Shown: positions 1 through 64,000 of the stretch, piece after piece
Position numbering within the stretch: position 1 is the stretch's first letter
Layout of the letters: each line of letters begins with the position of its first letter
NCBI GenBank assembly: GCA_902500775.1
Contig: CABVRZ010000005.1
Span: forward strand, 1 to 64,000
Reading direction: 5' to 3'
DNA length: 64,000 nt
Source: an uncultured Nitrospira sp.
GTDB lineage: Bacteria > Nitrospirota > Nitrospiria > Nitrospirales > Nitrospiraceae
Notes under the pieces: generated by a model
Told to the model about the DNA's origin: nothing
What the model saw: only the letters and a program-made list of their open reading frames with translations
Databases searched by the model: none
Position numbers and translations under genes: made by a program

Positions 1-2
1 GC

Positions 3-911
3 GAGGACGACAAGCTCATCGACATCGTGTGGCGAGCGCAAAACAACTTGCGGAGCGCCGTCGGCGGATTGCCCGACGTCACGGTTCGGACGGCCACTGG
101 TCGATCGGCACCGTTGGCACAGTTCGTCAAGTTTGAAACCGTGTTCGAGGACGGCGTGCGCTGGCGCCGCAATCGTTTTCCGGCTATCTCGGTCCGAGCC
201 GACGTGATGGATGGGAAGCTGGCACCCGACGTGGCGGCGCAAATCATCCCTCAGCTCAAATCCATCCAAGAACAACTGCCGGCCGGGTATTTCATCGAAA
301 CCGGTGCGGCCAAAGAAGACGCCTGGATTGCCCAGAAGTCGATCCTGATTTGGGTACCGCTGGTGGTGATTGCGACGCTCGTTCTGCTGATGGTGCAGTT
401 ACAGAATCTGTCCCGGACCTTCCTCGTGTTCGTCACGGCGCCCTTGGGGGTGATCGGCGCGGCATTCGCCCTGCTGCTGTTCCAGGCACCCTTCGGCTTC
501 GTGGCCCTGCTCGGCATTCTCGCGCTGGCCGGCATGATCATGCGCAACTCGGTGATCCTCGTCGATCAGATCGAACAGGACGAAAAGGCCGGACGCGACA
601 CCTGGTCCGCCATCGTCGAATCGACGGTGCGGCGGTTCCGGCCCATTCTGTTGACTGCAGCGGCCGCCATTCTGGCCATGATTCCGCTGTCGCGCAACGA
701 CTTCTTCGGGCCCCAGGCGATCGCCATCATGGGTGGCCTGACGGTTGCCACCGCACTGACGATCTTCTTTGTTCCTGCACTCTATGCGGCATGGTTCAAG
801 GTCGAACGGACGCCTCAGGTGAAGAGTCAAGAGACTACGCTTCCGTTCGATCCAACGCATAACGATCCGCCGGAGGAACAGTCGGTTGCTGTTCCGGGAG
901 GTGTCGTATGA
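3..911 (+). CDS. RND efflux pump permease, C-terminal part (cut by window edge)
   Basis: The reading frame is open from base 3, so the gene begins upstream and about 300 C-terminal residues are visible. It reads as the last periplasmic stretch and final membrane helices of an AcrB/HAE1-type resistance-nodulation-division pump: a helix after KSILIWVPLVVIA, then a long hydrophobic block with the family signature LAGMIMRNSVILVDQI, and a last pair of helices ending in FFVPALYAAWF. Such pumps export drugs, solvents or metals by proton antiport across the inner membrane. The stop overlaps the start of the outer-membrane channel gene (ATGA), so the two are translationally coupled. Substrate cannot be told from this fragment. 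Confidence 0.93.
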   Translation, partial: EDDKLIDIVWRAQNNLRSAVGGLPDVTVRTATGRSAPLAQFVKFETVFEDGVRWRRNRFPAISVRADVMDGKLAPDVAAQIIPQLKSIQEQLPAGYFIETGAAKEDAWIAQKSILIWVPLVVIATLVLLMVQLQNLSRTFLVFVTAPLGVIGAAFALLLFQAPFGFVALLGILALAGMIMRNSVILVDQIEQDEKAGRDTWSAIVESTVRRFRPILLTAAAAILAMIPLSRNDFFGPQAIAIMGGLTVATALTIFFVPALYAAWFKVERTPQVKSQETTLPFDPTHNDPPEEQSVAVPGGVV

Positions 912-2338
912 AAGCCTGGTATTCAATCCTCATGTTGTCTCTGGCGTTGATGGAGGGCTGTACGCCGACGCGAGTCAGTGACCGCGTGCCGCTCGACGTT
1001 CCGAAGCACTGGCATAACGCCCCTCATGCTCAATCGGTCACAACGCCCAACGATCTCAGCGAATGGTGGAAGGGGTTCGGCGATCCCGTGTTGAATGACT
1101 TGATCGGCCAAGCACTGGCCGCCAATCATGATCTCAGACTCGCCAAAGCGCGTGTGCGTGAAGCCAAGGCCATGACCGTCGTCGCCGAATCGGCGCTCTA
1201 CCCCAGCCTTGATCTGTTCTCGTTCGGCGGTCGGGAAAAGCGCATAGACCGAATCGTCGGGGTGCCGGGTCCGCAGGGCATCGAGTTGATCACGCCCACC
1301 GCCAATCTGATTACCGGTGGACTGGCTGCCCGGTGGGAAATCGACATGTTCGGCAGCAGACATCTTGAAGCGGAGGCTGCTATCGCACAGTCGGCGGGGA
1401 CCGAAGAGGCCTACCGCGCGGTGCAAGTGGGATTATTGGCTCAGGTCGCGACGAATTATCTCGAGCTACGCGGGATACAGCGACGTACTGACATCTTGCT
1501 AGAGAATATTGAGGTCCAGCGTGAACGCTTGAGGGTCCTGCAAGCATTCTATAAAGCCGGCTTGGTCAATGACATGGATGTGGCCCGTCAAGAGACTCTG
1601 CTGCACAGTACGATGGGCACGTTGCCGGTCCTAACAAGCACGGCAAAAAATTTGATCCATCGACTCAGTGTCCTGCTGGGACACATCCCAGCGAGCGTGG
1701 AAAAACAGGTGACTCATTCCATGCCACTGCCTGTCACCCTGCCGAATCTCCCCACGCTTCTCCCGTCGAGTGTGCTGGACCAGAGACCGGATTTGCGGCT
1801 CGCACATACGGAAGTCACTGCGGCCGCCGCCGGCCTCGGTGCGGCACGAGCCAATTTGCTTCCGAAATTCGTTCTGTCGGCGAGCGGCGGGTTCGGCGCC
1901 CTGGCGGTAGGCGGATTTCCTGGTCTGGCAGAAGGTGTGTATGCACTCGGTGCTGGTCTTACGGCGCCGATCTTCAATGCTGGTCGCATCAAAGCTCATA
2001 TCACTGCGGCAGATGCTCGGCTCGATCACGTCGCAGCCAACTACGAGAAGACCTTTCTGCTTGCCTTGGAGGACACGGAAAACGCCTATGTCGCGCATAC
2101 CGCTGCTCTCGAGCGCCGCGACCAGTTGGTCCGGGCCGAGACGGCGGCGGAACGATCCCACACCCACACCCAGGCCTTCTACCAGCGCGGTGCTGCGGAC
2201 TTCCTGTCGGTTCTCGACGCGCAGCGGACAAGGCTTTCAACCAGTGACGAGCGTACCAAGGCCGAAACCGCGGTGCGCGTAGCCTTGGTCTCTCTCTATC
2301 GAGCATTTGGCGGCGGCTGGTCAGACGAACCTCGGTGA
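908..2338 (+). CDS. NodT-family outer-membrane efflux lipoprotein (TolC/OprM-like)
   Basis: A 476-residue outer-membrane factor that would form the exit duct for the RND pump encoded immediately upstream. It starts with a signal peptide and lipobox (LMEGC, Cys18), so it is lipid-anchored. The body has the two repeated OEP halves, seen as LIGQALAANHDLRLAKARVREA near residue 60 and the second-half motif LPSSVLDQRPDLRLAHTEV near 285, with coiled-coil helices rich in Ala and Glu around them. Length is normal for NodT/OprM proteins. The 4-bp overlap with the permease gene shows a shared operon; the membrane-fusion protein presumably lies upstream of the window. Confidence 0.94.
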   Translation: MKAWYSILMLSLALMEGCTPTRVSDRVPLDVPKHWHNAPHAQSVTTPNDLSEWWKGFGDPVLNDLIGQALAANHDLRLAKARVREAKAMTVVAESALYPSLDLFSFGGREKRIDRIVGVPGPQGIELITPTANLITGGLAARWEIDMFGSRHLEAEAAIAQSAGTEEAYRAVQVGLLAQVATNYLELRGIQRRTDILLENIEVQRERLRVLQAFYKAGLVNDMDVARQETLLHSTMGTLPVLTSTAKNLIHRLSVLLGHIPASVEKQVTHSMPLPVTLPNLPTLLPSSVLDQRPDLRLAHTEVTAAAAGLGAARANLLPKFVLSASGGFGALAVGGFPGLAEGVYALGAGLTAPIFNAGRIKAHITAADARLDHVAANYEKTFLLALEDTENAYVAHTAALERRDQLVRAETAAERSHTHTQAFYQRGAADFLSVLDAQRTRLSTSDERTKAETAVRVALVSLYRAFGGGWSDEPR

Positions 2339-2466
2339 CTCGGATCAATGATGATGACAATGTCGAACAAACGCAGAGACTCTCTGCGACGATAGACCAA
2401 CAGAACGGTGATGAATGACCGGTGAACTTCGTGAAACTCACTGTTAACCCATTCAGGAGGAGTACG

Positions 2467-4377
2467 ATGCAAAGACCTCATAAATGCTCTTTTATCATTA
2501 CGACTATTTTTCTGATTGTGGCTGGCCTGTTTGGAAGCGGCTGCACAACAATGCCCCCTTCTTCACCTCACACGTACAATTCGGAATTGGAGTATTTGAA
2601 ATCGCTGCATCAAGCTGGTCCTATTACTGATCCTCAGCTCGTTGTCTTCTTGATGCAGCAGTTCATGAATGCCAACCAGCAGCACGCCGCCATCGCGTTC
2701 TTTGAATCCCTTCTGCAAAAGCACGGAACGCAGCTTTCTCCCGAGCAAACAGGGTTATATCTGAGCGCCTTGGGCGTTCTGCGCGCCTCCTATGCCGATG
2801 AGGTACCCCTATTGAGTCGAATCGCTTGGGTGAATAAGACGATCGAAATCCTCGAGCAGGCGCGGACGCTCACCAAGAACGAATACTTTCTCGTACGATG
2901 GATGATAGGCGTGGTCTATGCGCAGCTCCCTGATCGATTCAACAAAGCCGAAGCCGCTTTGACCGATCTCAAATGGTGCGTGGACAACATCGCGAAGGCA
3001 CCTCATGATGGGTGGCTGCGCGAGCCGTACTATCATCTGGCCGTGCTCTACGAGCGGACCAAAGATCAACAACAGGCGCAAGTCTATTTGCAACTGAGCG
3101 GCCATGACGGTTTCAACAAACCCATCACACTGACTACGCCGTATGCGGTCAATGCCACCAAAGGCTTTACGTTCCATCCCAAGCGATTAAGAGAAATCGT
3201 TCCAGGCAAGGTCTTTAATTTATCTGGTTTTGAGTTCACCGAGTATTATTTCATCGTGTCAAAGGACGGCAAGGAGCTGATATCCATCGACGCCGGCACC
3301 AGGCCTGACGGGGCTCAGGCTGCATACGAGTTCCTGCGGCATCGCTTCCCGGACCTTCCCCCATTGACGACAGTATTGGTGACTCATAGTCACTGGGACC
3401 ATATCGGCGGGCACCGTTATTTCCGCGATTTGGGGCATGTACAGTTCTATGCCAGGGACAACTATCGTCAGGAATTGGAGATCGTTGCCCCAGGCACACG
3501 AGGATTTGGCTACTTTTTCGGCAGCGATTATAAAAATGAGTTCATTGCTGATTTCAAGCCCGATATCACCGTCAGTAAGCATACCGACATCACCGTAGGA
3601 GGAACTCATTTTGCCCTCATTCCAGTTCCCGGTGGAGAAACGATCGATGGGCTCTTTATTCATGTGCCTGAGTATGACACGCTATTCGTCGGTGATTTCA
3701 TCATGCCGTATCTCGGCGCTCCCTTCGTTGAGGAAGGCGACCTCCCGGGGCTCTTCGCAGCCATTGATGTCGTGGTTTCCTTAAATGTTAAACACCTTCT
3801 GCACGGGCATGAGCCGCTGACGCGGATCTGGAGTACTGGGAGCATGCTCGCGAAGCTCAAGCTCCATCTCGAGTGGCTTTACCTGGAAACCCTGAAGGCT
3901 ACTCGGAATGGTATCAGCCGAGCGGCGATCCATCATCAAAATCTGATGCCTCCATTCATCCATCAGAATCCCGAGGTGCACTTCCCCTTTCTCGCCATGC
4001 GAGAGAATGTCATCAATCGAATATACGATCAGAACGTCGGCTACTGGCAGTCCGACCTTCAAGGCATGGACCATCTGAGTCAGGAAGAGTTCGGTTTGTT
4101 ACTCACGCACTATCTAGAGCGTTCAGAGCAACAGCTGGTCAGCGCGACAGAACACATGCTGGAGAGTGGCGACCACGCGCTCGCGGCAAGCACAACGAGA
4201 TGGGCACTGACGCAATATCCGTCCAGTGCGAAATTAAAGGAACTTAAGAAAATGGCCTTCTTGAAGCACAAAGAGAAATACCAAGAGTTCAACCCGTTCA
4301 AGTTTATTATTTACTCGGAGTTTATCCAGCATGGAACACCACAATTGCAGCCTACTTTGCCGACTCAAGGCAAGTAG
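2467..4377 (+). CDS. Metallo-beta-lactamase-fold lipoprotein with helical N- and C-terminal regions
   Basis: The start at 2467 is chosen over an upstream GTG (2422) because a strong AGGAGG precedes it and it gives a clean lipobox signal (LFGSGC, Cys26). The 636-residue product has an alpha-helical, TPR-like N-terminal region (about 40-200), then a metallo-beta-lactamase domain with the zinc motif THSHWDHIGGH (His307, His309, Asp311, His312) and further ligands expected in the GGETIDGLF and HGHEP segments. The C-terminal 150 residues, with VGYWQSDLQ followed by helices, resemble the dimerisation region of alkylsulfatase-type enzymes. It is probably a periplasm-facing hydrolase; the substrate is unknown. 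It follows the efflux genes by 130 bases and may be separately expressed. Confidence 0.85.
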   Translation: MQRPHKCSFIITTIFLIVAGLFGSGCTTMPPSSPHTYNSELEYLKSLHQAGPITDPQLVVFLMQQFMNANQQHAAIAFFESLLQKHGTQLSPEQTGLYLSALGVLRASYADEVPLLSRIAWVNKTIEILEQARTLTKNEYFLVRWMIGVVYAQLPDRFNKAEAALTDLKWCVDNIAKAPHDGWLREPYYHLAVLYERTKDQQQAQVYLQLSGHDGFNKPITLTTPYAVNATKGFTFHPKRLREIVPGKVFNLSGFEFTEYYFIVSKDGKELISIDAGTRPDGAQAAYEFLRHRFPDLPPLTTVLVTHSHWDHIGGHRYFRDLGHVQFYARDNYRQELEIVAPGTRGFGYFFGSDYKNEFIADFKPDITVSKHTDITVGGTHFALIPVPGGETIDGLFIHVPEYDTLFVGDFIMPYLGAPFVEEGDLPGLFAAIDVVVSLNVKHLLHGHEPLTRIWSTGSMLAKLKLHLEWLYLETLKATRNGISRAAIHHQNLMPPFIHQNPEVHFPFLAMRENVINRIYDQNVGYWQSDLQGMDHLSQEEFGLLLTHYLERSEQQLVSATEHMLESGDHALAASTTRWALTQYPSSAKLKELKKMAFLKHKEKYQEFNPFKFIIYSEFIQHGTPQLQPTLPTQGK

Positions 4378-4401
4378 GCGGACGCTCCCTCATGCTGATC
4401 G

Positions 4402-4435
4402 CGCCCATCGCCGATAACCACATCGGCGATGGGCG
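4402..4435. terminator. Perfect 14-bp hairpin after the MBL lipoprotein gene
   Basis: Bases 4402-4415 (CGCCCATCGCCGAT) pair perfectly with 4422-4435 across a 6-base loop. It lies 24 bases after the stop of the MBL lipoprotein gene. The downstream run (GCCTGTCTT) is only weakly U-rich, so it is either a weak intrinsic terminator or an mRNA 3'-end stabiliser. Confidence 0.6.
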
Positions 4436-4562
4436 GCCTGTCTTGGAAGATCCTGTCTCTTGTACGTGATAGGCTGGGTGGGAGTCGAACCCGGTCCTCT
4501 CTTTAAGAGAGCAGTGATCCTCATGGACGTATGATAAACAGTGAGTTTAAGCTGGTGCTGGG

Positions 4563-6014
4563 ATGAAACTTCACACACACATGCGGGTCACACGCATCTC
4601 TGACGAAGTCTGGGAGATTGCGCCGACTGAAAAAGACGGGATGTTGGTCCCGGCTCGGATCTATGCCACGCCGACGATTCTTCAATCGATGGACGCCGGG
4701 GTCTTTGAGCAGGTGACGAATGTGGCCTGTCTTCCAGGCATCAGACGATATGCCTTATGCATGCCGGATGGACATTGGGGATATGGGTTTCCGATCGGGG
4801 GGGTCGCGGCCTGCGATGTCTGCTCAGGGATCATTTCACCGGGTGGAGTGGGGTATGACATCAATTGCGGCATGCGGCTCATTCGGACGGACCTCACTCG
4901 GGAAGATGTGCAACCACGGCTTGAGCAGTTGATGACGGAATTGTTTCGGCGGGTGCCGGCCGGAGTTGGGGCAGGTGGATTTGTGCGACTGAACCATGAC
5001 TCGTTCGAGGATGTCATCACTCAGGGGGCACGTTGGTGCATTGAGCGGGGATTGGGATGGCATCGTGATCTGGATGCGATAGAAGAACGGGGCTGTCTTG
5101 CCGGTGCTGATCCATCAAAAGTTAGCGACCGAGCGAGAGGTCGAGGAATCAATCAGCTGGGGACCCTGGGCTCAGGAAACCATTACCTAGAGGTGCAGGT
5201 GGTCGCCAATGAGAGAGTTTTTGATCGTGAGACCGCCGCTGCTTGGGGGATTACCGGTCACGATCAGATTGTTGTCATGGTGCATTGTGGCTCACGTGGG
5301 TTCGGACATCAGGTAGCGAGTGACTATTTGAAAACATTTGAGCGTGCCATGCGACGATATGGCATTGCCGTGAAGGATCAACAACTCGCCTGTGCGCCAT
5401 TTATGTCGGTCGAAGGACAAGACTATTTTGCCGCCATGAATTGTGCTGCCAATATGGCTTTTGCCAATCGGCAAGTGATTACCCATCAGATTCGAGAGGC
5501 CTTTGCCGCGGTATTTGGTCGATCGGCGGAAGAATTGGGTATGGAGCTGGTGTATGATGTTGCGCACAATATTGCCAAAGTGGAACGGTATCCAGAGGGG
5601 GATCTCGTGGTGCATCGCAAGGGCTCGACTCGAGCATTTGGGCCTGGAAGTCCAGATCTAGCAGAACGGTATCAGGCGACGGGGCAACCGGTCATCTGCG
5701 GTGGGTCCATGGAAACAGGGTCGTACCTGTTGGTCGGGACAGAAAAAGCAATGCGAGACACCTTCGCGTCGTCCATGCATGGATCCGGACGGACGATGTC
5801 GAGAGCCCAGGCAAAGAAAGCTATTCGTGGAGAGCAAGTACGAAGCCAGATGAAACAACAGGGAATTATCGTCAAGGCAGTTTCCATGTCCGGTCTTGCC
5901 GAGGAAGCCGGATTTGCCTACAAGGATATTTCCGAAGTTGTCGAGGCCGTCGACTGTGCGGGCATTACCAAAAAAGTAGCGGAACTGCGTCCGATTGGGA
6001 ACATAAAAGGGTAG
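4563..6014 (+). CDS. rtcB: RtcB-family RNA ligase
   Basis: A 483-residue RtcB protein: the GTP- and Mn-dependent ligase that joins 2',3'-cyclic phosphate or 3'-phosphate RNA ends to 5'-OH ends, used in RNA repair. Diagnostic segments are all present: PDGHWGYGFPIGG, the metal-binding Cys in DINCGMR, GSGNHYLE, HCGSRGFGHQ, VAHNIAK, HRKGSTRA and MHGSGRTMSR, whose His is the guanylylated residue in characterised RtcB. No archease or RNA cyclase gene lies nearby. An ATG six codons further in (4581) is an alternative start; the ribosome site before 4563 is weak. A long gap follows, so it appears to be a single-gene unit. Confidence 0.95.
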   Translation: MKLHTHMRVTRISDEVWEIAPTEKDGMLVPARIYATPTILQSMDAGVFEQVTNVACLPGIRRYALCMPDGHWGYGFPIGGVAACDVCSGIISPGGVGYDINCGMRLIRTDLTREDVQPRLEQLMTELFRRVPAGVGAGGFVRLNHDSFEDVITQGARWCIERGLGWHRDLDAIEERGCLAGADPSKVSDRARGRGINQLGTLGSGNHYLEVQVVANERVFDRETAAAWGITGHDQIVVMVHCGSRGFGHQVASDYLKTFERAMRRYGIAVKDQQLACAPFMSVEGQDYFAAMNCAANMAFANRQVITHQIREAFAAVFGRSAEELGMELVYDVAHNIAKVERYPEGDLVVHRKGSTRAFGPGSPDLAERYQATGQPVICGGSMETGSYLLVGTEKAMRDTFASSMHGSGRTMSRAQAKKAIRGEQVRSQMKQQGIIVKAVSMSGLAEEAGFAYKDISEVVEAVDCAGITKKVAELRPIGNIKG

Positions 6015-6606
6015 TAGTCTTGGCCGGCGACAGAAGACGAAGATGTAGTCCACGTTCGCCGATCTGTGTTTGAGCAGGCCTCCGCTCTTTCGTCAGCATC
6101 CCTCGTGCGCCTTCCAGCGCTCGTGCAACCCCACTGCTACATGCTGGGGTTGCGCTGCGCATCACTGCACCCAAGAATCAGTTCTCTTCCTACTCAGACG
6201 AAATTTCCCAACCGATTTGCTCAACGACATGAAGCGAGTTTTCGTCAAATTCTTTACGCATCAAAAATTGGTGGTATCGTCATGGGTTAGGGCAGATGGT
6301 CGCATAGAGAGCTTGCGGTGCGAATCTATTCTGTTGTCGTCAACTGCATAGCGTGACGATTCAACAGCGTGAGTTGACGTGACCAAGGTTCTTTATGGGA
6401 ATGCACCGCAGTCTCGACAACATATGGCGTGTTGAGCTGACCCAGACCTTCTCTCGTCGTTGCACGAGGCATGAGTCGCCAAGCAAGTTCGAGCACAACA
6501 TCAGTATGTAAACCGAGTGATCCAGGAACTATTGCAGATGGCGGCAGTAGGAATCGTCCGGTAGAGATGATGTGCCAGAAGCCCTTGGAGTAGGAGCAAG
6601 AGTGAA
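6015..6606. other. Intergenic region with one hairpin
   Basis: No convincing gene is seen in this 590-base stretch; the overlapping short frames at 6066-6351 have no ribosome site and no family features. A hairpin at 6125-6153 pairs GCAACCCCA with TGGGGTTGC around an 11-base loop. It lies about 110 bases after rtcB and lacks a U-tract, so its role as a terminator is doubtful. The 3' part presumably holds the promoter of the signalling gene that starts at 6607. Confidence 0.4.
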
Positions 6607-8754
6607 ATGCCAGGAGTAGATGAGAAAAGGGTAGCCGTTGTTCTGGTTGTTGATGATGATGAGTTCATCAGACGATTCGTGGGCGAGGTCCTGGAGCAGG
6701 CCGGGTTTGAGGTGTGCGAAGCATCACATGGCGCACATGCCCTCGAACAATTTGCCGTGCGGCGTTCCGACCTGATCATCATGGATGTGGTCATGCCTGT
6801 GATGGATGGGTTTGCCGCCTGTAAGAATTTGCGCGAGTCGGCAGAGGGGCAACGTGTGCCGATCTTGATGATGACTGCGTTAGATGATGAGGAGTCAATC
6901 GCTCGTGCCTATGCGTATGGTGCTACCGATTTTATCGCCAAACCGACGAATGCGACGATCCTCGTCCATCGGGTCCGGTACATGTTGCGAGGAAGTTCCA
7001 CGCTGAAGGCTCTGCTCCAGAGCGAGGCGCGTCTGGGTTTGGCGCAGCGGATCGCCAAGATCGGTAATTGGGAGTGGCACCCCGCCACAGGGGCGTTTCT
7101 GGTGTCATCGGAACTGTGTCGGTTGATCGGAATTCGCGCACAAGACTTTTCAGGGACGAAAGAGGCGTTTCTGGACCTGGTCCATGTGGATGACCGTGAT
7201 CTGGTCGATCGCGCTCTGCACTCGATTCTTGCGGAACGAATGCCGTGTGACATCGATCACCGGATTGTGTTTCCCCATGGAGGCGAGTTTACGGTGAATC
7301 TACAGGCCGAGGCGGTATTCGATGATCACCTGAAAACGATGACGATCGTGGGGACGGCCAAGGATATCAGTGAACGAAAACGCTCGGAGCGAGAAATCCA
7401 CCGATTGGCCTATTACGATAGTCTCACCGGGTTGCCGAATCGCGTGTTGTTTAAAGATCGTGTCACGCAAGCATTGGCCCATGCACGCCGCTATCGGTCC
7501 ACTCTTGCCGTGCTCTTTCTCGATCTGGACCGATTCAAAGTCATTAACGATACGCTAGGCCATAATATCGGCGATCTCTTATTGAAGCAGGTGGCGGATC
7601 GCTTGGCCGAGTCGGTCAGGCACAGCGATTCTGTCAGCCGGTCGGTGGAAAAAGGCGAAGGTCATGAATTGGCCCGCCTGGGAGGAGACGAATTTACGGT
7701 CTTGTTGACGAACATTCGACAGGTCCAGGATGCAGGGATCGTTGCAAGACGTATCTTGGAGTCGCTGGCACGGTCGTTCTTGATCGATGGTCATGAGGTT
7801 GCAGTCACCACCAGTGTAGGGATTGCGATCTTTCCGACCGACGGAGACTCCGTGGATCAACTCCTGAAGAGTTCCGATGTCGCGATGTATCAGGCCAAAG
7901 AGCGAGGTCGGAACAACGCACAGTTCTACTCGGCGACCATGAATTCCATGGCCGCGGAGCGACTCGAGATGGAAAATGAGTTACGAAAGGCGTTGGATCA
8001 TGGCGAGCTTGTCGTGTATTACCAACCGCAGGTCGATATTCAGACCAATAGGATTTTGGGTGCTGAGGCATTGGTCCGATGGCAGCATCCGTTGCGTGGG
8101 CTGCTGACGCCAGCGGTGTTTCTTCCTGTTGCCAACGAAACGGGCATGATTCGAAAACTGGATGAAGCCGTGCTGGGTATGGCGTGCCGACAAGGCAAAG
8201 CATGGCAAGATGCCGGTTATGTTCCTATTCGCGTGTCGGTTAACATTTCCAATTCTTCCTTTCACGGATCTTCCTTGGTAAGCGCCGTTTCCCGAGCCTT
8301 GGAGGAGTCTCGGCTGCGTGCCGAATTTCTAGAGTTGGAGTTGACCGAGTCGATCGCGATGCGACATGTCGAAACGTCCATTGAGATGCTGCAGCAGTTG
8401 CGGGCGATGGGGGTTCGACTCTCGATCGATGATTTCGGAACCGGCTATTCATCCCTGAGCCATTTGCAGCGATTTCCCCTGAATATGCTCAAAATCGATC
8501 AATCATTCTCATGTGATGTGCCACACAATGTCGCCAATGTATCGATCTCGCGCGCGATTGTCTCCCTCGCACATAGTATGAATTTGACGGTGTTGGTTGA
8601 GGGAGTCGAAAACGAAGAGCAGGTGCGGATGTTTCGGGAGGAGGGGTGTGATCAAGCGCAGGGACACTACTTTGGGCGTCCAATGCCCGCAGACGACTTT
8701 GTGCAACTGCTTGCTCGGGCTGATACGCCTCCACGAGGAAGGCGTGCGGCGTAG
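6607..8754 (+). CDS. Response regulator with PAS, GGDEF and EAL domains (c-di-GMP turnover)
   Basis: A 715-residue soluble signalling protein. Residues 10-130 form a receiver domain with the acidic cluster DDD at 16-18, phosphoacceptor Asp60 in IIMDVVMP and the conserved Lys in AKP. A PAS domain follows (about 145-265; GNWEWHPATG, ending in DISERKR). The diguanylate cyclase domain keeps an intact GGDEF at 359-363, and the phosphodiesterase domain keeps EAL at 487-489 together with DDFGTGYSS, LKIDQSF and VEGVE. Both catalytic signatures look intact, so it may make and degrade c-di-GMP, switched by phosphorylation. The PilZ protein encoded 52 bases downstream is a natural effector. No partner histidine kinase is in view. 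Confidence 0.95.
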   Translation: MPGVDEKRVAVVLVVDDDEFIRRFVGEVLEQAGFEVCEASHGAHALEQFAVRRSDLIIMDVVMPVMDGFAACKNLRESAEGQRVPILMMTALDDEESIARAYAYGATDFIAKPTNATILVHRVRYMLRGSSTLKALLQSEARLGLAQRIAKIGNWEWHPATGAFLVSSELCRLIGIRAQDFSGTKEAFLDLVHVDDRDLVDRALHSILAERMPCDIDHRIVFPHGGEFTVNLQAEAVFDDHLKTMTIVGTAKDISERKRSEREIHRLAYYDSLTGLPNRVLFKDRVTQALAHARRYRSTLAVLFLDLDRFKVINDTLGHNIGDLLLKQVADRLAESVRHSDSVSRSVEKGEGHELARLGGDEFTVLLTNIRQVQDAGIVARRILESLARSFLIDGHEVAVTTSVGIAIFPTDGDSVDQLLKSSDVAMYQAKERGRNNAQFYSATMNSMAAERLEMENELRKALDHGELVVYYQPQVDIQTNRILGAEALVRWQHPLRGLLTPAVFLPVANETGMIRKLDEAVLGMACRQGKAWQDAGYVPIRVSVNISNSSFHGSSLVSAVSRALEESRLRAEFLELELTESIAMRHVETSIEMLQQLRAMGVRLSIDDFGTGYSSLSHLQRFPLNMLKIDQSFSCDVPHNVANVSISRAIVSLAHSMNLTVLVEGVENEEQVRMFREEGCDQAQGHYFGRPMPADDFVQLLARADTPPRGRRAA

Positions 8755-8806
8755 AAGTCTCTGACGTTCGAGAGGGAATCCCGGCAGGGTTCAACAAAGG
8801 AGAGGG

Positions 8807-9163
8807 ATGTCAATGGAGCAACGGAAAGAGAACCGATTCCCTGTTGGATTTCGTAGCTCGTTCAGTTCTGCGAATAGTCTGTCCGGCGATGGGACCTTGA
8901 GCGATCTGTCTATTCGAGGGTGTCAGGTCCGTAGTTTGGTTGAAGTGAATCCCGGGACGGTTTTTCAACTGAGGGTCCAGGTGTCTGATCATGAGTCTCC
9001 CATCGTGGTCTCTCACGCGATCGTCCGGTGGTATCGAGCCGGGAGTTTTGGATGTGAATTTGTGAACCTCGGGGCAGAGGAATGGGCGAGACTCCGTGCG
9101 GTGACGACGGAATTGGAGAAAGAACCTTACCAGAAGACGCAAGACGACAGCGAGACCTCATAA
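8807..9163 (+). CDS. PilZ-domain c-di-GMP receptor protein
   Basis: A 118-residue single-domain PilZ protein. Both halves of the c-di-GMP site are visible: RKENR (RxxxR, residues 6-10) and DLSIRG (D/NxSxxG, 33-38). It starts just after a good AGGAGAGGG ribosome site; a second ATG two codons on is also possible. It sits directly downstream of the GGDEF-EAL gene on the same strand, which suggests the pair is co-expressed and that this protein senses the nucleotide made or removed by its neighbour. What it regulates is not shown by the sequence. Confidence 0.92.
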   Translation: MSMEQRKENRFPVGFRSSFSSANSLSGDGTLSDLSIRGCQVRSLVEVNPGTVFQLRVQVSDHESPIVVSHAIVRWYRAGSFGCEFVNLGAEEWARLRAVTTELEKEPYQKTQDDSETS

Positions 9164-9182
9164 TTCCAATGCCGCAGAGAAG

Positions 9183-9572
9183 TTATGCCGCTCGCGCCTG
9201 GATCTTAGGCCTAAAAATCTTGCAGGCAGACTCCACGCTTTCCTCGGGCGGACCAAGCAGATTAGCGGCGGCATCCCGCTGCTGTTGTCGCGCGAGGCGC
9301 TCAATTTCTCCGGCCTGAAAGCTTGCGGCTAGATCCCCGACTTGTGCGTTTGTTGCTTTCAATAGGTGTGTTCCATCTGTAAGCTTGGCTCCATGTCCTT
9401 CCTGGGTTGCATCATGAATCACTCCAATGAGTCGCCTGGAATCTGAAGAGAGAGAGTGAAAGCATCTTGTGCATGGCATCCGAACGGCCTGCTCGCTCCA
9501 TGACCAGCAGATTCTCCCAGACGGAGTCATCGATGACGGGAATTCCTATGGGAGTTGCCGAGATGCCCTGTT
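9183..9572 (-). pseudogene. Broken Hpt (histidine phosphotransfer) domain gene
   Basis: Two reading frames on the minus strand together read as one Hpt-type domain. The 5' part (about 9572-9440) encodes IPVIDDSVWENLLVMERAG and further helix; the 3' part (about 9445-9183) encodes IGVIHDATQEGHGAKLTDG, then THLLKATNAQVGDL with the likely phosphoacceptor His, and a final helix. A frameshift near 9445 separates them, and a stop follows the first part. The 5' end is cut at 9572, exactly where the repeat at 9573-9780 begins, so the N-terminal portion is missing. I read it as the C-terminal remnant of a phosphorelay protein, perhaps a former partner of the response regulator upstream. Confidence 0.6.
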
Positions 9573-9780
9573 TAGCAGGCTGTTAACAAAGTCTGCCAGC
9601 GGCGTTCTCGCCTCGCTCAGAGGCTCACCGTACTACAGAGAGTACGATTCGCCTCTTCGCTCGCTGCGGCGTGCCCCTCGGGCTGTTCAGAAAGGTCGTT
9701 CCGCCACGCTGATGGCCTCCCTGATCTTAGCCACGACGCCCTTTCCGAGGTCGTCACAGGGTTTGTCAACAGGCTGTTAG
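9573..9780. repeat. MITE-like element with imperfect terminal inverted repeats (copy 1)
   Basis: The left end (TAGCAGGCTGTTAACAAA, 9573-9590) and the inverted right end (CTAACAGCCTGTTGACAAA, 9780-9762) form imperfect terminal inverted repeats around about 170 bases with no coding sequence of their own. A core at 9596-9624 (starting CCAGCGGCGTTCTCG) recurs, inverted, inside the element at 36370-36555 with 24 of 29 bases matching by eye. The right terminal repeat supplies the TAA stop of the adjacent SthA-type gene. No direct target duplication is obvious. It looks like a non-autonomous dispersed repeat. Confidence 0.65.
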
Positions 9781-11192
9781 GCGGCCTTAGTCGCTTGGCG
9801 TTTGGCCACTTGGCCAAGGATATCCAATGCGGCAATCCGGTAGGCTTCGGCATAGGTTGGAAAGTTGAAGACGTTATCAATAAAGGATTCAATCGTCGAT
9901 CCGCTTTGCAGTGCGAGTTGTCCGATGTGGACTAATTCAGTGGCAGAATCGCCGACGACCTGGACTCCCAGCAGTTGTTCGCCCGCTGGATCGGCGATCA
10001 TCTTAAGAAGACCCTGGCCGCCGCCTGAGATCTGGGCCCGGGCGATTTCCTCAAACTTCGCTCGGCCAACGAGCGGATCCTTATACCGCTCTCTGGCACC
10101 CGTCTCATCTAGTCCAATGCTGGCCATTTCGGGGATGGTGTAGATGCCCAGCGGGATTGTGGAGGCGGCATCGCCGACTGGGAGATTGAGCGCATGGCGG
10201 ACAGCACGCCGTCCTTGTTCCATTGCCTTTGACGCAAGGGCCGGTCCACTGACCATATCCCCAACGGCGTAGATATGTTCCACGTTTGTCTGACAAGATT
10301 GATTGACAGGGATGAGGCCCTTGTCTGAGAGGGCAATGCCTGCTGCCTCTAGATCCAAATCTTCAATGTTCGCTTGGCGCCCAAGGGCGACTAACATCTT
10401 TTCACTCTTGATGACCGTCCCGTTCTTGAGCGTCGTCACGACATGCGTCACCCCATCCCATCGCACATCAGCGAGTTGACTCTCACCAAAATAATGACCG
10501 CCATGGTTTTCCAGTCCTTTGACAAACTGCTCAACCAGCTCTTGATCCATGAATTGCAGCGGATAGGGTGCACGATCAACCAGCGTGACCTCCACACCCA
10601 GCAGTGCAAAGATGGACGCATACTCACAGCCGATGACCCCGCCTCCCACGACGGTTAAGGATTGAGGGAGATACATCATCGATAGGAGCGAGTCACTGTC
10701 CAGAATATGTTCGTGATCGACGGGGATTTCTTTTGGGTTTCTTGGACGTGACCCGGTTGCGACGACAATCGTGCCAGCTGAGAATTGCTGACAGGCGCCA
10801 TCGACGGTTTGCATCTCGATGGTGTGCGTGTTGACGAATCGTGCTCGCCCGTGAAGCAGGGAGATACCGTTTCGGCGAAGTTGCTTACTCATGAACGTAT
10901 CGTGTGCCTGCACGACTTGCTCAAGCCGACTTAAGAGGGTGGCGATTTGGGTGTCCGGCTTCAGGCTGAATTGCAGGGCTTCTCCAGCCCGCTTTAGCCG
11001 ATCAAGGTGGAGTGCACTTTCTCGCAACGTTTTGCTGGGAATGGTCCCGCGGTACACGCAGCTGCCGCCGATTCCTCGTTCCCGTTCAATCAGTGCGACT
11101 CGCTTCCCTGCTTTCGCGCCCTGAACCGCCGCCTTTTGGCCGGCTGGGCCTCCGCCGATCACGATGATGTCATACGTGCTTGGTATGCTCAT
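9777..11192 (-). CDS. sthA: SthA-type soluble pyridine nucleotide transhydrogenase
   Basis: A 471-residue class I flavin disulfide-reductase-fold protein. It has the FAD motif GGGPAG (13-18), an NAD(P) motif VVGGGVIG, and the late FAD motif YAVGDM. In the usual CxxxxC site only the first cysteine is kept (Cys45; Thr50 replaces the second, in CVYRGTIPSKTLRE). That is typical of soluble transhydrogenases, which move hydride between NADH and NADP without a disulfide step, and differs from dihydrolipoamide dehydrogenase. Its start overlaps the HDOD gene stop (ATGA), and its stop codon lies in the adjacent repeat. A paralogue lies at 56052-57470. Confidence 0.88.
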   Translation of the reverse strand: MSIPSTYDIIVIGGGPAGQKAAVQGAKAGKRVALIERERGIGGSCVYRGTIPSKTLRESALHLDRLKRAGEALQFSLKPDTQIATLLSRLEQVVQAHDTFMSKQLRRNGISLLHGRARFVNTHTIEMQTVDGACQQFSAGTIVVATGSRPRNPKEIPVDHEHILDSDSLLSMMYLPQSLTVVGGGVIGCEYASIFALLGVEVTLVDRAPYPLQFMDQELVEQFVKGLENHGGHYFGESQLADVRWDGVTHVVTTLKNGTVIKSEKMLVALGRQANIEDLDLEAAGIALSDKGLIPVNQSCQTNVEHIYAVGDMVSGPALASKAMEQGRRAVRHALNLPVGDAASTIPLGIYTIPEMASIGLDETGARERYKDPLVGRAKFEEIARAQISGGGQGLLKMIADPAGEQLLGVQVVGDSATELVHIGQLALQSGSTIESFIDNVFNFPTYAEAYRIAALDILGQVAKRQATKAA

Positions 11193-12079
11193 AGGTTCAT
11201 CGCATTTACAATGGTTAAGACTTGATCTTTGGTTGTCAGGAGTTTATCGACGTCTTGAGGGTATAGGTTCAACTCTGCGAATACCGAATGATCGCGGAGA
11301 CTGTCTTCAGGCATTTGTTCAGGCGTAAGGAGATGGCTTGCCAATCGATCCGCAACAAAGGTGAGCATGCATTCCTGGCGGAAGACGGTGGTATGCTCGT
11401 AATCCCCGTAGTATTGGATCGTCTCCGCCACCTGTTTAGGCAGACCCCATTTGTCGGCGATCAGGATGCCCACACGGGTATGGTAGCCCTCGATCAATGT
11501 TTTAACGTGAGATTTGTTATCCAGTATCGTGGCCAGTGCTTTGACCCACTCCTTGCTTCGGTCTCGAGCAATCATCATGGTAGTTCGCAGGACAACGGGT
11601 TTCCCGATTTCATGTAATAGTCCGCAGAGATAGGCGCTTTCGACATTCATACGTTTCGCCCGGGCGACTTCTTTTGCAAAGGCCCCGGAGGCCAGCGAAT
11701 GCCGCCAGAGCTGTTTGACTTCATCTTCATATCCCGGCACCTGGAACGCACCGACCTTCAATGAGGCGGTAAAGGCGATTTCCGATAGCTGGGTGATTCC
11801 CAACATGGCGACCGCGTGCTGGAGCGAGACGACCGGACTCCTGGGCATGTAGGCCGGCGAATTGGCAATCTTCAGAACATGAGTGGCGAGGGCTTGGTCT
11901 TGATGGATCAATGCTGAGAGCTTCGCTGCATCGGCATTTGGATCTGACGCGAGTGCCATCACTTTGCTGGCGGCTTGCGGCAAGAGTGGGAGCTCAATGT
12001 CCCCTGTCTCGATTGTCTGTATGAGAGCCTGTTCAAGCTGTTCGAGTTGGGTCCCAGCCGGCTGTGTTTCAGGGGGCAT
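11189..12079 (-). CDS. HDOD-domain signalling protein
   Basis: A 296-residue protein made almost wholly of an HDOD domain, a relative of HD phosphohydrolases that usually lacks catalysis and acts as a signalling or scaffold module. Seen features are LPLLPQAASKVMALASDP at the start of the domain, the ALATHVLKIANSP helix, and the HD-like segment LLHEIGKPV followed by HTRVGILIADKWGLP. A GGGAG ribosome site precedes the ATG. It overlaps the downstream SthA gene by 4 bases, so the two form an operon, although no functional link between them is known to me. A divergent 131-base promoter region separates it from the coiled-coil gene. Confidence 0.9.
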   Translation of the reverse strand: MPPETQPAGTQLEQLEQALIQTIETGDIELPLLPQAASKVMALASDPNADAAKLSALIHQDQALATHVLKIANSPAYMPRSPVVSLQHAVAMLGITQLSEIAFTASLKVGAFQVPGYEDEVKQLWRHSLASGAFAKEVARAKRMNVESAYLCGLLHEIGKPVVLRTTMMIARDRSKEWVKALATILDNKSHVKTLIEGYHTRVGILIADKWGLPKQVAETIQYYGDYEHTTVFRQECMLTFVADRLASHLLTPEQMPEDSLRDHSVFAELNLYPQDVDKLLTTKDQVLTIVNAMNL

Positions 12080-12210
12080 CGAAGGGCTCCCAGGTTGTGG
12101 TCCTGCTATTCACGACAGTGCTTTGTCGGTTCCTATCTGCAGAAAGTTTAGTGGTCGTGACTTTAGACCGGGCGCTGACTATACTGCTCCATTCCAGGGA
12201 GGAGGTGGCG

Positions 12211-12645
12211 ATGCGAGGTCGATGGCTGAGAGGGGTGTATTGGGGGCCAGTAGCCTGTTTGTTGGTCTGTCAGGCTGTTGGAGCTGAATCCACAACCGGG
12301 ACGGAGAAGATCGTCAAAGAAGCCCGTGAGACTCTCCAGGCTACCAAGGAGTATACGGATCAGCAAAAGTTGGCGTTCCAACGGAAAGCACAGGAGGAAC
12401 TCGCGGCACTCCAGCAGCAAATCTCCGCATTGCGTGGAAAAGTGGAAGACGCCTCTGCCTCCACCCGGGCGGAGCTGCAGAAGTCGCTCAACGAGCTCGA
12501 AAAAAAGAGGGACGGTGTGAGAGACAAGGTTGATGAGCTGAAACAGACCACTGACAAAAAATGGCAGAATGTACAGGATGGGATGAACAGTGCGTTACAC
12601 GAGCTCAAACAGTCTTATCAGAAACTGCTCTCGCGCATGCCGTAA
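12211..12645 (+). CDS. Exported coiled-coil protein
   Basis: The start at 12211 follows a strong AGGGAGGAGG site and yields a signal peptide ending near VGAES; longer frames upstream lack one. The 144-residue product is then almost entirely a charged coiled coil (about residues 30-140), rich in Lys, Glu, Gln and Ala in heptad-like spacing and without cysteines in the mature part. It is probably periplasmic. I recognise no defined family; it broadly resembles small apolipoprotein-like or prefoldin-like helical proteins. It lies 44 bases upstream of the cupin gene and may share its transcript. Confidence 0.8.
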   Translation: MRGRWLRGVYWGPVACLLVCQAVGAESTTGTEKIVKEARETLQATKEYTDQQKLAFQRKAQEELAALQQQISALRGKVEDASASTRAELQKSLNELEKKRDGVRDKVDELKQTTDKKWQNVQDGMNSALHELKQSYQKLLSRMP

Positions 12646-12689
12646 GGGTCGATTTCACGAGTCCACGTGACAGGAATGGAGTATCCAGG

Positions 12690-13010
12690 ATGAAGGTGGT
12701 GACACTGACAGACTTTCAGCAGTTTAATAGCGAAAAGATGAAGAAGAATAATCTGTTTCAGACTGAACGGTTCTTTTGCGATATCTATTGTTTTGAGCCT
12801 GACCAGGAGCAAACAGGCCATGTCCATGGCCATCAGGACAAGGTCTATATTGTGCTAGAAGGGCAAGGGATGTTTCAGGTCGGTACCGACCGGCAAGTCG
12901 TAGACGCAGGGCAGGGAATTTTGGCGCCCGCGGGAGAGGAACACGGTGTGAAGAACCACACGACCCAGCGGTTGAAAGTACTGGTGTTTGTTGCCCCCAA
13001 TCCGGTTTGA
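12690..13010 (+). CDS. Small cupin-domain protein
   Basis: A 106-residue single-domain cupin. The start at 12690 is chosen because the homologous-looking region begins there (MKVVTLTDFQQF); an upstream frame from 12561 overlaps the previous gene. Metal-binding motif 1 is HVHGHQDKVYIVLEG (His44, His46, Glu57 by count) and motif 2 is PAGEEHGVKNH. Such proteins bind a divalent metal and act as small dioxygenases, isomerases or sensors; the reaction here is unknown. A strong bidirectional terminator follows at 13041. Confidence 0.88.
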   Translation: MKVVTLTDFQQFNSEKMKKNNLFQTERFFCDIYCFEPDQEQTGHVHGHQDKVYIVLEGQGMFQVGTDRQVVDAGQGILAPAGEEHGVKNHTTQRLKVLVFVAPNPV

Positions 13011-13040
13011 CGGAGCAGTTTGGGCTTGCCCAGAAATACG

Positions 13041-13075
13041 AAGGGGGAGAAGCGGTGTCCCGCATCTCCCCCTTT
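13041..13075. terminator. Bidirectional intrinsic terminator between cupin and cytochrome c genes
   Basis: AAGGGGGAGA (13041-13050) pairs with TCTCCCCCTT (13065-13074), with an inner GCGG/CCGC pairing that extends the stem. Runs of A and T flank both sides. It sits between convergent genes and probably stops transcription from each direction. Confidence 0.85.
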
Positions 13076-13097
13076 CTGTTGAGTCAGACCTGATTAC

Positions 13098-13559
13098 TTA
13101 CGGCTTATAATCCGTATGTTCGGATGGCTTGCCGTCGTGCGAATACATGTGCTGATAGGCGATGACCTGCCAAATTTGCTGTTCTGACAACAGGCCTTTC
13201 CAGGCCTTCATCTTCGTCTTCGGCACCCCTTCGGATACACGCCAGAACCAATAGCTGTCCGAGTACCGCGTCGTATTCTTCGGGTCGCGGAGGTCCCGTG
13301 CACCCTTCTTGACCGGTTTGCCGTCCTTGCCGTGGCAACTGGCGCAGTTAATGTCGGTGTTGAACTCGCCTCGATAAATCTTTCCACCTTCTTCGATGGC
13401 TTTTGGATCGGTCCATCCACCAGCCGGCATGTGTTTGCCTGTATAATCAGCTGGCACTGGAGCTAGTGGGGCGAGATCTTCCGCGGAGACAATCCCTCCA
13501 GAAAGAATGAGGGCACACCCCATTACGAACATTGAGACACTGACATTCCTCCTCGTCAT
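13098..13559 (-). CDS. Periplasmic class I c-type cytochrome
   Basis: A 153-residue monohaem cytochrome c. The start at 13559 is set by a perfect GAGGAGG site and gives a signal peptide ending near IVSAED. The haem motif CASCH is at 72-76 and the probable axial methionine is in KTKMKAW (near 117); the C-terminal helix contains EQQIWQVIAY, typical of class I cytochromes. It probably shuttles electrons in the periplasm. Nitrospira-like organisms carry many such cytochromes for nitrite oxidation and respiration, but the partner cannot be told here. It is monocistronic, bounded by the terminator at 13041. Confidence 0.93.
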   Translation of the reverse strand: MTRRNVSVSMFVMGCALILSGGIVSAEDLAPLAPVPADYTGKHMPAGGWTDPKAIEEGGKIYRGEFNTDINCASCHGKDGKPVKKGARDLRDPKNTTRYSDSYWFWRVSEGVPKTKMKAWKGLLSEQQIWQVIAYQHMYSHDGKPSEHTDYKP

Positions 13560-13846
13560 TCGTACCTCCTCTTGAGTTGTAAAGTGACCTGCCTGTCCTC
13601 TGTGTTGACGTCGATCGACGTATTCAACGTATGAATCCATTCGGCATAAACTATACCACAGTTTTTTGGGGGAAAATGTGAAAACGTCATAGGGATGGAG
13701 CGTGTCTGTGGCTGAATAATTGAGTATCGCACCATCATGCTGAACAGCGCATCGCAGGCCTCATGGGCTCCGAATGATCGGATGAGGCAGATATGTGACA
13801 CCGATGAAGCAACGGGAGCTGGACACATGACCTGAGACGAGCGATA

Positions 13847-15712
13847 TTATTTGATGATCGCTTGCACTGCTTCCACGATGGACCGTACGCCGATCCCGTA
13901 GTGGTCGATGAGTTCATCGGGCTTTCCACTGTGTGGAATGTCACGAACGGCAAGTTTATACACGAACATCCCTTCGCTACTTATGGCATTGAGGACGGCA
14001 TCACCTAGGCCTCCATGGGAATAGTGATCCTCTACGGTGAGGATCCGGCGCTGGGTTGCTCGTCCATTCTCCAGCAAGGTTGTCCGATCAATAGGGGCAA
14101 TGCTATAGAGATCAATCACGCGAACAGCCATGCCAGCGGTCTTCAATTGGTCATAGGCCTTCAAGGCTTCAAAGAGCGTCACGCCAGCAGCGACGATCGT
14201 GAGCCCATCCGAGGCACTCTGTCGGAGGACCTTGCTGCCACCGATCTGGAAGCGTTCCTCTGGTCCATAAATCACTGGGTTCTTCGGTCGACCGGCACGG
14301 ATATAGACCATGCCTTTATGCTGTGCAGCGGCTTCGATTAATCGATAGGTCGAATTGCCGTCTGAGGGATAAAGGACCGTCACGTTCGGTTGTGCCGCCA
14401 TCATCGCGATGTCTTCTAGGCCCATCTGTGATGGGCCATCTTCACCGATGCTCACCCCGACGTGGGTACCGACGAGCTTGATATTTGAGCTACTGACGGC
14501 TGCCATGCGGATGAAATCGTACGCGCGACTCAAGAAACAGGCAAAGGTAGCCGCAAAAGGAATCTTGCCGCAGGCTGCCAGACCAGCAGCCGCGCCAACC
14601 ATATTTTGTTCCGCGATGAAATTCTCGAAGAATCGGGTGGAAAACTTCTTGCCGAACTTGTCGGTGTAGGTCGAGTTTTTGACATCTGCGTCGAGCGCGA
14701 CGACCGAGGGGTTGATGGTTCCTAAGGCTTCCAGTGCGGCACCGAAGGCCTCGCGTGTCGCGACGGAGTCACCGATTTTGTACGGCGGAGCCGGCATCGT
14801 GCCGATTGCTCCTGGAGCGACGGCGGCAGCGGACGGCTTGGTGATCTGAAGGGTCGCGCCGTTTGGGCTCAATAGCTTTGTGAGTTCGTCAATCGCCTTC
14901 TGAGTCTCTTCGCCTTTCTTCAGCGGTTTCCCGTGCCATTCTGCTTTATTCTCGATGAACGAAATACCTTTGCCTTTGTATGTTTTGGCCAACAGTACCG
15001 TTGGCCGGCCTTTCGTCTGAGCGGCCTCGGTAAAGGCCTTGAGTATGGCCGCAAGATCGTGGCCGTCAACGACGATGGCATGCCAGCCAAATCCGGCCCA
15101 GCGGGAGCGATAGCCCTCCATATCATGCTGTAGCATGGTGGGGTCGCTTTGCCCTAATCGATTGATGTCGACAATGGCACACAAATTATCCAGGCTGTAT
15201 TGGCGGCCGATTTCAGCGGCTTCCCAAACCGATCCTTCGACAGATTCACCATCTCCCATGAGGACATAGGTGCGGTGGTCGAGTGAGTCGACGAATTTTG
15301 CATTCAACGCGATGCCGACCCCAACAGACAGTCCTTGTCCCAGCGACCCCGTAGCCATGTCGACAAATGGCAATCGGGGAGTCGGATGTCCTTCGAGATC
15401 AGACGTTAAGGTGCGCAATTTTAATAGCTCACTGGTGGGGAAGAGTCCGGCTTCTGCCCAGGCCGCGTAGAGCAGTGGGGCGGCATGGCCTTTGGATAGG
15501 ATGAATCGGTCACGGTTGGGTGCTTTTGGATTGTGTGGGTCGTATCGCATGACGGAGAAAAATAGCGCGGCGACGAGATCTGCTGCCGAGGCACAGCTCG
15601 AAGGATGCCCGCTGCCAGCCTCGCTGGTGGCTCGAACACTGTTGATGCGGAGCTGGGTCGCCTTGTTGTGCAAGGCGGTGAGGAGCTCGGACGAAGCCAC
15701 TGAACCGGCCAT
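13847..15712 (-). CDS. tkt: Transketolase
   Basis: A 621-residue single-chain transketolase, the TPP enzyme that moves two-carbon ketol units in the pentose phosphate and Calvin-type pathways. The N-terminal pyrophosphate domain has GSGHPSS, SKGHAAP, the TPP motif GDGESVEGSVWEAAE followed by VDINRLGQS, and the pyrimidine domain has the catalytic Glu in NFIAEQNMVGAAAGLA. The C-terminal domain ends normally. It is shorter than E. coli TktA and looks like the compact type with a Pro/Ala-rich linker (about 300-315). An AAGGA site lies before the start. It stands alone on the minus strand. Confidence 0.95.
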   Translation of the reverse strand: MAGSVASSELLTALHNKATQLRINSVRATSEAGSGHPSSCASAADLVAALFFSVMRYDPHNPKAPNRDRFILSKGHAAPLLYAAWAEAGLFPTSELLKLRTLTSDLEGHPTPRLPFVDMATGSLGQGLSVGVGIALNAKFVDSLDHRTYVLMGDGESVEGSVWEAAEIGRQYSLDNLCAIVDINRLGQSDPTMLQHDMEGYRSRWAGFGWHAIVVDGHDLAAILKAFTEAAQTKGRPTVLLAKTYKGKGISFIENKAEWHGKPLKKGEETQKAIDELTKLLSPNGATLQITKPSAAAVAPGAIGTMPAPPYKIGDSVATREAFGAALEALGTINPSVVALDADVKNSTYTDKFGKKFSTRFFENFIAEQNMVGAAAGLAACGKIPFAATFACFLSRAYDFIRMAAVSSSNIKLVGTHVGVSIGEDGPSQMGLEDIAMMAAQPNVTVLYPSDGNSTYRLIEAAAQHKGMVYIRAGRPKNPVIYGPEERFQIGGSKVLRQSASDGLTIVAAGVTLFEALKAYDQLKTAGMAVRVIDLYSIAPIDRTTLLENGRATQRRILTVEDHYSHGGLGDAVLNAISSEGMFVYKLAVRDIPHSGKPDELIDHYGIGVRSIVEAVQAIIK

Positions 15713-15879
15713 AGCGGAATCCTTTCAGATAGAGATAGCTGCAACCCGCGTAAGCTGAGTGTTACGCTTTTGGGGAAACTCAAAAACGACGTGAAGTTAG
15801 CAAATCGCTTGATAGAGGTCAATGAAGTGAAGTGGGCCGAGCGCTTGATGAAACTGTGAGCGGTGATCAGCTGCCATAA

Positions 15880-16728
15880 CTATGACGGAGAGGAAGTGGG
15901 ATCACCACGATCTCGAAAGAAGCGAAAGAGAAGGTAGCCATTGATCAAGATGACGATGGACAAGATGCCGTATGTGGTCCCCGGTGAGGCCAGATCTAAT
16001 TCTCCCAAGACACGAGAGAGACCGAATCCCACGATCAGCCCATCGAACGCCATGCAGATCCGTCTGAAGGTTTCGGGATCTATCAGTCGGATCACATACG
16101 TTCCGAGTGGGATCCCGATGATGATGCTCGGAATAATGTAGGGGATAATTTCCATGCTGCCTGCGCTGTAGAAACCAATAAATCCGTAGGCGATCGCGGT
16201 CAGTGACGATTCTGCTAAACGAATGATTCCCAGGGCGGCCCGGAAGTCTTGTTTGGGATAGCCTTGATTGTTAAAGAGGAGCGCCAACGGTGGGCCCGAA
16301 ATTGTCGTGACGGAATACAGGGTGCCCAATCCAAGTCCAAATGGGACGGCGATCGCTTTTTCCGCACGGATGGGTTTCCGAATACCTGCAGCCTGGAGGA
16401 GAATCAAAGGCAATAGGAAAAAATAGGTGACGAACTTGATCCACGCTGGTTGTACTAAAAAGAGGATGTAGCTCCCGATACCGACTCCCACTGCGAGACC
16501 ACCCAGAATTGGAGCGACGCGCCAGAAGATATTGGGGATACTCTTTCGGTTGACGAACAATACATAGGCATTGATGACCAGTTCAACCAGCACCAGGGCG
16601 GGGTTGAGGATCCGATTGGTGTAAAACACCAGGGCAATAGGAACCGTAATGGAGGAGAAGCCATACCCGAGTGCGCCATTCACGGTGGCGGCGACAAACG
16701 TAATCAGAACCAGGACGACCGTATCCAC
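15880..16728 (-). CDS. TSUP (TauE/SafE) family membrane transporter
   Basis: A 282-residue polytopic membrane protein with about eight hydrophobic helices in two halves. The first begins ATVNGALGYGFSSITVPIAL and the second TISGPPLALLFNNQG, the paired signatures of TSUP permeases, which export sulfite, sulfoacetate or related anions. It uses a GTG start six bases after the stop of the Rrf2 regulator gene, so regulator and transporter form an operon. That link suggests control by an Fe-S or sulfur signal, but the substrate is inferred only. Confidence 0.88.
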   Translation of the reverse strand: MDTVVLVLITFVAATVNGALGYGFSSITVPIALVFYTNRILNPALVLVELVINAYVLFVNRKSIPNIFWRVAPILGGLAVGVGIGSYILFLVQPAWIKFVTYFFLLPLILLQAAGIRKPIRAEKAIAVPFGLGLGTLYSVTTISGPPLALLFNNQGYPKQDFRAALGIIRLAESSLTAIAYGFIGFYSAGSMEIIPYIIPSIIIGIPLGTYVIRLIDPETFRRICMAFDGLIVGFGLSRVLGELDLASPGTTYGILSIVILINGYLLFRFFRDRGDPTSSPS

Positions 16729-16734
16729 GAGTGG

Positions 16735-17169
16735 TTACCCTTTCCAGTGGCCTGCGGCAAAGTCGGCCAGCGAATAGTGATCGAGTATCCCGGCGATGGC
16801 ATCACGGACGGTACCCATCGCCTGTTGCACTGGACAGCGAGGTTTATTCGCATAGGGACAGTCAGTGCATTTCTGATAGGCGGTTTTGCTCACACAACTG
16901 ATGGGCGCAAGCGGGCCGTCGAGGATACGGATGACTTGCCCCAGGGTAATGTCGTTGGGCTGCTTAATGAGCGCGTATCCGCCTTTCATCCCACGGCGGC
17001 TCGAAATCAACCCGGCACGTTTGAGCATGAGCAGGATCTGCTCCAAGAATTCGACGGGAATATGTTGACGGGCCGCGATCTCCTGGCGTTGGAGTGTGGC
17101 CTTCCCTTGAGTCAACGCGAGCTCGAGCAGTGCTCGGAGACCATATTCGCTTTTCTTGGAAAGTTTCAC
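16735..17169 (-). CDS. Rrf2-family transcriptional regulator with four-cysteine cluster
   Basis: A 144-residue Rrf2 regulator, GTG start. The winged helix is clear (KLSKKSEYGLRALLELA, then a recognition region ending SRRGMKGGYALIK), followed by the dimerisation helix region and a cysteine-rich loop with Cys92, Cys101, Cys104 and Cys112. The extra cysteines suggest an Fe-S cluster or thiol switch, as in IscR, NsrR or CymR-like members. It is co-transcribed with the TSUP transporter and is divergent from glyQ, so the 189-base region between 17170 and 17358 likely holds its operator. Confidence 0.93.
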   Translation of the reverse strand: MKLSKKSEYGLRALLELALTQGKATLQRQEIAARQHIPVEFLEQILLMLKRAGLISSRRGMKGGYALIKQPNDITLGQVIRILDGPLAPISCVSKTAYQKCTDCPYANKPRCPVQQAMGTVRDAIAGILDHYSLADFAAGHWKG

Positions 17170-17358
17170 GACGTCTAAAATGCGAGTAAGTTGGTCAACA
17201 ATTGTTACAATAGGAGATCTCTTCTCTCCACGTCAATCTCAAAATTTTCAAAGGAATGTCGCAGCCTGTTCTGCAGATGGGGTACGATTTGGCGAGGACA
17301 GCGGATCGTCGATCTGAAACGGCTTGTTCCTTGACAGGGCAAAAGCGTTCTTGCTAGC

Positions 17359-18354
17359 TTGGCGTCCTATCTCGCAGGCAAGTATCCGATCATCTCCCCT
17401 GGCCAGGCTGTAGATTTAGTGACGTTCCAAGAACTGATCCTGACCCTCCATCGTTTCTGGGCCGATCAAGGTTGCGTCATTCACCAACCGTACGATATGG
17501 AGATGGGGGCGGGGACCTTTCATCCTGCCACCTTTCTTCGTTCATTGGGTCCGGAGCCGTGGCGTGCTGCCTATGTACAGCCTTGTCGTCGTCCAACGGA
17601 TGGCCGCTATGGGGAAAACCCCAATCGCATGCAGCACTATTATCAGTATCAAGTCGTCCTGAAGCCGGCTCCCGACAATATCCAGGAACTCTATCTTGAG
17701 AGTCTGGCCCGGCTGGGAATCAACCCAAGGCAACATGATATTCGCTTCATGCAGGATGATTGGGAGTCTCCGACCCTAGGAGCGTGGGGGCTCGGCTGGG
17801 AAGTACGTTTGGACGGGATGGAAATCACCCAATTCACCTACTTTCAAGAGATCGGGGGGATCGAGCTGAGCCCTATTACGGGAGAAATTACGTATGGGAC
17901 CGAGCGGATCGCCATGTACTTGCAGCAAGTGAACAATGTGTTCGATCTGGCCTGGACGGACTCGATCAGGTATGGCGATATTCATCATGAGACCGAGGTG
18001 CAGGGATCGCGCTATAACTTCGAACAGGGCGATGTGCCGATGCTGATGCAACTGTTCCAATCGTATGAAGCGGAGTGCAAGCGACTGTTGGCACAGACCG
18101 ATCAGCGGTTGACATTGCCCGCGTATGACTTCTGCATCAAGTCGTCCCATGCCTTCAATCTCCTGGACGCCCGTGGCGCCATCAGTGTGGCAGAACGGAC
18201 CGGTTACATCGCCAGAGTGCGAGCGCTGGCCAGGCAGTGCGCTGAGCGCTATATCGAGGAACGCGCGGCGATGGGCCATCCGCTGTTGAACCGTGAAGAA
18301 AAAACGATCAAATCCGGCAGATCTCGCTCGAAGCCTGGAACAGGACGAATCTAA
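17359..18354 (+). CDS. glyQ: Glycyl-tRNA synthetase alpha subunit
   Basis: The 331-residue catalytic subunit of the heterotetrameric glycyl-tRNA synthetase. Highly conserved segments include [55 protein letters not shown] and [13 protein letters not shown]. The frame opens only after an in-frame TGA at 17332 and holds no ATG before the conserved region, so the start is TTG at 17359 or GTG at 17419; the first is used here and is uncertain. No T-box leader is seen upstream. glyS follows seven bases later. Confidence 0.96.
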
Positions 18355-18361
18355 TTTCGTT

Positions 18362-20551
18362 ATGGCGACACGAAAAACCGCAGGAGCACAAGACACGGGA
18401 GCGAAGAGAGGGAAGAGGACTTCCGCGCCTTCTGTCGGTGAGCTGCTGCTGGAAATCGGCGTCGAAGAATTGCCGTATCAGTTCATCGCTCCTGCGCTGG
18501 GATCACTCAAGGAATCTGCCGAACGTCTGTTTTCTGATCAACGACTGACCCTTCAGTCGGTCCATACCATGGGGACACCACGTCGCCTGACGATTGTGGT
18601 CGATGGCTTGGCCGCGAGGCAGACGTCTATGACGAAAGAAGCGATGGGGCCATCGAAAACCGTTGCCTTCGACCAAACCGGCCAACCGACCAGGGCGGCT
18701 GTTGGGTTTGCCGCTGGTCAGGGTGTCGCGGTCCAAGATTTACAAGTGAGACAAACACCCAAGGGCGAATACCTGTTTGCGGTGAAACATGAAGCAGGTC
18801 GCTCAACAGCTGCAGTGCTGGTCGATCTGCTTTCGCAACTCGTATCAACCCTCTCCTTTCCCAAAGCCATGAAGTGGAATGAGACCGGTGTGCGGTTTGC
18901 GCGTCCGGTGCGGTGGGTGGTGGCAGTCTACGGGGGGTCGGTCTTGCCGATTAAGGCAGCCGGGATCACTGCGTCCCATCAGACAACAGGGCATCGGGTC
19001 TTAGGCGGAGGCAAGTGGGTGCCGGTTCGCGATGCCGCTTCCTATCGCAGCACCTTGGAGCGTCAGGGGGTCATTGTCGAGACCCAGCGCCGCCGCCAAC
19101 TGATCGAAGAGCAAATTGGTTCCATTTGTCACAAGGCCGGATTGCAGCTGAATCAAGACGAAGCTTTGCTCGACCAAGCGGTGTACTCGACCGAGCAACC
19201 GACCGCCATCATGGGGTCGTTCAAGGAGGCTTACTTGGATGTGCCGGAGGAGATCCTCATCACCTCCATGAAAGAGCATCAGGGGTTTTTCTCGTTACGA
19301 CACAAGCACACTAGGAAGTTGGCGCCTCATTTCATCGCTGTGGCGAATAACCGGGCCAAGGATATGTCTCTGATCCGTGAGGGCAACGAGCGGGTGCTGG
19401 CTGCGCGACTGGCCGATGCCAAGTTCTTTTTTGACGAAGATCGGAAGGTCCGCCTCGAAGAGCGGGCGAAGAAGTTGGGTGGGGTCACATTCCACCAGAA
19501 GCTCGGCACGATGGCCCAGAAACAGGAACGAGTCAGAAAACTGGCGGGGTTTATTGCCGGACAGATCCCGTCTAGTCAGGCTGAGTTACGGCAGATTGCT
19601 GAACGGGCGGCCCTTCTATCAAAAGCCGATCTCTTGACCGGTATTGTAGGAGAGTTTCCAGAGCTTCAAGGCATCATGGGAGGCGAATATGCCCGACATG
19701 ACGGTGAATCAACGGCAGTTGCGCAGGCAATTCGTGAGCAGTATCTCCCTAAGGCCCTTGAAGGGAAATTACCGGAAACCGAGGCAGGGCAGGTGCTCTC
19801 GCTCGCAGATCGACTGGATTCTATCGCGGCATTTTTTCATGTAGGGCTTGTTCCGACAGGGTCGGAGGATCCGTTTGCGCTTCGGCGGCATGCCACGGCG
19901 ATTGTGCGCATCATACTGGAGCGAACGCTGCGGCTGAATCTTGCCGACCTCATCGATCGAGCAACAAGCCTAGTTGCCGATGACGGCTTCAAAGGGGGGA
20001 CAGACTCTCAGCAGGTGGGACAGCGGCGAACCACGGACTTCCTCTTCGAACGAGTTCGATACTATGTTCGACTCGTGTATGGGTTACGCGATGATGTGAT
20101 TGAGTCGGTATTGAAACCAGCCCACGGTTCGAGGATCGATCTCGTTGATCTTGTCCAGAAGATGAGGGTGCTCGAAGCCGTCACGACGAAACCAGACTTC
20201 GATCCCTTGATCGTCGGTTTCAAGCGGGCGCATCGGCTTGTCGAGAAGGAGCAATGGACCAGAGAGCCGGTGGATGCCGAACGGTTTCAACATCCGGCTG
20301 AGTCAGCACTCCATCAGGCGGCGATGGGCGAGCACCAACAGATCGAGGCGTCCATTCAAGCCGGTGCATACGATCGGGCACTCGATGCGCTGGTCCGTCT
20401 CAAGCCGGTCGTCGATGATTTTTTTGCCGGTGTGATGGTCAATGCCGATGATCAGGCTGTTCGTAGCAATCGGTTGTCCTTACTCAAAGAAGTTGATGAT
20501 CTGTTTATGTCATTCGCAGACTTTTCCCAGATTGTGGTACAAGGGCGGTAG
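18362..20551 (+). CDS. glyS: Glycyl-tRNA synthetase beta subunit
   Basis: A 729-residue beta subunit that binds tRNA-Gly and completes the enzyme with GlyQ. The body begins with LLLEIGVEELPYQFI, includes MKWNETGVRFARPVRW, and has the HD-like and C-terminal anticodon-binding regions typical of the family. The start at 18362 lies seven bases after the glyQ stop; a longer frame from 18293 would overlap glyQ and adds only a basic extension. The first 25 or so residues (TRKTAGAQDTGAKRGKRT) are Lys/Arg-rich and look like a lineage-specific tail. Confidence 0.95.
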   Translation: MATRKTAGAQDTGAKRGKRTSAPSVGELLLEIGVEELPYQFIAPALGSLKESAERLFSDQRLTLQSVHTMGTPRRLTIVVDGLAARQTSMTKEAMGPSKTVAFDQTGQPTRAAVGFAAGQGVAVQDLQVRQTPKGEYLFAVKHEAGRSTAAVLVDLLSQLVSTLSFPKAMKWNETGVRFARPVRWVVAVYGGSVLPIKAAGITASHQTTGHRVLGGGKWVPVRDAASYRSTLERQGVIVETQRRRQLIEEQIGSICHKAGLQLNQDEALLDQAVYSTEQPTAIMGSFKEAYLDVPEEILITSMKEHQGFFSLRHKHTRKLAPHFIAVANNRAKDMSLIREGNERVLAARLADAKFFFDEDRKVRLEERAKKLGGVTFHQKLGTMAQKQERVRKLAGFIAGQIPSSQAELRQIAERAALLSKADLLTGIVGEFPELQGIMGGEYARHDGESTAVAQAIREQYLPKALEGKLPETEAGQVLSLADRLDSIAAFFHVGLVPTGSEDPFALRRHATAIVRIILERTLRLNLADLIDRATSLVADDGFKGGTDSQQVGQRRTTDFLFERVRYYVRLVYGLRDDVIESVLKPAHGSRIDLVDLVQKMRVLEAVTTKPDFDPLIVGFKRAHRLVEKEQWTREPVDAERFQHPAESALHQAAMGEHQQIEASIQAGAYDRALDALVRLKPVVDDFFAGVMVNADDQAVRSNRLSLLKEVDDLFMSFADFSQIVVQGR

Positions 20552-20613
20552 GTAGGTCGAATCGGGCGAACCACGGACGATCTGTACTGAGGGTCGTCTT
20601 CCCCGGAGTTGTG

Positions 20614-21105
20614 ATGGATCAGCCGGTGACGGGTGAGTGCCGTCGGGCGGTGAAGATCCGGCGATTTTCTTTGGTGGTCTCCCTGGCTCTGATTGTCGGC
20701 TGTAATGCTGTTCTTTTCGTTGGGTTCAGAATGAGCGGCATCAACTTGGATGACCTGGTTAAAACCCCCGATCTGTTCGACGCCAAACACGATGTCTGTC
20801 TTCGGTTGTCGTGGCAGTCATTGCCCGGGGCGAGCGAACCGGTCAGGCTTTGTTCCGAATGGCTGGATCTGTCTGATCCGAGCGGCACACCTCACTCCCT
20901 CCAACCTGATACGAAACTCAAAAAGGGGCCTGACGGCCAGTACTATGTCGACCACGCGGTGCAGGCCGACTATCGATTGTTGTTGCTGTTGTTGTTTGTC
21001 ACCGTCATTATCATAGGAGGCGTCCGGGCAAAGTGGTTCTTGGTGAATCGGTATCGTATGCGTCTGGAATCAACTGACGGTCGTCGCGCGTCGACCGCTC
21101 GTTGA
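20614..21105 (+). CDS. Membrane protein of unknown function with two transmembrane helices
   Basis: The start ATG at 20614 has a GGAG site at normal spacing; a GTG one codon earlier is possible. The 163-residue product has a membrane helix near residues 18-38, an extracytoplasmic stretch of about 80 residues with two cysteines (VCLRLSWQSL and VRLCSEWL) that might form a disulfide, and a second helix near 120-142 rich in Leu, Val and Ile, followed by a basic tail. I recognise no family. It sits between glyS and ppdK on the same strand, 63 bases after glyS. Confidence 0.7.
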   Translation: MDQPVTGECRRAVKIRRFSLVVSLALIVGCNAVLFVGFRMSGINLDDLVKTPDLFDAKHDVCLRLSWQSLPGASEPVRLCSEWLDLSDPSGTPHSLQPDTKLKKGPDGQYYVDHAVQADYRLLLLLLFVTVIIIGGVRAKWFLVNRYRMRLESTDGRRASTAR

Positions 21106-21288
21106 TCCGCACAGAGTAGAAGGCTGTGGTGAACCCGGTGTGTCTCGAGACAATGGCCGAGGTTCTCCCTGCGGTGTTAACGCCAGATAACTTCAGGATG
21201 CTCAAACAGGCTGTCCAGCAAGACCGCTCAGGGGTACGGGAACGCGGCTGGCGGACGTGTTCAGCATCCTGTCAGAAGGAGAAGTCAC

Positions 21289-24123
21289 GTGGCAAAAAAA
21301 TACGTCTACTATTTCGGAGACGGGAAAGCCGAGGGCACCTCCAACATGAAGGAGTTGCTCGGTGGAAAAGGTGCGGGATTGGCTGAGATGACGAACCTCC
21401 GGATCTCCGTCCCGCCAGGCTTTACGATTACGACGGAAGCTTGCCTCGAATACTACAAGCAGGGGAAGAAATATCCGACAGGGATGTGGGATGCAGCGCT
21501 GACCGCGCTGAAGCGTGTCGAGCGGTCCATGGGCATGAAGTTCGGCGATCCCGAGAAACCGTTGCTGGTGTCGGTTCGATCCGGTGCGCGTGCGTCGATG
21601 CCCGGCATGATGGACACGGTGCTCAACGTGGGACTTACCCTGAAGACGGTCGAAGGGCTGGCGGCGAAGACGAAGAACGAGCGGTTCGCCCAGGACAGTT
21701 ATCGCCGCTTCGTTACGATGTTCGGCAGCATCGTCATGGGAGTCCCTCGCGAACATTTCGAAGCGATTCTCAACCATAAAAAAGAGGAAATGGGCGTCAC
21801 GCACGAGACGCAATTGGACGCGCGGGCGTTGCGGGACCTCGTCGGACGATTCAAGTCATTGGTCAAGGAGGAAACCGGGAAGGAGTTTCCGGACGATCCA
21901 AACGAGCAATTGAAAATGGCGATCAACGCGGTGTTCTCCTCGTGGAACGGCGCACGGGCGATTACCTATCGGCGGTTGAACGGGATCCCCGATCATTGGG
22001 GGACGGCGGTCAATGTCGTGGCGATGGTGTTCGGCAACATGGGAGACACGAGCGGAACCGGTGTGGCCTTTACGCGAGATCCGAATACCGGTGAACATAC
22101 GTTCTTCGGCGAATGTCTGATGAATGCCCAGGGCGAAGACGTTGTCGCCGGCATCCGAACGCCGTTGCCAGTCACCGCGTTGGCCACGAATGTCCCGGCT
22201 GCCTACAAGGAGCTCGAACACACTTATAAGAAGTTGGAAAAACATTATCGAGACATGCTCGACCTGGAATTTACCATCCAGGAAGGCAAGCTCTATATGC
22301 TTCAAACGCGCGTTGGGAAGCGTACCGGCATCTCAGCCGTTCGGATCGCAGTCGAGATGGTGAAAGAAGGATTGATCACGAAGCGAGAAGCCGTGCAGCG
22401 TGTGGGGCCTGACCAATTGGCCCAATATCTCTACCCGATTTTCGACTCAAAGGTCGAGTCCAGCTCGACTCCATTGGGCAAAGGGTTGCCGGCTGGTCCC
22501 GGTGCCGCAGCGGGGAAAATTGCGATGACGCCGGATCGTGCGGTGGAAATGAAAGCGACCGGTCAGCGCGTGGTCTTGGTTCGTGACGAAACCAGCCCGG
22601 ACGACATTCACGGCATGAACGCGGCCACCGGGTTCTTGACGGCGCGTGGTGGAATGACCTCGCACGCCGCCGTGGTGGCGCGGCAGATGGGTAAGGTCTG
22701 CGTGGCCGGGTGCGAAGCGGTCCAGGTCATCGATGCGCAGTCGGTGCGGATTGGTTCGAAAGTGTTTCACGAGGGAGAGTACATTTCTGTCAATGGATCA
22801 ACCGGGAATGTGTACGACGGCGATGTGCCGGTCGTGGAGTCGGAAATCATTCAAGTGGTGCAAGGAAAGCTGGACGCCAAAAAGTCCGAAAAGTATCAGC
22901 TGTTTGCCACGTTACTCTCCTGGGCCGATTCCGAACGTCGGTTGCGCGTCCGGGCGAATGCCGATGTCCCGGATCAGGCGAAAATTGCACGAGGGTTCGG
23001 GGCCGAGGGGATCGGATTGTGCCGGACCGAACATATGTTCTTCGCCGAAGATCGTATCTCGATCATGCAGAAGATGATCCTGGCACGGACGAAGGAAGAG
23101 CGTGAGAAATTCCTCGATCAGCTGCTGCCGCTGCAGAAGCAAGATTTTATCGGTCTCTATCGGGAAATGGAAGGCTTTCCGGTCACGATCCGGCTGCTTG
23201 ACCCACCGCTCCACGAGTTCTTGCCGAAACGAGAAGAACTGATGGTGGAGATCGCGCAGCTGGAATTGACGGCGAAAGACGGGTCGAAGCTTGAGGAAAA
23301 ACGACGTTTGCTGGCCCGTGTCGAAGAGCTCCATGAGTTTAATCCGATGCTCGGCCTTCGAGGCTGTCGGCTCGGAATCACGATGCCGGAAATCACGCGC
23401 ATGCAGGCACGGGCGATTATGGAGGCGGCCTGTGAATTGGCAAAGGAAGGAAAGAAGATCGTACCGGAAATCATGATCCCGCTCGTCGGCATGATCTCAG
23501 AAATGAAGTCGCAGAAGGATCTTGTGAAAGAAGTAGCCCAGGAGACGATGAAACGCTACGGGGTGAAATTGAACTATCTGGTCGGGACCATGATCGAGTT
23601 GCCTCGCGCGGCGGTGACAGCCGACCGGATCGCACAGGAAGCCGAGTTCTTTTCGTTTGGGACGAACGACTTGACGCAGACGACGTTCGGTTTCTCGCGT
23701 GATGATGCTGCCAAGTTCATCGATTTCTATAAGACTGAAAAGATCATGGACTTGGACCCCTTTGCCGTGCTCGACCGTGAAGGTGTCGGGTCACTGATGA
23801 AGCAAGCGATTGCGGGCGGGCGGAAGACGAGAGAAAACATTAAGCTGGGGATTTGCGGCGAACATGGCGGTGATCCCAGTTCCGTTGAGTTTTGTCATCA
23901 ATTGGGGTTGGACTACGTCAGCTGTTCGCCATTCCGCGTGGCGATTGCTCGGTTAGCAGCAGCACAGGCAGCGATCGCCGCAGCATCTGCCAAGCCGGCC
24001 ACATCCAAGAAAACCACGGGGGCGCGTCTCAAGGCGGTGAAGTCCACCAGAGTATCAACGTCGTTGCCAAAGCGGGGCAAGCCGGCGCCCAAGACATCTG
24101 TAGGTAGCCGCAAGAAACGGTGA
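21289..24123 (+). CDS. ppdK: Pyruvate, phosphate dikinase
   Basis: A 944-residue PPDK, which interconverts pyruvate, ATP and phosphate with phosphoenolpyruvate, AMP and pyrophosphate. In carbon-fixing Nitrospira-type metabolism it would run towards PEP. The nucleotide-binding domain starts KKYVYYFGDG and has LGGKGAGLAEM; the swivelling domain has the phosphohistidine loop GGMTSHAAVVARQMGKVCVAG; the PEP/pyruvate barrel ends with GICGEHGGDPSSVEF. It uses a GTG start with AAGGAG upstream. The last 45 or so residues are an unusual Ala/Lys/Ser/Thr-rich basic tail ending in KKR, beyond the normal family end. Its stop overlaps the ribD start. Confidence 0.97.
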   Translation: MAKKYVYYFGDGKAEGTSNMKELLGGKGAGLAEMTNLRISVPPGFTITTEACLEYYKQGKKYPTGMWDAALTALKRVERSMGMKFGDPEKPLLVSVRSGARASMPGMMDTVLNVGLTLKTVEGLAAKTKNERFAQDSYRRFVTMFGSIVMGVPREHFEAILNHKKEEMGVTHETQLDARALRDLVGRFKSLVKEETGKEFPDDPNEQLKMAINAVFSSWNGARAITYRRLNGIPDHWGTAVNVVAMVFGNMGDTSGTGVAFTRDPNTGEHTFFGECLMNAQGEDVVAGIRTPLPVTALATNVPAAYKELEHTYKKLEKHYRDMLDLEFTIQEGKLYMLQTRVGKRTGISAVRIAVEMVKEGLITKREAVQRVGPDQLAQYLYPIFDSKVESSSTPLGKGLPAGPGAAAGKIAMTPDRAVEMKATGQRVVLVRDETSPDDIHGMNAATGFLTARGGMTSHAAVVARQMGKVCVAGCEAVQVIDAQSVRIGSKVFHEGEYISVNGSTGNVYDGDVPVVESEIIQVVQGKLDAKKSEKYQLFATLLSWADSERRLRVRANADVPDQAKIARGFGAEGIGLCRTEHMFFAEDRISIMQKMILARTKEEREKFLDQLLPLQKQDFIGLYREMEGFPVTIRLLDPPLHEFLPKREELMVEIAQLELTAKDGSKLEEKRRLLARVEELHEFNPMLGLRGCRLGITMPEITRMQARAIMEAACELAKEGKKIVPEIMIPLVGMISEMKSQKDLVKEVAQETMKRYGVKLNYLVGTMIELPRAAVTADRIAQEAEFFSFGTNDLTQTTFGFSRDDAAKFIDFYKTEKIMDLDPFAVLDREGVGSLMKQAIAGGRKTRENIKLGICGEHGGDPSSVEFCHQLGLDYVSCSPFRVAIARLAAAQAAIAAASAKPATSKKTTGARLKAVKSTRVSTSLPKRGKPAPKTSVGSRKKR

Positions 24124-25238
24124 CCGATCGTACACGAGATCTCCACTATATGACCCTGGCCCTTCGCCTGGCGGCGAAGGGCCAGGGAACGACGAGCCCG
24201 AATCCGATGGTCGGTGCCGTCGTCGTCAAAAAGGGCCGGATCATCGGCCGGGGTTTTCATCTCCGACCCGGAACTCCTCACGCAGAAATACTCGCGTTGC
24301 AACGAGCCGGAACGCAGGCACGAGGCGCCACACTTTATGTGACGCTTGAGCCTTGCTGCCATCTCAAGAAGCGAACTCCTCCTTGCGTGCCTGAGATTCT
24401 GCGCTCTGGTATCAGCCGTGTCGTCATCGCGATGCCGGATCCGAACCAGGCAGTGAAAGGAAAAGGCGCTGCCGCGCTTCGCCGAGCTGGGCTCTCCGTT
24501 ACGGTCGGAGTGGCTCGAACCGAGGCAGAAGAGCTGAACAAGGCGTATTGCAATTGGATGAAGACCGGTCGCCCCTATGTGACACTTAAGGCCGGTATGA
24601 CGCTCGATGGACAACTGGCGACAGCCACTGGTGAATCTCGGTGGATTACCGGAGAATTGTCCAGGAGGGAGGTTCATCTACTCCGTGGGCGTATGGATGC
24701 TGTACTGGTGGGGGTGGGGACGGTCTTGATGGATGATCCTGCGTTGACGGTGAGGACCGGAGCAGGGTTAGAAGAACTGACATCACGACAACCTGTTCGT
24801 ATTGTCGTCGATAGCAGACTGCGAACGCCCTTGAAGGCAAAGGTCCTGGCTTTACAGGACAAGGCTAGAACCATAATTGCGACTACTCCTGCCGCCTCAG
24901 CACCTCGACGATCGGCTCTGCAAAAGAAAGGTATCGAGGTGCTGACAGTGCCGGTGATTCACGGCCAGGTCTCATTGCCTGCGCTGCTCAAGGAGCTCGG
25001 TCGGCGTGGGATCACGTCTCTCCTCGTAGAGGGGGGAGGCGAGGTGAATGCCGGGATGCTGAGGGCGAAGTTGGTTGATCACGTGCGCCTCTATATGGCA
25101 CCGCTGCTACTCGGTGGCCAGAATGCCAAAGGAGTGATCGGGGGAGTAAGTCCAACAGGGTTGAAGGGAGCGATCAAGCTGTGCCATGTGACGACACGTC
25201 TCGTGGGGAATGATTTGGTGGTAGAAGGGGACCTATGA
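24120..25238 (+). CDS. ribD: Bifunctional riboflavin deaminase/reductase
   Basis: A 372-residue RibD. The N-terminal deaminase keeps the zinc ligands (HAEILAL and EPCCHLKKRTPPC, the latter with Cys-Cys and the distal Cys), and the C-terminal reductase begins VTLKAGMTLDGQLAT and ends with LLVEGGGEVNAGML. It carries out the second and third steps of riboflavin synthesis from GTP. The GTG start overlaps the ppdK stop and its own stop overlaps the next gene, so it is embedded in a coupled operon. No FMN riboswitch could precede it here because ppdK runs into it. Confidence 0.96.
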   Translation: MTDRTRDLHYMTLALRLAAKGQGTTSPNPMVGAVVVKKGRIIGRGFHLRPGTPHAEILALQRAGTQARGATLYVTLEPCCHLKKRTPPCVPEILRSGISRVVIAMPDPNQAVKGKGAAALRRAGLSVTVGVARTEAEELNKAYCNWMKTGRPYVTLKAGMTLDGQLATATGESRWITGELSRREVHLLRGRMDAVLVGVGTVLMDDPALTVRTGAGLEELTSRQPVRIVVDSRLRTPLKAKVLALQDKARTIIATTPAASAPRRSALQKKGIEVLTVPVIHGQVSLPALLKELGRRGITSLLVEGGGEVNAGMLRAKLVDHVRLYMAPLLLGGQNAKGVIGGVSPTGLKGAIKLCHVTTRLVGNDLVVEGDL

Positions 25239-26524
25239 CTGTCTTGGTCCGAAGCCTCATTCTGTTGGTATTTCTTGTTGGCGCGTCTGCTCCCACGGGT
25301 GCAGAGGAGGTGGAACCGGCTGTTCCGGACCTCGCGTCCCGTGTCTTGCAGTATCTCGATGTTTATGATGGTGACGCAGCTGACCGGCTGCTACAGGAGA
25401 TCCTCTCCGATGAGAAAGCGTCCATCGACACCGTTTCTCGGCTGATAACGGCTGGTCGGACCTATCAGATCCAGCCGGTCGGTGATCGTCCACGTGAACA
25501 GATCGTGATTCGTGGGCAAACCTATCCACTGTCTCTGCTCATTCCACCGACGTATCACGCGTCGAAAGCCTATGCCCTCGTTGTCTGTCTCCATGGATTT
25601 GGTTTTACCGGAGAAGAATATCTGGAACGCTGGCGAACTCGGTTGGGTGAGGACTATCTCGTGGCCTGTCCGACCTATCCGTCTGGTGCCTGGTTTACGA
25701 AACATGCAGAAGAATTAGTGTTAGCAACGATTCGTGAGCTTCGCTCACGCTACCATGTCGACCCCAACCGGATTTTTCTGACCGGCATGTCGAATGGTGG
25801 CATCGGAGCCTGGCTTATCGGCATGCATCATGCGCCCCTATTTGCCGGCATCGCACCGATGGCGAGTGGACTGGACAATGTGCTCATGCCGTTTCTAGGG
25901 AATCTTCGCCAGACACCCATCTATATGATTCACGGAGTGAAGGATCAGGTGATGCCGGTGGATTTGAGTCGTTCGATAGCCCAAGAGCTTGACGCGCTTG
26001 GCTATTCGTATGTGTATCGTGAACATGAACGTGAACATCCCATGGCGGGGGGGCACTATTTTCCCAAGGAAGAGCTGCCGGACCTTGTGGCCTGGTTCAA
26101 TAGTCATCGCCGTGAGCCTTTGCCGGCAAGGCTCACTGTCGTACGAGATGGGAGCCATTTCCAACCGTTCAACTGGGTGCGGCTGGATTCGACAGATCCT
26201 ATTGCGGTATTTTCAGATGATTTGGTCGATAAGCGCGACGAACGAATCAAGCGTCGGGTCTATGCGAAGCTGGATGCTTCCATTCGAGAAGGGAATCGGG
26301 TCGAGGTACAGACGCACCATGTTCGACGGTACAGTCTGTTTTTGAATGAGTCTCTCATTGATCCGGCCAAGCCGCTGACCGTGATCACGAACGGTCAGGT
26401 ATCCTTTACAGGGATCGTCACGCCATCGCTGGAAACCTTGCTGCGCCAAGCCAGACTCAGGCAGGATCCACAGCGGATTTTCCCTATCCATCTCTCCATT
26501 TCCGTCCCAACACCGGACCCATGA
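25235..26524 (+). CDS. Exported alpha/beta-hydrolase (esterase / PHB-depolymerase-like)
   Basis: A 429-residue secreted protein with an N-terminal signal peptide (cleavage near APTGAEE). A hydrolase core follows an about 90-residue helical region: LVVCLHGFGFTGEEYLE as the oxyanion side, nucleophile elbow GMSNGG with Ser186, Asp in HGVKDQVMP, and a likely catalytic His in the HPMAGGHYFP segment. The C-terminal 130 residues are a beta-rich domain. It resembles feruloyl-esterase or PHB-depolymerase-type hydrolases; the substrate is unknown. It overlaps ribD by 4 bases and the next exported protein gene by 4 bases. Confidence 0.85.
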   Translation: MTVLVRSLILLVFLVGASAPTGAEEVEPAVPDLASRVLQYLDVYDGDAADRLLQEILSDEKASIDTVSRLITAGRTYQIQPVGDRPREQIVIRGQTYPLSLLIPPTYHASKAYALVVCLHGFGFTGEEYLERWRTRLGEDYLVACPTYPSGAWFTKHAEELVLATIRELRSRYHVDPNRIFLTGMSNGGIGAWLIGMHHAPLFAGIAPMASGLDNVLMPFLGNLRQTPIYMIHGVKDQVMPVDLSRSIAQELDALGYSYVYREHEREHPMAGGHYFPKEELPDLVAWFNSHRREPLPARLTVVRDGSHFQPFNWVRLDSTDPIAVFSDDLVDKRDERIKRRVYAKLDASIREGNRVEVQTHHVRRYSLFLNESLIDPAKPLTVITNGQVSFTGIVTPSLETLLRQARLRQDPQRIFPIHLSISVPTPDP

Positions 26525-27336
26525 ACGTGACGAGGGACTTCACCCGGGAACAGGGTGCATGCCGATGGGCTATTCTGCTGGGAGTCGTTCTCGTACTCTT
26601 TGCCGGTACGGCACGGGCAGAGAGTTGTAGCCTCTCACCCGTTCACGGAGACCTGACGTTTCCTGTCGAGCAGATTCCTTCGGACTGGACATGCACGCTT
26701 CAGGCGATTATCACGTCGCCTACGACGGTCACCCGGGTCGGTCCCATCCGGGTGGCCATGTCAGAGCCACTCTATCGATACCTGCTTGGCGAACCACCGA
26801 TTGCCGCCACATTGATTCGTCGCCTTGGCCTCGGTCCCTATCATTCTCAAGCCTGGGGGGAAAGACGATTTTGGGGCGACGATGGTGAGGGAACAAAGGG
26901 CTTCGTGCAGCTGGTCTATGAGGATGCGGAGTCTCGGATTTACGTATTGGACGGCTCTCATGAAAGTCGGTTGCTTCCGCATATCACAGGAAAAGCCGTC
27001 GTGTTTCTTCGGATGACGGTAGTGCGAGATCACCTGGGGAACGAAGGCATGGACAGTACGATTGTGGCCTATACCAAATTAGACAATCGCTTGCTGTCAG
27101 GATTGGTGTCTTTTCTGCATCCGTTGATTCGGGGCATGGTGACGAGCAAACTTCAGAAGGGAGTTGAGACCGTTCATCGATTAGGCGTAACCATGCGACA
27201 GCAACCTTCCCGTGTGTTGCGCGAGGCGGAGCAGCCCCCGTCGTTGGCTGAGCAACATCTGGCGTTTTTGAGAGCAGTGCTCGGTCCTTCACTCGACTCC
27301 ACCCAGCCGATCTCGCCTGCCAACACCATCCCATGA
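26521..27336 (+). CDS. Exported protein of unknown function
   Basis: A 271-residue protein with a signal peptide (cleavage near GTARAES) and a mature region with two early cysteines (ESCSLSPVHG and WTCTLQAI). No membrane segment is seen after the signal. It is mixed alpha/beta with no motif I recognise. Because it overlaps the esterase gene and the MFS gene by 4 bases on each side, it is probably a periplasmic partner in the same process as those two. Confidence 0.75.
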   Translation: MNVTRDFTREQGACRWAILLGVVLVLFAGTARAESCSLSPVHGDLTFPVEQIPSDWTCTLQAIITSPTTVTRVGPIRVAMSEPLYRYLLGEPPIAATLIRRLGLGPYHSQAWGERRFWGDDGEGTKGFVQLVYEDAESRIYVLDGSHESRLLPHITGKAVVFLRMTVVRDHLGNEGMDSTIVAYTKLDNRLLSGLVSFLHPLIRGMVTSKLQKGVETVHRLGVTMRQQPSRVLREAEQPPSLAEQHLAFLRAVLGPSLDSTQPISPANTIP

Positions 27337-28517
27337 CGACCTCACGCAGCTTTATGCTGATCTGCACGGTCGGCACTTTTTCCTTCATCAGTTACAACAT
27401 GGTGCGGATGCCGGCACTCTCCTTGTTTGCCGAATCGCTTGGAGCGAGTCCGGAGCGGATCGGTCTGATCGTGTCCGTGTCTACCCTCACGGGTGTGCTG
27501 CTGAAGCTGCCGTCCGGAGCTCTGTCGGATATCTATGGACGGCGTCTGTTGCTTAAGATTGGTGTGGTGGCCTTCGGGTTGCCGCCGTTTCTCTATCCCT
27601 TCATAACGGATCTGGACGCATTGACGGCGCTCAGGTTTCTGCACGGCCTCGCGACGGCCATCTTCGCGCCAAGCGCCCTGGCCACGGTGGCAGAACTCTA
27701 TCGTGAACGGCGGGGTGCCGCGCTCGGGACCTATACGGCCTGCACGCAGTCCGGCTCGCTGCTGGGCCCTTTTCTTGGGGGATATCTCATCCATGCGGCG
27801 GGGTTTTCGTCGGCGTTCATCACATCAGGCATCTTCGGCTGTATCGGCATGTTGTTGTTCTATAGCTTGCATCTTGACGTTGCGGTGCCACAACGGAAGG
27901 AACAAGGGATGGCTGCGATACTGTCCGAAATGTTGAAGGGATTTGCCGCCGTCGCAAAAAATCGCAAGGTGCTGATCACTAGTGTGACTGACGCCGCCAA
28001 GATGATTGCGAACGGCGCCTTGATGGCGTTTCTCCCGCTCTATGGTGTTGCGGCCGGTTTGAATCCGGGAGAAGTTGGTCTCCTGTTCACTGTGCAAGCC
28101 AGTACCTCCTTCTTTTCGAAGCCAATTATGGGTCGGGTATCCGACCGGGTCGGACGTCAGCCGCTCATTATTCTTGGGCTCTGTATTTGTGCCGGAACCT
28201 TCGTCTGTATTCCACAGGTCTCGATGTTCCCGATTCTGCTCTTGCTGTCTGCGGGGTTTGGATTCGGCGAAGCCGTGGTCTCTTCCTCTTCATCAGCCCT
28301 TGTCGCAGACAGTTCTGAGTTCAAGCGGCTTGGGGCTGGCATGGGCATGCAGGGGACGATCATGGACATCGGCCATGCCTGCGGCCCGCTGCTGGCCGGC
28401 CTGCTGATTGCGAATCTGAATTATCCCATGGCCTTCGCCATCATTGCCGTGATCCAATTGGTCGCAGCCGGCGTATTTTGGGTGACGATCACGCGGATGA
28501 AGGCCGTGCCATCGTGA
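27333..28517 (+). CDS. MFS transporter
   Basis: A 394-residue major facilitator with about 12 hydrophobic helices. The loop 2-3 signature is recognisable (SGALSDIYGRRLLLK) and is repeated in the second half (GRVSDRVGRQPLI). It resembles drug or sugar efflux members of the DHA1 type. The start overlaps the preceding exported protein gene. Substrate is not predictable; its operon with a secreted esterase suggests handling of a product or a related small molecule. Confidence 0.9.
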   Translation: MTTSRSFMLICTVGTFSFISYNMVRMPALSLFAESLGASPERIGLIVSVSTLTGVLLKLPSGALSDIYGRRLLLKIGVVAFGLPPFLYPFITDLDALTALRFLHGLATAIFAPSALATVAELYRERRGAALGTYTACTQSGSLLGPFLGGYLIHAAGFSSAFITSGIFGCIGMLLFYSLHLDVAVPQRKEQGMAAILSEMLKGFAAVAKNRKVLITSVTDAAKMIANGALMAFLPLYGVAAGLNPGEVGLLFTVQASTSFFSKPIMGRVSDRVGRQPLIILGLCICAGTFVCIPQVSMFPILLLLSAGFGFGEAVVSSSSSALVADSSEFKRLGAGMGMQGTIMDIGHACGPLLAGLLIANLNYPMAFAIIAVIQLVAAGVFWVTITRMKAVPS

Positions 28518-28544
28518 GAGTGGCTGGGCTATAATGGAAAAACT

Positions 28545-28661
28545 ATGAAAGAAATCGCAACGGAGAATCTCGTGATCGGTGGGTTGGCCGGCCTGGGCGT
28601 GGTGGTGCTGCTTGTGCTGTTCGTCTATGTGGTGAAACAGATCATCATGAGGAAAGACTGA
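28545..28661 (+). CDS. 38-residue single-pass membrane peptide
   Basis: A short frame from ATG 28545 encodes a small protein with one transmembrane helix (GGLAGLGVVVLLVLFVYVV), a short acidic N-terminus and a basic C-terminal tail ending MRKD. Its TGA overlaps the ATG of ribE (TGATG), which argues that it is translated and couples to ribE. The ribosome site is weak (ATGGA). No family is recognised; it could be a small membrane anchor or regulator, or a translational coupler only. Confidence 0.55.
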   Translation: MKEIATENLVIGGLAGLGVVVLLVLFVYVVKQIIMRKD

Positions 28662-29314
28662 TGTTTACTGGTATTGTCGAAGAAATGGGCGGGATTACGG
28701 TCATGAACAAGTCGCTGGCTGGAGCCAAGCTGACGATCTTGGCCTCGACGGTGATGAGTGATCTGAAAATCGGCGATAGTGTGAGTGTGAATGGAATCTG
28801 TCTGACGGTTGTCTCACGAAGTGAACGTGACTTTTCGGTGGAAGTCTCGCCTGAAACGCTTTCGGTCACGACGCTTGGCGGTTTCGCCGTGGGCATGCCG
28901 GTCAATCTCGAGCGGGCCATGAAGCTCAACGAACGTATCGGGGGGCATCTGGTGGCGGGTCATGTCGATGGAGTGGGGGTGATCCGCGGTCGACAGCAAG
29001 ATGCCAATGCCATCGTGTTCACCATCGGAGCGCCTCCGGAGATTCTCCGCTATTGTGTCACAAAGGGCTCCATTACCGTCGATGGCATCAGCCTGACGAT
29101 CAATGCGGTGACTGAGCAGGGGTTCAGCGTCGCCATCATTCCGCACACGGCCAAGGTGACCATACTGGGTCTCAAGCAGGTGAACGATACTGTGAATCTT
29201 GAATCTGACCTCATCGGCAAGTACGTTGAGCGGCTGCTCCAAGAACGGAGCCAACTTCAGAAGCCCACCATCAGCATCGATACTGAGTATCTGCAGAAAC
29301 GCGGACTGATTTAA
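28661..29314 (+). CDS. ribE: Riboflavin synthase alpha chain
   Basis: A 217-residue riboflavin synthase, which dismutates two 6,7-dimethyl-8-ribityllumazine molecules into riboflavin. The two lumazine-binding repeats are evident: MFTGIVEEMG with GDSVSVNGICLTVV in the first, and GGHLVAGHVDGVG with GSITVDGISLTIN in the second. It is the last rib gene in the window; ribBA and ribH, which often follow, are absent, and an accessory DUF3644-like gene comes next. Confidence 0.96.
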   Translation: MFTGIVEEMGGITVMNKSLAGAKLTILASTVMSDLKIGDSVSVNGICLTVVSRSERDFSVEVSPETLSVTTLGGFAVGMPVNLERAMKLNERIGGHLVAGHVDGVGVIRGRQQDANAIVFTIGAPPEILRYCVTKGSITVDGISLTINAVTEQGFSVAIIPHTAKVTILGLKQVNDTVNLESDLIGKYVERLLQERSQLQKPTISIDTEYLQKRGLI

Positions 29315-29593
29315 TTTGTGGTGGCCAGCCGTTAGCGAAACAGCGACGGGTATGGCCGATTCCTCACGGCGTGTTCCACGGATAGAATTCGGCTAGTCCG
29401 GTTCTTATGCGGATTTGTCAAACTCTGTTCGGGCGACATTTCCCGTCCCCCGAACGGCCCTGGAGCTGGCGCTTGTGGTTGTAGGCACAGCGCAGGTTAG
29501 GAACCATCAGCTACAAGGAACAGTCGGTACATAACGTCCGGTTGCTCCGAGACTGCCACTGAGCTGCGGAGTCGTTAGGCGGTATACTCTACG
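29315..29593. other. Non-coding junction between ribE and accessory genes, with weak attC-like end
   Basis: No gene is seen. The 3' part (29529-29580) begins ACATAAC and ends GTTAGGC, which fit the outer R'' and R' boxes of an integron attC site apart from one mismatch, with partial internal pairing (CTCCG/CGGAG and AACG/CGTT). The inner spacing is not that of a good attC site. A TATACT box at 29583-29588 is a possible -10 element for the gene at 29594. Confidence 0.3.
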
Positions 29594-30010
29594 ATGATAG
29601 TCAGAAAGCGACGCGAGTATCTGCTCCTGCTGGACGCTGCAAAAGCCGCCGCCGAGGCAGCTGTTGATGCATTCAATAGCGTGTGGCACCAGTATCGGTT
29701 TCAGACCACGTTGCTGCTTCTGGCGAATGCTTGGGAGTTGCTGGCAAAGGCGGTCCTAATCGCCCGCAAGGAGTCGATTGCTCGGAATGAAAACGGTGAA
29801 ACCATCTCCGGCGAGAATGCGGTACACCGACTGAAGGTGAAGGGGTGGCTTGAGGAACAGCGCGCAGAGACTGTCCAGCAGGTCATCTCACTGCGCAACC
29901 AAGCCTGCCACAACATCTTACCCGATGTGCCGGTCGAGGTGATGCAGCACCTCCTCTTCTTCTCCTGCAAGTTCTTCCGCGACCTCATCGCCGTCGAGTT
30001 CCCGAGCTAG
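29594..30010 (+). CDS. DUF3644-like protein, N-terminal (HEPN-like) part
   Basis: A 138-residue helical product ending at an in-frame TAG (30008-30010). Recognisable segments are LLANAWELLAKAVLIARKE and SLRNQACHNIL; the RNQACH part fits the Rx4H pattern of HEPN ribonuclease-type domains, and the whole resembles the start of DUF3644 proteins. The next frame (30020-30607) continues in the same phase and looks like the rest of the same protein, so this may be the first half of one gene interrupted by a nonsense mutation, or two separate chains. HEPN proteins often act as RNA-cutting toxins or defence effectors; that role is inferred only. Confidence 0.6.
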   Translation: MIVRKRREYLLLLDAAKAAAEAAVDAFNSVWHQYRFQTTLLLLANAWELLAKAVLIARKESIARNENGETISGENAVHRLKVKGWLEEQRAETVQQVISLRNQACHNILPDVPVEVMQHLLFFSCKFFRDLIAVEFPS

Positions 30011-30019
30011 ACCCGAGGT

Positions 30020-30607
30020 ATGCCGGAGCACTATCTGTCGCTGGCATTCGCGGACCTTACGACGTACGCGGATAGAGTGCAGAAGGCAGTTGCGCGCGTC
30101 AAGAAGAATGGGAGCGATAAGAGGCTCGTTTGGCTCTTAGAGCGTGGCATCACGTTCGACGGCTCGAGTTACCAGACCGAGGCCCAATTTGAGCAAAGTT
30201 ACAAGAAGAAGCGAAAGGTACTTCCCCATCTTGGGCTTGGTCGATTCCTCCGTAAGGCTGATATGGTGAGGATCGTGCCGGTGCAAGCACCGAGGAACTT
30301 CACGGCAGACCTCACACTGAGGAAAGGGAGCGCGGCCGATGCCACGTTGCCAGTCCTCGTCAAAAAGACGGAGGTCGAGGTTGACTACCCCTACCTGACT
30401 AAGGAGCTCGCAGAGAAGCTCACTCGCACCCAAAACTGGACGGCTCGGGCTATCGCGGTACTTGGTCTGAAAGGTGAGGCGAAATACCACCAAGCTGTGC
30501 GGGCCTCCAAGTCCAGTTACATCCAGCGCTATTCTCAAGCGGCCTTGGATGTCTTGCGGCAGCGGATTCGCAAGGAGCCAACCTTTGACCCATACGCCAA
30601 AACATAG
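30020..30607 (+). CDS. DUF3644-like protein, C-terminal part
   Basis: A 195-residue frame in the same phase as the preceding one and only nine bases after its TAG. It contains RLVWLLERGITFDG, KADMVRIVPVQAPRN and a C-terminal block from YPYLTKELAEKL to FDPYAKT, which I associate with the C-terminal half of DUF3644 proteins. There is no strong ribosome site before ATG 30020 (only CGAGGT). It is more easily read as the continuation of the upstream frame after an amber codon than as an independent gene. Confidence 0.5.
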   Translation: MPEHYLSLAFADLTTYADRVQKAVARVKKNGSDKRLVWLLERGITFDGSSYQTEAQFEQSYKKKRKVLPHLGLGRFLRKADMVRIVPVQAPRNFTADLTLRKGSAADATLPVLVKKTEVEVDYPYLTKELAEKLTRTQNWTARAIAVLGLKGEAKYHQAVRASKSSYIQRYSQAALDVLRQRIRKEPTFDPYAKT

Positions 30608-30646
30608 ACAGTGAGTTCAAGGTTGTGTAAGCACCCATGAGTATAG

Positions 30647-30698
30647 GGTCGGGAGTCTTTAATAAATAGAGGTCGATCTCAGGAATAGACTCCCGACC
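30647..30698. terminator. Bidirectional terminator with 12-bp stem
   Basis: GGTCGGGAGTCT (30647-30658) pairs perfectly with AGACTCCCGACC (30687-30698) across a 28-base AT-rich loop, with T residues on both sides. It lies between the DUF3644-like gene and the convergent zinc-ribbon gene. Confidence 0.75.
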
Positions 30699-30745
30699 TT
30701 TGTCGTACCTTTTCAACCAAGATTTCAAACCCACGATATTCCTAC

Positions 30746-30919
30746 TTAGCCTACAACAACGGCCCGAGCCTCTTTTGCCGCCAAACTCTTGCGGCGGTTG
30801 GTGGTAATCGTGCGGTCGATCATCGCGCCGCAATTGATGCACTTCCAGGCGTAGAACACGATAAAGAAATCTGAGAATCGGTCCAACGTCATCATCCCCT
30901 GACACTTCGGACATTCCAT
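30746..30919 (-). CDS. 57-residue zinc-ribbon protein
   Basis: A short gene. It has a perfect TTAGGAGGG ribosome site before the ATG, and encodes MECPKCQGMM followed, after an aromatic-rich segment, by KCINCGAMIDR. The two CxxC pairs (Cys3/Cys6 and Cys27/Cys30) make a zinc ribbon like those of small transcription- or RNA-associated proteins. The C-terminus is basic then hydrophobic. It is monocistronic, ended by the shared terminator at 30647-30698. Function unknown. Confidence 0.8.
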   Translation of the reverse strand: MECPKCQGMMTLDRFSDFFIVFYAWKCINCGAMIDRTITTNRRKSLAAKEARAVVVG

Positions 30920-31008
30920 TGATCCCTCCTAAGGTGGTTAGGTTCATAATTGCTGATATATGTAAGCAAGAGCCGCGCCATGCTGAGGTGAGCGCGTTTA
31001 TATGGAAA

Positions 31009-31080
31009 TAATAAATACGTAGTAATAAATACGTTATACAGTTACAAAACTTTGACGTTTTGACAGAGCTATTGCGTCAA
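31009..31080. promoter_or_regulatory. AT-rich region with direct and inverted repeats upstream of the zinc-ribbon gene
   Basis: TAATAAATACGT occurs twice (31009-31020 and 31023-31034), 14 bases apart. Nearby, TTGACG (31052-31057) and CGTCAA (31075-31080) form an inverted repeat. The stretch is far AT-richer than its surroundings and lies 90-160 bases upstream of the zinc-ribbon start, so it may hold its promoter or an operator. The rest of 30920-31220 shows no gene. Confidence 0.35.
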
Positions 31081-31220
31081 TGTTTTGTCTGAAGGCGATC
31101 GTGAGGGTGTTACGTTGAGAGCGTATTACGAATCGTGCTTGGGCAGTATTAGGGGGCGAGCAGTCTGTAGCAGTCGGATACCTCAATAGAGCGTCTTGGA
31201 GACGCGGAGGTATAGTTCTT

Positions 31221-31481
31221 CTAAGGATGTCGAGGTTGGAACCGCTTTAGGGCTTCTTGCTCCTTCAGCAACGCCTCCAGGGGAACAGTAGTCTTCTGTT
31301 TCTTGCGTCCTCGCCGTGTCACCAGCCGATGGATTTCCATATACTCCAAGAAGTCGAGTGCCTCGACCATCTTCTCATCATCCACCGGCACGATCACAGC
31401 TTCCACTTGATTATGTTTGAGGACGACGATCCGCCGCCGAGGTTGGGGTTTCAGGTTAGTCAGCAGAATGCAATCATCCAA
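31221..31481 (-). CDS. Phd/YefM-like antitoxin (orphan)
   Basis: An 86-residue protein from a TTG start preceded by AGGAAGA. The segment RRRIVVLKHNQVEAVIVPVDD followed by a helix is like the Phd/YefM antitoxin fold, where it binds operator DNA; the basic C-terminal tail (RRGRKKQKT and after) is where a toxin would be held. No toxin gene lies next to it: the flanking genes are a small membrane protein and non-coding DNA. It follows that membrane protein by five bases on the acs strand. Either its toxin was lost or it acts alone as a regulator. Confidence 0.6.
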   Translation of the reverse strand: MDDCILLTNLKPQPRRRIVVLKHNQVEAVIVPVDDEKMVEALDFLEYMEIHRLVTRRGRKKQKTTVPLEALLKEQEALKRFQPRHP

Positions 31482-31486
31482 TCTTC

Positions 31487-31711
31487 CTATGGCTGATTCT
31501 GCGCGGACGATCGGTACGTATAGTAGAGAATGAGACCGGCCAGGATTGAAATGAGAATCCCAAATCCCATTTGGGCATCGAAACTCACGGGACCGACATA
31601 AATCTTATATAGCTGTAATAGGATAATCGGCAGTCCCACGGCCAGGGCGAGCGCGATCATGTGTCGCCGCTGGTAGATCGGCTCGCCGGGTTTCCGTCCA
31701 CCTCGTCCCAC
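31487..31711 (-). CDS. Small membrane protein downstream of acs
   Basis: A 74-residue protein with a basic cytoplasmic N-terminus (GRGGRKPGEPIYQRRH) and two transmembrane helices (about 18-37 and 48-66), ending in a short polar tail. It starts five bases after the acs stop, so it is co-transcribed with acs. No family is recognised. The position recalls small membrane proteins that accompany acetate transport, but nothing in the sequence shows this. Confidence 0.7.
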   Translation of the reverse strand: MGRGGRKPGEPIYQRRHMIALALAVGLPIILLQLYKIYVGPVSFDAQMGFGILISILAGLILYYTYRSSAQNQP

Positions 31712-31716
31712 GACTG

Positions 31717-33606
31717 TTACTCCTCAATCGTCGAGATATCTCCCGGGTCTTGCCCGAGTTCTTTTGCTTTGAGTACGCGGCGCATGATCTTCCCGGACCG
31801 CGTTTTCGGCAGGGACGAGACGATGTCGATTTCAGCCGGGACACCGATCTTGCCTAACTCTTTTAGGACCTGATCCTTGATCGAAGTGATCAACGCCGCA
31901 CTTTCCTGCTCTCCCTGTTTCAAGATGATGAAGGCTTTGATGGATTCACCGACGGTCTTATGAGGCTTGCCGATGACGGCAGCTTCCGCGACGGCAGGGT
32001 GGCTGACCAAGGCGCTTTCCACTTCGGCTGTGCCGAGCCGATTGCCGGCGACCTTGATCACGTCATCAGCACGGCCCATGAACCACATGTAGCCGTCTGC
32101 ATCCTTGTGGCAGACATCGCCGGCGGTATAACAATTGGGAATTGTGTTCCAGTAGGTCTTATACCGCTCGGGATCCTTGTAAATGGTGCGCATCATGGAA
32201 GGCCACGGCTTCTTGATGACGGCAAAGCCTCCGGCGTTGGCAGGGAGACTGTTGCCTTCCCGATCCACGACATCGGCTTCAATTCCCAGAAATGGGCGGG
32301 TCGCCGAGCCAGGCTTAAGCGGGACGGTGGGAAGTGGGGTGATCAAGATCGCCCCCGTTTCCGTCTGCCACCAAGTGTCCATGATGGGTTTGTCCCCGCC
32401 TGTCACGCGGTGGTACCATTCCCATGCTTCGGGATTGATGGGCTCGCCGACGCTGCCAAGGATCCTGAGTGTTGAAAGATCAGACTTCCTTGGCCATTCT
32501 TCGCCGTAGCGCATCAGCAGGCGGATGGCAGTCGGAGTGGTATAGAAAATGGAGACCCCGTACCGTTCAATGAGATCCCACCAGCGCCCTGGGGTGGGGT
32601 AGTCGGGTTTCCCTTCCGCTGTCAGAATCGTTGCGCCATTCAGAAGTGGCCCATAGACGATATAACTGTGGCCTGTGACCCATCCAGGATCGGCCACGCA
32701 GAAGTACACGTCATCGTCTTTTAAATCGAACACATATTTCGTCGTCAGGTAGGTGCCGACCATGTAACCTCCATGGACATGGACGACGCCCTTGGGTTTG
32801 CCGGTTGTTCCTGAGGTGTAGAGGATATAGAGCGGGGTTTCTGCATCAAGTTGTTCCGCTTCACACACCGCACTTTCCTGCTTGACCCAGTCGTTCCAAT
32901 CAATTTCCCTCGGCGCCGAAAGCACTGGCCCTGGCACTTGACGCCGGACGACAACCACATGGCCAACGGTGGGGCAGCTCTTGAGTGCCTCATCTACCAC
33001 GGGCTTCAGGTTGATGACTTTCCCGCGATCAAAGCCGACGTCGGCGGTGATCACGACTTTTGTCTCCGCATCGTTCATGCGACTCGCGAGGGCCGGCGCA
33101 CTGAATCCTGAGTAGACCACACTGTGGATCGCGCCGATCCTGGCACAAGCCAACATGGCAACGACTTGTTCTGGAACTTTCGGAAGATAAATAGTGACGC
33201 GGTCACCTTTCTGAACTCCGAGCCTCTTCAGGGCGTTCGCGCAGCGGTTGACCTGTCGATAGAGTTCACCGTACGTGAAGATGCGTTCCTGGTCGTTTTC
33301 CCCCACCCAGATCAGTGCAACTTTATTCTTCCGCCAGGTTTTGACATGACGGTCTAAGCAGTTGTAGGCAATGTTGCATCGCGCATCGACGAACCATTTC
33401 GCCCATGGATACTCCCACTCCAAGACCTTGTTCCAGGGTGCAAACCACTCGAGTTCCTTGGCGGCATTACTCCAGAAGGTTTCCGGATCCGCGATGGAGT
33501 TTTTGTACTCGGTTTCATACTCTTTGATGTAGGCTGCAGCGATTGTCTTAGCCGTTGGCTGATAGGTCCGACTTTCTTTGAGCAAGGTTTCAATCTGTTC
33601 ACTCAT
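31717..33606 (-). CDS. acs: Acetyl-CoA synthetase (AMP-forming)
   Basis: A 629-residue ANL-superfamily enzyme that makes acetyl-CoA from acetate, ATP and CoA. It has the P-loop LYTSGTTGKPKG, DTWWQTETG, and the C-terminal PKTRSGKIMRR with the catalytic lysine that is acetylated in other Acs proteins. The open frame runs back to 33729, but MSEQIETLL at 33606 with an upstream AAGGAG is the likely start. The protein is a little shorter than E. coli Acs. It heads a three-gene operon with a membrane protein and a Phd-like protein and is divergent from the caspase-like gene. Confidence 0.95.
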   Translation of the reverse strand: MSEQIETLLKESRTYQPTAKTIAAAYIKEYETEYKNSIADPETFWSNAAKELEWFAPWNKVLEWEYPWAKWFVDARCNIAYNCLDRHVKTWRKNKVALIWVGENDQERIFTYGELYRQVNRCANALKRLGVQKGDRVTIYLPKVPEQVVAMLACARIGAIHSVVYSGFSAPALASRMNDAETKVVITADVGFDRGKVINLKPVVDEALKSCPTVGHVVVVRRQVPGPVLSAPREIDWNDWVKQESAVCEAEQLDAETPLYILYTSGTTGKPKGVVHVHGGYMVGTYLTTKYVFDLKDDDVYFCVADPGWVTGHSYIVYGPLLNGATILTAEGKPDYPTPGRWWDLIERYGVSIFYTTPTAIRLLMRYGEEWPRKSDLSTLRILGSVGEPINPEAWEWYHRVTGGDKPIMDTWWQTETGAILITPLPTVPLKPGSATRPFLGIEADVVDREGNSLPANAGGFAVIKKPWPSMMRTIYKDPERYKTYWNTIPNCYTAGDVCHKDADGYMWFMGRADDVIKVAGNRLGTAEVESALVSHPAVAEAAVIGKPHKTVGESIKAFIILKQGEQESAALITSIKDQVLKELGKIGVPAEIDIVSSLPKTRSGKIMRRVLKAKELGQDPGDISTIEE

Positions 33607-33804
33607 GGCCGGAACGTCTCCTTCTTCAAGGCAGTTCAGTGCAGAGGGGGCATTATGGAGAAAGTCATGGATACCTGCAACCATACATCGGGCAAAAAGC
33701 CAGCTCGTTGTGCAGGGGCAGTGCATCACGTCTGTTCCTTGACTCCTGCTATGGCTGGAGATAGGCTCACGAGCTCAATGATGATTGTTCCACAGAGGTT
33801 GATG

Positions 33805-34677
33805 ATGAGATCTGCTCGGATGCTGGTGAAACCGTTGGTACTGACCATCTCCCTGCTTGCTCTACTGTCACTCACTTCGTTGCCACTTGCGGAGGCTCAA
33901 GTAGGAAAGCCGGAAGGGCTCTATTACAAGTCCTGGGCAATCGTGATTGGAATTGAGAAATATGTCTTAGCGCCCTCGATTCCAGGAGCCATCCAGGATG
34001 CAAAAAAGGTAGCGGAGGTATTTCGACAGCTGGGATTTGATGAAGTGGTTGAACTGTACGATCAAGATGCCAGTTCGCGGCGCCTACAGCAGTTGCTGAA
34101 CGATATGCTTCCACGAAAAGTTGGACGTATGGATCGGCTTGTGCTTGTGTACCTGGGGCACGCCGGGGTGATGCAAGACTCCGAAGGACAAGATCGCGGG
34201 TATCTGGTTCCGTTTGACGCTCCGGTCAATAGTGCCGCGAAATCCATCACGGTCGAACAGCTAAAGGAATTTACACGGCGGTTGGCTTCGAAACATACAC
34301 TCCTTATCTTGGATGCACCGGTGGTGGGATGGGAGACGACCGAACCGTCTGGGTTTTCATTGGAAGGGCGGATGGCGCCAGAGTTGGAAGCCGATCGGCG
34401 GGCAGTGCAAGTCGTGACTGCCGCAAATCGGGGAGAGACTGTCGGTCATTCCGACCAGGGCAGTCGTTTTGTCGAAGCCTTACTGGCAGGATTGTCCGGT
34501 GCTGCGGATCTGGACGGAAACGGTTGGCTCATGGCTTCTGAGCTGGGGGGCTATCTCGTACGCCAGGTCGAGCTGGCATCGGGTGGGGGACAGCGTCCAT
34601 CGAGTCTTCGCATCGATGGCGATGGAGATATGGTGTTGGTTGAAGGAAAGGCCGCGAGGGCCCCAGCTGTGAAATGA
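33805..34677 (+). CDS. Exported caspase-fold (peptidase C14-like) protein, probably inactive
   Basis: The start is placed at ATG 33805 (33802 and 33778 also possible) because AGAGG precedes it and a signal peptide follows, cut near LPLAEAQ. The 290-residue product has the caspase core: YKSWAIVIGIEKY, DAKKVAEVFRQLGF, then the His strand YLGHAG with His119. At the site of the catalytic cysteine the sequence is ILDAPVVGWE, with Pro172 where D-A-C is expected, so proteolysis is unlikely. The mature protein would be periplasmic. It is divergent from acs. A binding or scaffold role is inferred. Confidence 0.8.
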   Translation: MRSARMLVKPLVLTISLLALLSLTSLPLAEAQVGKPEGLYYKSWAIVIGIEKYVLAPSIPGAIQDAKKVAEVFRQLGFDEVVELYDQDASSRRLQQLLNDMLPRKVGRMDRLVLVYLGHAGVMQDSEGQDRGYLVPFDAPVNSAAKSITVEQLKEFTRRLASKHTLLILDAPVVGWETTEPSGFSLEGRMAPELEADRRAVQVVTAANRGETVGHSDQGSRFVEALLAGLSGAADLDGNGWLMASELGGYLVRQVELASGGGQRPSSLRIDGDGDMVLVEGKAARAPAVK

Positions 34678-34828
34678 TCGGCTGACGATTGCCAGAAACT
34701 TTGTACCTGAACAAACGCCATGTGACGTACTGGACGTGAGACGCTGTCCGGTGATTGTCCCTTGGTGACTGAGCCGGTATGGGCTTTTGCCGTCCTCATA
34801 CTCAACGAAGGATGCCGCAGTTGGCTGC

Positions 34829-34999
34829 CTACTCCTGTTCTCCACCCTTGAGGTACCCCAGGCCAATCTTGATTGCTCGGCGGGTGATTTCTGCCCATCG
34901 GGCCTGGGGGTATGCGGCGAGAACCGCCGCTGCTTTGGGGTCCTGGATGTCGAGCGCGAGAATTCGGATGATGCCGTCATCAATCTGGATGTCTGCCAC
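34829..34999 (-). CDS. 56-residue protein of unknown function
   Basis: Starts at GTG 34999 after an excellent AAGGAGG site. The product begins ADIQIDDGIIRILALDIQDP, continues with an Ala-rich helix (KAAAVLAAYPQARWAE) and ends with a basic amphipathic helix. It has no signal peptide or cysteine. No family is recognised; size and charge would suit a small DNA-binding or antitoxin-like protein, but no partner is adjacent. Confidence 0.55.
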   Translation of the reverse strand: MADIQIDDGIIRILALDIQDPKAAAVLAAYPQARWAEITRRAIKIGLGYLKGGEQE

Positions 35000-35146
35000 A
35001 GAGCCTCCTTGGTCTCGTTCTGGAACCTGAGTTGAACTGAGCCTTGCATTGACGGATATATGATCACATGTTAGCATGATTCCACTATTTTTTCTCGGGA
35101 TGTTCTACGTACGGCGGATCTACTTATTTTCCTCAAGGAGGGTCCT

Positions 35147-35713
35147 ATGATCAGGTCACAAGCGATTCACTCAAGACTGGCCAGCCTCGGTCTTGCTGTC
35201 CTTTTCATGGTAGGACTTGCCGCTTGTGGAGGACCGCCTAAATGGGTCCAGAAGGGGTCGGGGGCATTCAATGAGAAAGACAGTAAGGCCTTCTATGGGG
35301 TGGGGGCGGTGTCCGGAGTTCGGAACGCACCGCTTGCCTGGGAGACGGCGGAGAATCGTGGGAGGGCTGAGATTGCGAGAACATTTGAAACCTATACCGG
35401 CTATTTGATGCGCGACTATGCGGCATCAACTACGGCAGGAGATTTTACGCGAAATACGGAAGAACAGAATGTCGAACGAGCCGCCAAAACGATCACGACG
35501 GCGACGCTCAGTGGGGTCAGGAAAATCGACCAGTATGTGGATCTGAAGACCAACACGTACTATGTTTTGACCAAGTTGAGTTTGGAAGACATGAAGAACA
35601 ACCTGGAACAGGCCAAAGAACTCAATGCTCAGGTCAGGGACTTTGTGCGGAAGAACGCTGACAAAATGTTCGAGCGTTTGGAGAAAGAAGAAGAAAAACG
35701 AGGGATTCAGTAG
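35147..35713 (+). CDS. LPP20-family lipoprotein
   Basis: A 188-residue lipoprotein with signal peptide and lipobox LAAC, preceded by AAGGAGG. After the anchor comes PPKWVQKGSGAFNEKDSKAFYGVGAVSG, the LPP20 opening, and a helical C-terminal half rich in Lys and Glu that looks like a coiled coil. It opens a lipoprotein cassette with an LpoB-like gene, a COG3014-type gene and another LPP20-like gene. Such cassettes are associated with the cell envelope and with control of penicillin-binding proteins through LpoB. Confidence 0.88.
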   Translation: MIRSQAIHSRLASLGLAVLFMVGLAACGGPPKWVQKGSGAFNEKDSKAFYGVGAVSGVRNAPLAWETAENRGRAEIARTFETYTGYLMRDYAASTTAGDFTRNTEEQNVERAAKTITTATLSGVRKIDQYVDLKTNTYYVLTKLSLEDMKNNLEQAKELNAQVRDFVRKNADKMFERLEKEEEKRGIQ

Positions 35714-35755
35714 TCATAACGTCATGAAGCGGCTGCTTCTTCTCGGAGGTTCATC

Positions 35756-36367
35756 GTGATCCAGAAAGCTGGTCCTGCTCTTATTGCTACGCTGGGTGTT
35801 GTAGCTATTCTCAGCGGATGTGGTCATGAGACCAAGGTGACTCGTGTCGATGCCGGAGTAGTGACCGATCTGAGTGGGAGATGGAACGATACGGACTCCC
35901 GGATGGTTGCCGAGGCGATGGTAAAGGATGCGCTCCAATATCCTTGGCTTGGGAATTTTGAAAACGCCAATCAGCGTCAGCCCGTCGTCGTTGTCGGGAC
36001 CGTCCTGAATAGTAGCCATGAACATATCAGTGTGCAGACCTTTATTACGGATCTCGAGCGAGAGCTGACCAATTCTCAGAAGGTCACTTTTGTGGCCGGA
36101 AAAAGCGAGCGCGACGAGGTGCGAACCGAGCGAAAAGAGCAGGCCATTTATGCGCGTGAAGAGACACAGAAGGCCCCTGGAAAAGAAACTGGGGCTGATT
36201 TTATGATGAAGGGGACAATTGCCACCATTCTTGACGAAGCAGACGGGGCGAAAGCGGTGTTCTACCAGGTGGATCTTCAGATGATCGATCTGGAAAGCAA
36301 CGCGAAGGTGTGGTACGGGCAAAAGAAGATCAAGAAGGTGGTCGAAAAGAAGCGGACCGTCTTTTAG
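35756..36367 (+). CDS. LpoB-like penicillin-binding protein activator lipoprotein
   Basis: A 203-residue lipoprotein (GTG start after CGGAGG; lipobox LSGC). The mature domain resembles LpoB: TRVDAGVVTDLSGRWNDTDS, VVVVGTVLNSSHEHISVQTF, and a last strand pair VWYGQKKIKKVVEK like the C-terminus of LpoB. In E. coli LpoB stimulates PBP1b from the outer membrane. It follows the LPP20-type gene by 42 bases. A MITE-like repeat begins two bases after its stop. Its PBP partner is not in the window. Confidence 0.85.
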   Translation: MIQKAGPALIATLGVVAILSGCGHETKVTRVDAGVVTDLSGRWNDTDSRMVAEAMVKDALQYPWLGNFENANQRQPVVVVGTVLNSSHEHISVQTFITDLERELTNSQKVTFVAGKSERDEVRTERKEQAIYAREETQKAPGKETGADFMMKGTIATILDEADGAKAVFYQVDLQMIDLESNAKVWYGQKKIKKVVEKKRTVF

Positions 36368-36369
36368 CC

Positions 36370-36555
36370 GGATACTCAAAAAAGCTGCTCAGCAAGCCTG
36401 CGGCGAGAAAAGGGGCGAGGGGGTACATACCAGGCTTCGCTTGAGCCGCTCGCTTTGATCACATGTGAGCGGATAGCTGCGTTGCCTCCAGTGATTCCCT
36501 ATCCGTTGCGTCTCTGAGCGCGGTGGGAACACCGCTGGTGGTTTTTTCAGCATCC
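36370..36555. repeat. MITE-like element with terminal inverted repeats (copy 2, related core)
   Basis: The ends GGATACTCAAAAAA (36370-36383) and TTTTTTCAGCATCC (36542-36555) are imperfect inverted repeats (12 of 14). The inner block 36509-36538 is the reverse complement of the core of the element at 9573-9780, with 24 of 29 positions matching by eye. The element carries no gene, starts two bases after the lpoB-like stop, and separates it from the COG3014-type gene whose TTG start lies 21 bases beyond its end. Confidence 0.65.
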
Positions 36556-36575
36556 TGATAGCCTCGCGGAATCCG

Positions 36576-38063
36576 TTGAAACCATTCCTCTCACGCTTTG
36601 CCCACGGGGGACCTGTGCGGTGGGGCGTTACTACTCCAATCTCATTCGTGCCGTTCCTTGCCGTCCTTGTCGTCTTGACCGGGTGCGGCCCGTCGGCGAA
36701 TCACTACCTCCTCATCGAACAAAGTCTCTTAGCCGGTGATCCTCAACGCGCAGCCACCATCGTCGAACAGACCGAGAGTGAGTATGGGACGAAAGGGCGG
36801 TTGCTGTATGAGATGGATCGTGGCCTGGTCTTGCAGTTGGCTGGCCGCTACCAGCAAAGCAGTGCGGTGTTCGAGAAGGCCCAGGAGGAGGTGGAGCGGC
36901 TCTATACCCGGAGCATCCGTTCAGAAACAGCTGCCTTTCTCACCAATGACAATGCCTTGCCCTATGAAGGGGACGCCTACGAGCATGTGATGATCAACGT
37001 GGTCAACGCGTTGAACTATGCGGCTCAAGGACAACTGCAAGAAGCACTGGTAGAAGCACGCCGCATCGACCACCGATTGAATGTACTCGGCGACAAGGTC
37101 AAAGATACGAGCAAATACCGGACTGACGGGTTTGCGCGGTATCTCACTGGGATCTTGTACGAAGCGACCGGGGATCTCAATAACGCGTTCATCGCCTACC
37201 GCAACGCCTACGATGCGTATGGGGCCATGCGGGGATGGTTGAAAATGTCCTCCCCACCGTCTCTGCGCGCGGATCTCTTGCGAACAACGGAGGGGCTCGG
37301 CCTGTCGACGGAATTTGCCGAGTATCGTCAGGCATTTCCTGATGTCACGTGGCAATCGCGGTCGGTCCAAGAAGAACTCGCCCAAGTCGTGATGATCAGC
37401 TATAATGGCCGCGCTCCACGAAAAGTGGACATGTTCATAGACTTACCTATTAGTCTTGATGCAGCACAGTTAGTTTTGCTAAATAGAGGAATTTATCGGT
37501 CCCCATATCCGCGAGACCGAGTCACGGATAGCGTGCTCTACGGACTCAGTAGGCGAGTGGTCCGTATCGCGCTTCCGCAATTGATTCCGCAAAAGACTCG
37601 GGTTGCCTTTGAGAACATGACGCTCACTGATTCGGCCGGTTCTTCAGTCACCGTACGTTCGGAGCCCGTGCAAAATATTACGGCCCTTGCTGAAAAGAGT
37701 CTTGCCGAACGATTGCCGGCGATCACCACGAAAGCGCTGGCGCGTGCCGCCACAAAGTTTGGAATAGCAGAAGGTGCGACAATCGGCGCTCAACATGCAG
37801 CTGGAAGAGATGCGGCCCCGTGGGTTGGACTGGTCGTTGGGGTATTGGCCAAGGGGTTAGCAGTCGCGTCCGAAGAGGCAGACAAGCGAAGTTGGCAGAC
37901 CCTACCGGACGAGATCCACATCGCGCGGGCCTGGGTGCCACCAGGCCAGTACCAGGTTACTGTTCGTCCGTCAGGACAAGGGATATCGATGACAAAGGAT
38001 GGACAATCTGTCTCGTTGAGCGCCGGTCAGACTCTCTTCCTACTCCAGCGGGTGATGCAGTGA
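36576..38063 (+). CDS. COG3014-type lipoprotein
   Basis: A 495-residue lipoprotein with lipobox LTGC after a rather long N-terminus; the TTG start at 36576 is tentative. The body has TPR-like helical repeats (for example YQQSSAVFEKAQEEVERL and NNAFIAYRNAYDAYGA), a beta-rich middle, a Gly/Ala-rich helix (WVGLVVGVLAKGLA) that may insert in or lie on the membrane, and a C-terminal beta domain. Its presence between LpoB-like and LPP20-like genes matches a conserved lipoprotein group of unknown exact role. Its stop overlaps the next start (GTGA). Confidence 0.8.
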   Translation: MKPFLSRFAHGGPVRWGVTTPISFVPFLAVLVVLTGCGPSANHYLLIEQSLLAGDPQRAATIVEQTESEYGTKGRLLYEMDRGLVLQLAGRYQQSSAVFEKAQEEVERLYTRSIRSETAAFLTNDNALPYEGDAYEHVMINVVNALNYAAQGQLQEALVEARRIDHRLNVLGDKVKDTSKYRTDGFARYLTGILYEATGDLNNAFIAYRNAYDAYGAMRGWLKMSSPPSLRADLLRTTEGLGLSTEFAEYRQAFPDVTWQSRSVQEELAQVVMISYNGRAPRKVDMFIDLPISLDAAQLVLLNRGIYRSPYPRDRVTDSVLYGLSRRVVRIALPQLIPQKTRVAFENMTLTDSAGSSVTVRSEPVQNITALAEKSLAERLPAITTKALARAATKFGIAEGATIGAQHAAGRDAAPWVGLVVGVLAKGLAVASEEADKRSWQTLPDEIHIARAWVPPGQYQVTVRPSGQGISMTKDGQSVSLSAGQTLFLLQRVMQ

Positions 38064-39199
38064 GGCGCAGTCGCGGACGGGCATTTGATAAAAGCCTGAG
38101 GGGCGTTCTGTGTCTTTTTTGTTGTGTGATCGGTGTGGGTGGGTGTGCGTGGTGGGGAGGAGCAGACAAACCGGAGTGGGTCGACGGGCGGGCGTCACAC
38201 TATCCACCGTCCCAGTATCTGACTGGCGTGGGCCAAGGCGAGAACCGTGGCACGGCTGAGAATCAAGCCTATGCCGCAGTTGCGCGTATTTTCAAAGCAG
38301 AAGTTGCAGCCCAGGCCAAAGACTGGGAGGCCTACCTTGTCACGGAGCATCAAGAAGTTGCCAGGACTGAGCGTCGGCTGACGATTGATCATGTGACGAA
38401 GGTCTCGACGGACAAGGTGCTTGAAAATGTGAGTATCGGCGACGCGTGGTATGACACTCGGACGGGAGTTCATCATGCGTTGGCGGTTGTGAATCGTTCT
38501 CAGGCTGAGACGTCGGTAATGGACAAGGTGTTGCGGTTGGATCGCGAGGTCGAGACCGATGTGGTGGAGGCCAGGCAGACGACCGATAGCCTTGCAAAGG
38601 TGCGCGCATTCCGACGGGCTGGTCGGAATCTGGTTCTACGGGAGGCCTACAACACTGATTTGCGCGTGATTCGCTCCAGTGGACAGGGAATTCCTTCTGC
38701 CTATCGAGTCGGACAGTTGTCTGACGAGCTCGCGCAGTTTCTCTCCTCGAATTTGGGTGTGGCCCTGCAGATCTCTGGAGACCATGCCGAGCCGATTCAA
38801 CGTGCACTGGCTCAGGGACTGGTTCGTGAAGGACTGCACGTGGCAGCTGAGTCGGGAGGCGCAGATGCGGAGTCATCGGAGGTATTGGTTCGAGCCATGG
38901 TCCGTCTGCTTCCGATCGAGGTGCAGGATCCAAATTTCAAATATGTTCGATGGTGCAGCGATTTGGAGATCGTGGAGCTGGCCACTCAGCGGGTTGTCGG
39001 AGCCGTTGCACGTGGCGGAAAAGAAGGACATCTGACTGAGCGTGAGGCAACGGCGAAGGTTCTTCGAGTGATCCAACAAGAGTTTTCATCGGATGTGGCA
39101 CAAGCGATCGCAGCACATATTTTTGGTGAGGCCACATTGCCGGCAGCCGTTGCGATGCCGGCTGGTTGTCCACGGGAAGCGTCTGCAGGGAAGCGGTAA
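38060..39199 (+). CDS. LPP20-like lipoprotein
   Basis: Starts at GTG 38060, overlapping the previous stop, although the frame is open further up. The 379-residue product has a basic N-terminus, a hydrophobic segment and lipobox VGGC. The mature part opens KPEWVDGRASHYPPSQYLTGVGQG, the LPP20 signature, like the gene at 35147, and then contains a second domain with a single disulfide-capable pair of cysteines near the end. It closes the lipoprotein cassette and is probably an envelope protein acting with the LpoB-like protein. Confidence 0.82.
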   Translation: MRRSRGRAFDKSLRGVLCLFCCVIGVGGCAWWGGADKPEWVDGRASHYPPSQYLTGVGQGENRGTAENQAYAAVARIFKAEVAAQAKDWEAYLVTEHQEVARTERRLTIDHVTKVSTDKVLENVSIGDAWYDTRTGVHHALAVVNRSQAETSVMDKVLRLDREVETDVVEARQTTDSLAKVRAFRRAGRNLVLREAYNTDLRVIRSSGQGIPSAYRVGQLSDELAQFLSSNLGVALQISGDHAEPIQRALAQGLVREGLHVAAESGGADAESSEVLVRAMVRLLPIEVQDPNFKYVRWCSDLEIVELATQRVVGAVARGGKEGHLTEREATAKVLRVIQQEFSSDVAQAIAAHIFGEATLPAAVAMPAGCPREASAGKR

Positions 39200-39229
39200 A
39201 CCAACACTCATCATGAGGAGGCGTGCATC

Positions 39230-39499
39230 GTGAAGAAAACAGACGAACTATCCGTCAGTCGGGCTCCACGCAGCAGGGGTCGAGGGTTGACCAAGGCTGG
39301 GCAAAAGGTTTCCAGCCGACTGGCCAAACGGCGATTGAATGAGCGTCTGAAAGGGGACACGGCGGCGTTTAATAGTGGAAACCTTGCTGATACCTTGCGC
39401 AAAGAAGGGTATGAAGAAGCTCCGCTCGACGAACTACAAGATCGATTGTCGAAGCTTCAAGGGCCGCTTGCCGACATCATTCTGAAAGGAAGGGGGTAA
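39230..39499 (+). CDS. Putative antitoxin partner of PIN-domain protein
   Basis: An 89-residue basic protein starting at GTG 39230 after TGAGGAGG. The N-terminal half is strongly basic (RAPRSRGRGLTKAGQK) and the C-terminal half is helical and acidic. It ends four bases before the PIN gene, the usual layout of a VapBC-type module. It does not show the AbrB, RHH or Phd signatures that most VapB antitoxins have, so the DNA-binding fold is unclear. Confidence 0.6.
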   Translation: MKKTDELSVSRAPRSRGRGLTKAGQKVSSRLAKRRLNERLKGDTAAFNSGNLADTLRKEGYEEAPLDELQDRLSKLQGPLADIILKGRG

Positions 39500-39503
39500 C
39501 CGA

Positions 39504-39947
39504 ATGCCGTATTACTACTTCGACTCGACTGCGCTGGTAAAACGCTACAGCATGGAACGGGGGACCCGCATCGTCAATAAGTTGATGGTGAAGCGTGGCA
39601 GGGTCGCCGTTGTTCCGACCTGGACGGTGACGGACTTCTACTCCATTCTCTGCGCTCGTGCTCAGGAAGGGCAGATCACACGGGACGATTGTTACTCCGT
39701 GCTGTATAAGTTTGAAATCGAATCTAAACAGGGGCTGTATCAGTTCATCGCGCCTCGGATGGAGACCTACTTAACCACGAAAGAGTTGGTCTTGGAATAT
39801 CCGTTTCTTCGCTCACCCCAGGTGATGCATCTGGCCCTGGCGTTGGAACTGAAGCCGTTGCGCTTGACGGTTGTCAGTACCGATACGCAACTGTTGGCAG
39901 CGTCGAAGTCCGCCGGGCTCCATATTATCAACCCGGCTGAAGATTAA
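39504..39947 (+). CDS. PIN-domain ribonuclease (VapC-like toxin)
   Basis: A 147-residue PIN domain. The first strand YYYFDSTALVKRY carries the conserved acidic residue (Asp7), and the C-terminal VVSTDTQLLAASKSAGL carries the distal Asp and the usual final helix-strand. A strong AAGGAAGGGGG ribosome site lies before the ATG. It is paired with the small basic protein upstream and is likely a type II toxin that cuts RNA. Its acidic residues in the middle segment are harder to place than in classic VapC. Confidence 0.82.
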   Translation: MPYYYFDSTALVKRYSMERGTRIVNKLMVKRGRVAVVPTWTVTDFYSILCARAQEGQITRDDCYSVLYKFEIESKQGLYQFIAPRMETYLTTKELVLEYPFLRSPQVMHLALALELKPLRLTVVSTDTQLLAASKSAGLHIINPAED

Positions 39948-39973
39948 CCCTTTCGAAGTCGTCCCGCGGAACG

Positions 39974-40849
39974 TTAGGTGACTCTGATGTTGACCGTCTG
40001 TTCGCGGGCGGCTTCCTGGGTGGTGTGACGGAGGAGGTCTAGAACGACCTGATTCCAGCCAGCAGGACCACGACCAGACGCTCGGATGAGGTTTGGCAGA
40101 TTGATATCCGGATCATATGAGCCGTCAGGTCGTTGCACCAACACCGGGTGATCGACGGTGAGGAGGAGCGGTAGGTCGTTCAGGCTATCGCCAATGCCGA
40201 TCGTTTCGATCTCTTCTGGTGGGTCCTGTAACTGCCCCTGTCGTCGATAGCAGCGAAGCAGGATTTCTGCCGCCCGCCCTTTGTCGTTATTGCCAGTGAG
40301 GTGAAAGAATCGCCCTCCTCTGGTCCAGTTTAGGCCTCGCGTGACGATCTGCCGACAAATCTCCTCAATCAACTTCGGCGGACCGTTGACTAAGAAGGGT
40401 TCATCAAACTCTCGAAGTTTGGCCCGTAGCGCGTCCTCTCGCAATAGCCCCGTCGTCGCCATAATCTCCTCGATGGACAAGTCACCGAATCCTCGCAGTG
40501 GAGTCCCGACGGCTTCCTCGATTTGCCGGAGGACATCGCGGAGCAGCGCATAGGGAGTGCCGAGCTCAATGACATGATACGAGGAGCGTCGACGTGATCG
40601 CTCAGGCGAGAAGCTAAAGGTGTCAAGCGGAACATACACGGCTGCGCCATTCTCGACGATGAACGGATAGCGGTGGTCAAGGCGTTCCCGTAGTGGGTCG
40701 AATTCTGCACGGGTCTTTCCGGAGACGAGAATGATGGGAATATGTTCAGCACGAAGCGCGTTCAACGCCGGTCGCGCGTCATCGAAGGAATAGGTCTCGC
40801 TGTCCAAAAGACAGCCGTCTAAGTCTGTAAGGAGGAGGTAGCGTGGCAT
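39974..40849 (-). CDS. Glucosyl-/mannosyl-3-phosphoglycerate phosphatase (HAD family)
   Basis: A 291-residue HAD IIB hydrolase of the MpgP type. The nucleophile motif is LLLTDLDGCLLD (Asp9, Asp11), motif II is VSGKTRAEF, and the late acidic motif is IGIGDSLNDLPLL. It would remove phosphate from glucosyl-3-phosphoglycerate to give glucosylglycerate. The start at 40849, seven bases after the channel gene stop, is preferred over 40879, which would overlap that gene. The GpgS-like synthase and a second glycosyltransferase upstream make the role in this pathway likely. Confidence 0.85.
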   Translation of the reverse strand: MPRYLLLTDLDGCLLDSETYSFDDARPALNALRAEHIPIILVSGKTRAEFDPLRERLDHRYPFIVENGAAVYVPLDTFSFSPERSRRRSSYHVIELGTPYALLRDVLRQIEEAVGTPLRGFGDLSIEEIMATTGLLREDALRAKLREFDEPFLVNGPPKLIEEICRQIVTRGLNWTRGGRFFHLTGNNDKGRAAEILLRCYRRQGQLQDPPEEIETIGIGDSLNDLPLLLTVDHPVLVQRPDGSYDPDINLPNLIRASGRGPAGWNQVVLDLLRHTTQEAAREQTVNIRVT

Positions 40850-40856
40850 AGTCTCG

Positions 40857-41564
40857 TTAGAGATGTCGTAAGTCCTCATTCACCTGTGAACGGGAGTGGC
40901 CGATCAGCCGTCGTTCTAAGAACTCTTTTGCGAGATCCTTCCCACCCAACCCCAGAGCAAGCGCCGCGGCGAGGACCAGGCCTCCCCAGGTAATCCCGAA
41001 TCCGACCACGACAATATGTTGGGCGATCCCGAGCTGTTCGAGTGTCATCGCAACCGTCAGGAGTTGAATGCCCCAGCGTGTGCCGGCGGCAATCCAGCGG
41101 GCCGGCGGCAACCCCGCATTAACGGCGGCAATCAGAACGGCCTGAGAAACGAAATTGGAGACAAGATAGCCGATGATACCGATGACCGCAGCCGTGACCA
41201 AGTGCGGAATATAGGACAACAGTGAGTGGGCGGCTTCGTTAATCGGAGCCACGTTAAGCGCGCCCAGCGAGGCCGTGGTGGAGAAAATGACGATCAGCCA
41301 GTAGGTGATTCGTCCGATGATATAGGATGGGTCGGATTTAATGCCTCCCCTGAGGAGGGCGGCTGCGATGCCGATCCGGTCACACAGTCGATCCAGGCCG
41401 ATCATCCGAAGGAGGCGCTCCGTAAAATGTCCGGTTCCCCAGGCCATGACCAGCCCGACCAGGAGGAGGATCATCATGGCGAGGATGTTTGGGAGGATAG
41501 CGAGGACATGTTCGCCGAGCGCAGCAACGGGTCCGAGTAATGTCTGTCCCCAGGTTGACGTCAT
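40857..41564 (-). CDS. MscS-like membrane protein (TM-helix repeat type)
   Basis: A 235-residue integral membrane protein with about five hydrophobic helices and a Gly-rich pore-like segment near its end (VLAAALALGLGGKDLAKEFLERRL), as found in CmpX-type relatives of mechanosensitive channels. It lacks the large beta domain of MscS. Its start overlaps the glycosyltransferase stop by 4 bases, and the phosphatase follows. In a compatible-solute operon, a channel that releases solute under osmotic downshock is a sensible, but inferred, role. Confidence 0.82.
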   Translation of the reverse strand: MTSTWGQTLLGPVAALGEHVLAILPNILAMMILLLVGLVMAWGTGHFTERLLRMIGLDRLCDRIGIAAALLRGGIKSDPSYIIGRITYWLIVIFSTTASLGALNVAPINEAAHSLLSYIPHLVTAAVIGIIGYLVSNFVSQAVLIAAVNAGLPPARWIAAGTRWGIQLLTVAMTLEQLGIAQHIVVVGFGITWGGLVLAAALALGLGGKDLAKEFLERRLIGHSRSQVNEDLRHL

Positions 41565-42886
41565 GGCTGGCTCCTTTCAGGCCTCGTGGGGGCCGTACTG
41601 ACGACGTCCCCCACGTCATGAGACTGAGGCCAACGAGTCGCAAGATAGGCTTTCTCTTTTTCAAATGTTCGGCAGAGGGCTTCGATCAAGTGTTCGGCTT
41701 CCGCTGTCGTCAGCCCCTGACTATCTAGCACGAATGAGGCAGTCTTTCCCAAGTAGAGCGGGGTTAATGCTTTCAGAAGATGCTCTTGAGGGAGCACATT
41801 CCGATGATGTGCCAGCGCGGCGTCATAAATGATGTGCGCCCACAAGGAATCGGGGATGCGAAAATCTCGCGCAGGAACCTCCCGCAGACGGGACAGCTGG
41901 TCGAGGACTTCTTCGGAGAGTATTCGTGCCCAGATGTCATGCAGATCAGTCAGGCCGAGATGAAACATGTCCACCATTCGCTCGACGTTGACATTCACCG
42001 GCTCAACGCCCACCTCGTACTGAAAGCCAAAGAGCGGCACCTTTCGCGATTCAGTCACTGACAACCAGGTTGGGGCATGGGCTTCCATCAACGCGAACAA
42101 GGCGCCCACGACCTGTCGCAACATGGACGAGAGATCGGCGGCAGGGTCCTTTGGGTCATGAATCTTGGCGCCAAGAAAACTCTGGCAGACCTTGGCGCCG
42201 TTCGTAATGGCTTCAGTCGTCATCCAAATGTCGATACCGAACCGCGCCACATCGGATTCCCACACGTGCTTTTCCAGGTAGTGCTGCGCCAGCTCGCCGG
42301 TAAATCCAAAATCTCCTCCGATCGGCTGACGAACTTCTTGACCGTACAGGGCGCGGGTCAAGGGATAGGCAATGCTGTTGGTGATGGTACCGTCGTATTT
42401 GTGACGTCGATAATACGGTGCCACATAGTCGTACCCTTCCTTGATGATGGGACGAAGCAGCAGTTCCATCCATTCAGGCGTGATACTCCGCACGTCCGAA
42501 TCAACCACGGCACAGGCTTTCACTTTCAGTCGTCGGGCAATCTCAAAGATGGTGCGAAATGCGCTCCCCTTACCTGGGATGCCATGATAGGGCGTCACGA
42601 TCCGGTGGAGGGTGCTTTGTCGATCGCTGATAAAGAGCGGTTCGAGGTCAACCATGGTATGGGCCACAATGGCCGGTGTTTCGTCGGTGGAGCCGCCGTC
42701 TGAGTTGACCAGGACGGCGCGAGACCCATGGAAATACTTGGCGAGGCCTGCGCCGACTGCACGCACAACATGCCCGATCGTCTTCGCATTGTTGAAGCTG
42801 GGGATGCCGACCAGAATATCGGCATGGTGGACGGCATCCAACAGATCTTCGGTTTCAGCAGTGAGCGGGATCAGGCCGTTATTCAT
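41561..42886 (-). CDS. Glycosyltransferase of the GT2/GT81 type
   Basis: A 441-residue cytosolic glycosyltransferase. The N-terminal Rossmann-like domain has VGIPSFNNAKTIGHVV, VNSDGGSTD and the metal-binding VVDSDVRS; a long helical C-terminal region follows. It overlaps the GpgS-like gene by 4 bases and the channel gene by 4 bases. It may add a second sugar to glucosylglycerate, as in mannosylglucosylglycerate pathways, or act as an alternative synthase. The exact donor and acceptor are not evident. Confidence 0.82.
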   Translation of the reverse strand: MNNGLIPLTAETEDLLDAVHHADILVGIPSFNNAKTIGHVVRAVGAGLAKYFHGSRAVLVNSDGGSTDETPAIVAHTMVDLEPLFISDRQSTLHRIVTPYHGIPGKGSAFRTIFEIARRLKVKACAVVDSDVRSITPEWMELLLRPIIKEGYDYVAPYYRRHKYDGTITNSIAYPLTRALYGQEVRQPIGGDFGFTGELAQHYLEKHVWESDVARFGIDIWMTTEAITNGAKVCQSFLGAKIHDPKDPAADLSSMLRQVVGALFALMEAHAPTWLSVTESRKVPLFGFQYEVGVEPVNVNVERMVDMFHLGLTDLHDIWARILSEEVLDQLSRLREVPARDFRIPDSLWAHIIYDAALAHHRNVLPQEHLLKALTPLYLGKTASFVLDSQGLTTAEAEHLIEALCRTFEKEKAYLATRWPQSHDVGDVVSTAPTRPERSQP

Positions 42887-44130
42887 GATAAGACAGGTTG
42901 TCGTGTTTCTGCTGCAGGATCCCAGGCATGATCTTGCTCGACCGCGTCCATGAGCCGATGAAAAATATCGGGGACGGCATGGGCCACGCGACTCCAGTTC
43001 GAGATCATGGGGACACCTAAGGGGTCTTCAAGAAAACTATCGGTTGCGAGCGTCATGCCTCGCAGAAACACCTCAACCGCGCGTCGCTCCTCGTGGCGGT
43101 CAAAGCGCAGACTGTTGATCGCGGCGTCATTTTCGTAGCGACTAATGGCTTCCTGCGCAGCCTGCAGATACGTCGCGCGCAAGGTCTTGAGCGTGCTTTC
43201 TGAGAGGACCAAGCCTTCACTCGCCAGGTTGCGGAACAGTGACTTGGTGATGTCCACGCACATTTTTAGCAAACCAGCGTCTGGATTATGCGTCGACAGT
43301 ATCTGATGTTTGTGCTCATAGGCATCGGCAATATCGGCTTGGCAGATACGACGAAGCGCGCAATTCCGGTAGACCTCGGCCAACATGCCGACCTCGAGCC
43401 CCCAATCGCCGGGAATTCGATTGATCCAGGCCAGATCACGTACCATCGCAAACTCGCCGGCCAACGGATATCGAAAACTGTCTAGAAACGAGAGGAGCGG
43501 ATGCGGCCCAACCAGCATTTGCAGACTGCGAATGAGCGGCGTGATGAAGAGACGTGTGACACGCCCATGCATGCGGTCCGTGACTCGGCTGTAGTACCCT
43601 TTGCAGAATTCGTACGCGAGGTTCGGATTGGCGATGGGATAACAGAGACGCGCAAGATATTGGCGATCGTAGCTCACAATATCGCAGTCATGGAGCGCAA
43701 TGACCTGGCTCTGGCCTCTGGCCAGGACATAGCCATAGGCCGTCCAACACCCGCGCCCTTTGCCCTGGTGTCCAATGTCGATCTCATGGGAGACCAACAC
43801 ATTCAGGATGGCCTGGATACGAGCGCCGTCGTTCCAGATGACGCGGACCCGCTGAGGGAGCTGAGAAAAGAACTGCTTGGCGAGCCTGAATTCCAAGGCG
43901 GAGGCGTGATCCAACGAGATGACAATTTCATTGATGTAGCGAACGTCACTCAAGATCTCCACGATGCGTTTGAGGGCCGGGCGCTCCAGCTCTGCATAGA
44001 GGGATGGAAGGACCAGCGCGATCGGAGTCGTTTTCGCGTACCGCTCCAGTTCCTGTTCGAGCTGCTCGGTATTGGGTTGACCAAGCCGGTGCAGGACGGT
44101 GACTACGCCATTTTGATAAAAATCCGACAC
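42883..44130 (-). CDS. Glucosyl-3-phosphoglycerate synthase (GpgS-like, GT81)
   Basis: A 415-residue glycosyltransferase that resembles bacterial GpgS: GKGRGCWTAYGYVLARG near residue 145, HDCDIVSYDRQYL with the metal-binding Asp pair, and GDWGLEVGMLAEVYRN. It would join NDP-glucose to 3-phosphoglycerate, the first step to glucosylglycerate, a compatible solute. The operon continues with a second transferase, a channel and the phosphatase. The 248-base gap upstream probably contains the operon promoter. Confidence 0.82.
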   Translation of the reverse strand: MSDFYQNGVVTVLHRLGQPNTEQLEQELERYAKTTPIALVLPSLYAELERPALKRIVEILSDVRYINEIVISLDHASALEFRLAKQFFSQLPQRVRVIWNDGARIQAILNVLVSHEIDIGHQGKGRGCWTAYGYVLARGQSQVIALHDCDIVSYDRQYLARLCYPIANPNLAYEFCKGYYSRVTDRMHGRVTRLFITPLIRSLQMLVGPHPLLSFLDSFRYPLAGEFAMVRDLAWINRIPGDWGLEVGMLAEVYRNCALRRICQADIADAYEHKHQILSTHNPDAGLLKMCVDITKSLFRNLASEGLVLSESTLKTLRATYLQAAQEAISRYENDAAINSLRFDRHEERRAVEVFLRGMTLATDSFLEDPLGVPMISNWSRVAHAVPDIFHRLMDAVEQDHAWDPAAETRQPVLS

Positions 44131-44378
44131 GGTCTCCTCTCGGCCAGTCTCTGAGTATTGCTGAAAGCTGACCCTGCGTAAAAACGGTGTGGCAAGGACA
44201 AGGACATTCTGCCCAGTCGACTCTTAATAAAACAACTGAAAAGGGTGCAGGGGGCGTGCCACCGCTGATTTTAATGAAAGGATGAGTCGTATGAGGAGTT
44301 TGGAGAAAAATCTTGTGGTGGTGCGTCCCACAAGCGATCAGAGCTGTAGGGAAAAGCAGGCAGGTTGGATGGTTTTCC

Positions 44379-46040
44379 CTATGGTTTATCAGTGGAGAGC
44401 TTTTTCCCCAGGCGTCTGGCCAAGCGAACCATACCGAGGGAGCGGTCACTGGGGCTGAGGAGCACGTTGAGCACGTGGAGGCGATGGTGGTCGGCAAATG
44501 CCGTGGCGAGGTGTTGTTGGAACTCCCGCTGGGTATTCACGCGTACGCCGTTTCCACCTCCGATGAGATCGCAGATTTTTTCATATTGCCATTCATGCAC
44601 ATCGTTAAAGGGCCCTTCCAGGATCTCCCGTTCCGTCGAATAGCCTCGATTATTCAAGAGAATGACGATTGGGGATTGCCCATAGCGGACGCAGCTGGCC
44701 AATTCAGTTCCGGTCATCTGAAAGGCGCCATCTCCGACCAAGACGATCGGACGTAGGCTGGGGTCGGCGAACGACGCACCTAGCGCGGCAGGCACGGCGA
44801 ATCCCATTGATGTGTAATAGGCCGGTGACAAAAACTCGAATCGATGGCGCACATGCAGGTCGGCTGCCGCAAAAAGCGATTCCCCTACGTCTGCGATCAC
44901 GACGGTCTTCTCCGTGAGTACCGTATCCAGATGGCGGAAGAGTCCTTCCAACGTCACCGGTGCATCCAAGTCCGGCGTCGATGGTGCCGTCATCGTTCGA
45001 GTCGGGAGCGAACGTTGGGAACGAGAAAACGAGGGAAGCGGCGATCGCACGAGGCCTTGGACGAAATCCTGAAACTTGATCGACTCATACCGGTGGTGTT
45101 TGATGGCGACTCGGTCGGCCGTGGCGTGGATGGTACGCCCTTCCGACAGTAACGGCGAGGTGGCATCCAGATCTTCCACATCCGACAGAATAGATCCTAG
45201 GATCAAGAGACAATCGGACTCGTTGATAAACCGTTGGACGTCGTCCCGACCGATCAACCCGCCATACACTCCCACATAGAGGGGATGGTCTTCTCGAATG
45301 ATTGATTTCCCAAGCAGAGTGGAGGCAATCGGAATATTCAGTTGCTCCACCAAGCGGGCTAAATCGTCTTGTAAGCCGAATCGGCCGACTTCTGCTCCCA
45401 CGAGCATGGCTGGGCGCTTGGCTGAGGCGAGCATGATTCGCACCTCACTGATCGCTTCCTCCAAGGCGGCGGGATCACTCGGCGTGTCTTCAATGCAGAA
45501 GGGCTTCATGCCGCCCGTCAGCGGACAGTGGACCATGTCTCGTGGGATTTCGATATAAATGGGACGGCGGTAGCGCAGCAGGGCGGCAAAGGCGCGATCC
45601 ATCTCTCGTTCGGCGGTCAACGGATCGTCCAGCGTGACTGCGGCAACCGTCATCCGTTCGAAGACTTCTCGTTGCGTCGCGAAGTCTCGAACCATATGAT
45701 GCAAATAGGGAGTGCGCGTCCGCTCAGAGAGGCCGGGTGAGCCGGTCAATAATACGACCGGCGACCGTTCGGCATAGGCGCAGGCAATGGCATTGACGGT
45801 ATTGAGCCCGCCGACGCAGTAGGTGACGCAGACGGCGCCGATGCCGTTGATCCGCGCATAGGCATCTGCGGCAAACCCGGCACAATCCTCTCTCGTGGTC
45901 CCGACGTGTGTGATCGGGGAGGCTTCGATCAGTTGGTAGAGGGACAGAACGTAGTCGCCGGGAATGCCGAAAATATGACGGACGCCCAGGCGATGCAGGC
46001 GATCCAGTACGGCAGAACCAATGGTGGCTTTGTCGCCCAT
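44379..46040 (-). CDS. TPP-dependent 2-oxoacid decarboxylase (pyruvate/indolepyruvate type)
   Basis: A 553-residue TPP enzyme with the three domains of the pyruvate decarboxylase family: IFGIPGDYVLSLYQLIE with the activating Glu in TTREDCAGFAADAYAR, a central Rossmann-like domain, and the TPP motif GDGAFQMTGTELAS followed by NNRGYS. The start at 46040 (GDKATIGSAV) is chosen; the frame runs back to 46073. It would decarboxylate pyruvate or indolepyruvate to the aldehyde. The stop lies 248 bases from gpgS, so co-transcription with the osmolyte genes is uncertain. Confidence 0.87.
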   Translation of the reverse strand: MGDKATIGSAVLDRLHRLGVRHIFGIPGDYVLSLYQLIEASPITHVGTTREDCAGFAADAYARINGIGAVCVTYCVGGLNTVNAIACAYAERSPVVLLTGSPGLSERTRTPYLHHMVRDFATQREVFERMTVAAVTLDDPLTAEREMDRAFAALLRYRRPIYIEIPRDMVHCPLTGGMKPFCIEDTPSDPAALEEAISEVRIMLASAKRPAMLVGAEVGRFGLQDDLARLVEQLNIPIASTLLGKSIIREDHPLYVGVYGGLIGRDDVQRFINESDCLLILGSILSDVEDLDATSPLLSEGRTIHATADRVAIKHHRYESIKFQDFVQGLVRSPLPSFSRSQRSLPTRTMTAPSTPDLDAPVTLEGLFRHLDTVLTEKTVVIADVGESLFAAADLHVRHRFEFLSPAYYTSMGFAVPAALGASFADPSLRPIVLVGDGAFQMTGTELASCVRYGQSPIVILLNNRGYSTEREILEGPFNDVHEWQYEKICDLIGGGNGVRVNTQREFQQHLATAFADHHRLHVLNVLLSPSDRSLGMVRLARRLGKKLSTDKP

Positions 46041-46204
46041 ATCTGCTTTATCCTCACACCTGACAGTGAGCACGCTTCGTCATCAGGAAAACATACTGGC
46101 CGGAGTTCGTCAAGCAATGAGCATGTGATGATCGGGTTGACGACAGCCGGCAGGTAAACGCTCACGCGCACAGTCAGATACACCCTGTTACAGGAGAACA
46201 GACA

Positions 46205-47380
46205 ATGACACCGATGGCCCAGGTCCGCCTTATGTCACTCCGCGTCCCGGAGGGACGGCCTCTCTGGCTCTTTGCCGGCCATGTTGGACCACTCACTGGT
46301 CAAGCCGCAGCCGGGGACTTGGTCGATGTCCTGACCCCCGACGGACAATTCTACGGGCGCGGTCTCTATAACCCTGCGTCCAAAATTCGTGTCCGTCTCC
46401 TGACATTCGAAGATGAACCGATCGATGAGACGTTTTGGCGACGGAGAATCCAGCAGGCCATCCGTCTCCGGCAGCGAGTGGTGACGCAGTCTAATGCGTA
46501 TCGGCTGATTTATGCCGAAGGCGATCGACTGCCGGGGTTGATCGTGGATCGCTACGATCAACTGCTGGTCATGCAGTGCCTCTCGTTCGGCATGGATAGC
46601 CGGAAGGAGCTCTTGGCCGATGTGCTGATGAAGGAATTAAATCTGACGAGTGTCTATCTGCGAAACGAGGCCAAGAGTCGGCAACTCGAAGGATTGCCGC
46701 TCGAACGGAGGTTTCTCTCTGGCAACGGTTCGACGCAAGTTGAGATTCATGAAGGGCCTGCGAAGTTTCTCGTGGATGTGGAACGGGGGCAGAAGACCGG
46801 CTGGTTTTGCGACCAACGGGAGAATCGACTGGCCGCCGCCAAGCTCGCGGCTGGAGCAGAGGTGCTGGAAGTGTTCTGCCATACCGGCGCGTTCGGCATT
46901 CACGCCGCACTCGCCGGAGCTGTATCAGTGGAGGGCCTTGATGTCAGTCAAGACACATTGGCCATCGCCAAAACGCATGCCACGATGAACAAGGTGGAGG
47001 ATCGCTGTATCTATCGGAAAGCCGATGCGTTCGAAGAGATGCGTAAGCTGGTGAAGGCGGGGCGACGCTATGACCTGGTGATTCTCGATCCTCCGGCCTT
47101 TGCCCGCAGCCAACAGGCCTTGGCCGGTGCCTTGACCGGATATAAGGATGTCAATCTCTTGGGCTTCAAGCTGCTGAAGCCGGAAGGGCTTCTCGTCACC
47201 AGTTCCTGTTCCCATCCAGTCTCGGAAGAAGATCTCTGGAAGAGCATCCGCCTCGCTGCCCGTGATGCCAAGCGGGACATCCGCCTAATCGAACAACGTG
47301 GTCAGAGCGCAGACCATCCCATCCTCGCCAGCATGCCGGAGACGCGGTACCTGAAGTGTTTCATAGTGCAGGCGTTGTAG
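46205..47380 (+). CDS. RlmI-like 23S rRNA methyltransferase
   Basis: A 391-residue SAM-dependent methyltransferase. It has an N-terminal PUA-like region, a middle strand-rich part with GDRLPGLIVDRY, and a Rossmann domain with VLEVFCHTGAFGIHAA and the catalytic VILDPPAFARS followed by SSCSHPVSEED. This is the layout of RlmI, which makes m5C1962 in 23S rRNA. AGGAGA precedes the start. A decayed copy of its 3' part lies downstream of cynS. Confidence 0.92.
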   Translation: MTPMAQVRLMSLRVPEGRPLWLFAGHVGPLTGQAAAGDLVDVLTPDGQFYGRGLYNPASKIRVRLLTFEDEPIDETFWRRRIQQAIRLRQRVVTQSNAYRLIYAEGDRLPGLIVDRYDQLLVMQCLSFGMDSRKELLADVLMKELNLTSVYLRNEAKSRQLEGLPLERRFLSGNGSTQVEIHEGPAKFLVDVERGQKTGWFCDQRENRLAAAKLAAGAEVLEVFCHTGAFGIHAALAGAVSVEGLDVSQDTLAIAKTHATMNKVEDRCIYRKADAFEEMRKLVKAGRRYDLVILDPPAFARSQQALAGALTGYKDVNLLGFKLLKPEGLLVTSSCSHPVSEEDLWKSIRLAARDAKRDIRLIEQRGQSADHPILASMPETRYLKCFIVQAL

Positions 47381-47505
47381 CAGGCTTTGGGGACAGCATC
47401 TTCATTCGGATTAGGTATGACTCTGCATGTGAATGTTACGGGCTCATCTATTGTCTCAGTGGTTCATGGTGATTGTTGAGAAAGTCTGATTCAAGGGAGG
47501 CCAGC

Positions 47506-47946
47506 ATGGAGAAAGACGCGATACGCAGCAAGATCAAGGCTGCTCGGCTCAAGAAGAAGCTGAAAATCGTCGATGTTGCCAAAGTTGTCGGGAAGAATTC
47601 CACGTTCGTGGCAGCGGCGCTGAACGGGAATCATCGGTTTACCCAGGCCGAAGCGGTGAAGGTCGGCAAGCTTCTGGGATTGGACAAGGAGCTTGTCCAA
47701 TCCTTGAGCCGTTTTCCGGTACGCACAGATCCGCCGAACATGGCGGACCCGTTTAAGTACCGGTTGCTCGAAATCATCGGTGTCTACGGTGATTCATTAC
47801 GCGAGATGGCAAACGAGACGTTCGGCGACGGCATCATGAGTGCGATCGATTTCACGTTGGATATGGAAAAGGTCACCGGCAGCCAAGGAGAAACTCGCTG
47901 CAAAATCACGCTGAACGGCAAATGGCTTGAGTATAAATCGTTCTGA
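47506..47946 (+). CDS. cynS: Cyanase (cyanate hydratase)
   Basis: A 146-residue cyanase that converts cyanate and bicarbonate to ammonia and carbon dioxide. The N-terminal HTH-like domain is followed by the nearly invariant C-terminal domain DPFKYRLLEIIGVYGDSLRE and FGDGIMSAIDF. The catalytic triad is intact: Arg86, Glu89 and Ser112, offset by ten from E. coli Arg96, Glu99 and Ser122. The start at 47506 follows AAGGGAGG; the longer frame is rejected. It stands alone, flanked by the intact rlmI-like gene and a broken copy of it, with no transporter or CynR nearby. In nitrifiers cyanase can supply ammonium for growth or energy. Confidence 0.96.
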   Translation: MEKDAIRSKIKAARLKKKLKIVDVAKVVGKNSTFVAAALNGNHRFTQAEAVKVGKLLGLDKELVQSLSRFPVRTDPPNMADPFKYRLLEIIGVYGDSLREMANETFGDGIMSAIDFTLDMEKVTGSQGETRCKITLNGKWLEYKSF

Positions 47947-47984
47947 CGAGAAGTGTATATTGGGTTGAGTGACACTATGGTTGA

Positions 47985-48156
47985 ATCATTTTTACTCGCC
48001 GGCGTTTACTCGCATCAGGCAGGCCTTGTCTGGTGCATTAGCCGAATATGCGGGACATCCGCCTGATCGAACAATGGGGCAGAGTACTGACTATCAGATT
48101 CTCGCCAGGATGTCGGAGCTGAGATGTTCAAAGCGCATCATCGTGCAGGTGTTGTG
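47985..48156 (+). pseudogene. Decayed fragment of an rlmI-like gene
   Basis: Two short segments match the intact rlmI-like gene in order. About 47985-48050 reads SPAFTRIRQALSGALAEYA where RlmI has PPAFARSQQALAGALTGYK. From 48049 the DNA GCGGGACATCCGCCT continues to GTGCAGGTGTTG, parallel to 47273-47378, with roughly three quarters identity by eye. The stretch between these two parts (about 125 bases in rlmI) is deleted, and the frame shifts. It lies just after cynS, so cynS sits between a gene and a broken copy of that gene. Confidence 0.75.
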
Positions 48157-48296
48157 GTCGGATTCTCTTTTCGCCGTTGATCAAACCGACTGGAAGGCTT
48201 TCTGGCCTCTTTGTGAATGGTTGCATTAATCAATGAAACATTGTGCAGCTCTCCGCTAATAGGTGAAGGATGTTCATGTGAAATGACTGCTTTCCA

Positions 48297-49688
48297 ATGA
48301 ACCATTTACACGAACAAGCATTCATAGATTTCGAGTTGCTAGTTTCAAGATGGAAGAAGGCGTATGTTTGTTCAGTCCATTCGTATGTGGGAGTAAAGAG
48401 CCACGAAGGTATACATCTCTTGGTTGGTCGGATATTGCTAGAACCAACAGGTGATGCTGTCAACGAGACTTCTATTCAATTTGAGACTGAACACTTGGTT
48501 GCAGGACGCTTCGTAAAGGCGACAACATTTGATTCTCTTTCGGAATTCATTTTGCACGCAAAAAATGGACGAATGGACACTGATAGAGGACCTATTTCTC
48601 TTGTCACAGATTCCTGTGGGACAATCTCTGCCTCTTTTGCACCGATTTATCATCCATTGATCTCGGATGGGCCAAGATTACCAGGTCTTCTCATTCATGG
48701 AACCCATAAATCCAACGTGCTGAAATCGCTATGGGATAACCGATCGTTCGATTGGGAGGTGAAGGCTGCCGATCCTCCTTTTGACTCATTGGATGAGCTT
48801 CTAAGCCATTGTGCCTTACCAACTCTTATGCAGATGGGAAACTTATCCACACTTGAAATTTTTGCTAAGACACCCGTAGTAGTTGGCGTAAACTCGTTGA
48901 TTAAAGGGACTGAGGCGATTATCGAATGCCGAGTAGCTAGGAAACTTGATCCGGGTAAGCTGCGTCTTGGCTATCGGATGCTGCAGAAGAACCAGCAGAT
49001 TGTTCGGGGAAGCGTGTGTGGGAGTAGTCTAGAGTGGCGAGAAGACAAGGATCTCTTGGTGGCATTTCATCGTATGGGAATAGGTGAAGCTTCTGTCATA
49101 CAGGCTTTCTTGAGCTATGATCAAACTTCTCTGCACCAATGGTGGGTTACAGATCCACAAAAGAGCCTCAACCCATGGCACGCAATTCATCAGATATTTG
49201 ATCAAGACTTGGATCTATTGCGTAAAATGCTTTTCAAGCCAGAAACAGACAAGCCATATGCATTCGAAGGCGCTGTTTCAACTTTGTTAACACTGCTTGG
49301 ATTTTCAGTTGCTAATTACGGTCGGATCCCAAAGCTTCAGAAAGGTCCTGATATCATTGCAGTCACACAATCTGGTCATGTGGGCGTCATTGAATGCACG
49401 GTGGGTTTGATCAATGAAGGTGACAAACTGGCAAAATTAGTCCAAAGAACTGCACTTATTAAAGATAAATTGGTTGACGCTCACTACGGACATCTGCAAG
49501 TGCAGCCCGCGATTGTTACGCCACTATCACGTGAAGAGGTGGCTGCCAACCTTCCACTGGCGGGGAGTCATGGCATTGCGGTCATCTGCAAGCAGAATAT
49601 CGAGAGTGCGTTGAATCAGGTTGCGTTCCCACCAAATGCTGATCGTGTATTCGAGGACGCAAAGAAGCTAGTTCCCGTTTCTGAGTAA
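48297..49688 (+). CDS. Hypothetical protein with PD-(D/E)XK nuclease-like C-terminus
   Basis: A 463-residue protein, AT-richer than its neighbours, which hints at transfer. The N-terminal 300 residues are of no recognised family. The C-terminal part contains FEGAVSTLLTLLGFSVANYG, then KGPDIIAV and HVGVIECTVG, then DKLAKLVQRT: the order of a restriction-endonuclease fold (E, PD, ExX). The usual ExK lysine is Cys here, so activity is uncertain, unless the Lys in the next helix serves. It stands alone with no ribosome site of strength. It may be part of a defence or DNA-repair function. Confidence 0.6.
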   Translation: MNHLHEQAFIDFELLVSRWKKAYVCSVHSYVGVKSHEGIHLLVGRILLEPTGDAVNETSIQFETEHLVAGRFVKATTFDSLSEFILHAKNGRMDTDRGPISLVTDSCGTISASFAPIYHPLISDGPRLPGLLIHGTHKSNVLKSLWDNRSFDWEVKAADPPFDSLDELLSHCALPTLMQMGNLSTLEIFAKTPVVVGVNSLIKGTEAIIECRVARKLDPGKLRLGYRMLQKNQQIVRGSVCGSSLEWREDKDLLVAFHRMGIGEASVIQAFLSYDQTSLHQWWVTDPQKSLNPWHAIHQIFDQDLDLLRKMLFKPETDKPYAFEGAVSTLLTLLGFSVANYGRIPKLQKGPDIIAVTQSGHVGVIECTVGLINEGDKLAKLVQRTALIKDKLVDAHYGHLQVQPAIVTPLSREEVAANLPLAGSHGIAVICKQNIESALNQVAFPPNADRVFEDAKKLVPVSE

Positions 49689-49759
49689 CCTCTCTATTTC
49701 GTGACACAATAAGATACCCGCAGAGGTCGACTCGCAAGCCGTCGGTGCATCACCACAGT

Positions 49760-49970
49760 TCAGCCCTCCACGCCCATCCCGATCACGATGAGCACCGCAT
49801 AGTCTTGCTTCGTGCAGCCGTCGACCGGAGGCATTGCGCCTCCTGGCGCAACGGGAAAGGCTGATTGCTTCGCGTTGGTCGGTGAGCAGGAACCACTGCC
49901 CGTCACAGGGGTATAGCGTGCGGAACGGCAGGCCAGGTGTGTCACGTCGTAGAGCGTCGCGCCTTGACCA
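49760..49970 (-). pseudogene. Truncated duplicate of the exported protein encoded at 50886-51548
   Basis: Read on the minus strand from 49970, the sequence gives QGATLYDV, then THLACRSARYTPVTGSGSC, then NAKQSAFPVAPGGAMPPVDG, ending CTKQDYAVLIVIGMGVEG. This closely matches the last 70 or so residues of the gene at 50886-51548. No start or N-terminal part is present; homology stops near 49970. The rest of 49689-50131 shows no gene. Confidence 0.85.
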
Positions 49971-50131
49971 TAAAGAAAGACCCCCGACTCTTTTGATTCA
50001 ACTTCTCAGATTACGGAGATGACACGCTGACGACACGGCGTACTGCCGTGTCGTCAGCAATCTACCAGATGCCACGTTGGGAATGGCCTACACTGGCCAA
50101 TCAACCGGCGCCATCTCTATCCTGCCCTTAA

Positions 50132-50551
50132 TCATTTTCCCACTTTCAAAAGCCATCCGTCGCCACGCTCACAGAGATTGGGGCCTTTCGCCGTAATAGC
50201 AACTCTGATGAAGGTGTCTTTGGCAGAGGCGGGGATCTTGCCGCTGACTAGAAACCCAGCGAAGTGAGGCGTCACGGTGACCGGGACGTTTTCGTCTTTG
50301 ATCATTACTGTAATGGTTTTGGGAAACGTCGCCTTGGATGCCACAAACGAAAATGCCGATTGCGGCGGGACTTCTGTATTGTTGTCTGTTTGTGAGTATG
50401 GCTTCGGCATGAACGTGGAAAACGATACGTCGCCGCAACCACTCGCGCTGCTAGAGCCGGGAGGGGGTGAATCATAGCCGGCCCCGACATCGCCGATGTT
50501 GCCGAAGGCACTTAGTGCCACAACGATCGCTAGGGTATGTCGAACATTCAT
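50132..50551 (-). CDS. Small exported protein, paralogue of the one at 58880
   Basis: A 139-residue secreted protein from ATG 50551 (GCGAGGT site; the longer frame is rejected), with a signal peptide ending near DVGAG. The mature part has a lone cysteine before DVSFSTFMPKPYSQTD, a central SAFSFVASKAT, and an end GDGWLLKVGK. The gene at 58880-59293 shares all these landmarks, so this is a small family of periplasmic or extracellular proteins. The fold looks like a small beta-sandwich with two cysteines (SGCGD and PNLCER) probably bonded. Function is unknown. Confidence 0.75.
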   Translation of the reverse strand: MNVRHTLAIVVALSAFGNIGDVGAGYDSPPPGSSSASGCGDVSFSTFMPKPYSQTDNNTEVPPQSAFSFVASKATFPKTITVMIKDENVPVTVTPHFAGFLVSGKIPASAKDTFIRVAITAKGPNLCERGDGWLLKVGK

Positions 50552-50885
50552 GATGATACCTCGCTGTTGATTGTTGATAGTGGCCGGGATGGCGGAGGTC
50601 AATGCGTATGCGCTATTGTGTAATTCTTGGGGGATAAAAAGCAAACCGCGGATGACTCGTAAGGACCGGTGGGAGCGGCTCGTTTGTTGTGGAGACCCTG
50701 CACTTTGTGGACGGGAGCATCGCGAATCTGGCTGAATGTTTCCTTCGAACTAAGCCCCGACGGTGGCGAATCCGCTGGGGGATCAAACCGTGCCGGAGGA
50801 TGCGACGTGTAGCTTCTGACCGAAAAAATGATGCGGGAGTCCTTTGTTGAGATTGATGTGCAAGGTGCCGGTGCACCACCGATAT
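50552..50885. other. Intergenic region without recognisable features
   Basis: This 334-base stretch lies between the starts and ends of two minus-strand exported-protein genes. Overlapping short frames have no ribosome sites or family features. I see no hairpin or repeat of note. Confidence 0.4.
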
Positions 50886-51548
50886 TCAGTCTTCCACACC
50901 CACCCCGGTCACGATGAGCACGGCATAGTCTTGCTTCGTGCAGCCTTCCACTGGAGGCATCGCGCCTCCTGGCGTAACCGGAAACGCCGTCTGCTTCGCG
51001 TTGGCCGGCGAGCATGAACCATCCACTATCGCCGGGGTATAGCGCGCGGAACGGCAGGCCAGGTGGGTCACGTCGTAGAGTGTCGCCCCTTGATCGAGCT
51101 CCCAGCGGCTGTTGCCATGGTTGTCGGAAGGATGAATCGTCAGCACTGCCGTGACCTTTCGAGCGCCGGTGACCACGTATTTCCCGGTAGGCAGTGGAAA
51201 GGTCGGCTGCTCCATGATCAACCCGTGTTCCTCCAGCCACCAGTCTGTCTCGTCGAACTTCCAGCGCGCCGGAGTGACGCCACCGGCATCCTTCAATGAT
51301 GTGTAGCGGTTCAGCTTCACGCCTCGAGGACCTGGGTCCAGGAGCCACAGACCCCACAATTGTGCGCCGTTCCCAGAGGTCGCGCCTGGATCGCCCAATG
51401 CTGCGATGTACTGTGTCGGAATCCGCTTGAACTTCGTTTGGTTTCGATCTGCGGCGTGCACCACCGGGGCCGCGACGGCGATTGTCACCAGCAACGCTGT
51501 CGCAAGGTATGCGCGGCGTATTCTGATTGTGCTGAGGGTTGACATCAT
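50886..51548 (-). CDS. Exported protein of unknown function, Cys-containing
   Basis: A 220-residue secreted protein (AAGGAA site before the double ATG; signal peptide ending near VVHAAD). The mature region has PTQYIAALGDPGATSGNGA, a Trp-rich middle (WKFDETDWWLEEHG), and a C-terminal part with four cysteines in THLACRSARY, DGSCSP and EGCTKQDY. It has no recognised family. A truncated duplicate lies at 49760-49970. Confidence 0.75.
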   Translation of the reverse strand: MMSTLSTIRIRRAYLATALLVTIAVAAPVVHAADRNQTKFKRIPTQYIAALGDPGATSGNGAQLWGLWLLDPGPRGVKLNRYTSLKDAGGVTPARWKFDETDWWLEEHGLIMEQPTFPLPTGKYVVTGARKVTAVLTIHPSDNHGNSRWELDQGATLYDVTHLACRSARYTPAIVDGSCSPANAKQTAFPVTPGGAMPPVEGCTKQDYAVLIVTGVGVED

Positions 51549-51611
51549 CGTGCGACGTTCCTTTCAGGCCAGTCCAGCAACAGCCTGATCACTGCTATCT
51601 TTTATCAGGCC

Positions 51612-51635
51612 GGCCATCTGGATATCCAGATGGCC
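51612..51635. promoter_or_regulatory. Perfect 24-bp palindrome
   Basis: GGCCATCTGGATATCCAGATGGCC reads the same on both strands. It lies between divergent genes, 64 bases upstream of the exported protein gene (start 51548) and 222 bases upstream of SmbP (51858). It could be an operator for a dimeric regulator or fold as a 10-bp hairpin. The rest of 51549-51857 shows only the SmbP promoter area. Confidence 0.45.
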
Positions 51636-51857
51636 ATCACCTTACGCGATGCGGACTGCTACTTTCGTGAGGATTTCTTGGAAAGCGCGTAAGAAATGTC
51701 GCGTCGGGGCAAAGAGAGCGAATCCAGCCCGAGTCCTCCCCTGATTGGGCTCACAGTTCTTTCCATTCTTGACAGTCCGCCGAAACGCTGTGGTAAGGTG
51801 AATCGATTCTTACAGTCATTTCCGGTCACGCATGCCTAACTTAATAGGAGGGGAACG

Positions 51858-52202
51858 ATGATGATCAGCAAAATTACTCGTGGTGTCTTCATTGTGAGTG
51901 CGCTTGGGATGTTTGTGACGGTTCCCATGCTCAACGCGCAGCCATCCCCGGCCGGGAACGTGTTAGATTCCATTGCGCACGCGAAGGAGGCGGTGGAGCA
52001 TGGCAAACAGGGCCATGCTGACGTATTGGCAACCCATGCGGAAAAAGCACGAAATCATGCCGAGAGGGGCGGAAAAAATCCCCATTTGGGCGAAGGGATC
52101 AAGCATCTGACTGAAGCCATCGAGCATGGCAAAGCTGGTCATGCCGACGTTGCCACGCAACATGCCGAAGCAGCTCTGACGCATTTGAACGAGGCGAAGT
52201 AA
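51858..52202 (+). CDS. SmbP-like His-rich periplasmic metal-binding protein
   Basis: A 114-residue exported protein (strong AGGAGGGG site; signal peptide ending near LNAQPS). The mature part consists of helical repeats with His every three or four residues, such as AKEAVEHGKQGHADVLATHAEKA and a matching repeat after GGKNPHLGEG. This is the pattern of SmbP of Nitrosomonas europaea, a four-helix bundle that binds Cu and other metals. It probably buffers periplasmic copper or other ions. A clear terminator follows. Confidence 0.87.
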   Translation: MMISKITRGVFIVSALGMFVTVPMLNAQPSPAGNVLDSIAHAKEAVEHGKQGHADVLATHAEKARNHAERGGKNPHLGEGIKHLTEAIEHGKAGHADVATQHAEAALTHLNEAK

Positions 52203-52237
52203 GAATCCACGCGATTCGGCAAGGGTGAGTTGGAATG

Positions 52238-52269
52238 AACGGGCAGGGGAGTAATCTCCTGCCCGTTTC
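52238..52269 (+). terminator. Terminator of the SmbP-like gene
   Basis: AACGGGCAGG (52238-52247) pairs with CCTGCCCGTT (52258-52267), extended by further pairs around a GTAA loop, and is followed by TTCTG. Confidence 0.82.
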
Positions 52270-52467
52270 TGTTTGCGGCCGTCTGCGTGCAAGTGAACAA
52301 GCCTGCTTGGTAAAACTAACGGGTTGAAAGTCGTTTTGCCCCTGCGCCCAGGAGTGGTGGATACGCAGTTTGCAAACAAGCTTGAAGAACCATTTTGTTT
52401 CTTGCAACCAGAGAGCACGACTCTCTAAGATGCAGGTTTTCCACAGTAACCGGCAGGAGGAAGCGCG

Positions 52468-53067
52468 ATGCGAGTGATTGTGGTCGGAGGAGCCGGCACG
52501 ATTGGGTCAGCCGTGGTGGCCACGCTGTCGGCTCGGCATGAGGTGGTCGTCGTTGGACGGAAGTCAGGAACTGTGCATGTGGACCTAGCCTCGCCGGAGT
52601 CGATTCGTGCGATGTTTCAGTCGATGGGAAAATTCGATGCCGTAGTCAGCGCGGCAGGGCAGGCGAAGTTCGGAAGTCTCGATGAGCTGACAGAGGCGGA
52701 CTATCTGTTCAGCTTCTCGAACAAGTTGATGGGGCAAGTTAATCTTGTACGGATTGGACGGCAGTTTATTGCCGACGGCGGGTCATTTACCCTCACGAGC
52801 GGTGTGCTCAGTCAGGAGCCAATCATGGGGAGTGCTTCTATCAGCATGGTGAATGCCGGGCTTGAAGGGTTTGTCCGTGCTGCCGCGCTTGAGTTGCCGC
52901 GTGGGATACGAGTCAATGTCGTGAGTCCACCGTGGGTGACGGAGACGTTGGTTGTGCGCAAGATGGATCCGTCACGCGGCATGCCGGCTGCGTCTGTGGC
53001 GCAAGCCTACCTCGCAAGTGTCGAAGGGACGATGACAGGACAAACGCTTGATCCGCGGAAGCTCTGA
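52468..53067 (+). CDS. Short-chain dehydrogenase-like protein without the YxxxK pair
   Basis: A 199-residue Rossmann protein: GGAGTIGSAV as the nucleotide motif, VSAAGQAKFG, and SFTLTSGVLSQEP. At the site where SDR enzymes have YxxxK the sequence is ISMVNAGLEGF, so both Tyr and Lys are absent. This matches a known short SDR subgroup in which the region reads SMVN. It still should bind NAD(P), but the reaction is unknown. GGAGGAAG precedes the ATG. Confidence 0.85.
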   Translation: MRVIVVGGAGTIGSAVVATLSARHEVVVVGRKSGTVHVDLASPESIRAMFQSMGKFDAVVSAAGQAKFGSLDELTEADYLFSFSNKLMGQVNLVRIGRQFIADGGSFTLTSGVLSQEPIMGSASISMVNAGLEGFVRAAALELPRGIRVNVVSPPWVTETLVVRKMDPSRGMPAASVAQAYLASVEGTMTGQTLDPRKL

Positions 53068-53141
53068 GGTAGATACGTTCTTTTGCTCAACTCAGGGAAG
53101 GATTGCAATGCACAAGCTCTATCTGCAAGACTGCTCATTCA

Positions 53142-53900
53142 ATGATGCCCCTTGTTTCATCATTCACTATTGATCAGGCCATCCTCCTCACGCGCTTCCT
53201 CTCTTCGCCGCAGAGACCCACGGATACCTTGACCTATCCTCAATTAGCCGGGTTCTTATTCGCTCTCGCGAATGGGCCGGAGTTGATCCAGCCATCGGAA
53301 TGGATTCCCCTCGTCTTCGACGATCAGGAGGCTCAATACGAGACGGAAGATGAAGCCAACCAGGTGCTTCAGGCCATGATGGCGCTCTACAACGACTGTG
53401 TCAGAGAACGACCAGGAGGGACTGTGTCTCTTTCACCTCTGTGCGACATGAGGCTACAGCCGATGGATAATCTGGCGATCGATGCGCCGTTGAGTCAATG
53501 GGCACAAGGATTCGGGATGGGGTATGACTATCTGGCAGAGGTCTGGGACGCGTGTACTCCCGATGAGCTCGATGAGGATCTCGGTGCGTTGTTGATGGCG
53601 CTCACATTTTTTAGCTCCCGAATACTCGCCGAAGCCTATTATCAGGATGGAAATAAAACGAGTACGTTCGATGAGCTTGCCACGTCCGTGATGGAGATCT
53701 TTCCTGAGGCCATGCGGGAGTATGCGTCTCTTGGGCGGTCAATCTATCACGCGCGGCTCGAAACAGGTGAATTTGATCGGCCACCTTCTCCGCAGATGAA
53801 AATCGGACGCAATGATCCTTGTCTCTGTGGAAGCGGGAAGAAGTTTAAGAAATGTTGCGATCTGACGAAGGGGAGAGGACCCGAACCAACCTTCCACTGA
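53142..53900 (+). CDS. UPF0149/YecA-type protein with C-terminal SEC-C zinc motif
   Basis: A 252-residue cytosolic protein. The N-terminal helical region ([20 protein letters not shown] and [11 protein letters not shown]) is of the UPF0149/YecA type, and the end carries a SEC-C motif, [19 protein letters not shown], which binds zinc as in SecA. The start at 53142 (or 53145) is uncertain; a TTG at 53103 is also in frame. A 21-codon frame from ATG 53108 to 53173, with a better ribosome site (AGGGAAGGA), overlaps the start and may be a coupled leader. Confidence 0.83.
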
Positions 53901-53932
53901 CAAGAGTAGAGGGTTTTATCCACACACCCAAT

Positions 53933-54157
53933 ATGTCTTCTCGAGCTGACTCTCATACGGCTGCTTTTTCAGCTGAATCCCGTCGGGCGTTTTATGAAGC
54001 CCATCCTTCGATAGCCTTGTTCATGCTCTTGGTCGTGTTGGCTGCGCCGTTTGCGGGGCTCTATGTAGCAGGACTGCTGGGTGTCGTAGTCGGCGTGTTG
54101 GCCTCTGCTGCGGCCTATGTGCTCACGCCCTGTTGTTGGAAATGGCTTGGCGGCTGA
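53933..54157 (+). CDS. Small membrane protein
   Basis: A 74-residue protein from ATG 53933 with a polar Ser/Arg-rich N-terminus and two closely spaced hydrophobic helices (SIALFMLLVVLAAPFAGLY, then GVVVGVLASAAAYVL), with a CCWKW stretch after the second. No family is recognised and the ribosome site is weak. It starts 32 bases after the SEC-C gene stop. Its stop codon lies in the stem of the terminator at 54149. Confidence 0.6.
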   Translation: MSSRADSHTAAFSAESRRAFYEAHPSIALFMLLVVLAAPFAGLYVAGLLGVVVGVLASAAAYVLTPCCWKWLGG

Positions 54158-54180
54158 CTCACAGAGTCAGCCGCCTTCTT
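54149..54180. terminator. Bidirectional terminator
   Basis: GGCGGCTGACT (54149-54159) pairs perfectly with AGTCAGCCGCC (54165-54175) over a CACAG loop, then TTCTT. It separates convergent genes. Confidence 0.85.
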
Positions 54181-54187
54181 GAGTCTA

Positions 54188-55210
54188 TTATTGCTGCTGC
54201 ATGGCTGATAAGAGCCACTGACCATCACGCACACGCATGAAGGTCCACACTTCGATGGATTCCGTTACAGTGTCTTCACTTCCCTCAACCAGATAGCCAA
54301 GCTCTCCACGTGGGATCGTTGTGGAGACGGTATAGTCATGGGCATTCCAGCGGAGATCCACTGTGGCATAGTCGGTCGTGTCTTCCGACCAGGCTTCTCG
54401 CACATCCCCCTTGAGCAACACCACATCTTCCACATGATTCTGGACTCCTCGGCTGTGGTCCTCGGCCAACGCCGTGCTGAAATAGCTCAGCATTTCAGGT
54501 GTCAGATGCCGTCGTAGGGCGGCCACATCCTGAGCACTCCAGGCCGTTTGGATGTCGTTGAGCAATTGCTGAAAGGTGGATTTATCTTCTGCGGTCACGC
54601 TGTAGGCCTTCGTGTCGTGCACATCCGTCGTGCTATTGGCCGAGACGTCGAGAAGGCTTCCGCGGGTTGCTGTGCTACGTGAGAGTCCCGTAAAGACAGG
54701 TGCTGGTGTCTGTTTAGATCTTCTGAAGAAATAAAATGCGCCTGCTCCGAGAGCCATCAGGAGGAGGATGAGTCCAAAGGAGTTGCTGGATGCTGGTGCT
54801 GATCCGGATCCCGCTTCCGTGTCCGTAGTCTTGGCGCTGCTCTCCGTTGCACCGAACAGCATGTGACCGAGCCAGGTTCCGGCTAGCCCACCAGCGATTC
54901 CCGCAAGCAAGGGATTGCGTTGGAACCAAGAAGGGGATGTGGCCGGGGTGGGCTGAGCCATTGGGCTGTTTGCGGTCTGAGGAGGTGGTGTCGCTGTAGG
55001 TCTGGTGGCGGTGGATTGCTCAATGGGCTTGGCGCCGTTCTCCTGATAGGTCCGTGATCCACGGCTTCCAAAACCCATGGATGAGTTTCCACCACGCGAT
55101 CCGCTCGAATAGCCGCCACCTCCCCCTCGTGCCTTGGCAAGTGACAGGGTCGGTAGGCCAATAAGCGAGGCGACGATGCAGACGGCTATAAACTTTGAAC
55201 TGGTTTGCAT
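54188..55210 (-). CDS. Tim44-like domain protein with signal and internal membrane segments
   Basis: A 340-residue protein. After a signal peptide (cleavage near SLAKARG) comes a Gly/Ser/Arg-rich low-complexity stretch, a Pro/Thr-rich linker, a Gly-rich hydrophobic segment (LLAGIAGGLAGTWLGHMLFG), a transmembrane helix (FGLILLLMALGAGAFYFF) and then a C-terminal Tim44-like domain starting near DKSTFQQLLNDIQTAWSAQD and ending with WTFMRVRDGQWLLSAMQ. Such Tim44-like bacterial proteins are membrane proteins of unknown role. AAAGGA precedes the start. Confidence 0.85.
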   Translation of the reverse strand: MQTSSKFIAVCIVASLIGLPTLSLAKARGGGGGYSSGSRGGNSSMGFGSRGSRTYQENGAKPIEQSTATRPTATPPPQTANSPMAQPTPATSPSWFQRNPLLAGIAGGLAGTWLGHMLFGATESSAKTTDTEAGSGSAPASSNSFGLILLLMALGAGAFYFFRRSKQTPAPVFTGLSRSTATRGSLLDVSANSTTDVHDTKAYSVTAEDKSTFQQLLNDIQTAWSAQDVAALRRHLTPEMLSYFSTALAEDHSRGVQNHVEDVVLLKGDVREAWSEDTTDYATVDLRWNAHDYTVSTTIPRGELGYLVEGSEDTVTESIEVWTFMRVRDGQWLLSAMQQQ

Positions 55211-55323
55211 AGATGTCCTTTCGCAAGAGGGTGGCGCGTTCTGACAGGCCGAACCCTATCCTAGCAGTTTTAGGAGAGGAAAACCGAATATTTGAGTCGT
55301 GACTCGACGGGATCCTTCAAATC

Positions 55324-55812
55324 TCAACAGTTCGCTGCCGGCGACTGGTTAAACTCGGCAACTGTGGGAAACACGAGTGCCGCGAAATCCCAGTAGCGCA
55401 TCCGGATCGCTTCGGAGTGGGTCCCTCCATCGAAGAGAATCTCCTCGTCTCCGATGAGCGAGCGGTCGACATAGACGGGAAGGCCGTAGAGTGTTCCGAG
55501 CGGCGGCATCGCGCCGACTTCGCAGTCCGGGAAGAGGCTTGCCAGTTCGTCCTCGGTCGCCAGTCTGACGCGGTGGGTTCCAAACATCTCTCGCAGGCGT
55601 TGGAAATCGATCTTCGTGGTGGCCGGCAGGACCATGGTGACAAATCGTTCTTTGACTTTCACGATGACCACTTTGGCCATAGATTGTTCTGGGAGATGCA
55701 GTGCATCAGCGACCGCTCGAGCGCGATCTGTTTGGGAATGTGCCAAGATGTCGTAATGGATGTGTTCGCGATCAAGGTGCGACTTCAGTGTGCGTGGGAT
55801 AGGCATGGTCAT
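55324..55812 (-). CDS. YbaK/EbsC-type aminoacyl-tRNA deacylase
   Basis: A 162-residue protein of the YbaK/ProX editing family. It has SMAKVVIVKVKERFVTMVLPA with the conserved catalytic Lys, DFQRLREMFGTHRVRLATEDEL, and DCEVGAMPPLG with the GxxPPxG loop. It would hydrolyse mischarged aminoacyl-tRNAs in trans. A strong CAGGAGGT site fixes the start. It stands alone between Tim44-like and SthA-like genes on the same strand. Confidence 0.92.
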   Translation of the reverse strand: MTMPIPRTLKSHLDREHIHYDILAHSQTDRARAVADALHLPEQSMAKVVIVKVKERFVTMVLPATTKIDFQRLREMFGTHRVRLATEDELASLFPDCEVGAMPPLGTLYGLPVYVDRSLIGDEEILFDGGTHSEAIRMRYWDFAALVFPTVAEFNQSPAANC

Positions 55813-55903
55813 ACCTCCTGTGGTGTCGATCTCCAGATGGAAATCGTTTCGGGAGAGACGAGTGACGATGCTGTCGGTGCGGCGAGGTGATTTCGGAATA
55901 GGT

Positions 55904-55932
55904 TCATGACTACGACTCCTCGTAGGTCATGA
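55904..55932. terminator. Hairpin downstream of the second SthA-like gene
   Basis: TCATGAC TACGA (55904-55915) pairs with TCGTA, a bulged G, and GTCATGA (55920-55932) around a CTCC loop. It is 120 bases after the stop of the SthA-like gene and 92 bases before ybaK on the minus strand. It lacks a U-tract, so it could also be a leader structure. Confidence 0.4.
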
Positions 55933-56051
55933 GGATGATTGCATAAGTTCAGTGTACTCCTTTTGACCGTTTTAGCAAATCCTATTTCGCAAGTTGAGCC
56001 GACTTCTCCTCAGGTGGTTCCCGTCTTACGAGATACAGCCGTTTCGGGAGC

Positions 56052-57470
56052 CTAATGGGAGGTCGTCTTATTATGTGGCGGGGGGGGGGGCAGCCGATTC
56101 AGTCCGTCCAGGGCTGCGGTCCGATAGCATTCTGCCATGGTGGGGTAATTGAAGACGTTATGAACAAAATACTCGACTGCGCCTCCATAGGTTAGGACCG
56201 ATTGGCCGATATGGATCAGTTCTGTCGCTCCGGCTCCAATGATATGGACGCCCAGCAGCGTGTGAGACTCTCGATGAAACATCATCTTGAGGAGGCCTTG
56301 GAGGTCGCCGCTGATATGGCCGCGTGCCATTTCTCGGAAAAAGGCTCTTCCCGTGATATACGGGATATTGTCGGCCATGAGCTCTTCCTCTGTTAACCCG
56401 ACTGTTGAGACTTCAGGAATGCTGTAGATCCCGTAGGGAATGACCTTGATGTTGTAGGCATCGGAGAGTTGAAACGCGTGGCAAGTTGCGAGGCGACCCT
56501 GCTCCATCGACGTCGCGGCTAATGCCGGAAATCCGATGACATCTCCGGCCGCATAGATGTGGGGGAGAGCTGTTTGATAATGAGCATTGACGGAGAGTTG
56601 TCCCAGCTGGTCCGTCGCGAGACCGATGGCCGGCAGATTGAGGGCGTCAGTATTACCAACTCGTCCCATCGTGTAGAGCAGCATGTCGGCGGATACGGTC
56701 TCACCATCCTGTAGCTGGACGGTTGGACGACCTGCGGCACTCACGGTGACCTGTACCTGTTCCTGTCCGAGTCTCATGCTGACCCGATGCTGCTCCATCT
56801 GTGAGCGAAGCACATGGGTAATTTCTTGGTCGAGGAATCGTAACATCTGCGTCCGCCGATCGATGAGCGTGACGTTGATTCCAAAGGCAGCCAGCATGGA
56901 GGCGTATTCCGTCCCGATGACTCCCGCTCCCATGACGATGATGCTGGCGGGGTTCTTCGTTGTCCGAAGAAACGAATCGGAATCACAGATGGTGAGGTCA
57001 TCGAACGGAATCTCGGCGGGACGGCGAGGGCGTGATCCCGTGGCCAGAATGATGACGTTCCCCCGGACTTGCTGTGTGGTTCCATTCGATCGGAGGACGT
57101 TGAGTGTATGAGTATCAACAAAACTGGCCGTACCCTGAAAAATCTCGACCTTATTGCGCGAGAGCTGGTGGTTGACGACCTCGATTTCGGTGGCGATCAC
57201 CTGATCCTTCCGCGCCATGAGATTGCAAAGCGTGAGTCGGCTGGTCAATTCGGTGCCCAACTGAGCCAACCCTCGCCGGCTCAATCCATGGACGTACTCG
57301 ATGGTGTCTCTGAGGGTCTTGCTGGGTAGCGTGCCTGTATTGAGCGAGGCACCGCCAAGTTGCGGGGCCTTCTCGATGATCGCCACGCGCTTGGAGAGTT
57401 TGGCGGCTTGGATGGCTGCCTTCTGACCGGCTGGACCACTGCCGACAACCACCATGTCGTACGACTGCAT
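56052..57470 (-). CDS. SthA-like flavoprotein lacking both active-site cysteines
   Basis: A 472-residue paralogue of the SthA-type protein at 9777-11192, with FAD motif GSGPAG, NAD(P) motif VMGAGVIG and late motif YAAGDV. The active-site segment reads GGASLNTGTLPSKTLRD: Ser42 and Thr47 replace both cysteines, so no dithiol chemistry is possible. It is most likely a soluble transhydrogenase or a related FAD-dependent NAD(P)H enzyme. The C-terminus has a Pro run encoded by an 11-base C tract (56080-56090 as G on the plus strand), prone to slippage. A GGAGG site lies before the start. Confidence 0.87.
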   Translation of the reverse strand: MQSYDMVVVGSGPAGQKAAIQAAKLSKRVAIIEKAPQLGGASLNTGTLPSKTLRDTIEYVHGLSRRGLAQLGTELTSRLTLCNLMARKDQVIATEIEVVNHQLSRNKVEIFQGTASFVDTHTLNVLRSNGTTQQVRGNVIILATGSRPRRPAEIPFDDLTICDSDSFLRTTKNPASIIVMGAGVIGTEYASMLAAFGINVTLIDRRTQMLRFLDQEITHVLRSQMEQHRVSMRLGQEQVQVTVSAAGRPTVQLQDGETVSADMLLYTMGRVGNTDALNLPAIGLATDQLGQLSVNAHYQTALPHIYAAGDVIGFPALAATSMEQGRLATCHAFQLSDAYNIKVIPYGIYSIPEVSTVGLTEEELMADNIPYITGRAFFREMARGHISGDLQGLLKMMFHRESHTLLGVHIIGAGATELIHIGQSVLTYGGAVEYFVHNVFNYPTMAECYRTAALDGLNRLPPPPPHNKTTSH

Positions 57471-57639
57471 CGGAAGGCACCTCCACCTGATTCACCGACG
57501 TGTCGGAGGCTACGATATCGTGGAAAATCCGACTCGCCAAGAGAAATAGCGGATGTGTGACTCTGATCCAGGCAATGTTGGTCCACCGGTGCAGTGGTGT
57601 CAGCTATCTGTTCTCTATATGGGGACCAATTTGCACCAC

Positions 57640-58074
57640 TTGGACGTGCTGCGTTGAATCATCGTAGGTGGATGTTTGAAGTCCATGCGTATCGTGCGGC
57701 ATGGCGGCAGGGCGCAGAGAGGGTTCCTGGTGAACGGCAGGTGCTGCGCTGTTTCGTCGTGCCACGAGGGGTGACTGTGATGGCTGGTGGGACGGTGGAA
57801 CCGACCGCCACATCGGGTACGCTGGTCGCAGAAGGTGGATCGGAGCCCTGTGGAATCTGTTCGAATCGGTTTCTTGAGAGAGCTCAAAACGGTACGTTAT
57901 GAACTGACCGTGACGATTCTTGACCCACATCGATTTCATTATAAAGAGGACACGCAACTCCGCATGCCTGGACGGACGAATCTCTTCCATCATACAGATG
58001 AACATACGCTCACCCGCGTCTCGACGTCATGTGTTCGCACGGTGGGCATGGTATCTCAATCAAGAGTCTCGTAA
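57640..58074 (+). pseudogene. Broken UPF0678 / heme-binding beta-barrel type gene
   Basis: Two plus-strand frames add up to the C-terminal two thirds of a UPF0678 (FABP-like, nitrobindin-type) protein. The first (to about 57880) reads QVLRCFVVPRGVTVMAGG and GICSNRFLERA; the second (from about 57870) reads KTVRYELTVTILDPHRF then YKEDTQLRMPG and FHHTDEHTLTRV. A frameshift near 57875-57890 separates them. The 5' part is shortened (AWRQGAERVPG runs straight into the middle), with no start codon or ribosome site. 57471-57640 shows no gene. Confidence 0.65.
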
Positions 58075-58115
58075 TGTGACTTGCAGACCTCTTGAATCGA
58101 GGTCTGGCAGATTGT

Positions 58116-58580
58116 ATGGTGAAGTATATGTTGCTGGTTCATTTGATCAGAAGGTCTTCCGGAGTGAGCATCATGATCGCGTTGAGTCTGTGGGGGGCAC
58201 TCTCCTATGCAGGCACAGCGAAAGACGGATCCGCTCTGATCGGATCGGCGCACTCTGGTCTAGCGGGACCATCTACTCTTCTAAAGGCTGGGGAAGTCGA
58301 ATTGAGGCCGATACCATCCCTTGCACAGGTGGGTGAGGGCGGCATGGCTTTTCGGACACCCCCGGCTCTCTCGACGCAGATTTCGGTAAGTGGTCTGACG
58401 CTGCTTCCCTATGTTGCGGCAGGATTTGGCGGTGGCTATGTCACGGAGCGTGATCGCATGCTCCACGCCGTGCCGTCGGCCTCATCACTTTCCAGCTCGA
58501 CCACTGCAGGATTGAGCAGCCTGATGGGACCGCACCTCATCCCAAACGAAGTCCACCTCGGCATTCGCTTTCCATTTTGA
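58116..58580 (+). CDS. Putative exported protein
   Basis: A 154-residue product if it starts at ATG 58116; a start at 58173 (after CCGGAG) would give 135 residues. Both place a hydrophobic signal ending near LSYAGTAK. The mature part is Ser/Ala/Gly-rich with little secondary-structure signal and no cysteines, and ends in the aromatic HLGIRFPF, which resembles an outer-membrane beta-barrel terminal strand. No family is recognised. Confidence 0.55.
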   Translation: MVKYMLLVHLIRRSSGVSIMIALSLWGALSYAGTAKDGSALIGSAHSGLAGPSTLLKAGEVELRPIPSLAQVGEGGMAFRTPPALSTQISVSGLTLLPYVAAGFGGGYVTERDRMLHAVPSASSLSSSTTAGLSSLMGPHLIPNEVHLGIRFPF

Positions 58581-58651
58581 CCTAACCCCAAGTCGGTGGC
58601 TCGCGGCCAGAAGTTGGTTTGACCCGACACCGTGCAGAAGAAAGGTGTTTC

Positions 58652-58801
58652 ATGAACCAGGGGTATCGTCTCGTACTGGTGGATAAAGACGGTGTGCTCG
58701 TCAGTGAATTTCAATTGACGGAGAGTGCCCTCAGTCAGCCGGAGGCTTTTGTGGGAAAGTTGCGAGAGATGATCGAGTCTGTCGAAGAGCAGGAACCGTA
58801 A
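58652..58801 (+). CDS. 49-residue protein of unknown function
   Basis: From ATG 58652 after AGAAAGGTG. It begins NQGYRLVLVDKDGVLVSEFQL, a beta-hairpin-like segment, and continues with an acidic helix ending EEQEP. It has no signal peptide or cysteine. No family is recognised. It lies between an exported protein and a convergent exported protein gene. Confidence 0.55.
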   Translation: MNQGYRLVLVDKDGVLVSEFQLTESALSQPEAFVGKLREMIESVEEQEP

Positions 58802-58835
58802 GGTGGTGCTTGGCTTGAGACACCCAGAGTGAGGC

Positions 58836-58856
58836 GGGCAGGACAACCGCCTGCCC
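58836..58856. terminator. Short hairpin between convergent genes
   Basis: GGGCAGG (58836-58842) pairs with CCTGCCC (58850-58856) around ACAACCG. No U-tract is seen. It lies between convergent genes and may end transcription of one or both. Confidence 0.45.
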
Positions 58857-58879
58857 ACCGTTCCCCCAGTGAAGTCAGA

Positions 58880-59293
58880 TTACTTCCCAACTTTTAAGAG
58901 CCACCCATCTGCGCGCTTACAGAGGGTGAGTCCTTCAGCATAAATGTCGACTCGGACGTAGGACCCCGTGGCGCTGGCAGGCAGCTTGCCTTTCACCAGG
59001 TAGCCATTTCCTTGCGGTGTGATTGTGATCGGGACCTTTTCATCCTTGACGTTGACCTTCAGGCTGTCGATACGGGTTGCCTTCGATGCCAGAAATGAGA
59101 AGTCTGACTTCGGCGCGGCCTCATTGCCCTTCTCATAGGAGTAAGGGGCGGGCGTAAAGGCGGAGAAGATCACGTCTGCACAGGAGCCCTCTGCAGTACC
59201 GATATTCGGACTGGCATCGTACGCCAAGACGTGGCTCCCACTACTGCAAAGACCTACTACCAAGACAAGCTGTACAAGATTACGCAGACTCAC
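58880..59293 (-). CDS. Small exported protein, paralogue of the one at 50132
   Basis: A 137-residue secreted protein from a GTG start after GAGAGG, with a signal peptide ending near VLAYDAS. Landmarks shared with the gene at 50132-50551 are a lone cysteine before DVIFSAFTPAPYSYE, SDFSFLASKAT, VKDEKVPITITP, and the end ADGWLLKVGK. The second cysteine is in LTLCKRADG. Two members in one window, both minus-strand and near exported or decayed genes, suggest a lineage-specific family. Function unknown. Confidence 0.75.
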   Translation of the reverse strand: MSLRNLVQLVLVVGLCSSGSHVLAYDASPNIGTAEGSCADVIFSAFTPAPYSYEKGNEAAPKSDFSFLASKATRIDSLKVNVKDEKVPITITPQGNGYLVKGKLPASATGSYVRVDIYAEGLTLCKRADGWLLKVGK

Positions 59294-59759
59294 GGTTATG
59301 CCTCTCTATTATGGATAGATAGAATAATTTGTATGATGGTAGACAATTGGGCCCTTAACAAACGGGGATATTGTAACGACTGAGGTAAAAAAAACAACCC
59401 CCTTTTGCTTCTTTTGTCACCGGATCGATGTGGCATCCTTGCTGGGACAGTCTTCATTCATATAGAAGCCAGATGAGCAACACTGTTCTCTGGGAACCCC
59501 AGACACGTATCAGGCTCTTGAAATTCAACTGGTTCGGAAGGATGCAACGTTGTCCCATTCCAATGGGGTTGGTGATGGAACGAAGCTAGATTGTGGAGAC
59601 CGCAGACAGTAAAACAAATCAATGCTGTTGGGCTGTCTAATACAGCGAGCGTTCCCCAACTGGAAGGATGGGGGTGAGAGCAGGGAGTTGCAAAGCGGCT
59701 CATGCGAAGCATGAAATGGAGGGAGACCACGGCTGTCAGGCCGTGGTTCCTCATTCTCC
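59294..59759. other. Non-coding region with one strong hairpin
   Basis: No gene is supported. A hairpin at 59726-59747 pairs ACCACGGC with GCCGTGGT around a 6-base loop, just before the repeat at 59760. An AT-rich part near 59310-59400 probably includes the promoter of the exported protein gene at 58880. Confidence 0.4.
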
Positions 59760-59970
59760 TCCCCCTTCTCCGGCTAGTTGCAACCCCTGCGTCAGTTCGG
59801 ACAAAGTCTGTCTGGCTGGACCCTGGAGGCCAGCTGGAGGACCTCTTCTTGACAGTCACTTGGGGGGGTTCTTAGACTCATGCACCTACTAGAAACACAT
59901 ATGAAGCGAATTGTTTCCAGGCTGGGTCATCCTCCGGTCTGTCTTCCAGTCACACGGGGTGTGAGTCTAT
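59760..59970 (+). repeat. Structured intergenic repeat, copy A
   Basis: This stretch is homologous along its length to 63209-63420. Shared parts include a CTAGTTGCAAC-like start, a short hairpin (CTGGC/GCCAG here), then TTGACA (59849-59854) and, 18 bases on, TAGACT (59873-59878), which look like promoter boxes. It ends GTGAGTCTAT, the inverse of the TAGACTCA at 59873. No protein is encoded. It may be a transcribed RNA element, a promoter cassette or a transposon end. 59971-60283 beyond it shows no convincing gene. Confidence 0.55.
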
Positions 59971-60283
59971 AGGTGAATTGAGCAATGCCCCCTGCGTAGC
60001 GAACTACACGAATGTTGAGATTGCGCAAGGCATTGTCTCTCTCGATTTCTACTTTATCGGGCTGGCGCTACTGGCGGACATTGAGCAGAGCGACGAAAGA
60101 CGGACAGAAGGCACCCAAATGACTAAACGGCCATCTCGTCACCCGCGTGGTGATGGATAGTAGTTCTCTCGCGCGGCTGTATCTGCAAATTCGGCGGGTA
60201 TTGGTGGGAGTGCGCGCAATACCGCAGCACGGCAAGAAGTCGTAAGGGTAGGTATTAGCTACAATAGGAGCGTGAGGAGGGAT

Positions 60284-61366
60284 ATGAGACAGATATTGGC
60301 GCTGATTATCCTGCCGGTCATAATGCTGCTCCATCCGCATGCAACACGTGCTTTCAAGACAGAAGCCTTCGTTGTGAAGGACTCGGGCTTTCCTGCGAGC
60401 GGCCAGCACCGGCTCTACTGGCTGGACAATGATCGGGTCATCTTCACGGGATATGAGTTCACTCTCGAGAAAACTGACCAGCCAGGAAGGTCCGGGCGTG
60501 AGCAGAATATCTATATCTGGGATACCCGTGAGAAGCAGCGCGCAGTCTATGTGAGGAATGCGAGTCTTGATTGCTATTTCCGCGGGTACATCCGCTACTC
60601 CAGTCTCGACGGGCCATCAAAGAAAGGGCTGATGGGACAGGAGCGGACGTACCTCGATATGGTGTATTCGAAAGACACCTGGGAGGGAGAGCCGCCGGAA
60701 TGGGAAGAGAACGTCAAAGTGCATCCCATTACGTGCAAGAGTTACCGCGCCAAACCTTTGAAGCAGCAAGCTGACATTGTGGAATTGCTTCCCGATCATG
60801 GATACTTGGATTTTGCACGTCCTGTCACGCACCAACCGATCGCCGCGCTGCCGCCGATTTCCTTTTATCGGTTCGAGGTCGACACTCCGATTCCATTACC
60901 TGTCACAAGGAATGACCTGAGCCGCCATGATGTTCATTATCTTGAGTTTCTTAATGAGTACGTACTGTTTTCGGCTCATCTTATTGATCCTAAAACTGGG
61001 AGACAGATGTCATCTTGGGGGAAAGAGGCACTTCAGCGATTCTGGATCTTGAAGTCAGATGGAACCGCCGGCGAGTTACAAGTGCCGGTTCCTTACAACC
61101 GTTGGGACTCGCTGTTTCCGCTACGCGATGGCGTGTTTGTGACTGGGCGCTCCGTCAAAGTGACAGAACCTCGTGGCCCAGGTGATGCGGGTGCATATTG
61201 GATCCATGGCGAAGGACGTATAGAAAAACTTGCGGCTGGCCTCATCAATACGGCAGCTATTTCACCGAACGGTTGCAAGGTGGCATTCCTGCGCGAGCCG
61301 CACGACAACCTTCGCCTTGAGCATCGAATCACTTTACAGTTACTGAATATTTGTCAGGGAGAATAG
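60284..61366 (+). CDS. Exported protein, possible beta-propeller
   Basis: A 360-residue protein from ATG 60284, just after GAGGAGG; an upstream GTG (60272) would put that site inside the gene. A signal peptide ends near THRAFKT-like residues (ATRAFK). The mature part has repeated strand-turn segments such as HRLYWLDNDRVIFTGYE and RFWILKSDGTAGELQ, and INTAAISPNGCKVAFLRE near the end, as in WD/TolB-like propellers. Three cysteines are present. No defined family is recognised and it stands alone. Confidence 0.65.
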   Translation: MRQILALIILPVIMLLHPHATRAFKTEAFVVKDSGFPASGQHRLYWLDNDRVIFTGYEFTLEKTDQPGRSGREQNIYIWDTREKQRAVYVRNASLDCYFRGYIRYSSLDGPSKKGLMGQERTYLDMVYSKDTWEGEPPEWEENVKVHPITCKSYRAKPLKQQADIVELLPDHGYLDFARPVTHQPIAALPPISFYRFEVDTPIPLPVTRNDLSRHDVHYLEFLNEYVLFSAHLIDPKTGRQMSSWGKEALQRFWILKSDGTAGELQVPVPYNRWDSLFPLRDGVFVTGRSVKVTEPRGPGDAGAYWIHGEGRIEKLAAGLINTAAISPNGCKVAFLREPHDNLRLEHRITLQLLNICQGE

Positions 61367-61650
61367 CCTTGTTTGTTATCTGATCGTTGAACGAACTCGC
61401 CAAGTAGCTCTTCTTGCCAGAGAGGCTTAAGCAAAAAAAGAAAACCGCGTATAGTCTGATTGAGACGCAAGAATGAGCTCGATGGAACAGAATGAGCAAG
61501 CTAGGGCTCGCCCAAGGAATTGTACTGCCCAACAAGTGCTGTTGTACCCTCTAGAATTACCTCGCGCCACCCCTCTGCGTGGGATAGAGCCGACCACCCT
61601 GTCGGGTGCTTGTTGCCCCTTCTTCCACCTTCCTACAATGATGCCTCTCA

Positions 61651-61979
61651 TTGAGAGACCCGCATGTCTTTTTCTTTCGACCATGTCAGCGCGTCCCTGT
61701 TGTCTGTGATGTGACCTATGAGCACTGGTTTCGAGCAGGGAAAGGCACGGTTTGGAACTTCTCCTCTTCCGGTTGGCACATATCCGGGACAGTCCCCTAC
61801 AGTCTGGCGACGTGTGCTCACTTCGGGTAGTATTGCCAACAGAGAAGCAGATCTCAGTAACGGCTGGTATCTTACGATGGGTCAGAGGAGGAGACTACTG
61901 GATAGAGACGCTGGTAATGGATGGAAAAGCACAAGTGCGTCTCGGGACTTACATTCAGGAACGAACGAAAGAGCTATGA
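61651..61979 (+). pseudogene. Frameshifted PilZ-domain gene
   Basis: The 5' frame reads RVPVVCDVTYEHWFRAGKG then TVWNFSSSGWHISGT and stops soon after. The 3' frame reads GDVCSLRVVLPTEKQ, ITVAGILRW-like VTAGILRWVRGGDYW and ends TYIQERTKEL. Together they make one PilZ-like domain, broken by a frameshift near 61800. A TTG at 61651 is the only start in the 5' frame. The stop overlaps the start of the small gene at 61976 (ATGA), so an operon existed before decay. 61367-61650 shows no gene. Confidence 0.65.
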
Positions 61980-62131
61980 CCCCCGACCGAGCTAAGCGAG
62001 AAAACATGTCCCTTGAGGAGCTGGCCAGCAGTAATATGTGGGAGATTGCGGCTATCGTAGAACTTCTGGAGAAGAAGGGGCTCTGCACTGAGCAAGACCT
62101 CTATCACATCATCGGATATTTACGCAGGTAG
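61976..62131 (+). CDS. 51-residue helical protein
   Basis: From ATG 61976, which overlaps the stop of the frameshifted PilZ gene. The product is helical: NMSLEELASSNMWEIAAIV then ELLEKKGLCTEQDLYHIIG and ends in basic residues. It has one cysteine and no signal. Such short acidic/helical proteins accompany PilZ genes in this kind of genome as far as I recall, but I cannot name the family. With its upstream partner broken, expression is uncertain. Confidence 0.55.
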   Translation: MTPDRAKRENMSLEELASSNMWEIAAIVELLEKKGLCTEQDLYHIIGYLRR

Positions 62132-62179
62132 AACCACTGTGCTTGACTCCCTGAGACGGTGTTTCCTTCGCCGTACCTA

Positions 62180-62368
62180 ATGACTGAGACTGAAGAGAAG
62201 GTGATCGATGATGTGCTTGCGGCTATCAATAAACATGGGATAGAAGCCAAGCAGTCTTCGGAATTATTCGAGCACCTTGGGCGGATCGTAGAGATGGGGA
62301 TGAGCATGACACGAGAGGGTGACACATTGACTCGGACAGACAGTTGTCTGGTTCTGCCTCTCAATTGA
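62180..62368 (+). CDS. 62-residue protein of unknown function
   Basis: From ATG 62180 (TETEEKVIDDVLAA...); a longer frame begins at 62159. The product has an acidic helix followed by NKHGIEAKQSSELFEHLGRI and a Thr-rich end. There is no signal or cysteine except one near the end. The ribosome site is weak. No family is recognised. Confidence 0.4.
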   Translation: MTETEEKVIDDVLAAINKHGIEAKQSSELFEHLGRIVEMGMSMTREGDTLTRTDSCLVLPLN

Positions 62369-62393
62369 GAATAGGCAACGGGAAGGATGAAAG

Positions 62394-62741
62394 ATGGTTC
62401 ATTCGCTAATAGTTTTTCTCTTGCTCGGGGGAATCTTGACACAAGAGGCATCGGCTAACCCCGCCCATGGCCGTTTACAGCTGATGACATCGGGAGAGCG
62501 GAACATTCTCTTTGCCAAGTTTCTTCAAAGCAGTGGAGAACGCTGTGACTCCGTGACACGAAACTTCTTCCAGGGGTCGACGAAGTCGGGTGATGCAATT
62601 TGGAACGTGACCTGTCGTGACGGCCAGCTGTTTGCTGTCTTGATCTATAACGACGCCAAAGGGTCCTCAAAGATTCTCAGCTGTGCAACGCTGAAAGCAA
62701 TAAACGCAGGTGAATGTTTTAAGAAAGTTCTAAGAGAGTGA
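62394..62741 (+). CDS. Small exported protein
   Basis: A 115-residue protein after GGATGAAAG, with a signal peptide ending near ASANPA. The mature part has three or four cysteines (GERCDSVTRN, WNVTCRDGQ, ILSCATLK and GECFKK), probably in two disulfides, and the segment AIWNVTCRDGQLFAVLIYND, a beta-hairpin-like core. No family is recognised. It is adjacent to a broken thermonuclease gene. Confidence 0.65.
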   Translation: MVHSLIVFLLLGGILTQEASANPAHGRLQLMTSGERNILFAKFLQSSGERCDSVTRNFFQGSTKSGDAIWNVTCRDGQLFAVLIYNDAKGSSKILSCATLKAINAGECFKKVLRE

Positions 62742-62764
62742 CTTGGTACACTTGAGAGCCACGC

Positions 62765-62929
62765 TTGCCACTTTCTGTTCTTCTGCTTACTACGAGCGAG
62801 GCATTTGCTGACTTCATGGCGCCGATGATCTCAGTCCTCGCCAGTGACACAATCGAAGTGCTCCACAACAAGACGCCTCAACGTATCTGCCTCCAAGGCA
62901 TCGACTGCCCAAAGAACCTTGAGTTCTAA
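62765..62929 (+). pseudogene. Truncated thermonuclease (SNase-like) gene
   Basis: The frame reads LLLTTSEAFADFMAPMISVL, like a signal peptide end followed by the nuclease start, then ASDTIEVLHNKTPQRICLQG and IDCPKNLEF before TAA. This is the first part of a staphylococcal-nuclease-like domain (usual form: DGDTIEV...RLxGIDCPE), where Ser replaces Gly and the rest of the enzyme (about 100 residues with the catalytic Arg and Glu) is missing. It has no ATG before the signal-like part, only TTG. Confidence 0.7.
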
Positions 62930-62973
62930 CTCCTAGTGCAACCCTGCCAACCCAGATGGGCTATGGTGTTGCC

Positions 62974-63063
62974 ATGCACACACAATCGTACCGGCATTTG
63001 AATGCAGAAGAACGTGGGAGGTTGAGTCTGGGCTTGGGCCACGGTCAGTCGATCGCCCATAGC
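62974..63063 (+). mobile_element. Remnant of an IS30-like transposase N-terminus
   Basis: The frame from ATG 62974 reads TQSYRHLNAEERGRLSLGLG then HGQSIAH, the form of the N-terminal HTH of IS30-family transposases (Y-HL-x-EER...L..G.S...IA). After about 30 residues the similarity is lost through substitutions and shifts. No catalytic part or inverted repeats are seen. It is a relic at best. Confidence 0.45.
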
Positions 63064-63208
63064 GTATCTCCAACAACGCCAGCGCCCTTCATAAGATTGA
63101 CACCATCGTTGGCCCCAGTTGTGGGCTCGTTGTGGGCTCAAGGATACGTCCCTCATCAGACGCCACGGGCGTCTCGTCGGCTCCTGAAAACGTGCAGCTT
63201 GGGTGGAT

Positions 63209-63420
63209 CCCCCTCCTTCGCTAGTTCCAACGACATTGCCAGTTCGTGCAGCGTCTCTCCGATTGGCTCGAGAGGCCAATTGGGGAACCTGTTCTTGACA
63301 GGGTGGTACGGGATTCTTAGACTCACGCACCTTCACTTAGGAACACACATGAGGCAGAAGGCTTCCATGCTGGTGTCATCCTCTCGGTCTGTCTTTCACG
63401 AACAAGGAGCGTGAGTCTAT
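63209..63420 (+). repeat. Structured intergenic repeat, copy B
   Basis: Homologous to 59760-59970. The hairpin is ATTGGC/GCCAAT here, where copy A has CTGGC/GCCAG, so a base pair changed on both sides. TTGACA (63295-63300) and TAGACT (63318-63323) are 17 bases apart. TAGACTCACGC (63318-63328) and GCGTGAGTCTA (63409-63419) form an 11-bp perfect inverted repeat 80 bases apart. It sits 65 bases upstream of the exported protein gene at 63485 and may drive it. Confidence 0.55.
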
Positions 63421-63484
63421 GCACCAATCTAATGATACCCCCCTTGCGTTGAACGTCCGGTTGACGCTAGCCGGAGGCAGGTCG

Positions 63485-64000
63485 ATGAGGAGGTTGAGCC
63501 AGATTGGAACAGTCGCGGGAGCTCTTGTGTTGGTATTGATCACCAGCTCTTCGGCCGGACTCTTCAAAGAGGATACTGTCGCTGAGCGATTCGAGAAGGC
63601 GATCAAGGAAATCGCCAAGCAATGTGCCAGCAGAAAACTGGCGCCAAACGAGGTCTGTGGAGAAGTCGCAAAGCTCAAGCCCGCCGATCCGCTCGCTACG
63701 GAGGAAGGGCGATTTGCGCACAACATCAAGATTCCGAATCCAGTGCCTGAAGATAGTGGCTACAAACCTGGCATGACGCCGGAGCAGTACTTCGAGCACC
63801 TCTGCAAGACGGAAGCGGGTGAGTTCATCTACAAGACGGTAGAGAATGTGGAAGGGATTTATCAGATGCGGCCACGATACCAAGCCCCTGCTGTGGCAAA
63901 CCATTTGTATGCAATAGAGGATCCATATGGAAGTCTTATGGAAGGATTGGAGGCAGAAAATCTTTACGTGCGGCCGACACGATACAAATTCTTCGAATCC
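63485..64000 (+). CDS. Exported protein, N-terminal part (cut by window edge)
   Basis: An open frame runs from ATG 63485, preceded by CCGGAGG, to the end of the window, giving 172 residues; an in-frame ATG lies at 63419. A signal peptide (SQIGTVAGALVLVLITSSSAG) is followed by an acidic/basic helix, two cysteines (AKQCASR and NEVCGE), and later HLCKTEAGEFIYKTVENVEG and RPRYQAPAVA. No family is recognised. The frame is supported by codon usage and the ribosome site. It lies directly downstream of repeat copy B. Confidence 0.7.
   Translation, partial: MRRLSQIGTVAGALVLVLITSSSAGLFKEDTVAERFEKAIKEIAKQCASRKLAPNEVCGEVAKLKPADPLATEEGRFAHNIKIPNPVPEDSGYKPGMTPEQYFEHLCKTEAGEFIYKTVENVEGIYQMRPRYQAPAVANHLYAIEDPYGSLMEGLEAENLYVRPTRYKFFES

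Follow-up and report, generated by a model that had tools for sequence, protein, structure and literature searches.

Organisation of the rlmI-cynS locus

The window, which is the whole 64,000-nt stretch analysed here from an uncultured Nitrospira sp. (contig CABVRZ010000005.1, positions 1 to 64,000), carries an intact rlmI-like 23S rRNA m5C methyltransferase gene followed by cynS, two pieces of the rlmI 3' end, an ORF of unassigned family and a gene of the opposite flank (Table 1). The product of the rlmI-like gene matched the Pfam domains Methyltrans_SAM and PUA_3 as well as PDB 3c0k/YccW (E 1.7e-78). It scored 334 bits against NF053718 (equivalog cut-off 575 bits) and 295 bits against NF011707 (equivalog cut-off 712 bits), and because both scores are under the cut-offs we call the gene RlmI-like (rlmI below) and leave the exact target base unspecified. 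The cynS product scored 128.1 bits against TIGR00673, above the curated cut-off of 113.3 bits, and the catalytic R-x-x-E and S were readable in the motifs YRLLE and MSAIDF, which together identify the predicted protein as cyanase (CynS).

Table 1. Features of the rlmI hotspot in the window
Feature	Position in window	Strand	Remarks
rlmI-like 23S rRNA m5C methyltransferase gene, intact	46205..47380	+	left flank and anchor of the hotspot
rlmI 3'-terminal ~137 nt (exchanged tail)	47244..47380	+	sharp fall in differentiation between two Nitrospira clades
rlmI-cynS intergenic leader	47381..47505	+	common to other cynS-bearing Nitrospira; HSP with G032
cynS, predicted cyanase	47506..47946	+	TIGR00673, Pfam Cyanate_lyase
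rlmI remnant piece 1 (rlmI nt 852-939)	47963..48049	+	alignment, profile
rlmI remnant piece 2 (rlmI nt 1068-1176)	48050..48157	+	alignment, profile; stop decayed
463-aa cargo ORF, family unassigned	48297..49688	+	older hotspot cargo
Right-flank gene 3'-end remnant (aa 153-219)	49760..49966	-	tblastn 85% identity, E 1.8e-33
Right-flank gene, 220-aa predicted secreted protein	50886..51548	-	convergent with rlmI, 3' end towards the hotspot

The first-pass annotation had described two segments of the rlmI 3' region in order behind cynS with an internal deletion, and this was borne out. Piece 1 shares 57 identities over 87 bases with rlmI nt 852-939 (z = 18.5 over shuffles) and piece 2 shares 81 identities over 108 bases with rlmI nt 1068-1176. 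Both pieces keep the order and the strand of rlmI, 128 nt of the gene (940-1067) are absent between them, and the rlmI stop codon in piece 2 has decayed from TAG to TGG. The alignment against shuffled controls proposed in that annotation was better than the shuffles: in local alignments to rlmI, positions 47985-48045 scored 32 and positions 48045-48156 scored 79, as compared to 29 and 28 for the best of 1000 dinucleotide shuffles. A profile built from 47 rlmI genes detected the two pieces at E = 1.2e-6 and 1.8e-17. The start of the fragment had been placed at 47985, which falls within piece 1, and was refined to 47963. Long direct repeats flank cynS, with the rlmI 3' end before it and the two remnant pieces after it. 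The insert is cynS only, with no transposase, integrase or IS, and no mobile-element gene was found from rlmI to the right-flank gene.

The 463-aa ORF behind the remnant had no match in Pfam, NCBIfam or PADLOC and no PDB relative, and it was missing from the other loci fetched. Its motif GPDIIAV...VIECT recalls nuclease folds, by eye only. The right-flank gene has left a remnant of its own 3' end on the hotspot side, as it has in many relatives, sometimes twice. Two paralogous small secreted-protein genes (50132-50644 and 58880-59293, both on the minus strand) lie about 8 kb apart and are 47% identical; one of the pair is within the hotspot flank.

The rlmI 3' end is an insertion hotspot across Nitrospira

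Searches with the rlmI protein and with cynS covered 79 genomes of the genus, and about 55 loci were retrieved and brought into the same orientation. The locus is syntenic: a thiamine-diphosphate enzyme gene and rlmI are followed by a variable stretch of 0.1 to ~46 kb and then by conserved genes. At the short end of this range, the rlmI stop lies ~90-115 bp from the right-flank gene in G041, where that gene adjoins rlmI directly, and ~115 bp from a backbone gene in G059, which has nearly no cargo. Elsewhere the cargo varies between genomes. Among it are defence-type genes (DRT-type reverse transcriptases, an NgoMIV-type restriction enzyme, TIR, STAND), transposases, which in some inserts are of IS type, a toxin-antitoxin-like pair and genes for a metallopeptidase and asparagine synthase; the NgoMIV-type enzyme and a C5 methylase represent restriction-modification genes. 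The first-pass annotation had named conservation of cynS plus fragment at this place in all relatives as a finding that would refute it, and such conservation was not seen.

Of the 48 genomes in which this locus was present, 18 carry at least one rlmI 3'-end remnant behind intact rlmI, within cargo that varies between genomes. Every remnant has the orientation of rlmI and nearly every one reaches the stop codon. The repeats measure 37 to ~320 nt, and in a profile alignment of 24 remnants their 5' starts fell at several positions; no short remnant in either of the two rlmI clades reaches 5' of rlmI nt ~850. In G077 a toxin-antitoxin unit sits between rlmI remnants. In G032 intact rlmI is separated by a peptidase gene from a displaced rlmI tail plus cynS, and over 727 bp this displaced segment has 86% identity with the rlmI tail plus cynS of the analysed genome. 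The order of the pieces in G032 reads as that of a new arrival at rlmI that displaced the old tail and its cargo downstream. An assembly artefact is unlikely to explain the pattern, which occurs in independent assemblies including the near-complete G065 (rlmI remnants) and G064 (a cynS remnant).

Two further observations concern the cargo. In six genomes (L077, L088, L099, L103, L071, L072) the same toxin-antitoxin-like unit is found directly after rlmI or one of its remnants, with rlmI junctions near nt 961, 1051-1059 and 850. One hotspot (L088, in G055) contains two cynS copies, one of which is without its last five codons and is fused directly to an rlmI remnant.

The fragment behind cynS had been interpreted as a possible scar of cynS insertion by recombination after a tandem duplication, or of gene replacement. 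In the first case the second rlmI copy would have decayed afterwards. The two ordered, same-strand pieces are what such a duplication would leave. However, one-sided 3' remnants recur beside many unrelated cargoes, none of the short ones begins upstream of nt ~850, and the cynS/remnant junction is common to both rlmI clades. Similar remnants also occur behind cynS itself, as cynS remnants in G031 and G053 and an internal cynS piece in G064, and behind the right-flank gene. A tandem duplication is unnecessary given these recurring remnants, and we consider it very unlikely. The first-pass interpretation thus held up in part. Its reading of the fragment as a scar of gene acquisition is supported: most relatives have no cynS here, some have no cargo, and the cynS and rlmI trees conflict. 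The scar is not a one-off.

Similar remnants were also found away from rlmI. A survey of ~1.66 Mb (1.26 Mb of the analysed genome and 0.4 Mb of G001), with small counts and crude gene calling, found about seven other genes with a downstream 3' remnant and few mirror cases at the 5' end, the latter mostly repeats or tandem paralogues. Downstream same-strand copies of the last 22-63 codons were seen for genes of a DEAD helicase, a YchF GTPase, a UDP-GlcNAc epimerase, an AAA ATPase, a phosphatase-like protein and HupE/UreJ. The loci concerned are L134:681-3160, L175:9230-11202, L154:6013-8280, L187 with L188, L128:5351-12020 and L177:1763-11915.

Probable partial exchange of the last ~137 nt of rlmI between clades

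Differentiation between the two rlmI clades was followed along the gene. The mean allele-frequency difference between clades was 0.49 in rlmI nt 901-1038 versus 0.23 in nt 1040-1172. Clade-diagnostic sites run to nt 1038, none was found in nt 1039-1172 and one lies in the last codons. Clade identity drops abruptly at nt 1038. Of five control genes from the neighbourhood, four were flat and the fifth, the right-flank gene, was low throughout. Diffuse exchange along the whole of rlmI was rejected as clade identity is lost only in the last ~137 nt. For this tail, 86% of genomes still have their nearest neighbour in their own clade, which is why we regard the exchange as partial.

Remnants of the other clade's type are carried by G025 and G056; these and the tail pattern would be expected if foreign rlmI tails had entered repeatedly. 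Nearest-relative analysis of single remnants was mostly indecisive, the remnants being short and decayed; piece 1 of the analysed genome was nearest to the intact rlmI of the second-clade genome G031 (score 35) as compared to its own rlmI (score 25).

cynS and the remnant probably arrived together from the second clade

All cynS copies found at the rlmI site, 14 in number, group in a single clade (100/100). Within it the analysed genome and G032 are sisters (100/99) nested among second-clade copies, with moderate support at the deeper forks. In a tree of rlmI nt 1-1038, by contrast, from which gene only the host relationships are taken, both genomes fall in the first clade at separate places. 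First-clade genomes other than these two have no cynS at the rlmI site, close relatives included. The cynS of the analysed genome is ~82-93% identical, by window, to second-clade copies.

In G053 the stretch after cynS (TGACGAG...GCAGCTG) passes clearly into rlmI from nt ~855, and the same junction is present in decayed form in G031, G021, G055, G057 and the analysed genome. Remnants behind cynS that start later than ~855 look like deletion derivatives of this one junction. As the cynS/remnant junction is also found in the second clade, cynS and the remnant probably came together by transfer from that clade, with the 128 nt lost later. The scar was therefore probably not formed in the analysed lineage, its junction being common to a distant clade. 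We infer the direction of transfer, from the second clade to the analysed lineage, from one 438-nt gene tree with moderate deeper support, the transfer being old.

A single junction common to both clades would also be expected if the arrangement of rlmI, cynS and remnant were ancestral in both and had been lost in most first-clade members. This would require many independent losses among the first-clade genomes without cynS, and the nesting of the analysed genome and G032 inside the second clade of the cynS tree argues against it. We find common ancestry highly improbable. The analysed genome has an AmoA-family gene and is therefore comammox.

Proposed insertion at rlmI with duplication of the target end

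Together these data favour horizontal acquisition of cynS in a genus-wide hotspot at the rlmI 3' end by integrase-free insertion with target duplication, followed by spread between clades, and we give this reading a probability of roughly 70%. Incoming DNA with an rlmI 3' end followed by cargo would join the chromosome inside rlmI. The incoming end would restore the gene, and the end that it displaced would remain behind the cargo as a same-strand remnant. For the cynS insertion the long target duplication would originally have measured ~325 bp (rlmI nt ~852-1176), and remnants would decay afterwards by deletion. The unit of rlmI tail, cynS and remnant would then spread between clades, most likely by homologous recombination in the shared rlmI, and would have entered the analysed comammox lineage from the second clade.

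The main alternative concerns the joining step. A site-specific integrase could target the rlmI 3' end, as SGI1-type elements do at trmE, with the cargo being elements or their remains and the remnant the displaced attachment side. In keeping with this, rlmI is regenerated in every case and only its 3' end is left as remnants, remnants behind two different cargoes (cynS and the G077 toxin-antitoxin module) start at near-identical rlmI positions (nt 850-857), clade identity drops abruptly at nt 1038, and in G057 a tyrosine recombinase lies directly behind a remnant. However, when integrase genes were searched at the hotspot cargo no consistent neighbour was found: among 98 scanned cargo proteins there was one phage-integrase-family match, and its relatives lie elsewhere in other genomes. 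The repeats are long and decayed with no short core, and the remnants of the other-flank gene and of unrelated genes elsewhere would not be explained by one integrase. We regard a dedicated integrase as unlikely. A fixed 5' boundary at one short core was also considered, and was rejected on the several start positions among the 24 profile-aligned remnants.

An integron-like cassette system, in which the remnants would be attC-like sites for an integron integrase, was weighed on similar grounds. The cargo does include single-gene units separated by repeated elements, and an integron integrase (TIGR02249, 471 bits) is encoded in the G057 hotspot (L090:12705-13925) directly behind an rlmI remnant, with homologues in the genus at other places. 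TIGR02249 had no match in the analysed genome, though, and matched in 12 of 77 genomes. The rlmI tail is plain conserved coding sequence that folds no better than shuffles (z = -0.25 and -0.21 for the two strands). An integron origin of the remnants is scarcely credible.

We favour homologous or partly homologous recombination that duplicates the target end over an integrase because the cargo generally comes without an integrase, the repeats are long and have decayed, and similar remnants occur at the other flank and at other genes. We infer that joining was by RecA-type recombination. The near-equal remnant starts behind cynS and in G077, with the abrupt drop at nt 1038, could nevertheless reflect a site-specific step.

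A broader reading takes in the remnants at the other genes. Nitrospira may gain and shuffle genes without integrases by using the 3' ends of ordinary genes as docking sites, where cargo would carry the 3' end of a host gene as a homology arm, regenerate that gene and leave the old end behind, building arrays at rlmI, at the other flank and at unrelated genes (ychF-like, wecB-like, AAA ATPase, helicase). We put this forward tentatively, as a possibility that we would at present sooner doubt than adopt.

Significance and comparison with known systems

The presence of cyanase in comammox Nitrospira can be tied to a concrete insertion event with a junction that is traceable across species, in a hotspot whose cargo spans anti-phage defence to nitrogen metabolism. 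The locus bears on the question of how genes come to occupy chromosomal hotspots that lack a mobile element. On our reading the scar documents gene gain among these nitrifiers by a route with no visible mobile element; the gene-end remnants would be a written record of each entry, and comparisons of closely related strains would allow the joining step to be studied.

Spasov et al. 2020 (PMC7305129) reported cynS in the comammox MAGs RBC069 and RBC093, inferred lateral transfer, and noted toxin-antitoxin genes near cynS in RBC093, which is G077 of the present comparison. The portions of that paper available to us do not mention the rlmI site, the remnants or recurring insertions, and a literature search on an rlmI insertion site in Nitrospira returned nothing. 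Judging by the papers searched, what is new is the rlmI site, the record kept by the remnants, the genus-wide reuse and the gene-end exchange.

The locus resembles integrons and mobile gene cassettes in its single-gene units separated by a repeated element, but the analysed genome has no integron integrase and no attC-like fold. It resembles islands that target the 3' ends of genes, such as SGI1 at trmE (PMC8409611), in that the 3' end of an RNA-modification gene is targeted and regenerated. Unlike SGI1, the insert has no integrase beside it and no short fixed core, its cargo can be one gene, and its long repeats have decayed. Insertion with long target duplication has been reported for restriction-modification genes of Helicobacter pylori (Nobusato et al. 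2000, Gene 259:99, according to the accounts of it in PMC1643837 and PMC4978471). As in that system, genes are inserted without an evident element and are flanked by long direct target repeats, relatives have alleles with little or no insert (G041, G059), and the hotspot cargo of relatives includes restriction-modification genes. In contrast to it, the repeat in Nitrospira comes every time from the 3' end of a single housekeeping gene. Insertions return to this site throughout the genus so that remnants accumulate, a metabolic gene is among the cargo, and clades exchange the gene end.
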